A DNA stretch of 32,119 nucleotides from Bacillota bacterium (GTDB lineage: Bacteria; Bacillota; Sulfobacillia; Sulfobacillales; JAIMBI01): positions 1 through 32,119 of the forward strand of contig JAKADP010000021.1 in NCBI GenBank assembly GCA_021820465.1, read 5' to 3'. Below the pieces are notes generated by a model. That model did no database searches. It was not told the DNA's origin and worked only from the letters and a program-made list of their open reading frames with translations. Within the stretch, counting starts at the first letter, position 1, and the number at the start of each line of letters is the position of its first letter. Position numbers and translations under genes: made by a program. Below are positions 1 to 32,119 of the stretch, in pieces.

Positions 1-247
1 AAACCGAAAGTCGTCTACCTGCTCCGATTCAGTTGTCAAGGTCCGCGCCACCCGGCAGTCGCCCGCCGGTCGGACAGCACTCGCTATGTTACGCCCCCTG
101 AACACCAGATGCAAGCGAAATCCGAGAAAAAGTTTTTGGCGCAGGGGACGCACGACTAGCTTCATTTATTGTAAACGCCTATCAGACACGCTCATGGGCC
201 ACCGGATCGCGATCACTGCAGTGGTGCACGGCCGCGCAGCCTGTGCA

Positions 248-256
248 TGGTATACT
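248..256 (+). promoter_or_regulatory. Extended -10 promoter of the ABC-F gene
   Basis: TGG followed by TATACT (251-256) is an extended -10 element. No convincing -35 is seen 17 bp upstream, which is acceptable for an extended -10. Transcription would start near 263 and give a leader of about 170 nt before the ABC-F start codon. The sequence from 1 to 247 shows no supported gene. Confidence 0.5.
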
Positions 257-297
257 GGCGACATCACCGACAGGTGGCTCGCGCGTGGTCGCGGGCG

Positions 298-425
298 AAG
301 GAGGATGCGCTGTGGTGGTCCGAGCTCTGGCGTAGATCTGTCGGGCATTCCTATGCCCAGAACAGGACGACTGCCGGCTCGGGAAGGTAACTGGTCGCCT
401 TCCCTCGACAACAATCAAGGGGAGG
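298..425 (+). promoter_or_regulatory. Leader with short upstream ORF and alternative hairpins (putative translational attenuator)
   Basis: A perfect SD (AAGGAGG, 298-304) lies 7 nt before a GTG that opens a 7-codon ORF, MVVRALA-stop (312-335). Downstream, GGGAAGG (381-387) pairs perfectly with CCTTCCC (398-404). The same CCTTCCC can instead pair with the gene's SD region GGGGAGG (419-425) using one G-U pair. Inside the leader ORF, bases 319-326 can pair with 376-383, which would occupy GGG 381-383 and free 398-404 to cover the SD. A local hairpin GGGCAT/ATGCCC sits at 343-358. This is the logic of erm-type and ABC-F attenuators. The pairings are read from the sequence; the regulation is inferred. 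Confidence 0.5.
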
Positions 426-433
426 CATTTTCT

Positions 434-2023
434 ATGGCTTGGCTGAAGGCGGACGGCATCACACTGGTGGCAGGCGATCGGCGCTTGCTGCAGGATGCCA
501 CGTTTCGCTTGGATCCCGGTGACCGGATAGGCCTCGTCGGCCCCAACGGCATGGGCAAGACGACGCTGTTTCGCGTGATCAGCGGCGAGCGCCTTCCGGA
601 CGGGGGCCATCTGGACCGCTCTGCCGACTTGACCATTGCGTCACTCGATCAGCTGCATCCCCAGAGCGAGGGCACGGTGTGGGACACGGCCGCCGCGTCC
701 AATCGGCGGCTCCCCGAGCTAACCCGCGATCTGCGCGCTCTGGAAGCCGCGATGGCCGATCCGAGCGCACCCGACCTGGAGGCCGTCCTGGCCCGCTATG
801 CCGTGGTGCAGGAGGAATTCGAGCGCTTGGGCGGGTACACCTGGGAGGCGCAGGTGCGCCAGGCCCTAGAGGGCGCAGGCCTGCCGGAATCCCGCTACGG
901 CGACTCGCCGAGTGTGCTGTCCGGTGGAGAGCGCCACCGCCTGGCGCTGGCGCAGGTCGTGCTGTCCGGCGCGGACCTGTGGCTCTTGGATGAGCCCACC
1001 AACCACTTGGACGTGGAGGCGATGGAGTGGCTGGAGCGCACGCTCAGCGCGTTCCGCGGGGCCGTGCTCATGGCGTCGCACGACCGGCGCTTTCTCGAGC
1101 GGACCGCCACGCGCATCATGACCTGGGAAGACGGCTTCTTCTGGCTCTTGACCGGCACCTATCGCCAGTACCAACACCTGCGACAGGAGCGGACGCAGCG
1201 GATCGCGGAGGAGTGGGCGCGCTACTCCGAGGAGCGGGCCCGCCTGCAGGCGTACGTCGATCGCTACCGGGAGGGCAATCGGGCCACCATGGCCAAGAGC
1301 CGGATGCACGCCATCGCCCGCCTGGATCGGGAAGCCGTGGCGCCTGCGGACCGCACCATGACGGCCCCCCGGCGCCTCGCCCATGGCGGGCGCGAGCTGG
1401 CGGGCACCCTGGCCCTCATCGTCGACGGGCTCACCCTGTCCCGCGGGCCTCGCACCTGGCCCCCCATCCAGTTCAAGTTGCCGGTCAAGGCGTGCCTAGG
1501 GATCGTCGGACCAAATGGCTCGGGGAAAACCACGCTGCTGCACGCGCTGGCGGAGTCCGCCCCCGGCGTGCGCTGGAACCCCGATGCGGTCATCAGCTGG
1601 TACGACCAAGAGGCCGCCAGCCTGCTGCCCGAAGAGGCCACCGGCATAAGCCTCGCCCACGAAGAGGGCATGGACCGCGAGACCGCGTACCGCTTGGGCG
1701 CGCGCTTCGGTCTGAAGCGGGAGCTGCTGGACGGCACGGTCGGGACATGGTCCGGTGGCGAGCGGTCCCGATTGGCCCTGCTGTTTGCGCTGATGAGCCG
1801 CTCATCGGTCCTGCTGCTGGACGAACCGACCAATCACCTGGATCTCCGCATGCGCGAGGAGCTGGAATCTCTGCTGGCGGGCTACCCCGGCGCGCTCATC
1901 ATCGTGAGTCATGACCGGGAGCTTTTGGACAACGTGTCGACGCACACGCTGTGGTGGCGGGACGGCACGTTCCACTTCGCCCCGGGCACCTACTCCGCTG
2001 TGCAGCACCGGCCCAACGCCTAG
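434..2023 (+). CDS. ABC-F family ATPase (ribosome-associated, translation factor or antibiotic-resistance type)
   Basis: Soluble protein of 529 residues with two ABC ATPase domains and no membrane segments, the ABC-F layout. Domain 1 has Walker A GPNGMGKT (36-43), signature LSGGE (162-166) and Walker B LWLLDEP (182-188). Domain 2 has Walker A GPNGSGKT (359-366), signature WSGGE (439-443) and Walker B VLLLDEP (459-465). Both Walker B motifs run into the TNHLD sequence typical of ABC-F. A charged helical linker joins the domains; in the family this linker reaches the P-site tRNA and ribosome. The ATG at 434 was chosen for its SD AAGGGGAGG at 417-425. An in-frame ATG at 305 abuts an SD with no spacing and is unlikely. 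Family members either tune translation (EttA, Uup, YfmR) or protect ribosomes from antibiotics. The attenuator-like leader slightly favours protection. The exact subfamily cannot be fixed by eye. Confidence 0.9.
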   Translation: MAWLKADGITLVAGDRRLLQDATFRLDPGDRIGLVGPNGMGKTTLFRVISGERLPDGGHLDRSADLTIASLDQLHPQSEGTVWDTAAASNRRLPELTRDLRALEAAMADPSAPDLEAVLARYAVVQEEFERLGGYTWEAQVRQALEGAGLPESRYGDSPSVLSGGERHRLALAQVVLSGADLWLLDEPTNHLDVEAMEWLERTLSAFRGAVLMASHDRRFLERTATRIMTWEDGFFWLLTGTYRQYQHLRQERTQRIAEEWARYSEERARLQAYVDRYREGNRATMAKSRMHAIARLDREAVAPADRTMTAPRRLAHGGRELAGTLALIVDGLTLSRGPRTWPPIQFKLPVKACLGIVGPNGSGKTTLLHALAESAPGVRWNPDAVISWYDQEAASLLPEEATGISLAHEEGMDRETAYRLGARFGLKRELLDGTVGTWSGGERSRLALLFALMSRSSVLLLDEPTNHLDLRMREELESLLAGYPGALIIVSHDRELLDNVSTHTLWWRDGTFHFAPGTYSAVQHRPNA

Positions 2024-2042
2024 GGCGCGAGCGGGCCTCGGA

Positions 2043-2077
2043 GCTGCGGGCGCCACCCCGGACACGGCGCCCGCAGC
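2043..2077. terminator. Bidirectional terminator hairpin between convergent genes
   Basis: A perfect 12-bp stem, GCTGCGGGCGCC (2043-2054) with GGCGCCCGCAGC (2066-2077) around an 11-nt loop, lies in the 63-bp gap between the ABC-F stop and the convergent rocA stop. No U-tract follows on either strand. Confidence 0.6.
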
Positions 2078-2086
2078 CCTTGCGCC

Positions 2087-3634
2087 CTAGAGGTGTTCCG
2101 CCACGGACTTCATCTGCATGAAGAGCAGCAGGTAGTCGGGGCTGCCGGTCTTGGAATCGGTTCCGGAGAGATTGAATCCTCCAAAGGGGTGGGCCCCCAC
2201 GACGGCGCCCGTGCACTTGCGGTTCAGGTAGAGGTTGCCCACGTGAAACTCGCGCCGGGCCCGCTCGAGCCGCTCGCGAGGCCGGCTGAACAGGGAGCCC
2301 GTGAGCCCGTAGTCCGTGTCGTTCGCGATGTCCAGCGCGTGGTCAAAGTCGCGGGCGCGGACAAAGGCCAGCACCGGGCCAAACACTTCCTCCTGCTCCA
2401 GCTTGGACCCGGGAGCCACGTCGCCGAAAATCGTCGGCGCGATAAAGTACCCGTCGGCCCCCTCCCGGTTCCCGCCGGCCAGCAGCTGAGCGTTCGCCTT
2501 CCCCCACTCGATGTAGCTCAGGATCTTGTTGAAGGCCCGCTCGTCAATGACCGGGCCGAGGTTGTTGGTGGGATCCTCGGCCGGACCCACCCGCAGCCGC
2601 TCGGTCAGCGCCACCACGCGGTCCACCACTTGGTCATATACCTCATCGACCACAACAGCCCGGGAGCACGCCGAGCACTTTTGCCCCTGGTAGCCAAACG
2701 CCGAGGAGACAATGGCCGCCGCTGCCGCGTCCAAGTCGGCGGTTTCGTCCACCACAATGGCATCCTTGCCACCCATCTCGGCCACCACCCGCTTGATCCA
2801 GCGGGTGTCGGCCCCAGCTTGAGCTGCCACCTGGTTGATGCGCAGCCCCACCTCCCGCGAGCCGGTGAATGAGATGAACCGGGTCCGGGCATGTCCCACC
2901 AGATGGTCGCCAATCTCCCCGCCGTCGCCCGGAAGGAAGTTGACCACGCCCGGCGGCACGCCCACCGCTTCAAGAATCTCCATCAGCTTCGCCCCGATGA
3001 TGGGGGTGGGACTGGCGGGCTTTAAGACCACGGGGTTGCCGGCCACCACCGCCCCCATGGTCATGCCCGTCAAAATCGCCAGCGGGAAGTTCCACGGCGG
3101 AATGATGGCCCCCGCTCCCAAGGGTATGTAAAACGCGCTGTCTTCCTCGCCCGAAAGCGGGGTGACGGGGACCGGGCTCTCGAGCCGCTCCATCTGGCGG
3201 CCGTAGTACTCCAGAAAATCAATGGCCTCCGCCACGTCGCCATCGGCCTCGGGCCACGTCTTGCCCGCTTCGAACACTTCCCAGGCCGCCAGCTCCAACT
3301 TGCGCCGCCGCATCTCGCCCGCCGCCCGATACAGCAGCCGGGCACGGGCGCCCGCACTTTGATAGCCCCATGACTTCAGCGCCGTCCAGGAGGCGTCCAG
3401 CGCCGCGTCAACATCCTGGCGCCGCGCCTTGCTGACGCGGCCCACCACCTGGCCAGGCTGTCCCGGGTTGATCGAGGTGATGTAGGCGCCCGTCTCGACG
3501 GTCCGGCCCCCTATTATCAGTGGGTAGTCACGACCCAACTGGCGCCGAACTGACGCCAGCGCAGATTCCATGGCCGCCCGGTGCTCTCCCTGCGAAAAAT
3601 CCGTCAACGGCTCTGACTGATACGGCTCTACCAT
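2087..3634 (-). CDS. rocA: L-glutamate gamma-semialdehyde (1-pyrroline-5-carboxylate) dehydrogenase
   Basis: NAD-dependent aldehyde dehydrogenase of 515 residues, the usual length of Firmicutes RocA/PruA. It oxidises glutamate semialdehyde to glutamate, the last step of proline and arginine catabolism. Visible ALDH features are PPWNFP with Asn182, the general base Glu286 in VAEMGGKD, and the nucleophile Cys320 in GQKCSACSR. The C-terminal stretch HPFGGFNLSGTDSKTG is characteristic of the P5C dehydrogenase branch rather than of general ALDHs. The ATG at 3634 has a G-rich SD (AGGGGG) upstream. It lies 11 bp downstream of the thioesterase gene on the same strand, so the two are probably co-transcribed. 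No proline dehydrogenase is present in the window. Confidence 0.92.
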   Translation of the reverse strand: MVEPYQSEPLTDFSQGEHRAAMESALASVRRQLGRDYPLIIGGRTVETGAYITSINPGQPGQVVGRVSKARRQDVDAALDASWTALKSWGYQSAGARARLLYRAAGEMRRRKLELAAWEVFEAGKTWPEADGDVAEAIDFLEYYGRQMERLESPVPVTPLSGEEDSAFYIPLGAGAIIPPWNFPLAILTGMTMGAVVAGNPVVLKPASPTPIIGAKLMEILEAVGVPPGVVNFLPGDGGEIGDHLVGHARTRFISFTGSREVGLRINQVAAQAGADTRWIKRVVAEMGGKDAIVVDETADLDAAAAAIVSSAFGYQGQKCSACSRAVVVDEVYDQVVDRVVALTERLRVGPAEDPTNNLGPVIDERAFNKILSYIEWGKANAQLLAGGNREGADGYFIAPTIFGDVAPGSKLEQEEVFGPVLAFVRARDFDHALDIANDTDYGLTGSLFSRPRERLERARREFHVGNLYLNRKCTGAVVGAHPFGGFNLSGTDSKTGSPDYLLLFMQMKSVAEHL

Positions 3635-3645
3635 GACTCAACCCC

Positions 3646-4110
3646 CTAGACTTCTGTCGCCTCGCCGGTGCCGCCCCGCAGCGCGTCGTACAGCCGTGGG
3701 TGAACCTTCTTGAGGTTCCCCGCCCGGCCCTGCATCACGAACGCGTGCCGCGTCTCCCCCGAAATCGCCATCTCCGCCCCCAGCGACGCACGATAGGCAA
3801 AGTGCATCCGCGCCGGCGACAGGCGGCTGACCCACACCTCCACGGCCACCGGGTCCCCGGCTCGGAGCGGCCGCCGAAACTGCGCCGTGGCGTCGGTTAC
3901 CAGCAACTCCACGCCTTGGGGCACCACGTCGCGGTAATAAGATACCCCGATGTGGGCTAACCAGGCCACGCGCGCCTCCGAGAACCACTCGAAAACGCGG
4001 CCGTGAAAAATAATCCCCGCCGGATCGCATTCGGCCCACCGAACTGTCAGCGCCCAAGTGACTCGAACGCCCCCCGGCGGAGCCCCCTCAGCTGCTTCCC
4101 CGATTGGCAT
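3646..4110 (-). CDS. Hot-dog acyl-CoA thioesterase (4HBT/YbgC family)
   Basis: A 154-residue single hot-dog-fold protein. The N-terminal motif RWAECDPAGIIFHGRVFEW (24-42) matches the 4-hydroxybenzoyl-CoA thioesterase/YbgC signature, with Asp29 as the catalytic acid. Family members hydrolyse acyl-CoA thioesters in the cytosol; the substrate cannot be told from the sequence. The ATG at 4110 is supported by a GGAGGGG SD about 8 nt upstream. The gene starts just after the terminator of the tRNA pair and precedes rocA by 11 bp, suggesting a two-gene operon. A link between thioester hydrolysis and proline catabolism is not obvious, so co-transcription may only reflect position. An overlapping ORF in another frame (3638-4057) is treated as a shadow. 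Confidence 0.85.
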   Translation of the reverse strand: MPIGEAAEGAPPGGVRVTWALTVRWAECDPAGIIFHGRVFEWFSEARVAWLAHIGVSYYRDVVPQGVELLVTDATAQFRRPLRAGDPVAVEVWVSRLSPARMHFAYRASLGAEMAISGETRHAFVMQGRAGNLKKVHPRLYDALRGGTGEATEV

Positions 4111-4161
4111 CCCTCGCCCCCTCCGCCCACTTTATCATCGCGGCCGCACCAGCCCGCATGC

Positions 4162-4192
4162 AAAAAGAGTCGCTGCCTCTCGGCAGCGACTC
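4162..4192 (-). terminator. Intrinsic terminator of the tRNA-Gln/tRNA-Glu transcript
   Basis: On the minus strand an 11-bp perfect stem GAGTCGCTGCC/GGCAGCGACTC with a GAGA tetraloop is followed by five T residues. It lies 8 nt after the CCA end of tRNA-Glu. It is the most canonical terminator in the window. Confidence 0.93.
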
Positions 4193-4199
4193 CGTCAAT

Positions 4200-4275
4200 T
4201 GGCAGCCCTAAGCGGATTCGAACCGCTGTTTCCGGAATGAGGGTCCGGCGTCCTAGGCCTCTAGACGATGGGGCC
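4200..4275 (-). tRNA. tRNA-Glu (CTC), with atypical C33
   Basis: A cloverleaf can be drawn by hand. The D-stem is GTCT/GGAC, the anticodon stem CCGGA/TCCGG, the T-arm AGCGG-TTCGAAT-CCGCT, and the 3' CCA is encoded. The anticodon loop CCCTCAT places CTC at 34-36, reading GAG (Glu). The D-arm resembles known tRNA-Glu genes. Two oddities: position 33 is C instead of the nearly invariant T, and the acceptor stem has a G1-T72 wobble plus a C6-A67 mismatch. It could be a functional variant or a decaying copy. It is the second gene of a two-tRNA transcript, 5 nt after tRNA-Gln. Confidence 0.85.
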
Positions 4276-4280
4276 ATGTC

Positions 4281-4354
4281 TGGCTGGGGGACCAGGATTC
4301 GAACCTGGGCGAGGTGATCCAGAGTCACCTATGCTACCGCTACATCATCCCCCA
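4281..4354 (-). tRNA. tRNA-Gln (CTG)
   Basis: A clean cloverleaf with acceptor stem TGGGGGA/TCCCCCA, D-stem ATGT/GCAT, anticodon stem GGTGA/TCACC and T-arm CCAGG-TTCGAAT-CCTGG. The discriminator is G and the CCA is encoded. The anticodon loop CTCTGGA gives CTG, which reads CAG (Gln). It is the first gene of a dicistronic tRNA transcript, starting 8 nt after the predicted transcription start. Confidence 0.95.
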
Positions 4355-4368
4355 GCAACGCCCTTCCG

Positions 4369-4397
4369 ATTATAGCGGGCGGACGCATGCAACACAA
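4369..4397 (-). promoter_or_regulatory. Promoter of the tRNA-Gln/tRNA-Glu transcript
   Basis: Minus-strand TTGTGT (4392-4397), a 17-bp spacer and a consensus TATAAT (4369-4374). The predicted start near 4362 is 8 nt before the tRNA-Gln 5' end. Confidence 0.85.
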
Positions 4398-4434
4398 GAG
4401 CCATGCGGCCGGCGGCGCCGGACGCCGGGCCCTC

Positions 4435-4704
4435 TTACAGAATCTGATGCTCGTCAAACAGGCGCCGGGCCTCGCTGACGGTCATATCCGGCGCCGGCAG
4501 CACCAGCTCCGATTCCTTCAGCACGCTGTCGTGCAGGGGCCGACCGCCCCGCACAACCGCCAGCGCCGCAGCCAAGTGGCTGCGGAACCCTTCCGCATCA
4601 TTGTTGCGCACCGTCACCAAGAGCTCTTCATCGGCATGCTTTAACGACTCCAATTGGTCGCCATCCAGCTCGTACTGGCCCTCAGTCATGATGCGCACGA
4701 TCAT
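4435..4704 (-). CDS. pspAA: PspA-associated protein PspAA
   Basis: An 89-residue acidic protein without membrane segments. The opening MIVRIMTEGQYELD and the late LVLPAPDMTVSEARRLF resemble the small PspAA family encoded beside pspA in Actinobacteria and some Firmicutes. Its start codon overlaps the pspA stop (ATGA at 4701-4704), which implies translational coupling. PspAA proteins are thought to partner PspA in membrane-stress protection; their biochemical role is poorly defined. The family call is by motif resemblance and context. No clear terminator with a T-tract follows, only a GC-rich inverted sequence at about 4410-4430. Confidence 0.8.
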   Translation of the reverse strand: MIVRIMTEGQYELDGDQLESLKHADEELLVTVRNNDAEGFRSHLAAALAVVRGGRPLHDSVLKESELVLPAPDMTVSEARRLFDEHQIL

Positions 4705-5414
4705 GAGGCGGCGCCTCCCGCCGGCAGCGAGGCCTTCAGCTTCGCCAGCTCGTCATCCACACCGGACGTCGCCTTCATCTTGTTGAGCTCGTCCTTCAGG
4801 TGATCGCCCGACGCCATGGGGTCATCCAAAGCGCCGGAATCCAACAGCTCGTCAATGGCCGACGCGCGCGCCTGCATCGACTCGGTCTTGTCCTGCGCTC
4901 GCTGCATCGCCATGCCCACATCCGCCATTTCCTCGGACAGGCCGCCCGTGGCTTCGCCAATTTTCACCTGGGCTTCCGCCGCAGAGTACTTGGCCTTCAC
5001 CACTTCCTTCTGCGTCCGAAACGCCTCCACCTTCAGCGACAGCTTCTTCTCCAAGCCCACCAGCTTGGTCTGCTCCTGCTCCAGGTCGGTCAGCTGGCTG
5101 TGCAAGCCATCCAGCTGCTGCTGGGCGGCCTGCTTGCGCGTCAGCGCCTCGCGCGCCAAATCTTCGCGGTTCTGGCTCAGCGCGTCTTTCGCATCTTGCT
5201 CCCAGCTCTTGATCTGGTCCTCCAACTTCGCCGACTGCATTTCGATCCGCTTTTTCGACGTCACCACATCGGCCACGCCGCGGCGCACCTGCTGCAACTG
5301 CTCCAGCTGCCGCTGGTAGGAGTAGTCCAACGTTTCCCGCGGGTCCTCCGCCTGATCCAGCGCCTTAGAGACTTTTGCCTTGAAGATGGTTGACATGCGA
5401 CCCATGATACCCAT
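4701..5414 (-). CDS. pspA: PspA/IM30 (Vipp1) family membrane-stress protein
   Basis: A 237-residue, almost wholly helical, charged protein of the ESCRT-III-related PspA/IM30 family. It forms oligomers on the inner face of the cytoplasmic membrane and maintains its integrity. The start reads MGIMGRMSTIFKAKVSKALDQAEDP, where the amphipathic N-terminal helix and the DP..L motif are typical. Long coiled coils follow at roughly residues 20-190. An upstream in-frame ATG (5462) would add 16 residues, but the ATG at 5414 has an AGGAGG SD 9 nt upstream and is preferred. The gene overlaps pspAA by 4 bp and is divergent from the DUF1540-like gene. Confidence 0.92.
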   Translation of the reverse strand: MGIMGRMSTIFKAKVSKALDQAEDPRETLDYSYQRQLEQLQQVRRGVADVVTSKKRIEMQSAKLEDQIKSWEQDAKDALSQNREDLAREALTRKQAAQQQLDGLHSQLTDLEQEQTKLVGLEKKLSLKVEAFRTQKEVVKAKYSAAEAQVKIGEATGGLSEEMADVGMAMQRAQDKTESMQARASAIDELLDSGALDDPMASGDHLKDELNKMKATSGVDDELAKLKASLPAGGAAS

Positions 5415-5436
5415 CAGCCTCACCCTCCTCGTGGCC

Positions 5437-5442
5437 AGTATA
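5437..5442 (-). promoter_or_regulatory. Putative -10 element of pspA
   Basis: Minus-strand TATACT lies about 23 bp upstream of the pspA start codon and overlaps no gene. The -35 region (ATTATG with 17-bp spacing) is weak, so an activator or alternative sigma factor is possible. Confidence 0.4.
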
Positions 5443-5506
5443 CACCCGCTGACGTGCAACATAATGCCAGGACTCCGCGGGCACGTTAGGCGGGGAGGTT
5501 CGTTGC

Positions 5507-7412
<1,906 letters not shown>

Positions 7413-7461
7413 TTAGAGTTAAAGGTTCCGCCCCTGCGCTCCTGCCCTCGGGGTCCTAGAG

Positions 7462-7498
7462 AAAAGAGGAGGCAGCTGGCTCACCAGCCGTCCTCCTC
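7462..7498 (-). terminator. Terminator overlapping the rpoE stop codon
   Basis: On the minus strand GAGGAGG-A-CGGCTGG pairs with CCAGCTG-CCTCCTC (one bulged A, one G-T pair) around a TGAG loop and runs into TTTTCT. The rpoE stop codon TGA lies in the loop, so the last codons of rpoE form the ascending arm. Confidence 0.8.
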
Positions 7499-7774
7499 TT
7501 CCACCTCGTCCGCTTCCTCGACTGCCGCGGGGCGGTCCCGGCCCGCCGCCCCGGCCGCGTGCCCCCCCTTCGCGGCCCAGTCGCGCAGCGCCCAGAGCCC
7601 CTCCGCGCGATACGTGAAGCGCACGTCCAAGTTAATGTCTGAGTAAATCGCGGCCAGCGTCCGCGCGTCGGGGTCCTGGCCCACGCGCTTGGCGACCTCG
7701 TCCAACAAGTCGTGAACGGGCATGGGCTGCCCGGATTCCTGCAAAATTTGATGCGCGGCGTCCACCGCTCGCAT
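7481..7774 (-). CDS. rpoE: DNA-directed RNA polymerase delta subunit
   Basis: A 97-residue protein with the HARE-HTH fold of RpoE (about residues 1-66; AAHQILQESGQPMPVHDLLDEV, then YSDINLDVRFTYRAEGLWALRDW). Delta binds core polymerase in Firmicutes, affecting promoter-complex turnover and recycling. The acidic tail (VEEADEVEEEDGW) is only about a dozen residues, far shorter than the long acidic tail of Bacillus delta. The ATG at 7774 was chosen because GAGGTG lies 7 nt upstream; the longer reading with ATGs at 7795 or 7825 lacks an SD. An extended -10 promoter lies about 60 bp upstream and a terminator covers the stop. Being followed by pyrG is the classical Firmicutes order. Confidence 0.85.
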   Translation of the reverse strand: MRAVDAAHQILQESGQPMPVHDLLDEVAKRVGQDPDARTLAAIYSDINLDVRFTYRAEGLWALRDWAAKGGHAAGAAGRDRPAAVEEADEVEEEDGW

Positions 7775-7834
7775 AATCCACACCTCAAGTCGCATCCAGA
7801 GTGCCGCTCGTGGCCGCCCGGCCACACTGGCGGT

Positions 7835-7843
7835 ATTGTATCA
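7835..7843 (-). promoter_or_regulatory. Extended -10 promoter of rpoE
   Basis: Minus-strand TGATACAAT has the extended -10 form TGnTATAAT with one mismatch. There is no good -35. The predicted start is near 7828, leaving a leader of about 54 nt before the 7774 ATG. Confidence 0.6.
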
Positions 7844-7981
7844 TGCCCCCACGTGCCGGCGGCACCAGTGGGCCCGCATCGAGAGCGTCGGCATCCGACC
7901 ACATGGCTATGCGGCCCCGCACAGGGGGCGCCAAGATTCGCCCGCCATCGCCACCGAGAGCCACAAACCCTTAATGTTTCC

Positions 7982-8010
7982 TTGACAGGACGTTTCCATA
8001 CCCATAAACT
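7982..8010 (+). promoter_or_regulatory. Sigma-A-type promoter of the riboswitch-controlled peptidase gene
   Basis: Consensus -35 TTGACA (7982-7987), a 17-bp spacer and -10 TAAACT (8005-8010). The start is predicted near 8017, right at the 5' edge of the riboswitch. The stretch 7844-7981 shows no gene. Confidence 0.88.
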
Positions 8011-8014
8011 TGGC

Positions 8015-8142
8015 CACACCGAAGCCGAATCTCCACGATGGAGTACGGGGGATATCAACCGGTGAATCCGACAAAGGTCGGAAGGGGGCTCCTTCTCCCC
8101 CGAACCATGGGAAATTCCCAGACTAACCCCGGAGGCAGGCAT
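8015..8142 (+). ncRNA. Cyclic di-AMP riboswitch (ydaO/yuaA)
   Basis: The leader contains hallmarks of the ydaO/yuaA class. These are GCCGAATCTCC-acgat-GGAGTACGGGGGA (8024-8048), the GGTGAATCC block at about 8062, stem-loops TCCGAC/GTCGGA and GGGGG/CCCCC, a TGGGA/TCCCA hairpin, and the 3' block GACTAACCCCGGAGGC. This class senses c-di-AMP and typically controls cell-wall hydrolases and osmolyte transport, turning genes off when c-di-AMP is high. It sits directly between a strong promoter and the NlpC/P60 gene. No separate terminator hairpin is clear between the aptamer and the SD, so control may act through folding of the 3' end on the SD. Confidence 0.88.
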
Positions 8143-8202
8143 AAGAAGGAAGGATGAATCACTCTGTCCAGTCAGCCTGCGCGGAGCCGGACCATCGCAC
8201 GG

Positions 8203-9645
8203 GTGGCCCTCGGCATTACTGTGGCCGCGCTGCCCGCCATTTCGCAAGTCGTCCAAGCCGCCAACGTGACGGTTATTCCCGGAAGTCATGGGGCGCCCGT
8301 CAAAACCCTTCAGACCGACCTTCACGCCCTGGGATACTACCAGGGGCACCTCGACGGATTCTACGGCCCCCTCTTAGGAACCGCCGTGCGCAACTTTCAA
8401 GCGTCTCAGCATTTGACATCTGACGGCATCGTCGGTGCGCTGACGTGGCGCTATCTCAGCGAAGCGGTCCAACAGCGCCAAGCAGTGGCCACCTTGGTCC
8501 GCACCAGCCCGTCCAATCCTGCCCTGCACGAAGGCAGCAGCGGTGCCGCCGTGGTGCATCTGCAGCAGCTGTTGAACCGCTTCGGTGCCGGCCTCGCCAC
8601 CGACGGGGCGTTCGGGCCGCTGACGCTGGCCGCCCTGCAGCATTTTCAAAGCACGCACGGGCTGACGGTGACGACGAGCCTTAATCCCACGACGATGAGC
8701 GCACTGCTCCACGACGAGACTCCGGTGGTGGCTGTCGCCGTGGCCAAGTCCACCCCGCCGGTCGCCACCCCCTCAAACCCCGTGCTGCACGAAGGCGCCA
8801 CCGGGTCCGCCGTGGTGCACCTGCAGCAGCGGCTGAATGCCTTCGGGGCGCGTCTGGCCACCGATGGCGCCTTTGGGCCGCTGACGCTGGCCGCCGTCAT
8901 CAACTTCCAGCGGGCGCACGCGTTGGATGCGAACGGGGTGGTTGGCAGCTCCACGTGGGCGGCGCTCAATGAGACGCCGCCCGCCCCAACCTCGAAGCCC
9001 GCGCCAACCCCTGCTCCCACCCACTCTTCGCCATCCGTGCTGCGCCTGGGAGACCGGGGAGCGGCCGTCCTAACCCTCCAGAAGGATCTAACCTCGATTG
9101 GCTTCAACACCTACGGCGAGGACGGCATCTTTGGCCCCAACACGCAGGCGGCCGTGGAGGCGTTCGAGCGCCACGAAGGCCTGACGGTGGATGGGCTCGC
9201 GGGTCCGGCGGTGTGGCACGCGCTCCAGGTGGCGCTCTCAACCGACCGCGGCATCACGGCGGCCCAGTCCCGGGCCGCGGCCATCGTGGGCTTCGCCCGC
9301 TCGCTGGTGGGCGACCCCTACCGGTGGGGCGGCACGTCGCCCACTACGGGCTTTGACTGCTCGGGACTGGTGCAGTACGTGTTTGCCCACTTTGGCATCA
9401 ACCTGCCGCGCACGTCGTACGCTCAGTTCGATGTGGGCACGCGCATCGCCTATGACCAGCTCCAACCGGGAGACCTCGTGTTCTTTGCCACCAATGGCGC
9501 AGGGGCCAGCCACGTAGGCATTTACCTGGGCGGCGGCCAGTTCATTGGAGCGGACACGTATGCCACGGGTGTGCACATTGACTCGTTTGGCACTTCGTAC
9601 TGGATGGCCCACTTCGTGGGCGCCACGGTGCCGCCGGGCGTCTGA
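8203..9645 (+). CDS. Secreted NlpC/P60 peptidoglycan endopeptidase with four PG-binding domains
   Basis: A 480-residue exported cell-wall hydrolase. A hydrophobic segment ends at VVQA-A (about residue 19), followed by four peptidoglycan_binding_1 domains (about 27-85, 107-168, 195-256, 280-342) and a C-terminal NlpC/P60 domain (about 355-478). The catalytic Cys386 (FDCSGL) and His437 (SHVGIY) are present. The usual third polar residue in the FIHA motif is Gly449 (FIGA), a variant. Repeats 2 and 3 are nearly identical and look duplicated. It would cut stem-peptide bonds outside the cell. The start is uncertain: the GTG at 8203 has no nearby SD and yields a signal peptide lacking basic residues. 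The SD AGAAGGAAGG at 8144-8153 favours a CTG at 8164 giving an ARSRTIAR n-region, or an ATG at 8154 with a +1 shift. The c-di-AMP riboswitch upstream fits its role. Confidence 0.92.
   Translation: MALGITVAALPAISQVVQAANVTVIPGSHGAPVKTLQTDLHALGYYQGHLDGFYGPLLGTAVRNFQASQHLTSDGIVGALTWRYLSEAVQQRQAVATLVRTSPSNPALHEGSSGAAVVHLQQLLNRFGAGLATDGAFGPLTLAALQHFQSTHGLTVTTSLNPTTMSALLHDETPVVAVAVAKSTPPVATPSNPVLHEGATGSAVVHLQQRLNAFGARLATDGAFGPLTLAAVINFQRAHALDANGVVGSSTWAALNETPPAPTSKPAPTPAPTHSSPSVLRLGDRGAAVLTLQKDLTSIGFNTYGEDGIFGPNTQAAVEAFERHEGLTVDGLAGPAVWHALQVALSTDRGITAAQSRAAAIVGFARSLVGDPYRWGGTSPTTGFDCSGLVQYVFAHFGINLPRTSYAQFDVGTRIAYDQLQPGDLVFFATNGAGASHVGIYLGGGQFIGADTYATGVHIDSFGTSYWMAHFVGATVPPGV
8521..8953 (+). repeat. 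Tandem duplication of a peptidoglycan-binding domain
   Basis: Two domains within the NlpC/P60 gene, at about 8521-8703 and 8782-8953, share LHEG..G.AVVHLQQ.LN.FGA.LATDGAFGPLTLAA almost residue for residue. They also share long identical DNA stretches, showing a recent internal duplication compared with the more divergent first and fourth domains. Confidence 0.75.
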
Positions 9646-9657
9646 ACCTCCCCATAG

Positions 9658-9703
9658 GGGCAAGAAGGGAGGCCGCCCTCGAGGGCGGCCTCCCTTCTTG
9701 CCC
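9658..9703. terminator. 46-bp perfect palindrome downstream of the NlpC/P60 gene
   Basis: From 9658 to 9703 the sequence is a perfect inverted repeat with two 23-base arms centred on CTCGAG. It begins 13 bp after the peptidase stop codon and should fold into a very stable hairpin. Only TTC follows, so there is no proper U-tract. It is most simply a strong terminator or RNA-stabilising hairpin for the peptidase transcript. Confidence 0.7.
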
Positions 9704-9844
9704 TTCGCTCGCCCTCGGCTCCGAAAAAAATGTCGAAAACAGCCGCTCCCGTGGCCGGTCTCGGTCGAGATCGTGGTAACGTGGGCAAGGGCTCCGTACG
9801 CTACCTGTGGTATTTCCATTATACCCCGCCCCCTAATTTAGTGG

Positions 9845-10216
9845 TTGGCGACCCAACCAGCGGGAGGGATTATCCTGAGCCCCAAAGGCCTGATCCGACT
9901 GATCACCATCGGGGGCATCGTGGCGACCAACGTGGTCGGGGGCGGATGGTTCTGGGTGGGACTGCTGCTGGCGGGGCTGATGGTGGCGGGGATGGCGGGC
10001 GCCAGCCACCGGACCGGACTGTCGTGGATTGGAGGCGTGGGCCTCCTGCTGTGGGCGCTCATCCAAATGCACGCCTTGCAGCCGCTGGTCGGATACATCC
10101 TGGTAGGACTGGCCGCCATTGGCTTCATGACCGTGTGGATGCACGGCCCCGTGCGTGCCCGCCATCAGCCCACGGCACCCGTCCATCTGCAGCCGCCCTC
10201 GCGCCGCGTCGGCTAG
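9845..10216 (+). CDS. Small membrane protein of unknown function
   Basis: A protein of up to 123 residues with three or four predicted membrane segments (roughly 17-33, 36-52, 59-75 and 80-98) and a basic, proline-rich cytoplasm-like tail (HGPVRARHQPTAPVHLQPPSRR). It is not a family I recognise. The TTG at 9845 has no SD. The good SD GGGAGG (9862-9867) sits 7 nt before a CTG at 9875, which would give a 113-residue protein starting LSPKGLIRLITIGG. It follows the palindromic terminator of the peptidase gene and converges on the large membrane protein gene; a hairpin containing its stop codon ends it. Confidence 0.6.
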   Translation: MATQPAGGIILSPKGLIRLITIGGIVATNVVGGGWFWVGLLLAGLMVAGMAGASHRTGLSWIGGVGLLLWALIQMHALQPLVGYILVGLAAIGFMTVWMHGPVRARHQPTAPVHLQPPSRRVG

Positions 10217-10224
10217 ACGCGGCG
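10202..10224. terminator. Hairpin containing the stop codon of the small membrane protein gene
   Basis: CGCCGCGTC (10202-10210) pairs perfectly with GACGCGGCG (10216-10224) around GGCTA. The TAG stop spans the loop and stem edge (10214-10216). It lies between convergent genes and could act on both strands. No U-tract. Confidence 0.55.
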
Positions 10225-10241
10225 GCCGGCTTCATCCGCGC

Positions 10242-11645
10242 TCACGGGGTGCTGACGCGAGCGGCGCGCTGGAACACTAGGCGGCCCGCGCTCACCAACG
10301 CCGCCACGCCGACGCCGGCCGCGAGCCCCCAGTCCGGCGGGCCAGGGACGGGCGTGAGCCAAAAGAAGCCCAGCCCGTATCCGGCGGGCACGCCCGCAAG
10401 CAGGTGGTGCCAGAAGGGCCCGCCTGACCAGCGATGAAACCCCTCCACTCCAGGCAGCGACGCCGCCAATCCGGCCACCCAAGCGGCCATCAGCCACGCC
10501 GGCGCCAGGCGGCGGCCGGTTCGGCCCCACAGCGCGGCGACAGCCAAGGCGCCCAGCGCCGGGGCCCCCAGATACGCCACCATCAACAAGCCAGCCTCCG
10601 CATTGATGAACAGCGGCGGCACAGCCGCCCGAGGCCAGCCAGGCAGGTCCGTGAGAGGCCCAAGCACGGCCCACGCCACGAAGCCGGCTGCGGCCGAGGG
10701 AAGAGCCATGGCTGCCATCCTGCGCACCGGACCGACGAACAGCGCGCCGACTTGTGCCCAAGCTGCGCCAAACGCCGCCGTCAGGCCCGCCACCCAGGCG
10801 ACGAGCCCCACCCACCGCATCCCGCCAGGAACCGCCGCCATCAGTCCGCCCACGAGCGGATTCAGTCCTGCCGACTGCTGGGTGCCCAGCGCCATGAAGA
10901 GCCAAGCGGCCCCCACGAGCGCCGCTACCTCCCACCCGGGGTGCCGCGCCGTCGGTGCCAAGCTGAGAGCGTCGGCCCAGCCCACCAGCCACAGCCATGG
11001 CGCACATAGGAGCACTGCCGCCGCGGCCAGCGCCACATCATCCCACCATCGCTGGCTGTAAGCCGCGCGCAGCACGTGCGCCGGATATATCAGGGCCTGA
11101 GCGCCCGGGCCAAGCAGTGAGATACTTCCGTTCAGGCCGCCCGTCGCGGCGAGCCCCACCGGGTGAGGCCAGGGAAACCCGGCGAGAAATACCACCCAGG
11201 CGGCCAGCGCCACCGACGCGGTGGCCGGCAGCACCCAGCGACCGCCCCCAAGAGCGAATACCGCCGCAAGCCATGGGAGCACGATGGCCAGTCCCCACCC
11301 CCACGTGCCGGGCCACCCCACAACCTTGAGCGCCGCCGCCGTCCAGACGACGGCAAAAGCCTGGATGAGGACCCACGGGGCTGCCGCCGCCACCCAGGCC
11401 ATCGAGCGGCGGGCCGCCGCGCCCCGCGTCCGGCGGTGTCGCGCTCCCGCCCACGCCAGCGCCAAGACACCGCCGGCCAGCCCGGCGCCCACCATCAGGG
11501 CGGACAGCACACCGGATTCGGAAATTTGGGAGAAGGCCGGCCCGGCCAGCTGCCCCGCGAGCAGGGGGACGCCCGTCAGGGCTGCGGCCGCGATCGGCCA
11601 CGGACCCTGGGTGCGAGCCACGGGCCCGGCGGCCCCGGTCTTCAT
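10242..11645 (-). CDS. Large polytopic membrane protein of unknown function
   Basis: A 467-residue, strongly hydrophobic protein with about 11-12 predicted membrane helices separated by short Gly/Pro/Trp-rich loops. The first helix begins near residue 17. A central loop has the sequence GTQQSAGLNPLVGGLMAAVPGG, and near the C terminus FHRWSGGPFWHHLLAG carries paired His residues. The topology suggests a permease, but no family signature was recognised. It lies 87 bp downstream of echA on the same strand and could be the third gene of the hbd-echA unit. The ATG at 11645 has no strong SD; the tiny frame ATG-AAC-CTG-CCA-TGA overlaps it by 4 bp. Overlapping long ORFs in other frames lack hydrophobic periodicity and are treated as shadows. 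Confidence 0.7.
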   Translation of the reverse strand: MKTGAAGPVARTQGPWPIAAAALTGVPLLAGQLAGPAFSQISESGVLSALMVGAGLAGGVLALAWAGARHRRTRGAAARRSMAWVAAAAPWVLIQAFAVVWTAAALKVVGWPGTWGWGLAIVLPWLAAVFALGGGRWVLPATASVALAAWVVFLAGFPWPHPVGLAATGGLNGSISLLGPGAQALIYPAHVLRAAYSQRWWDDVALAAAAVLLCAPWLWLVGWADALSLAPTARHPGWEVAALVGAAWLFMALGTQQSAGLNPLVGGLMAAVPGGMRWVGLVAWVAGLTAAFGAAWAQVGALFVGPVRRMAAMALPSAAAGFVAWAVLGPLTDLPGWPRAAVPPLFINAEAGLLMVAYLGAPALGALAVAALWGRTGRRLAPAWLMAAWVAGLAASLPGVEGFHRWSGGPFWHHLLAGVPAGYGLGFFWLTPVPGPPDWGLAAGVGVAALVSAGRLVFQRAARVSTP

Positions 11646-11732
11646 GGCAGGTTCATGGGATAAAGCACCGTCCTGTCACTCCCCTAGACACGGGTGAAGC
11701 CGGGGGCCCGCCTGCCGCCGCCAGCCACCGCG

Positions 11733-12494
11733 TTACTTCCCCAATCCGAACCGAGGCCGCCGCTTTTCCAGGAAGGCCTGCAGTCCTTCGGCGGCGTCGG
11801 GCGTCTCCAACAGCTGCGCGCTGGCTTGGGCCTCCCGCTCGGCAGCACCCGGCTCGTGCCAAGCCCGCACCAGCTGTTTGGCGTGGGCCAAGGCGGCCGG
11901 GGCATTGTGCGCCAGCTGACGGGCAAGATTTTGGGCGGTTGCCAGGGCCTCGCCGTCGGGTGCGAGCCGCTGGACCAGCCCCAGCGCGAATGCACGGTCT
12001 CCGGCCATCGCTTCTCCGGTCAGAATCAGGTCCAGTGCGGCCCCAACCCCGATAAGGCGCGGCAGTCGGCGCGTGCCGCTCCACCCCGGAATAATTCCCA
12101 GGGATACCTCTGGCTGGCCAAATCGGGCGCGGGCCGACGCCACTCGCAGATCGGCCGCCAGCGCCAGCTCCAAGCCCCCGCCGAGGCACAGCCCCTCCAC
12201 TGCGGCAATCACGGGCTTCGGCAGCGCCTCCAGCCGGTCCAGCAGAGCCACCCCGGCATGGATCGCGGTGATGGGGGGCTGGCCACGGGCGAAAAACGCC
12301 GGCAAATCGGCCCCAGCCGCGAACACGGCCTCGGACCCGGACACCACCACCGCACGGATGGCGGCGTCCTGCTCCGCCTCGGCGACAGCGGCCCCCAGCG
12401 CCTCCAGCACATCGGGTGAGATGGCGTTCACCGGCGGATGAGCGATGGTGATGGTCATGACCGCCCCCCTGCGGTCCACATTTACCACGCTCAT
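11733..12494 (-). CDS. Enoyl-CoA hydratase/isomerase family protein
   Basis: A 253-residue crotonase-fold enzyme. It would hydrate trans-2-enoyl-CoA to 3-hydroxyacyl-CoA in fatty-acid or aromatic-acid degradation. The oxyanion-hole motifs FAAGADL (58-64) and CLGGGLEL (103-110) are present. Both catalytic acids of true hydratases are also present: Glu109 and Glu129 (FGQPEVSLGIIPGWSGT). The start at 12494 (MSVVNV) was chosen because it overlaps the hbd stop (ATGA at 12491-12494), implying coupled translation; a longer frame from 12539 is possible but lies inside hbd. Together with hbd it covers two successive beta-oxidation steps. Neither a thiolase nor an acyl-CoA dehydrogenase is in the window. 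Confidence 0.9.
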   Translation of the reverse strand: MSVVNVDRRGAVMTITIAHPPVNAISPDVLEALGAAVAEAEQDAAIRAVVVSGSEAVFAAGADLPAFFARGQPPITAIHAGVALLDRLEALPKPVIAAVEGLCLGGGLELALAADLRVASARARFGQPEVSLGIIPGWSGTRRLPRLIGVGAALDLILTGEAMAGDRAFALGLVQRLAPDGEALATAQNLARQLAHNAPAALAHAKQLVRAWHEPGAAEREAQASAQLLETPDAAEGLQAFLEKRRPRFGLGK

Positions 12495-13675
12495 CGGGCC
12501 ACCACCATGAAGCCGCGGCCCACACTGGCGCCGGTCCACCCCTGCTGCACCAGGCGATCCAGCGATTCGGGCACCCGGAATCCCCGAAGGCCCAACGCCG
12601 TCATCTCCTCCATGGATCGTGCCACCTCTGCCAACCCTTCGCGGTCAGCCCACGCCAGCGGCCCCTGCTTCAGCCCGGCTCCGGCCCGCATCGCCAAATC
12701 AATGTCTGCGGCCGGGGCCACCCGCTCGTCCACGAGCCGCGCCGCCTCATTGACGGCCGCCAGCTGAAACCGGCGCACGAGGCGGTCGCGGTCCGTCCCC
12801 TCGAGATCGGGGGCGCTCGCGGGAGCCCCTGGGGCGTAAAAGCCGCCGGCGGCCACCTTAGACCCCAGGCGCCCCTGGGCCACCAGCGACGCAAGCTCGG
12901 CACTGGGGGCAAAGCGCGGGCCCAGCTCGCGGGTCAGCGTCCGAGCCACGTCCAGGGCCACGTCTAGGCCCAGCGCATCGCACAGGCGAAAGGGGCCCAT
13001 CGGCACCAGGCCGGACGCCGCCAGCGCCGCGTCGATGGCCGAAGGATCCGAGCCGGTCTCCTCCTCAAACCGAAACACCTCCGCCAAGGCGCGCATCAAC
13101 ACCCGATTGACCACAAAGCCCGGCCGGTCTGGGACCACCAGCGCCACCTTTCGGCACTCCTGCCAGAGGCCGACCGCCGCCGCCACAACATCGGGGCGCG
13201 TGGCTTCCGTGCGCACCACTTCGACCAGCGGCATGGTGTGGGCCGGAAAGAAAAAGTGGCAGCCAATCACGCGGTCGGCCCGCCCGGTGGCGTCCGCCAG
13301 TTCCCGGACGGGCAGGGCCGACGTGTTGGTGGCGAGGATGGCCAGTGGTGGTGCGACGTGGTCCAATTGGGACAGCACCGCGCGCTTGAGCGCCAGCCGC
13401 TCCGGAACCACCTCGATGGCTAGATCCACATCCCTCAGCCTCCCGAGATCGGTGGTTGGCTGCAGCAGGGCCATCCGGTCAGCGACAGCTGCGGCCGGCA
13501 GCCGGCCTCGCTGCACGCGCTGTGCCAGCACGCCGCGAATCCGGTCCCCCGCACGCTCCAACTGCGGCGCCTCCACATCGTGGAGGCGCACCGGAATGCC
13601 GCGCAGCACCAGCACCGCGGCAATGTCGGCGCCCATGGTGCCCGCGCCGACGATGCCCACCCGTTCGATAAACAC
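12491..13675 (-). CDS. hbd: 3-hydroxyacyl-CoA (3-hydroxybutyryl-CoA) dehydrogenase
   Basis: A 394-residue NAD(P)-dependent dehydrogenase that oxidises 3-hydroxyacyl-CoA. The Rossmann fingerprint is GAGTMG (10-15), followed by the NTSALPV motif, catalytic His140 in GCHFFFPAHTMPLVEVV, and PGFVVNRVL leading into the helical C-terminal domain. It is about 110 residues longer than a minimal Hbd (about 280). The extra part looks like a second 3HCDH C-terminal repeat (about 290-390; FQLAAVNEAARLVDE, GAGLKQGPLAWAD), as in longer family members. The start is GTG 13675 with GGAGG just upstream; the ORF extends to an ATG at 13714 that overlaps the promoter. It is divergent from a MarR regulator, with a promoter and operator between them. 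Confidence 0.9.
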   Translation of the reverse strand: MFIERVGIVGAGTMGADIAAVLVLRGIPVRLHDVEAPQLERAGDRIRGVLAQRVQRGRLPAAAVADRMALLQPTTDLGRLRDVDLAIEVVPERLALKRAVLSQLDHVAPPLAILATNTSALPVRELADATGRADRVIGCHFFFPAHTMPLVEVVRTEATRPDVVAAAVGLWQECRKVALVVPDRPGFVVNRVLMRALAEVFRFEEETGSDPSAIDAALAASGLVPMGPFRLCDALGLDVALDVARTLTRELGPRFAPSAELASLVAQGRLGSKVAAGGFYAPGAPASAPDLEGTDRDRLVRRFQLAAVNEAARLVDERVAPAADIDLAMRAGAGLKQGPLAWADREGLAEVARSMEEMTALGLRGFRVPESLDRLVQQGWTGASVGRGFMVVAR

Positions 13676-13693
13676 GGCACCCCTCCTGCCACG

Positions 13694-13721
13694 ACTGTAT
13701 CCCGACCCAGACACTTGTCAA
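13694..13721 (-). promoter_or_regulatory. Promoter of hbd-echA
   Basis: Minus-strand consensus -35 TTGACA (13716-13721), a 16-bp spacer and -10 TACAGT (13694-13699), with a start near 13687, 12 nt before the hbd GTG. The -35 lies inside an inverted repeat. Confidence 0.7.
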
Positions 13722-13736
13722 GTGCAATATTTGCAC
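13712..13736. promoter_or_regulatory. Two overlapping operator-like palindromes
   Basis: CACTTGTCAAGTG (13712-13724) and GTGCAATATTTGCAC (13722-13736) are both perfect inverted repeats with 6-bp arms, overlapping by three bases. The first covers the hbd -35. Their position between hbd and the divergent marR gene fits an operator for that regulator. Confidence 0.6.
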
Positions 13737-13757
13737 CAGTCGCCCGCGTCCTTTGGC

Positions 13758-13763
13758 TATACT
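13758..13763 (+). promoter_or_regulatory. Putative -10 element of the marR-family gene
   Basis: TATACT lies 21 bp before the ATG and overlaps no gene. The nearest -35-like hexamer, TTGCAC at 13731, is 21 bp away, longer than optimal. Confidence 0.4.
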
Positions 13764-13784
13764 GGAAGCGAAGGAGGGCGAGAG

Positions 13785-14282
13785 ATGCCCAGCGGTGAGC
13801 CGGGCGCCATTGGCGGCGATGCCTTCGTGGCGCGCATTCAGGATTTGTTTCCGCGCATCCTGCGGTACCTGGACGCCCAGGAGGACCACGAACTGGTGGG
13901 GCTCAACTGCACGCCGCCGCAGATGGGGGCCCTGATCGCGCTGAACCGCGTGCCCCCGCTGACGATGGGAGAACTTGCGTGGGAGCTGGCGCTGACAGAA
14001 AGCGCCACCACACGGCTGGTGGACCGGCTGGTGCGCACCAACCTGGCGCGCCGGGAGCGGGATCCTGAAGACCGGCGCGTCGTGCGCGTCCGCCTCTCGT
14101 CCTATGGACGCCAGCTGGTGGACGTGGTGCTGGCGCGCCGCCAGCACCAGTTTGAGCGCGTCGGGAGCCACATGGACCCTGACGAGCGCCAGCGGCTGGT
14201 TCAAGGGCTTGAGGCGCTGGTGCGCGTCTTCGCCACGCTGGAGCACGAGCGCGAACCCGACGACACCGGGTCCGCTGATTGA
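13785..14282 (+). CDS. MarR family transcriptional regulator
   Basis: A 165-residue winged-helix regulator. The core is TPPQMGALIALNRVPPLTMGELAWELALTESATTRLVDRLVRTNLARRERDPEDRRVVRVRLSSYGRQLV. It holds the recognition helix (ESATTRLVDRLV) and the wing with the DPEDRR motif characteristic of MarR proteins, and long helices at both ends would form the dimer interface. The start at 13785 has a perfect SD, AAGGAGG, 7 nt upstream. Being divergent from hbd-echA with palindromes between suggests it represses those genes and responds to an acyl-CoA or aromatic acid. The ligand is not predictable. Confidence 0.92.
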   Translation: MPSGEPGAIGGDAFVARIQDLFPRILRYLDAQEDHELVGLNCTPPQMGALIALNRVPPLTMGELAWELALTESATTRLVDRLVRTNLARRERDPEDRRVVRVRLSSYGRQLVDVVLARRQHQFERVGSHMDPDERQRLVQGLEALVRVFATLEHEREPDDTGSAD

Positions 14283-14292
14283 GTCCGCCTCC

Positions 14293-14341
14293 TTAACGGA
14301 ACCTTAACCGCATCGCAATGGCACCGTCACCTGCTGTTAAC
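14293..14341 (+). promoter_or_regulatory. Pho-box-like direct repeats
   Basis: TTAAC occurs at 14293-14297, 14304-14308 and 14337-14341. These are spaced by 11 and 33 bp, so all three share the same 11-bp phase. A related GTCAC sits at 14326 in the same register. PhoP/PhoB sites are direct repeats with an 11-bp period, so a phosphate-responsive site is plausible. Confidence 0.45.
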
Positions 14342-14366
14342 GCGCCCTTCGTAGGATTTTTATAGT
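14337..14366 (+). promoter_or_regulatory. Promoter of the MFS transporter gene
   Basis: -35 TTAACG (14337-14342), an 18-bp spacer and -10 TATAGT (14361-14366), giving a leader of about 68 nt. The -35 coincides with the last TTAAC repeat, as expected for an activator-dependent promoter. Confidence 0.55.
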
Positions 14367-14440
14367 TCGGTTCGGTGTGCGACAGCCTACAGGTAGCGCC
14401 GGCGCGGCGAAGACCGCAGCCAGGCAGCGGGGGGGAAGCC

Positions 14441-15796
14441 ATGGCCAGCTTCGAAGCGAGCGACCGATCGCCGCTGAGGGACCGGGGACAGCGGCGGATG
14501 GTGCTGACGGCCGGGCTCGGGTTCTTTACCGATGCGTACGACCTGTTCATCATCGGCACGGTCACCACGATCCTGACGCCCATTTGGCTGTTGAGCACCA
14601 CCCAGCTGATGTGGCTGAACAGTACCTCGCTGCTGGCGGCGGTGGCGGGTGCCCTCACATTTGGCCGCTTGGCGGACCGCATCGGCCGACGCACGATGGC
14701 GCTGGTCGAGGCGCTGGTGCTGGCCACGGCGGCGATTCTGTCGGCCTTTTCCCCCAACTTCACGTTTCTGCTCATCATGCGCATCATCCTGGGCGTGGCG
14801 GTGGGCGGCGACTATTCGACCAGCTCCATTATCGCGTCAGAGTTTTCCCGCCAAAAGACCCGGGGTCGCTTGATTGCCAGCGTGTTTGCCATGCAGGGCC
14901 TCGGCCTGCTGATTGGGCCGCTGTACGCTGCCGTGCTGCTGGGCAGCGGCGTCCCCCACGACATCGCCTGGCGCATCATGTTGGGCAGCGGCGCCATTCC
15001 CGCGCTGGTGGTGGCGTATCTGCGCTACACGATGCCCGAGACGCCCCGCTTTCTCGCGGGGGTCAAGGGCGACACCGCGGGCGCGCTGGCCTCGGTGAAG
15101 GCGGTGTTGGGCGACGGCGGGGCCATCACCCAGGCGCGCGTGACCAAGAAGCTTTCGAGCCGGCCCTTCGTGCTGCGGCTCATCGGGACGGCGGGGTCGT
15201 GGTTCTTGCTGGACATCGCCTTTTACGGCAACGGCGTGTCGTCCGGCCTGATTTTGAAGGCCCTTCTGCCCGGGGCGACGCTGTTGCACACGATCCTGAT
15301 CTCGGCCGGCATCTTCTTGGTGTTTGCCCTGCCGGGGTATTGGGTGGCCGCGTGGACCATCGATCGCATTGGGCGCCGCTTCATGCAGGCCATGGGATTT
15401 GTGATCATGGGGGCGGCGTACGGCGCCATCTTCCTGATTCATGCCATCAGCGCCCTGCCCGTGCTGTTCCTGCTGGTGTACGGGCTCAGCTACTTCTTCA
15501 TTGAATTTGGCCCCAACACCACGACCTTCGTGTACCCCGCCGAAATCTTTCCTGTCAACGTCCGGGCCACCGCCAACGGCATTTCCGCCGCGTCGGGGAA
15601 AACTGGTGCCTTTTTAGGGGCCTTTCTCTTTCCCCTCGTGCTGGTGGACCTCAAGTTGCCCGGCCTCATGGGCATTTTGGCGCTGGCATCCATTGCCGGC
15701 GCGGCGCTCACGCTGCTGGTGCTGCCGGAGCCCAAGGGGCTGGCCCTAGAGGACGCCAGCGGCGAGCGGGACCCATCCGGCCCCTTGGCCGGATGA
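14441..15796 (+). CDS. MFS transporter, PHS (phosphate:H+ symporter)-like
   Basis: A 451-residue protein with 12 predicted membrane helices in two six-helix halves. FTDAYDLFIIG in helix 1 (29-39), motif A GRLADRIGRR (75-84) and GGDYSTSSIIASEF in helix 4 match the phosphate:H+ symporter group of the major facilitator superfamily. The second half repeats DRIGRR. PHS members import inorganic phosphate, but close relatives carry organic acids or sugars, so the substrate is probable rather than certain. The Pho-box-like repeats in its promoter favour phosphate. The ATG at 14441 follows a G-rich SD (GGGGGGAA). A longer frame from 14375 would start upstream of the SD. A hairpin covers its stop codon. 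Confidence 0.82.
   Translation: MASFEASDRSPLRDRGQRRMVLTAGLGFFTDAYDLFIIGTVTTILTPIWLLSTTQLMWLNSTSLLAAVAGALTFGRLADRIGRRTMALVEALVLATAAILSAFSPNFTFLLIMRIILGVAVGGDYSTSSIIASEFSRQKTRGRLIASVFAMQGLGLLIGPLYAAVLLGSGVPHDIAWRIMLGSGAIPALVVAYLRYTMPETPRFLAGVKGDTAGALASVKAVLGDGGAITQARVTKKLSSRPFVLRLIGTAGSWFLLDIAFYGNGVSSGLILKALLPGATLLHTILISAGIFLVFALPGYWVAAWTIDRIGRRFMQAMGFVIMGAAYGAIFLIHAISALPVLFLLVYGLSYFFIEFGPNTTTFVYPAEIFPVNVRATANGISAASGKTGAFLGAFLFPLVLVDLKLPGLMGILALASIAGAALTLLVLPEPKGLALEDASGERDPSGPLAG
15774..15795. terminator. Hairpin overlapping the MFS transporter stop codon
   Basis: CATCCGGCC (15774-15782) pairs perfectly with GGCCGGATG (15787-15795) around a four-base loop. The TGA stop (15794-15796) begins inside the right arm. 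It lies between convergent genes, 20 bp from the methyltransferase stop. No U-tract. Confidence 0.55.
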
Positions 15797-15815
15797 GTGG
15801 CTGCCCGCCGCGCGA

Positions 15816-17024
15816 TCACTCCACCTCAAGAATGAGGCACTTCAGGTAGCGCGACTCCGGCAGCAGCGGGTGGCTGGGGTGATCCGGGGAAGCGCCCCGC
15901 ACCTCGAGGACGCGCACCCGCCGGTGCGCGTCTCGGGCCGCCTCACCGACCACCTCCAGGAACTGCGATCGGTCCACATGATACGAGCAGCTGCTGGTGA
16001 CGAGGGTTCCACCCGGCTTCACCAGCTTCAAGGCGCGCAGGTTGATTTCGCGATATCCGCGGAGCGCCCCCGCCACGGCCTTCGCGGATCGGGTGAAGGC
16101 CGGAGGGTCCAGCACCACCTGCTCATACTGCGGCCCGTCCCCGCTGGCCTGGCGCAGCCAGTCAAACGCATTCTGCGCCACCGTCTCATACCGATCCCCA
16201 AAGCCGGACCGCTGCGCGTTGGCCCGGGCTTGCTCGAGCGAGCCCTCGTCGCTGTCCACCGCCACCACCGCCGTGGCACCCTGCGCGAGGGCGGTGAGCC
16301 CAAAGCCTCCCGTGTGGCTAAACACATCCAGGACGCGGCCGCCGGCCGCAAACCGCGCAGCAGCGGCGCGGTTCTCATACTGGTCCAAAAAGTGCCCCGT
16401 CTTCTGGCCCCCCACCACGTCGACGCCGTAGGTCACCCCGTGCTCGTGGACGTACACCAGCGGCGCCGGGTCGCCCATCACGACGCGGTCTTCCTGCGGC
16501 AGGCCCTCGTGGCCGCGCACGGGCAGGCGCCCGCGCTCGAATACGGCCGTCGGCGCCAGCTGGGCCACCAGGGTGTCCACCAGCGCCGGCAGCCACACGG
16601 CCATCGTCTGGGTGGTGACCTCGACCACCAGCTGGGTGTCGTAGCGGTCCACGACCAGCCCGGGCAGCCCATCGCCTTCGCTGTTGACCAGCCGCACGCT
16701 GTCGCGGCCGGGATAAAGCCGGCTGCGCCACGCCACGGCTTCCTCGATGCGCCGCTGCGCCAGCTCCACTGTGACCGCCGTCGTGCGATCGGTCGCCATC
16801 AGGCGGACGGCGATCTGGGACCGATCGCTGTAGATGCCCCGGCCCACAAATCGGCCGGTGGCATCCACCACCCGCACCACCGATCCCCCTGGCACCTCAT
16901 GCCGCAGCAGCTCGCCCCGAAAAATCCAGGGACAGCCCTGGCTGGCTCGATGCCGCCCCGGGGCTAGGCGCAGTTCCACTTCGCTGACCGCGCGGCTTTC
17001 GTTATTCGCATGCACAGCTCTCAC
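15816..17024 (-). CDS. Class I SAM-dependent rRNA methyltransferase (RlmI-like, 23S m5C)
   Basis: A 402-residue protein of the RlmI family, which methylates C5 of cytosine 1962 (E. coli numbering) in 23S rRNA. An N-terminal PUA-like domain (about 15-90; CPWIFRGEL) is followed by the EEHD-type middle segment and a Rossmann methyltransferase domain. That domain has the SAM motif VLDVFSHTGGFG (231-242), acidic VVAVDSDE, LDPPAF (305-310) and catalytic Cys346 in TSSCSYH. The usual FCYTGG reads FSHTGG here. The start is GTG 17024 with AGGAG 6 nt upstream. It is divergent from selD. Confidence 0.88.
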   Translation of the reverse strand: MRAVHANNESRAVSEVELRLAPGRHRASQGCPWIFRGELLRHEVPGGSVVRVVDATGRFVGRGIYSDRSQIAVRLMATDRTTAVTVELAQRRIEEAVAWRSRLYPGRDSVRLVNSEGDGLPGLVVDRYDTQLVVEVTTQTMAVWLPALVDTLVAQLAPTAVFERGRLPVRGHEGLPQEDRVVMGDPAPLVYVHEHGVTYGVDVVGGQKTGHFLDQYENRAAAARFAAGGRVLDVFSHTGGFGLTALAQGATAVVAVDSDEGSLEQARANAQRSGFGDRYETVAQNAFDWLRQASGDGPQYEQVVLDPPAFTRSAKAVAGALRGYREINLRALKLVKPGGTLVTSSCSYHVDRSQFLEVVGEAARDAHRRVRVLEVRGASPDHPSHPLLPESRYLKCLILEVE

Positions 17025-17124
17025 CTCACGCTCCTATGGTACGCTGAACCGCGCTGGCGGCGGGCATGCCTAGCCAGGGCGACGCGCCGGGGGCGCTATC
17101 CGGCCAGAGAATAGGGGGATCTCC

Positions 17125-18198
17125 GTGAGCGAGTCTGTGCCATCCGATATTCTTCAGCTGACTCACTGGACCAGCAAGTCTGGCTGAGGGTGCAAGCTGG
17201 GTCCGGCGGACCTTACGGCAGCTCTCGCCCACGTGGGTGCCTCACGTGTGGATCCCCGTGTGCTGGTGGGCAACACCACGCACGACGACGCCGGCGTCTT
17301 TCGGCTGACCGAGGACCTGGCGCTGGTGCAGACCGTGGACTTTTTCACCCCGGTGGTGGACGACCCGCGGACCTTTGGCGCGGTGGCCGCCAACAATTCG
17401 CTGTCGGACGTGTATGCCATGGGCGGCACGCCGCTCACGGCCCTGAATCTGGTGGCCTTTCCGGCGGACCGGCTGCCGCTCGCGGCGCTGGGCGCGATGT
17501 TGGATGGCGGGCGCGAAGTGCTGGAGGCGGCAGGCGTCAACCTGCTGGGCGGCCACTCCATCGACGACCCGGAGCCGAAGATGGGCTACGCCGTCACCGG
17601 CGTGGTGCATCCCGACCACATCTGGCGCAACAGCACGGCCCACGCCGGCGACCGCCTGTACTTAACCAAGCCCATTGGCACGGGGGTGCTGGTGAAGGGC
17701 CTCAAAGATGGCACGGCCGACGCCGCGTGGATCGCCGCCACCGTGGATGCGCTCTTGGCGTCCAACGGCCCGGCGGCCCAGGTCCTGCGCGGGCTGGGCG
17801 GCCCCAGCGCGTGCACGGACGTGACCGGGTTTGGTCTCTTGGGCCACCTGTGGGAGATGGCGGAAGGCGCCGGGCTGACGGTGGTGCTGGACCCCTCGCG
17901 CGTCCCGCTGCTTCCGGGAGCTCAGGAGCTGGCGGCCCAGGACGCCTACCCCGGGGGCAGTCGCAGCAACCGCCGCTTCTTTGCGCCCCACGTGACGGAC
18001 CGGCTGGGAACCGATGAGGCCCGCTTAGGCCTCCTGTACGACGCGGTCACCGCGGGCGGGCTCTTGTTTGCCATTCCCGAACCCGAGGGCAGCGCCGTCG
18101 AGGCCGCGTTTGCCGCCGCAGGTCTTCCGCTCCATCGCGTGGGCCGCTTCGGCGACAGCCCCGCGGCGATAGTGCTGGATCAGGTGAGCGACACATAA
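17125..18198 (+). CDS. selD: Selenide, water dikinase SelD, itself a selenoprotein (UGA read as Sec21)
   Basis: The enzyme makes selenophosphate from selenide and ATP, the selenium donor for Sec-tRNA and other selenium pathways. The obvious frame starts only at 17233 (MGASRV), but the SelD homology continues upstream through an in-frame TGA at 17185-17187. The residues are LTHWTSKSG-U-GCKLGPADLTAAL, matching the conserved SG(C/U)GCK active site. Reading TGA as selenocysteine gives 357 residues with Sec21 and Lys24, starting at GTG 17125 behind a GGGGGA SD. A SECIS-like hairpin follows at 17195-17223. The remainder has VGNTTHDDAGVF, the TVDFFTPVVDDP block, LLGGHSIDDPEPK and TDVTGFGLLGH. The gene ends 32 bp before a molybdenum hydroxylase operon. 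Automated calling would truncate it by 36 residues, removing the active site. Confidence 0.92.
17195..17223 (+). promoter_or_regulatory. Bacterial SECIS-like element of selD
   Basis: Just downstream of the UGA, AGCTG (17195-17199) pairs with CAGCT (17219-17223). Within it GGTCC (17200-17204) pairs with GGACC (17208-17212) around a GGC loop, with TTACGG bulged on the 3' side. The apical loop starts 17 nt after the UGA, within the distance known for SelB-binding SECIS hairpins. Confidence 0.7.
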
Positions 18199-18230
18199 CT
18201 CGCGGCCTCCCTGCCCACACTCTCCGTAAC

Positions 18231-20654
18231 ATGCCTACAGCTCAAGCAAGTCAGTCAGCCAAGCAAGAGACCGAGCCCACGGCCCCCGCGGCGGCGAACC
18301 CGGGCGCCGGCGCCTTTGGCCGCCGCATGCAGGCCGTGGGGCAGAGTGTGGCCCGCAAGGAAGCGCCCAACAAAGTCACCGGGAGGGCCCGGTACCGCGG
18401 CGACGTGACGCCCGTGGGCACACTCACGGCGTGCATCGTGCCCAGCGGGCACGCCCACGCGCAGCTGGTGCGCGTCGATGTCGACTCCGCGCGGCGGATG
18501 CCCGGCGTGGTGGCCATCCTAACCGGCGAGGACACGGATCTCCTGTGCGGGGAAGTCCTGGAGGACCGTCCTCCCCTGGCCCGCGGTACGGTGCGCTACC
18601 ATGGCGAGCCGGTCGCCCTGGTGATTGCCCATGGCGAGGCCGAGGCGCGCGCGGCCGCGCGCCGGGTGGCCATCCAGTACGCGGCGCTGCCACTGGTAGC
18701 CACGGTCGAAGCGGCGGTGGCCTCCGATGCCCCCCTCATTCACCCGGCGCTGGGCACCTACACGCGCGCCCAGCCACCGGTCGTCCCGCAGGCGCACACC
18801 AATATCGCGGACCACGCGAAGGTTCGGCGGGGCAACCCGACGGAGGGGTGGGCCGCGAGCGACGTGGTGGTGGCGGGGCACTACAGCGTTCCCCAGGTTG
18901 ACCACGCGGCCATGGAGACGCGATCCGCCCGCGTGGAGATTTTGCACGACGGGCGTGTCATCGTGCAATCGACGACCCAGGCGCCGTTCGAAGTCCAGAA
19001 GCTGTTGGCCAAGTCTTTTCAGCTGCAGCAGGGACAAGTCATCGTGGACGTGCCGCTGGTGGGGGGGGCGTTCGGCGGAAAGGCCGCCGTTCAGCTGGAA
19101 GTGCTGGCCTATCTCGCCTCGCGCGCGGTCGGCGGCCGGCCCGTGCAGGTTGTCAACAGCCGCGAAGAGGATATGGCCACGTCCCCCGTTGGCATCGGCC
19201 TGGTGGCTGACGTGAAGCTGGGCGCCACCCGCGACGGCCAACTGCAGGTGGCAGACCTCACCTTTCTCCTGGACACGGGGGCGTATACCGATTCCACGCC
19301 TCGCGTGGCGCGGGCCATTTGCTCAGAGTGCACCGGACCGTACCGCGTGGAGCATGTCCGCTGCGACGCGTACACCGTGTACACCAACCACACCTACGCC
19401 ACCGCATTTCGGGGCTTCGGCCACTTTCCCCTGACGTTCGCGATCGAGCGCACCATGGACCGGCTGGCCCAAGCCTTAGGCATGGACCCGGTGGCGCTGC
19501 GGCGCAAGAACCTCATTGGGCCGGGGGACCAGACGCCAACGCGCATGGTGCTCACCCGATCCACGCTGGGCGACCCCCAGGCCTGCCTGGACCGGGCCGC
19601 CACGCTGCTGGGCGGCCCGGCCGCGGAAGCCACGGGGTCTCATACCGTGCGCGCCCGCGGGCTGGCGCTGTTTTGGAAAACCTCATCCAGCCCGCCCAAC
19701 GCCATTTCCGGCGCCGTGGTGACCTTCAACCAGGACGGGTCGGTCAATCTGTCGACGGGCACGGTCGAAGTGGGCGCCGGCACCAAAACCACCAGCGCCC
19801 AGATTGTGGCGGAACAATTGGGCATTGACGTGGAGCAGGTTCACATTCACACGCACATCAATACCAAGGTCGACCCCGAGCACTGGAAGACGGTCGCCAG
19901 CATGTCGACCTTCATGGCCGGCCGGGCCGTGATGGAGGCTGCCGAGGACGCCAAGGCCCAGCTGAAGTCGGTGGCGGCGATTGCGTTAAAGTGTGCCCCG
20001 GGCGATTTGTCGGTAGCCCAGGGCCGCGTGTTTCTCACGGCCGACCCCAACATCTATGTGACCTTCAGCGACGTGGCGCACGGCTACAGCTATCCCGGGG
20101 GCGATGCCGTAGGCGGGCAGATTATCGGGCGCGGCAGCTACATCATGCGGCACCTCACTCTGCTGGATGAAGCCACCGGCGAGGGCCATCCCGGGCCCAG
20201 CTTCACCGTGGGCGCCCAAGGGGTGGAGATTGACCTGGACCGCCGCACGTGGCGCTACCGGGTGGTGCGGGCCGTCACCGTGGTGGACGCGGGCCGGGTC
20301 ATCAACCCCGCAGGCGCGCGGGCCATGCTCCAGGGCGGCATGTGCATGGGCATCGGACTGGCCACCCGCGAGGGCGTGCTGTACGACCGCGACGGGCAGC
20401 GGCTGAACAGCCAGCTGCGGTCCTACAAAGTCATGCGCGCGGGCGAGCAGCCGGACGCCTATGGGGTGGAGTTCGTGGAGACGCCCCAAATCGATGCCCC
20501 CTTCGGAGCGCGGGCGCTGGGAGAACATGGCCTGCTGGCTATGCCGGCGGCGGTGGCGGCCGCCGTGTCGCACGCCATCGGCCAGCCCGTGGACCACCTG
20601 CCCATCACCCCGGAGTCCCTCTGGCAGCTCTCCCGCACGGCGGCGGCCCAATGA
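18231..20654 (+). CDS. Molybdenum hydroxylase large subunit (xanthine dehydrogenase family, Moco-binding)
   Basis: An 807-residue catalytic subunit of the xanthine oxidase family. The 'a/b hammerhead' domain (about 45-160; PNKVTGRARYRGD) precedes two Moco-binding regions. Conserved elements are GGAFGGK (278-284), AFRGFG (392-397) and the catalytic glutamate Glu765 in GARALGEHGLLAMP. These enzymes hydroxylate purines, N-heterocycles or aldehydes, or oxidise CO; the CoxL active-site loop was not seen, so CO dehydrogenase is unlikely. The substrate is unknown. It starts 32 bp after selD and overlaps the FAD subunit by 4 bp, so the four genes look like one operon. The ATG at 18231 lacks a clear SD and the first 30 residues are low-complexity, so the start may be later. 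Confidence 0.9.
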   Translation: MPTAQASQSAKQETEPTAPAAANPGAGAFGRRMQAVGQSVARKEAPNKVTGRARYRGDVTPVGTLTACIVPSGHAHAQLVRVDVDSARRMPGVVAILTGEDTDLLCGEVLEDRPPLARGTVRYHGEPVALVIAHGEAEARAAARRVAIQYAALPLVATVEAAVASDAPLIHPALGTYTRAQPPVVPQAHTNIADHAKVRRGNPTEGWAASDVVVAGHYSVPQVDHAAMETRSARVEILHDGRVIVQSTTQAPFEVQKLLAKSFQLQQGQVIVDVPLVGGAFGGKAAVQLEVLAYLASRAVGGRPVQVVNSREEDMATSPVGIGLVADVKLGATRDGQLQVADLTFLLDTGAYTDSTPRVARAICSECTGPYRVEHVRCDAYTVYTNHTYATAFRGFGHFPLTFAIERTMDRLAQALGMDPVALRRKNLIGPGDQTPTRMVLTRSTLGDPQACLDRAATLLGGPAAEATGSHTVRARGLALFWKTSSSPPNAISGAVVTFNQDGSVNLSTGTVEVGAGTKTTSAQIVAEQLGIDVEQVHIHTHINTKVDPEHWKTVASMSTFMAGRAVMEAAEDAKAQLKSVAAIALKCAPGDLSVAQGRVFLTADPNIYVTFSDVAHGYSYPGGDAVGGQIIGRGSYIMRHLTLLDEATGEGHPGPSFTVGAQGVEIDLDRRTWRYRVVRAVTVVDAGRVINPAGARAMLQGGMCMGIGLATREGVLYDRDGQRLNSQLRSYKVMRAGEQPDAYGVEFVETPQIDAPFGARALGEHGLLAMPAAVAAAVSHAIGQPVDHLPITPESLWQLSRTAAAQ

Positions 20655-21484
20655 TCCCCGTGGACTTCAGCTACTGGCGGCCCGACACCGCGGAAGAGGC
20701 TGTGGCGACCTACCAGCAGCTGGCCGATGGCGGCCAGCACCCGGTGTACTACGCCGGCGGCACCGAGATTGTCACCCGGTCGCGGCTCGGGCAGCTGTCT
20801 TGCGGCGCCGTCATCGACGTCAAGGCCATCGGGGAGGCGCGGTGCCTCGGACGCGACGGCGGCCGCTGGCATGTGGGCGCCGCGCTGTCGCTGGCGGAGC
20901 TGATTCACGACGGCTCCTGGCCGCTCTTGGCCCGCGTGGCGGAGCGCATAGCCGATCACACCACGCGCAGCCACATCACGCTGGGCGGCAACCTGGCCGG
21001 CACCATCGCCTACCGGGAGGCGGCGCTGCCCTTCTGGCTCGCAGACGCCGACGTAACTACGGTCGGGCGAGGCGGCCGCCGCACCGCACGGTTCGCCGAC
21101 CGGTTTGACGGGGCGCTCGCCCTCGAGCCCGGGGAGCTGTTGCTGGCGCTTTCCGTCCCCGAAGGCGTGCTGCAGCAGCCGAGCTACGCACAGAAGGCCA
21201 CTCGCCTGGACTACGTCGACTACCCGCTGGTGACCCTCGCGGCGCTGCACGGCGCCGAGGGGCGGCTCTCCGTCGCCTGGAGTGGCCTCAAGCCCGCCCC
21301 TACTCGCAGTGCCGAGCTGGACGCGGCCCTGATGGGCCCGGGCTCCGCCGCCGACCGAGCCCGGCGCGCCGCCCGCCACCTGCCGCCCACGCTGGCCCAG
21401 GATTTGCATGGGACCGCCGATTACCGGCGCTTCGTCGCGACAAACATGCTGGCGGACGCGCTGTCCGCCCTGGAGGCCCGCTAG
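20651..21484 (+). CDS. Molybdenum hydroxylase FAD-binding subunit
   Basis: A 277-residue flavoprotein subunit (CoxM/XdhB type) passing electrons from the 2Fe-2S clusters to the acceptor. FAD-binding motifs are YAGGTEIVTRSR (33-44) in the first subdomain and TLGGNLAGTI in the second (about 114-123), followed by a CO_deh_flav_C-like end. The ATG at 20651 overlaps the large-subunit stop (ATGA). The next gene, for the iron-sulfur subunit, starts 2 bp after its stop. Confidence 0.9.
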   Translation: MIPVDFSYWRPDTAEEAVATYQQLADGGQHPVYYAGGTEIVTRSRLGQLSCGAVIDVKAIGEARCLGRDGGRWHVGAALSLAELIHDGSWPLLARVAERIADHTTRSHITLGGNLAGTIAYREAALPFWLADADVTTVGRGGRRTARFADRFDGALALEPGELLLALSVPEGVLQQPSYAQKATRLDYVDYPLVTLAALHGAEGRLSVAWSGLKPAPTRSAELDAALMGPGSAADRARRAARHLPPTLAQDLHGTADYRRFVATNMLADALSALEAR

Positions 21485-21485
21485 C

Positions 21486-21998
21486 ATGCAAAGGATCAAG
21501 CCCGGACGCGCCGAGCACCTCATCACCGTCAATGGGGAACAGCGCCGCGTCAGCCTGCGCCCCGCCGACACACTTCTGTATACACTGCGCGACGAGCTTG
21601 GCCTGACGGGTGCGAAGCCCGGGTGCGAAAATGGAGACTGCGGCGCGTGCACGGTCCTGGTCGACGATGTGCCGATGAAGTCGTGCCTGCTGCTGACGAT
21701 GGAATTGGTGGACGAGAGCCGGCCGCGCCAGATTGAGACAGTGGAGGCGCTCGACCGGGCGGCCGTGCAAGAGCAATTCCTGCGGCACTGGGCGTTTCAG
21801 TGCGGCTACTGCACGTCGGGCTTCCTAATGCTGGCCGAGGGACTCTGCCGCCAGCGACCCGACGCCGATGCGAGCGAAATGCTTGACTGGATGCGATCCA
21901 ACATCTGCCGCTGCACCAGCTACGCCGAGCTGATCCACGCAGTGGCGGATACGCTCCAGCGCAGCGCGCGCGAGGGCGCGGAGCCCGCTCATCCCTGA
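21486..21998 (+). CDS. Molybdenum hydroxylase 2Fe-2S subunit
   Basis: A 170-residue electron-transfer subunit with two [2Fe-2S] clusters. The N-terminal plant-ferredoxin-type domain has Cys47, Cys52, Cys55 and Cys67 (PGCENGDCGACTVLVDD). The C-terminal helical domain has Cys106 and Cys109 (FQCGYCTSGF) and Cys141 and Cys143 (NICRCTSY). All eight ligands are present. The ATG at 21486 lies 2 bp after the FAD subunit stop. The gene order large-FAD-FeS differs from the cox order (M-S-L) but is common in xdh-like clusters. No maturation factor (XdhC/CoxF) or molybdate transporter follows. Confidence 0.92.
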   Translation: MQRIKPGRAEHLITVNGEQRRVSLRPADTLLYTLRDELGLTGAKPGCENGDCGACTVLVDDVPMKSCLLLTMELVDESRPRQIETVEALDRAAVQEQFLRHWAFQCGYCTSGFLMLAEGLCRQRPDADASEMLDWMRSNICRCTSYAELIHAVADTLQRSAREGAEPAHP

Positions 21999-22060
21999 AC
22001 AGCGAACTGCGATACACTGAGTGCGCCCCGCCGGGGGACGATCGCCAGGGAGGGACGCGC

Positions 22061-22531
22061 ATGAGCACCGCCGGGCACCGCGCCTTCCGCGTGGTGGCCC
22101 CGCCCCCGCTGCTGTTCTTGGCTGGCGTGCTGTTGGGCGCCGGACTGAATGCGTGGCACCCCCTGACCCTGCACGCGCCCAGCCTCGTGACGGGGCTGGG
22201 CGCCGTGGTGGCCCTGGCTGGCGTGCTGTTCGCGATGGCCGCGGCGCTCACCTTTCGCCGCGCGGGGACCGGCCTGGAACCGGGAACCGCCGCCACCCAC
22301 TTGGTAACCAGCGGCCCGTATCGATGGTCCCGGAACCCCATCTACGTCGGCATGGCGGCTGTGTCGGCCGGACTGGCGCTGGTGCTGAACACCCTGTGGA
22401 TCCTCGTGACACTCGCCCTAGTCCTGCTGGTCGTCCGCCACGGCGTCATCCGCCATGAGGAGCACTACCTGTCGCAGCGCTTCCCCGATGCGTACGACGC
22501 CTATCGCCGACGGGTGCGCCGCTGGCTCTAA
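22061..22531 (+). CDS. Isoprenylcysteine carboxyl methyltransferase (ICMT)-family membrane protein
   Basis: A 156-residue protein with about four membrane segments. The C-terminal half has the ICMT/PEMT signature: LVTSGPYRWSRNPIYVGM (82-99), then RHEEHYLSQRFPDAYDAYRRRVRRWL at the C terminus. These elements bind SAM at the membrane-cytosol interface. Bacterial members methylate phospholipids, isoprenoids or unknown lipids; no prenylated Cys protein is expected here. The ATG at 22061 has the SD GGGAGGG 6 nt upstream. It stands alone between the molybdenum hydroxylase operon and the collagen-like gene. Confidence 0.82.
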   Translation: MSTAGHRAFRVVAPPPLLFLAGVLLGAGLNAWHPLTLHAPSLVTGLGAVVALAGVLFAMAAALTFRRAGTGLEPGTAATHLVTSGPYRWSRNPIYVGMAAVSAGLALVLNTLWILVTLALVLLVVRHGVIRHEEHYLSQRFPDAYDAYRRRVRRWL

Positions 22532-22567
22532 CCGACACACGCCAATCATCCTCACTATAACTTACAC

Positions 22568-22610
22568 GGAACGATGTTCCAATGATTGCGCATCGTGTAT
22601 TTGCTACACT
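22568..22610 (+). promoter_or_regulatory. Putative promoter and inverted repeats upstream of the collagen-like gene
   Basis: A -10-like TACACT (22605-22610) is preceded by two interlocking inverted repeats: GGAACGATGTTCC (22568-22580, 5-bp arms) and ACGATG (22571-22576) with CATCGT (22591-22596). The -35 is poor, so regulator-dependent transcription is possible. Confidence 0.4.
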
Positions 22611-22640
22611 GAATCCACTCCATAGGAAGGGTGGATCCAT

Positions 22641-24326
22641 ATGCAACGTACAATGTCCCGCCACCGTTGGGTGCGCGGCGTCAGCGCGGCCAGCGTCGCC
22701 ACCATCGGGTTGGGCCTGGTGGGGGTAACCGTCATGGCGGCCTCCACACCCAGCGTGAGCATTGCGGACAGCGCGAATACGGCCCGCGTAGGGCAAACGG
22801 TCACGTTCACGGCCTCCTCCCACAATGTTGCCAACCCCGAATATCAGTGGTGGGTCGAAGCTCCCAGCGGCACCTGGACCGAGGCCCGCAACTACAGCCC
22901 TGTGGCCACCTACGCCCTCACGGACGTGCAGCCGGGCACTTACCGGGTGCTGGCGGACGTTCAAAGCACGTCGGCCGTCCAGCAGGGCCACACAACCGGG
23001 GCCGCTCACTCGACCGTTCATGCCGTCTATGTGGACAGTCAAGTGCAGCTGAGCGGGTCGGCGAGTCAAATCACCCCAGGCCAGCCGCTCACCGTCACGG
23101 CCCAGACCACCAACATTGCCAATCCGGTTTATCAATTTTGGATGCGCACTCCGGCGGGCCTTTGGGTCCAGACGGGAGCCTTTCGGTCAGCCAACTCGTG
23201 GACCGTCACCCCTGACTCCACCGGGACGTACCTGTTCATCGCCTATGCAGAATCCGCCGACACGCCCACGATCCATCCGCGGGCCAGCGCGGTCCTGAGC
23301 ATCGGCAGCCAACCGACCATGTTCTTGTCGGGACCCGGCGCACCGCCCGCCAGCATCGGCGTCGTGGGTGACATGTACCTGAATACCACGACCGAGGCGC
23401 TGTACGGACCGAAGTCCTCCAACGGATGGGGCACCCCCGTCGGCCTCATCGGGCCGGCAGGTCCGAAGGGGCCGCCCGGCGCAACGGGAGCAACTGGGCC
23501 CACCGGAGCGTCGGGCGCGACAGGTCCGACCGGGGCCACCGGCGCCGTCGGAGCCACCGGAGCGACAGGGCCCACGGGCCCTATTGGCGCGACTGGGCCG
23601 CGCGGCTACACCGGGCCTACCGGCCCGACCGGTGCCGTCGGGCCTCAGGGGCCCACAGGGGTGACCGGAGCTACGGGAGCCACTGGGTCCACCGGACCGA
23701 TAGGGCCCACCGGCCCTATTGGCGCGACGGGTCCCCGGGGCTACACCGGACCCACCGGACCGACCGGTGCCGTTGGGCCTCAAGGTCCCACAGGGGCCAC
23801 CGGGGCGACCGGTGCCACGGGCGCGACTGGGCCCCAAGGGCCCACGGGCGCCACCGGCGCCACCGGAGCGACCGGCGCCACGGGCCCGACCGGGCCCCAG
23901 GGGCCCACCGGGGCGACCGGCGCCACGGGAGCCACCGGGCCCACGGGGCCGACCGGCCCGGCCGGCGCCGCAGGCACCACCTTCTCTGCCAATTTAGGTG
24001 GCACACCGACGAGCCTCCCCAGTTCCCTGGCCACGGTGCTTCCGGTGACGGTCTACATCCCGGCGAACACCCCCTACAACGTGAATGCGTCCGTCGACGT
24101 GACGGCCACAACCTCGGGCACCCTCACCTGCTACATTCACGTAGACGGGTCAAGCCTGGTGGGCCCGTACTATGCGTCCGTCGCATCGGGTCAGTACGCT
24201 GACCTCGCCCTCGTCGGCGGTGGCAGCATCAATGCCTCGGGGTCCGCCAACATCAACCTCGACTGCTCGTTTTCAGGGACCGGGTCTGTGGAGGCGGCCG
24301 GCATCGACGGCACCATCGGCGGGTAG
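22641..24326 (+). CDS. Secreted collagen-like (Gly-X-Thr) surface protein
   Basis: A 561-residue exported protein. A signal peptide (1-33: basic start, hydrophobic core, VMAAS) is followed by two related beta-sandwich-like repeats (about 36-130 and 134-222, sharing N(V/I)ANP.YQ(W/F)W). Then come a short linker ([11 protein letters not shown]), 60 uninterrupted Gly-X-Y triplets (268-447), and a C-terminal domain (about 448-561) with two cysteines (497, 542) that may trimerise like the C-terminal heads of BclA-type proteins. Thr dominates the Y position, as in bacterial collagens that are O-glycosylated. No LPXTG anchor or C-terminal membrane helix is seen, so it is released or held non-covalently. 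The ATG at 22641 has an AGGAAGG SD. A glycosyltransferase gene follows 93 bp later. The function may be surface or spore coating; this is inferred. Confidence 0.9.
23442..23981 (+). repeat. Collagen-like (GGN NNN ACN) triplet repeat region
   Basis: 540 bp encode 60 perfect Gly-X-Y triplets, mainly GPT, GAT, GPQ and GPI. A 28-residue cassette with the core [16 protein letters not shown] occurs twice (23577-23660 and 23712-23795), 135 bp apart with only synonymous differences, indicating segmental duplication within the repeat. Confidence 0.93.
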
Positions 24327-24342
24327 GCTCGCTTGCGACCGT

Positions 24343-24380
24343 GCCTCCGAGGCGTTCACCCGCTTCGGAGGCTTGCCTTT
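24343..24380 (+). terminator. Terminator of the collagen-like gene
   Basis: GCCTCCGA (24343-24350) pairs with TCGGAGGC (24365-24372), extended inward by GCG/CGC with single unpaired bases. It is followed by TTGCCTTT. It lies 17 bp after the stop codon. Confidence 0.65.
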
Positions 24381-24419
24381 CCCGACGGCCCGGGACACGA
24401 TGTAGAAGGGTGACGCGAT

Positions 24420-25523
24420 GTGACGACCGTGAGTTTGTGCCTCATCGTCCGGGATGAAGCCCACACACTGCCGACGTGCCTGGGTTCGGTCCGCGACTTG
24501 GTGGACGAATGCATCGTGATGGACACCGGGTCCACGGACGCCACGGCCGCCGTCGCTCGAGAGTACGGCGCAGCCGTTTATCACACGCCTTGGGCCGACA
24601 GCTTTGCTGCGGCACGATCGGCAGCCTTTCAACAGGCCACCGGCGACTGGATTTGGTGGCTGGACGCCGACGACGTGCTGCTGCCCGACGACCGCGAGCG
24701 CTTTCGCGGCCTGAGGCACACCCTGGAGGGAACGGACGCCAATCGGGTCAGCATGCGCTATCACTACGCATTTGACGACGCAGGGCAGCCGATTTTGGAC
24801 TTCCGCGTGGTGCGAATGGTGCGCCGTCAGGCTGGCTGGCGTTGGGTGGGCCGCGTACACGAATATCTGGAGGCCCCCGATCCCGAATGGGCCAGCGACG
24901 TGATTGTCACCCACCGGCGCACACACCCCGCCGGTGAGCGGAACCTCCGCATCTACGACCTCATGCGGCAGCAGGGTGAGCCCTTCACGCGGCGCGACCA
25001 GCTGTACTACGCCAACGAATTGGCGCAGCACGGACGGCCGGCCGAGGCGGTTCCCCTGTACCGCCTCGTGGCGGGCGATCCCACGGTGTGGGTGGACGAT
25101 CGGTTTTGGGCCTGCCTCTCCCTCGCCGAGATCGACGCGGCTCGGGGAAACCGGCTGGAAAGCCGCCGCGCGCTGTACGACACCTTTGAGCTGGGGCCGC
25201 CTCGCGCCGAAGTATGCTGCCACCTGGGATACGACGCCGTCGAGCGCGAGGCGTGGGCCGAAGCGCGTGCCTGGTATGCGGCGGCGCTGGCCCTAGAACG
25301 GCCCCACACGCCGGGATTTATTCGGGAAGCCTGCTGGACATGGCTGCCGCATCTCCAGCTGGCGGTGTGCTACGACCACCTGGGCGATGTGCGCCGGGCG
25401 TGCTGGCACAATGAGCAAGCGGCCCGCTGGCATCCCGAGGACCCCGCCGTGCTGCACAACCGGGCCTACTTCCGGGCGCGTGGGGTCGTCCTCGCGCCGC
25501 CCGCCCCGGGGACGTCCGGCTAG
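24420..25523 (+). CDS. Family 2 glycosyltransferase with C-terminal TPR-like region
   Basis: A 367-residue protein. Residues 1-100 form a GT-A fold: VSLCLIVRDEAHTLPTCLGSV, MDTGSTDAT, and the metal/nucleotide-sugar motif WLDADD (80-85). This is the GT2 subgroup related to WaaE/KdtX-like and SunS-like enzymes. From about 190 the protein is helical, with repeats resembling TPRs (YYANELAQHGRPAEAVPLYRLV; YDHLGDVRRACWHNEQAARWHPEDP). TPR-bearing GT2 enzymes often glycosylate peptides or proteins. The start is GTG 24420, with AAGGG upstream. It lies 93 bp after the collagen-like gene, beyond a terminator, so it may glycosylate that Thr-rich protein; this is inference. Its stop shares a CTAG with the convergent cyclase stop. 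Confidence 0.85.
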   Translation: MTTVSLCLIVRDEAHTLPTCLGSVRDLVDECIVMDTGSTDATAAVAREYGAAVYHTPWADSFAAARSAAFQQATGDWIWWLDADDVLLPDDRERFRGLRHTLEGTDANRVSMRYHYAFDDAGQPILDFRVVRMVRRQAGWRWVGRVHEYLEAPDPEWASDVIVTHRRTHPAGERNLRIYDLMRQQGEPFTRRDQLYYANELAQHGRPAEAVPLYRLVAGDPTVWVDDRFWACLSLAEIDAARGNRLESRRALYDTFELGPPRAEVCCHLGYDAVEREAWAEARAWYAAALALERPHTPGFIREACWTWLPHLQLAVCYDHLGDVRRACWHNEQAARWHPEDPAVLHNRAYFRARGVVLAPPAPGTSG

Positions 25524-26611
25524 CGCCGGCCCATCACCTGGTGCACCAAAATCTCCTCGTCTTTGCCTTTGACTTGAAACGGCCCCCACGGCTGGGTTTC
25601 CACCACCGACCCCACGGCGTCCTGCGTGCTTTGGCTGAGGAGAATCGCGTTGGGGTGGTCGTGGGTGAGCCCCTCGATGCGCGACGCCACGTTGACCGGA
25701 TCGCCGATGACGGTATATTCCACCCGGGCGGCTGACCCCACATTGCCCACCACGACCTCGCCCGTGTTGATTCCAATCCCGATCGCGAGAGGCTGGCCGA
25801 TGCGGCCGGCCCACCGGCTGTTGAATGCCTGGAGGCGGTCCACCATGTCCAAGGCGGCCAGTACGGCATTGGCCTGGTTCTCCAGATGCGACAAGGGCGC
25901 GCCGAACACGGCCAGCATGCCATCGCCCATGAACTTGTTGACGGACCCAAAGTGGCTCGTGACGACCTCCGTCATGATGGCAAAGTAGTCGTTCAGCAGC
26001 GCAACGACGTCCTTCGCCGGCAGGCGCGCGCTGAGCGCCGTGAAGCCTCGGATGTCAGAAATCAGGATGGAGACAATGCGCGCCTCCCCGTCCAGCAGCG
26101 ACTCCTCTTCCGTTCGGCCCAAAATGTCCTCAACCACATTGGCGGGAACATAGCGCTGGAACAGGCGCACCGTGCGCTCCTGCACCGCCACCCGCTCCTG
26201 CAGCTCCGCGACCAGTCGGCGGTTCTTCTCCTGGGAGTCCGCCAAGGCGGCCGCGCCCCGCAGGGTCATGAGAAGCTCCTGCTCATCCCACGGCTTGGTG
26301 ACATACCGATACACCCGCCCCGTATTGATGGCCTTGATGATGGCGTCGACGTCGCTAAAGCCCGTGAGAATCATCCGGATAGTGTCGGGAAACTCCGGAA
26401 TGATGGCTTCCAAAAACTGTACGCCCGTCATATCCGGCATGCGCTGGTCGGTGATGACGATGGGAATGTGGTGCTGCCGCAGGATGCCCAGAGCCTCGCG
26501 GCCCGATGGGCTGGTGTGCACGGTGAACTGACGGCGGAACGCCGCCTTAAAGGCCATCAAATTATGTTCTTCGTCGTCAACGTATAGGACGGCCGTCGGC
26601 TGATGACTCAC
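25520..26611 (-). CDS. Response regulator with class III adenylate cyclase domain
   Basis: A 363-residue two-domain signalling protein. The receiver domain (1-120) has acidic DDEE (12-15), phosphoacceptor Asp55 (VITDQRMPD), Thr83 and Lys106. A coiled-coil stretch (about 122-150) leads to a class III nucleotidyl cyclase domain (about 175-345). That domain has metal-binding Asp186 (SDIRGF) and Asp230 (KFMGDG), transition-state Asn307 and Arg311 (GDPVNVASR), and the base-selecting pair Lys226/Thr300, the adenylate cyclase type IIIb pattern. It should make cAMP under phosphorylation control. The start is GTG 26611, overlapping the kinase stop (GTGA), so the upstream kinase is almost certainly its partner. 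No cAMP receptor is in the window. Confidence 0.92.
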   Translation of the reverse strand: MSHQPTAVLYVDDEEHNLMAFKAAFRRQFTVHTSPSGREALGILRQHHIPIVITDQRMPDMTGVQFLEAIIPEFPDTIRMILTGFSDVDAIIKAINTGRVYRYVTKPWDEQELLMTLRGAAALADSQEKNRRLVAELQERVAVQERTVRLFQRYVPANVVEDILGRTEEESLLDGEARIVSILISDIRGFTALSARLPAKDVVALLNDYFAIMTEVVTSHFGSVNKFMGDGMLAVFGAPLSHLENQANAVLAALDMVDRLQAFNSRWAGRIGQPLAIGIGINTGEVVVGNVGSAARVEYTVIGDPVNVASRIEGLTHDHPNAILLSQSTQDAVGSVVETQPWGPFQVKGKDEEILVHQVMGRR

Positions 26612-29600
26612 GGTACACTCCCTTTCACGGTCGCCGTGCCGTCAGCGGAGGCCGCCCCAGCACGCAACGCTGCCCCGTCAGTCGGCTGACGCCTGGGAAT
26701 CCGAATAATAAACGTCGTCCCCACCCCGGGGGTGCTCTCTACCGACAGATGCCCGTGGTGGCGCTCCACGATTCCGTAGCTGATGGAGAGGCCCAGCCCG
26801 GTGCCCTCCCCAACGCCCTTGGTGGTATAGAACGGCTCAAAGATTCGGCGCTGGACATCGGGGGGCATGCCGATCCCGGTATCGCTGATCCGAACTTCCA
26901 CGTCGCTGTCCTCCAGCTGGTGCACGGCCACCCGGATGGTCCCCTCGCCCGGGATGGCCTGGATGGCATTCACCAGCAGGTTCATGAACACCTGGTTCAG
27001 CTGCCCGGGATAGCACTCGATGGGCGGCACGTCGCCGTAGTCCCGCTCGATGGTGATGCGCGTCCCGCACTGCTGCTTCACCAGCATGAGCGTCGACTCC
27101 ACCCCCTCGCTCACCACCGCGAGCTTCACGTCGTCTTCATCGAGCCGCGAGAAGTTCCGAAGCCCGCGCACGATCTCCGCCGTCCGCTGGGCGCCATCCT
27201 CGATCCCCCGGAGCAGTTCCGCCACCTCTTGGCGTGTATACGCGGCATCGATGGTCTCCGCGTACTGGATGGGCACCTGGAACTGGGCGGCCAAATCGTG
27301 TTCGCGGACCGCCCCCTCGTAGAGGTCCAGGAGCTCCATCAGGTCCTGCACGTCCCGCCGCAGGGAGGGAACACTCGACACCACAAAGTTGACCGGATTA
27401 TTGATCTCGTGCGCCACTCCGGCCGTCAGCTGACCCAGCGACGCCATTTTTTCGCCCTCGACCATCTGCCGCTGGGCACGGCGGAGGGTGTCCAGCGCCA
27501 CCGCCAAATCTTCGGTGCGCGCCGCCACGCGCGCCTCCAGCTCGCCGTACACCCGGGCGTTTTCGATCGACACCCCCGCCTGTCCAGCCCACAGCTGCAA
27601 GAGGCTCACCCGGTCAGGGGGAAACGCACGCGCCGTCAAGCCGTTGTCCAGGTACAGCACAGCCAGCGTGGTGCCCTGCTTCACCACCGGCAGGGCCAGC
27701 GCCGATCGCACGGGCTGGCGCCGGAAGTACGCATCCCCCCCGAATCGCCGGTCGGCGGCGGCTTCGTCCAGTCGGACGGCGCCCCCGGTCCGCACCACAT
27801 AGCGCACCAGGCTGGCAGGCACCCGCCGCGTGGTGGCGAGCGGCTCGGGGAGAAACGTGCCGCCGGCGGCGTCGCCCTCGCGAATGGCTTCCACCCACCA
27901 GCCATCGGACCGCTCCAGCAGCAGGGCTCCGCGCTCCGCACCCGCCTGCAGCCGCGCCGTCTCCAGCAGCACGGTCACCAGGCGGTCCAGCTGCACCTCC
28001 TGCGCCAGCGCGGCCGAGGTTTGGACCATCGCCTCCAAGTCCACCGACAAGTTTTCTTCCACCACCGGTGCGGGCGCGACGAAGTCATCCAGCTCGGGAT
28101 GCTGCGCCATCATCTGCTGAGCTTTGGCGGTCAGGCCCCAGCGCGAATACAGCCGAAACGCCGCCAAGAGGTGCGGCAGGGCTTCCCACGCACGCCCCGC
28201 AGCCCGATCGGCTCTGGCCGCCTCCTCGTGGATGAATGCCGACACCAGCACGGACCCCGATGCCTCCGCGGCATGGACGGCCTGGGCAAACAGGTCGGAC
28301 GCCGCCTCGCCCCGGCGGGCGCTGTCCAGGGCATCCAGCAAGAGCGCGCGCGCGCGGTAGTTGTCCGGACAAGCCCCGGCCCACACGCCTATCCGCTGCC
28401 GAAGCGCCGCCCAACGCTCCTGGTCGGCGCCATCGTCAGATGCCGGAGCCCGCCGGGCTCGTCGCACCGCCTCCAGAAAGGCCAGCTCCGGCTCCAGCAG
28501 AGCCAGCCGATGCGGCGGAGCGTCCGGGGCCGTCCACGGATCGGCCTCCTCTTGGCCAAACAGGAGCTCGGTCCACCCGGCCAGGTAGGCGGCCAGCCAC
28601 CGGTCGTCGGCTGACCCGGGGCGGGTGGTCGGCGCGTCGGGCACGGGAAGGGCCCGCCATCGGCGAAGCACCGCGGACAGGTGGCCGAGCTGCCACGCCG
28701 ACGCCGCCACCCGCTTGGTGGCCGCTTCGTCCAGCCGCTCGTCGGTGCGCTGCAGCAGGGGCTCCAGCGGCTCGCTCGCCAACAGGCGCGCCACGATGGC
28801 GACCGGCGCGTGCACCAGTGCCTCTGGCTCCTGCCCGCCAAGCCGCGCTACTTGGCTGAAATGCTCGAGGCGCTCCACAATGCCGCTGAACGTCTGTCGG
28901 AAGTGCGCCACGCGCAGCACAAACGGGAGCGCCGCCCCCGGGTCCGGGCCGCGCAGGTCGGCCCGCTCCCACAGCGCCAGGGCCAGCGCCCCCCACTCCA
29001 GGGCGTCGGCCAGGCCCTCAGCGTCCCCCAAATCCACCCGCGCCAGGGGGCCGAAGCAAAATCCGGGGCCGCATGGGGTCCACCCCTCCTGTAAGGACAG
29101 GCGGAGCCCATACAGCGCGAGGTAGTTCCCGAGGCCGTCGCCGTCTCCGAGCGCCCGCACCATGCCCTGGATCAGGCGGGCCACCGGCTCGGCCGCCTCG
29201 TGCGCGGCCCGCGGGGCGGCTGCCCATTCGGCGACACTGCGCTCCCGGCGCCGCGCACGAACGTCCAGATAAAGCGCGTGCACCTCAGCCTCGGTCACCG
29301 GGTCCGCCAGCGTGACGCCGGCATCGGCCAGAAACAGCCGGCCCTCGCGGCGAATCCGATCCCCCTCGCCCCGGGCCGCCCAGATCTCCACCCAGCGGAC
29401 GTATGCGAGCGCGCGGTCCGCAAAGCTGGCGCCGTGCTCGCGCAGGACGGCCGCCGTGGCTTCGCACCCGTCAAAGTCATACCGGGCATACTGCGCGTCC
29501 ATCTGGAGCGCATGGAGGTCCCGAGCCAGGTCGTAGCGCGCAGCGAAGGCCTCGGCGGGCAGCCACCGCACTCCGGACTGCGCCAGTTCCAGTCCCTCCG

Positions 29601-31836
29601 CCCAGGCGCCGCGCTCGGCCGCCCGCCGGCCCGCCGCCAGATTGGCGGCGGCAGCGGCCCATCGATCCTCCTCGGCCACCGGCGCCCCGCGAGCCTCGTT
29701 ATAGTGGCGCGCCAGCTGATACAGATCCGCATCGGGCGCCCCAGACACCTGTCGGCTCCCTAGGACGCGCGCCAGCCCCAGGTGCGCCTCCTGCCGATCG
29801 GCCGCCGAGCCCGCTCCCTTGAGGGCCTCCCAGACGCCGGGATGCACAAACCGCAAGCCCGGGCGCCCCCGGCCTTCGGCTGGGGCGTCTTCCACCACCC
29901 CGGTGCCTCGCAACTCGCCCTCCAGGGCGCGCAGCGCCCCCAGCGGCCAGTTGAGCGCCAGCGCCAGCACCGTCGGGTCAAACCGATCCCCTAAGGCGGC
30001 CGCCCAGCGCAGGTGGCGTGCGGTGCTGGTGGAGACGCCGGCCACCCGGCGCAGCAAGCCGGCCACGACCGGCGCCCGGGGCTCCAGCTGCTGCGCGGCG
30101 GCCAAGTCCCAGGCCCAGCTTTTCGTGGGGCGGTCGTAGCGCAAGGCGTCCTCGCGCCACAGCACATCCAAGAGCTGACGCACACCAGCCGGGTTGCCGG
30201 CGGACCGGTCGGTGAGAATCTGGGCCAATTCTGTCACGGCAGCGAGGGGGCGGCGCAGCATCTCCGCCAGCCAGGTGCGCACCGCCGTGATGTCCAGCGC
30301 CGGCAGGACGACGGTGTGCGCCCCCGCTGCCGCCCCCCACGTGGCGCGCACCCGATCATGCGGATTGGGCGGGTCCGACTGATTCGCCGTCGCCATCAGC
30401 AGCAGCCCGCCCCGCAGGTCCGCGGCCAGCAGCGAGCGCATCACCTCTTCGGAATACGTGTCCGCCCACTCCACGTCGTCCCACGCCAGCACGACGGTGC
30501 CGTCTTCTGCCAAGGTTTCGATGAGCCGGGTCAGGGCTCGCCGCAGATCGGGGGTCGCACCCGGGGGGGTGGGATCGTCCCCGATCGCGTGCCCCATGAG
30601 CGCCCGCCAGTGTGGAAGGCCGGCGAGGACACTGACATCCCCCGCCAGCCGATGTTCGAGGCGCGCCCGCCACACCGTCACTTCGGCGTCGGACAGATAC
30701 AGGAGCTGTGCGACGAGGGGATCCACCATGCGAAGGAGCCCGGCGTACGGCACGCGCTGTTCGTCCGGCTGAAAGCGGCCCCGCACCACCAAGCCAGCTT
30801 CTCCCTCCACGCGGCTGACGGCTTGGGCCAGCCGAGCTGACTTGCCTCCGCCCGGGTCGCTGCGGATGAGGATCGTGGCCACCCCGCCATCCCGAACCGC
30901 AGTCCACGCTTCGGATACGGCGCGCGTCGTCGGGTCGTCGCCGTAGAGGCGCGGGGGCACCGGGAGGGCGACGGGATCCTCCTCCCGCCCGAGGATGACG
31001 CCGCTCAAGGTTCCGCGCTGCTCGGCGTGCTCGAGGCACACGGCAAGATCCGCCCCCACGGCCACCGCCGAGTGGTACCGCGCGTCCGGCTCCTTCTGCA
31101 GCAGCCGCAGAACGAGGTCGGACAGGGGCGAGGGCAAATCCGGCTGCAGCTGGCTGGGCGGGGTGGGCCGCCGGGCCAAGTGGGCGTGCACCAGCGCCAT
31201 GGGGCTCTGGTCCGGAAAAGGCGGCTGCCCGGTCAGCAAGAAGTAGAGCGTGGCCCCCAGCGCGTAGAGGTCCGACCGCTCATCCAGCCGCCGCAGCACG
31301 CGACCCGTTTGCTCGGGGGCCAGATACGCCAGTGCGCCGTCCAGATCGGCCGCCTCTACCGGCAGGGGCTCCTTGTCCACCAGGCGGCGGGCCTGCTGGA
31401 AGTCAATGAGGCGCACGCCACCGTCCGGCAGAACCACCACGTGGTCCGGCTGAATGGCTAGGTGCAGGATGTGGTGGGCATGCAGGGCCCGAACCGCCTC
31501 CGCCAGCTGGTGGGCGACGGGCAGCGCCTGCCGCCAGTCGACCGGCGCGCCGCGGCGCCACGCGGGGAGCGCCACGCCGCCAGCATCCTCCATGACCAGC
31601 AGGGGAGCGGTTCCGCTGTCCACCAGCGCGCATAGAGTGGGCCCTGGCGCGCCGGCCAACTCTTCGAGCAGCGCGGCTTCATGCCGATAGCCATCCCAGA
31701 TGCCGGGCGGCGGATTATCGCGCGCCGGATGCTTGAGCACCACGGCCCTGCCGTCCGATTCTTGGACAGCACGCCACACGAGGGTGTTGCGGCTCTGATG
31801 GACCGGTTCGAGCTTACGATAGCCGCCCGACTCCAT
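26608..31836 (-). CDS. Giant pseudokinase-AAA ATPase-GAF-histidine kinase (HstK-like)
   Basis: A 1742-residue cytosolic sensor. The N-terminal protein-kinase fold (1-270) keeps Lys35 (VVLK), Glu53, Asp145 (DFQ) and APE, but the catalytic loop reads HLAIQPDH (125-132). The HRD aspartate is Ala127, and the catalytic-loop Lys and Asn are Gln129 and His132; the Gly-rich loop is also absent, so it is probably a pseudokinase. An AAA/STAND-type ATPase follows, with Walker A SDPGGGKS (326-333) and Walker B VVLAWDD (448-454). Next are about 700 helical, TPR-like residues, a GAF domain (about 1305-1450), HisKA with His1476 (GVAHEINNP), and HATPase with Asn1623, DTGIGMP and GTGLGLS. It matches the trifunctional Ser/Thr kinase-ATPase-histidine kinase family. 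The ATG at 31836 has GGAG nearby. The stop overlaps the cyclase start, forming a two-component pair. Confidence 0.92.
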   Translation of the reverse strand: MESGGYRKLEPVHQSRNTLVWRAVQESDGRAVVLKHPARDNPPPGIWDGYRHEAALLEELAGAPGPTLCALVDSGTAPLLVMEDAGGVALPAWRRGAPVDWRQALPVAHQLAEAVRALHAHHILHLAIQPDHVVVLPDGGVRLIDFQQARRLVDKEPLPVEAADLDGALAYLAPEQTGRVLRRLDERSDLYALGATLYFLLTGQPPFPDQSPMALVHAHLARRPTPPSQLQPDLPSPLSDLVLRLLQKEPDARYHSAVAVGADLAVCLEHAEQRGTLSGVILGREEDPVALPVPPRLYGDDPTTRAVSEAWTAVRDGGVATILIRSDPGGGKSARLAQAVSRVEGEAGLVVRGRFQPDEQRVPYAGLLRMVDPLVAQLLYLSDAEVTVWRARLEHRLAGDVSVLAGLPHWRALMGHAIGDDPTPPGATPDLRRALTRLIETLAEDGTVVLAWDDVEWADTYSEEVMRSLLAADLRGGLLLMATANQSDPPNPHDRVRATWGAAAGAHTVVLPALDITAVRTWLAEMLRRPLAAVTELAQILTDRSAGNPAGVRQLLDVLWREDALRYDRPTKSWAWDLAAAQQLEPRAPVVAGLLRRVAGVSTSTARHLRWAAALGDRFDPTVLALALNWPLGALRALEGELRGTGVVEDAPAEGRGRPGLRFVHPGVWEALKGAGSAADRQEAHLGLARVLGSRQVSGAPDADLYQLARHYNEARGAPVAEEDRWAAAAANLAAGRRAAERGAWAEGLELAQSGVRWLPAEAFAARYDLARDLHALQMDAQYARYDFDGCEATAAVLREHGASFADRALAYVRWVEIWAARGEGDRIRREGRLFLADAGVTLADPVTEAEVHALYLDVRARRRERSVAEWAAAPRAAHEAAEPVARLIQGMVRALGDGDGLGNYLALYGLRLSLQEGWTPCGPGFCFGPLARVDLGDAEGLADALEWGALALALWERADLRGPDPGAALPFVLRVAHFRQTFSGIVERLEHFSQVARLGGQEPEALVHAPVAIVARLLASEPLEPLLQRTDERLDEAATKRVAASAWQLGHLSAVLRRWRALPVPDAPTTRPGSADDRWLAAYLAGWTELLFGQEEADPWTAPDAPPHRLALLEPELAFLEAVRRARRAPASDDGADQERWAALRQRIGVWAGACPDNYRARALLLDALDSARRGEAASDLFAQAVHAAEASGSVLVSAFIHEEAARADRAAGRAWEALPHLLAAFRLYSRWGLTAKAQQMMAQHPELDDFVAPAPVVEENLSVDLEAMVQTSAALAQEVQLDRLVTVLLETARLQAGAERGALLLERSDGWWVEAIREGDAAGGTFLPEPLATTRRVPASLVRYVVRTGGAVRLDEAAADRRFGGDAYFRRQPVRSALALPVVKQGTTLAVLYLDNGLTARAFPPDRVSLLQLWAGQAGVSIENARVYGELEARVAARTEDLAVALDTLRRAQRQMVEGEKMASLGQLTAGVAHEINNPVNFVVSSVPSLRRDVQDLMELLDLYEGAVREHDLAAQFQVPIQYAETIDAAYTRQEVAELLRGIEDGAQRTAEIVRGLRNFSRLDEDDVKLAVVSEGVESTLMLVKQQCGTRITIERDYGDVPPIECYPGQLNQVFMNLLVNAIQAIPGEGTIRVAVHQLEDSDVEVRISDTGIGMPPDVQRRIFEPFYTTKGVGEGTGLGLSISYGIVERHHGHLSVESTPGVGTTFIIRIPRRQPTDGAALRAGAASADGTATVKGSVP

Positions 31837-32119
31837 GTGTGGCTCCGGCTCCTCTCAGCGTGCCTGCCGCACCCATGATGGATCCGCTTCGACACCCGTG
31901 CGGGCGCAAACCACCCATCGGGCACCTTGTGGCTCCTATCGCTGGGAAACTCTGTAGCGCTTGGAATCTAGTTTACCCGCGGCAAGGATAAAGGCGCAAG
32001 TGAAAGATGCCCGTCAGCGCCCCCGCGCCCGGGCCAGCGCGCAGCCTCTTCCGGAGGCGCGGGATGGGGTGACGCCGGCGCGCCGCTCCGTCCGTTCTCC
32101 GTCCGGCACGGTTGGTCAG
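31837..32119. other. Non-coding end of the window, upstream of the giant kinase gene
   Basis: These 283 bp hold no supported gene. A weak minus-strand promoter candidate (TTGCGC, 18-bp spacer, TAAACT at about 31968-31973) could start the kinase transcript with a leader of more than 120 nt. Several GC-rich inverted repeats near 32040-32060 have no clear role. Confidence 0.35.

Follow-up and report, generated by a model that had tools for sequence, protein, structure and literature searches.

Does the short reading frame that precedes an ABC-F gene in this DNA belong to a regulatory switch, and if so, which step of gene expression does the switch act upon and what signal does it answer? An earlier note, made from the letters alone, had proposed an Erm-like translational attenuator at this locus, in which a ribosome stalled on a leader ORF frees the Shine-Dalgarno (SD) sequence of the gene. 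We analyzed the whole stretch of 32,119 nucleotides (here called the window), which belongs to a genome of 2.9 Mb (its near relatives are Bacillota-labelled metagenome bins), and compared it with related genomes of the Sulfobacillus order.

The ABC-F protein and the surroundings of its gene

The gene downstream of the putative switch starts with an ATG at position 434, extends to position 2023 on the forward strand, and encodes a protein of 529 amino acids. Pfam analysis identified two ABC_tran domains and an ABC_tran_Xtn domain, and the protein has the architecture of an ABC-F ATPase, with two ABC domains in one chain, a helical linker of approximately 80 amino acids and no membrane domain. 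N-terminal extensions of this protein from ATG 86 or ATG 305 were rejected: the window has an uninterrupted upstream frame (673 codons in total), but each of the other three species in the genus has a stop in that frame within about 14 codons.

The top structural matches of the protein model (pLDDT 88) were ABC-F proteins. Since ABCF1, VmlR2, VgaL, EttA and others were matched at similar Z, the structure does not tell a resistance factor from a housekeeping factor. By sequence, the protein scored best against EttA among solved structures, and it reached none of the curated resistance-family cut-offs; the best score was that for the general ribosomal-protection family, ribo_prot_ABC_F (342 bits, close to but under the cut-off of 380), and scores for the named families (Vga, Msr, Lsa, Sal, OptrA, CplR and the producer group) were far below their cut-offs. 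In a tree with Escherichia coli and plasmid references, the ABC-F proteins of the order formed a clade of their own, with weak placement among the references (43/32) and long branches. Members of the ABC-F family often free ribosomes from antibiotics. Ribosome protection by this member is plausible, mainly on account of the switch upstream of the gene and not of the protein itself.

The start of the window (positions 1 to 60, reverse strand) resembles the stretch just 5' of the 16S rRNA gene in relatives and is probably the leader of a divergent rRNA operon, truncated where the contig ends; this would account for the many contigs that break at this place. A 16S rRNA gene lies divergent from the ABC-F gene at loci L024, L025, L029 and L032, and this arrangement is common in the order and persists even where the leader described below is absent. 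Elsewhere in the window, a gene at positions 22641 to 24326 of the forward strand encodes a 561-amino-acid protein that contains collagen-like triple-helix repeats, and a family 2 glycosyltransferase comes next. A response regulator carrying an adenylate/guanylate cyclase domain (25520 to 26611) adjoins a 1742-amino-acid protein (26608 to 31836, reverse strand) that combines Ser/Thr protein kinase, AAA, GAF and histidine-kinase ATPase domains.

The leader ORF and its distribution

Direct reading of the sequence confirmed the SD, the seven-codon ORF and the three pairings on which the earlier note was built. The SD of the leader ORF, AAGGAGG, occupies positions 298 to 304 of the forward strand, and the ORF itself (GTG GTG GTC CGA GCT CTG GCG TAG, encoding MVVRALA) occupies positions 312 to 335, its GTG lying 7 nucleotides downstream of AGGAGG. 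An ATG at position 305 touches this SD and is in the frame of the ABC-F gene; its position is not conserved, so the leader probably starts at GTG 312. A putative extended -10 promoter element, TG-G-TATACT, is found upstream at positions 248 to 256 of the forward strand. The motif TGnTATACT also occurs 59 to 61 nucleotides before the leader start in genomes G001 and G003, and TGnTATGCT occurs in G002; no good match to a -35 element was found for the putative promoter in the window.

The leader peptide proved to be conserved, as the proposal of an attenuator had called for. A short ORF preceded by an SD is present at the same place ahead of 12 ABC-F loci in the order, specifically those of the window, G001, G002, G003, G004, G006, G008, G011, G021, G027 (two copies) and G029, with the consensus M(x)VRxL. 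The peptide is MVVRALA in the window, G001 and G003, MVRALA in G002, MVRELG in G006, MIRELG in G004, MVVRQLP in G008, MMVRCQPR in G029, MMVHCQPR in G021 and MVVLQLQQ in G011. G027 carries two diverged ABC-F copies (L020 and L071), and both are preceded by a leader of their own, MAVRQLP in one case and MVVRQLP in the other. Codon differences are mostly at third positions (Val GTC, GTT or GTG; Arg CGA or CGT), the Leu codon occurs in all four CTN forms (CTG, CTA, CTC and CTT), and all three stop codons are used. The ABC-F proteins of the two groups of leader-bearing species are only about 49% alike, and the leader is kept in both. Elsewhere in 61 genomes, leader-like patterns matched only at the level of a reversed control. 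We found no earlier report of an M(x)VRxL consensus in the attenuator literature searched.

The arginine of the consensus is not absolute, being replaced by His in G021 (locus L021) and by Leu in G011 (L023). This bears on the idea that the leader senses a shortage of an amino acid or a general translation stress, for example a lack of charged Arg-tRNA, and not a drug. A conserved Arg codon in so short a leader would suit such a sensor; classical amino-acid attenuators, however, carry runs of the regulating codon, whereas this leader has a single Arg codon that is lost at two loci, and the regulated gene is not biosynthetic. We therefore regard an amino-acid attenuator as very improbable.

Not all orthologues carry the leader. 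The nearest relatives have both the short ORF and the complementary segments, as the earlier note would require, but more distant orthologues of the order lack them. In a tree of the ABC-F proteins, the leader appears in two clades, both of which have sisters that lack it (L016 to L019; genera g7 and g13). The leaderless genes of g7 and g13 have, by eye, a promoter-like -10 element so close to the gene that an attenuator would not fit in between. The upstream regions of more distant ABC-F genes in the class (36 to 43% identity), likewise inspected by eye, showed no such leader. Both a single ancient leader that was lost several times and two separate gains fit this distribution; the shared VRxL core favors one origin. 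That two subclades have the leader and their sister clades do not offers a natural comparison for the loss or gain of a switch.

The same distribution weighs on a reading in which the ABC-F protein is a housekeeping factor that relieves pauses, and the VRxL leader is an arrest sequence resolved by that factor, such that a low level of the factor turns the gene on with no antibiotic needed. Consistent with such a role, the gene adjoins an rRNA operon in many relatives, EttA is the best match among solved structures by sequence while no resistance-family cut-off is reached, and the leader amino acids are conserved beyond the needs of a stall at the start codon. There is also a precedent in MsrD, which acts on its own leader (PMC10314930). 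Against it stand the leaderless orthologues in g7 and g13 and the weakening of the motif to VH in L021 and VL in L023. We also know of no VRxL arrest peptide, and we consider this reading improbable. A related and rather speculative idea, which we hold to be unlikely although somewhat less so, is that M(x)VRxL acts as a sequence-specific arrest peptide, adapted either to one class of drugs or to pauses that the ABC-F protein resolves; an order-specific, rRNA-adjacent ABC-F factor would then be feedback-controlled by its own activity, as opposed to a generic stall at the start codon. The conserved VRxL core is, in any case, a specific motif that may cause sequence-dependent stalling.

Structure and proposed switching of the leader RNA

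Four segments of the leader, all on the forward strand, can form three pairings. Segment A (319 to 326, UCCGAGCU), which lies within the leader ORF, pairs with positions 376 to 383 (GGCUCGGG) of segment B through six Watson-Crick and two G.U pairs. Segment B as a whole (GGCUCGGGAAGG, 376 to 387) also includes positions 381 to 387 (GGGAAGG), which pair with segment C (398 to 404, CCUUCCC) through seven Watson-Crick pairs and would serve as the antiterminator of the ON state. In the OFF state, segment C pairs instead with segment D (419 to 425, GGGGAGG), the SD of the ABC-F gene, through six Watson-Crick pairs and one G.U pair, and thereby hides it. A central hairpin (343 to 358, GGGCAU-UCCU-AUGCCC) closes the A:B domain. 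No Rfam family matched the leader.

The earlier note had cautioned that GC-rich DNA can give chance pairings. Taken alone, the window justifies this caution: the fold of 178 nucleotides had a z score of only -1.54, with 13 of 200 shuffles as good, and the concealment of the SD was equalled by 28 of 150 shuffles. Across the 12 leader loci, the minimum free energy z score was below -3 at six, and the GGAGG of the gene was hidden at eight to a degree reached by at most 3 of 150 shuffles; these scores are not independent because the loci are related. When the six species of the window's family were aligned, the OFF fold (A:B, central hairpin, and C:D over the SD) emerged unprompted as the RNAalifold consensus, with 95% of cells paired, compared with 34 to 60% when the partners were slid by one to three columns.

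The search for compensatory changes was also positive. Both-side changes were observed at 6 of the 24 OFF pairs (12 cells), including two pairs of the central hairpin and a C-G to A-U double change in A:B in G004 and G006, and the covariation score of the OFF structure (0.331) was reached by none of 500 shuffles; the independent events are few because the six sequences effectively form two groups. In G004 and G006 the C:D pairing is shifted (CCCUCC:GGAGGG) and the SD is still covered. Since the ON hairpin B:C does not vary among the six species, covariation says nothing about it; such invariance fits an ON role but does not prove one. A covariance model built on the family gave one match per genome in the six genomes, ahead of the ABC-F gene, with E values of 1e-28 or better, and nothing else clearly better than 1e-3 was found among 154 genomes of the class. 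A random short ORF in GC-rich DNA, to which the modest fold score of the window itself might point, is thus refuted by comparison, given the ORF conserved at 12 loci and the covarying structure, and we give it next to no credence. These data indicate that the attenuator is genuine, as judged by comparative sequence evidence.

How the switch would operate is less straightforward. Folding with the leader constrained, which the earlier note had put forward as a check of its stalled-ribosome mechanism, left the SD of the window hidden: in ViennaRNA equilibrium folds its unpaired probability was 0.11 to 0.12 even when a ribosome occupied the leader, forced B:C was 5.8 kcal/mol worse, and no switch was seen in genus g1. 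Equilibrium folding was therefore replaced as the switch test by folding of the nascent transcript. In window RNA ending before segment D, the probability of B:C rose from 0.19 when the leader was free to 0.99 when the start codon was occupied, a ribosome at that codon being sufficient to cover segment A; a ribosome on codon 4 gave no rise (0.17). Occupation of the start codon raised the probability of B:C in five of the six species, most cleanly in G004 and G006. Nascent folding in G003, G004 and G006 was like that of the window, the effect was weak in G002, and no rise was ever seen in G001. Since C:D is more stable than B:C as soon as D is present, switching would depend on the timing of transcription; in the model it requires that the fold be settled before the polymerase reaches the SD.

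In the second group of leader-bearing genomes (G008, G011, G021, G027 and G029), an anti-SD sequence lies between the SD of the leader and the leader's own AUG. The leader architecture at the loci of this group (L020 to L023, L036 and L071) is unlike that of the window's family. In G011 and G029 the model opened the SD only on stalling at the first four or five codons; the modelled opening in G008 and G027 was small.

A run of U residues follows the C:D hairpin directly. It reads AUUUUCU in the window (427 to 433, forward strand), UUUUUU in G001, G003, G004 and G006, and UUUUU in G002, and it makes the hairpin resemble an intrinsic terminator. The genome is GC-rich, and among 169 SD-preceded ORFs sampled (ORFs of at least 120 amino acids following GGAGG and 5 to 10 bases, in 16 stretches of 20 kb, about 0.3 Mb), the only one with TTTT in the spacer between SD and start was the ABC-F gene. 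A simple terminator scan of the window found none, the loop limit of the scan excluding the C:D hairpin. T-rich spacers also occur in some leaderless relatives (L016, L017 and L032). Because the SD-hiding hairpin has a U-run unique among the sampled genes, the element probably works by transcription attenuation as well as by translational attenuation.

Purely translational attenuation, in which the full-length mRNA is always made, only access to the SD is switched and the U-run is incidental, is the alternative to be weighed here. The exchange of A:B and C:D for B:C follows the logic of ermC, the SD itself lies in the switched hairpin, the U-run of the window is weak, and translational attenuation alone was enough in cplR after mutation of its polyU (PMC10201436). 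However, a U-run right after the hairpin is absent from the 168 other sampled ORFs, it is UUUUUU in four near relatives, and the greater stability of C:D ties switching to the timing of transcription. We consider this reading unlikely, although the least so of the alternatives.

We conclude that a ribosome-stalling attenuator with transcriptional and translational halves quite probably controls this ABC-F translation factor. When there is no stress, ribosomes would translate the leader and leave it, A would pair with B, and C would then pair with D; the C:D hairpin would hide the SD of the gene and, with the U-run, could also terminate transcription immediately 5' of the AUG. A drug-stalled ribosome on the first leader codons would cover A, B would pair with C before D is transcribed, and, with the terminator/SD hairpin absent, the ABC-F protein would be made. 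Drugs that block the first peptide bonds are favored because a ribosome on the start codon or an early codon is enough in the model. Early stalling, even at the start codon, would suffice, which by analogy suits lincosamides, pleuromutilins and streptogramin A. What the comparison shows is that the ORF, the pairings and the U-run are kept in the near relatives; we infer the switching, the termination and an early-acting peptidyl-transferase antibiotic as the signal. An ABC-F clade without an assigned function would thereby gain a likely signal, namely stalled ribosomes, and leader-ORF control of ABC-F genes would extend to the Sulfobacillus order, far from clinics and known antibiotic producers.

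Comparison with known attenuators

In the ermC attenuator, the leader ORF lies inside the first helix, and pairing of segments 1:2 and 3:4 is exchanged for 2:3. The element described here shares the position of the leader ORF and the predicted exchange of A:B and C:D for B:C. It differs from ermC-type systems in that the regulated gene encodes an ABC-F protein and not an Erm rRNA methylase, a U-run follows the last hairpin, and the leader is much shorter, without an IFVI or +x+ motif. The Erm-like label therefore holds for a leader-ORF attenuator with mutually exclusive pairings, but the U-run makes cplR, and not erm, the closest precedent.

In cplR of Clostridioides difficile, an ARE1 ABC-F gene, a terminator hairpin hides the SD, polyU precedes the AUG, and transcripts end at the start codon, with translational and transcriptional attenuation acting together (PMC10201436). 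Our element resembles it in the uORF held in a 5' hairpin, the SD-hiding, terminator-like hairpin and the U-run next to the start codon, and is probably a dual attenuator of this kind and not purely Erm-like. The two differ in that the cplR uORF has three codons, MR[I/M], whereas that of the present family has six to eight with a VRxL core, and the ABC-F protein of the window scores 200 bits against a CplR family cut-off of 780. The vmlR leader of Bacillus subtilis likewise has a uORF, an anti-antiterminator, an antiterminator, a terminator and an SD-hiding hairpin (PMC9226507); its terminator (SL-3) and SD (SL-4) hairpins are separate and its uORF is MIN, whereas here one hairpin apparently serves both purposes.

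Short uORFs also precede the ABC-F genes tiaA and are5sc of Streptomyces coelicolor, where lincosamides, pleuromutilins and streptogramin A stall ribosomes at the start codon (PMC12421871); these uORFs, MVGDDDISG and MLV, have no sequence resemblance to the window leader. The msrD gene is controlled at the level of transcription by a terminator (PMC10314930). Our literature search found no paper naming both Sulfobacillus and ABC-F. The switch looks new for the Sulfobacillus order, with a uORF consensus of its own, while its working principle is already known elsewhere.
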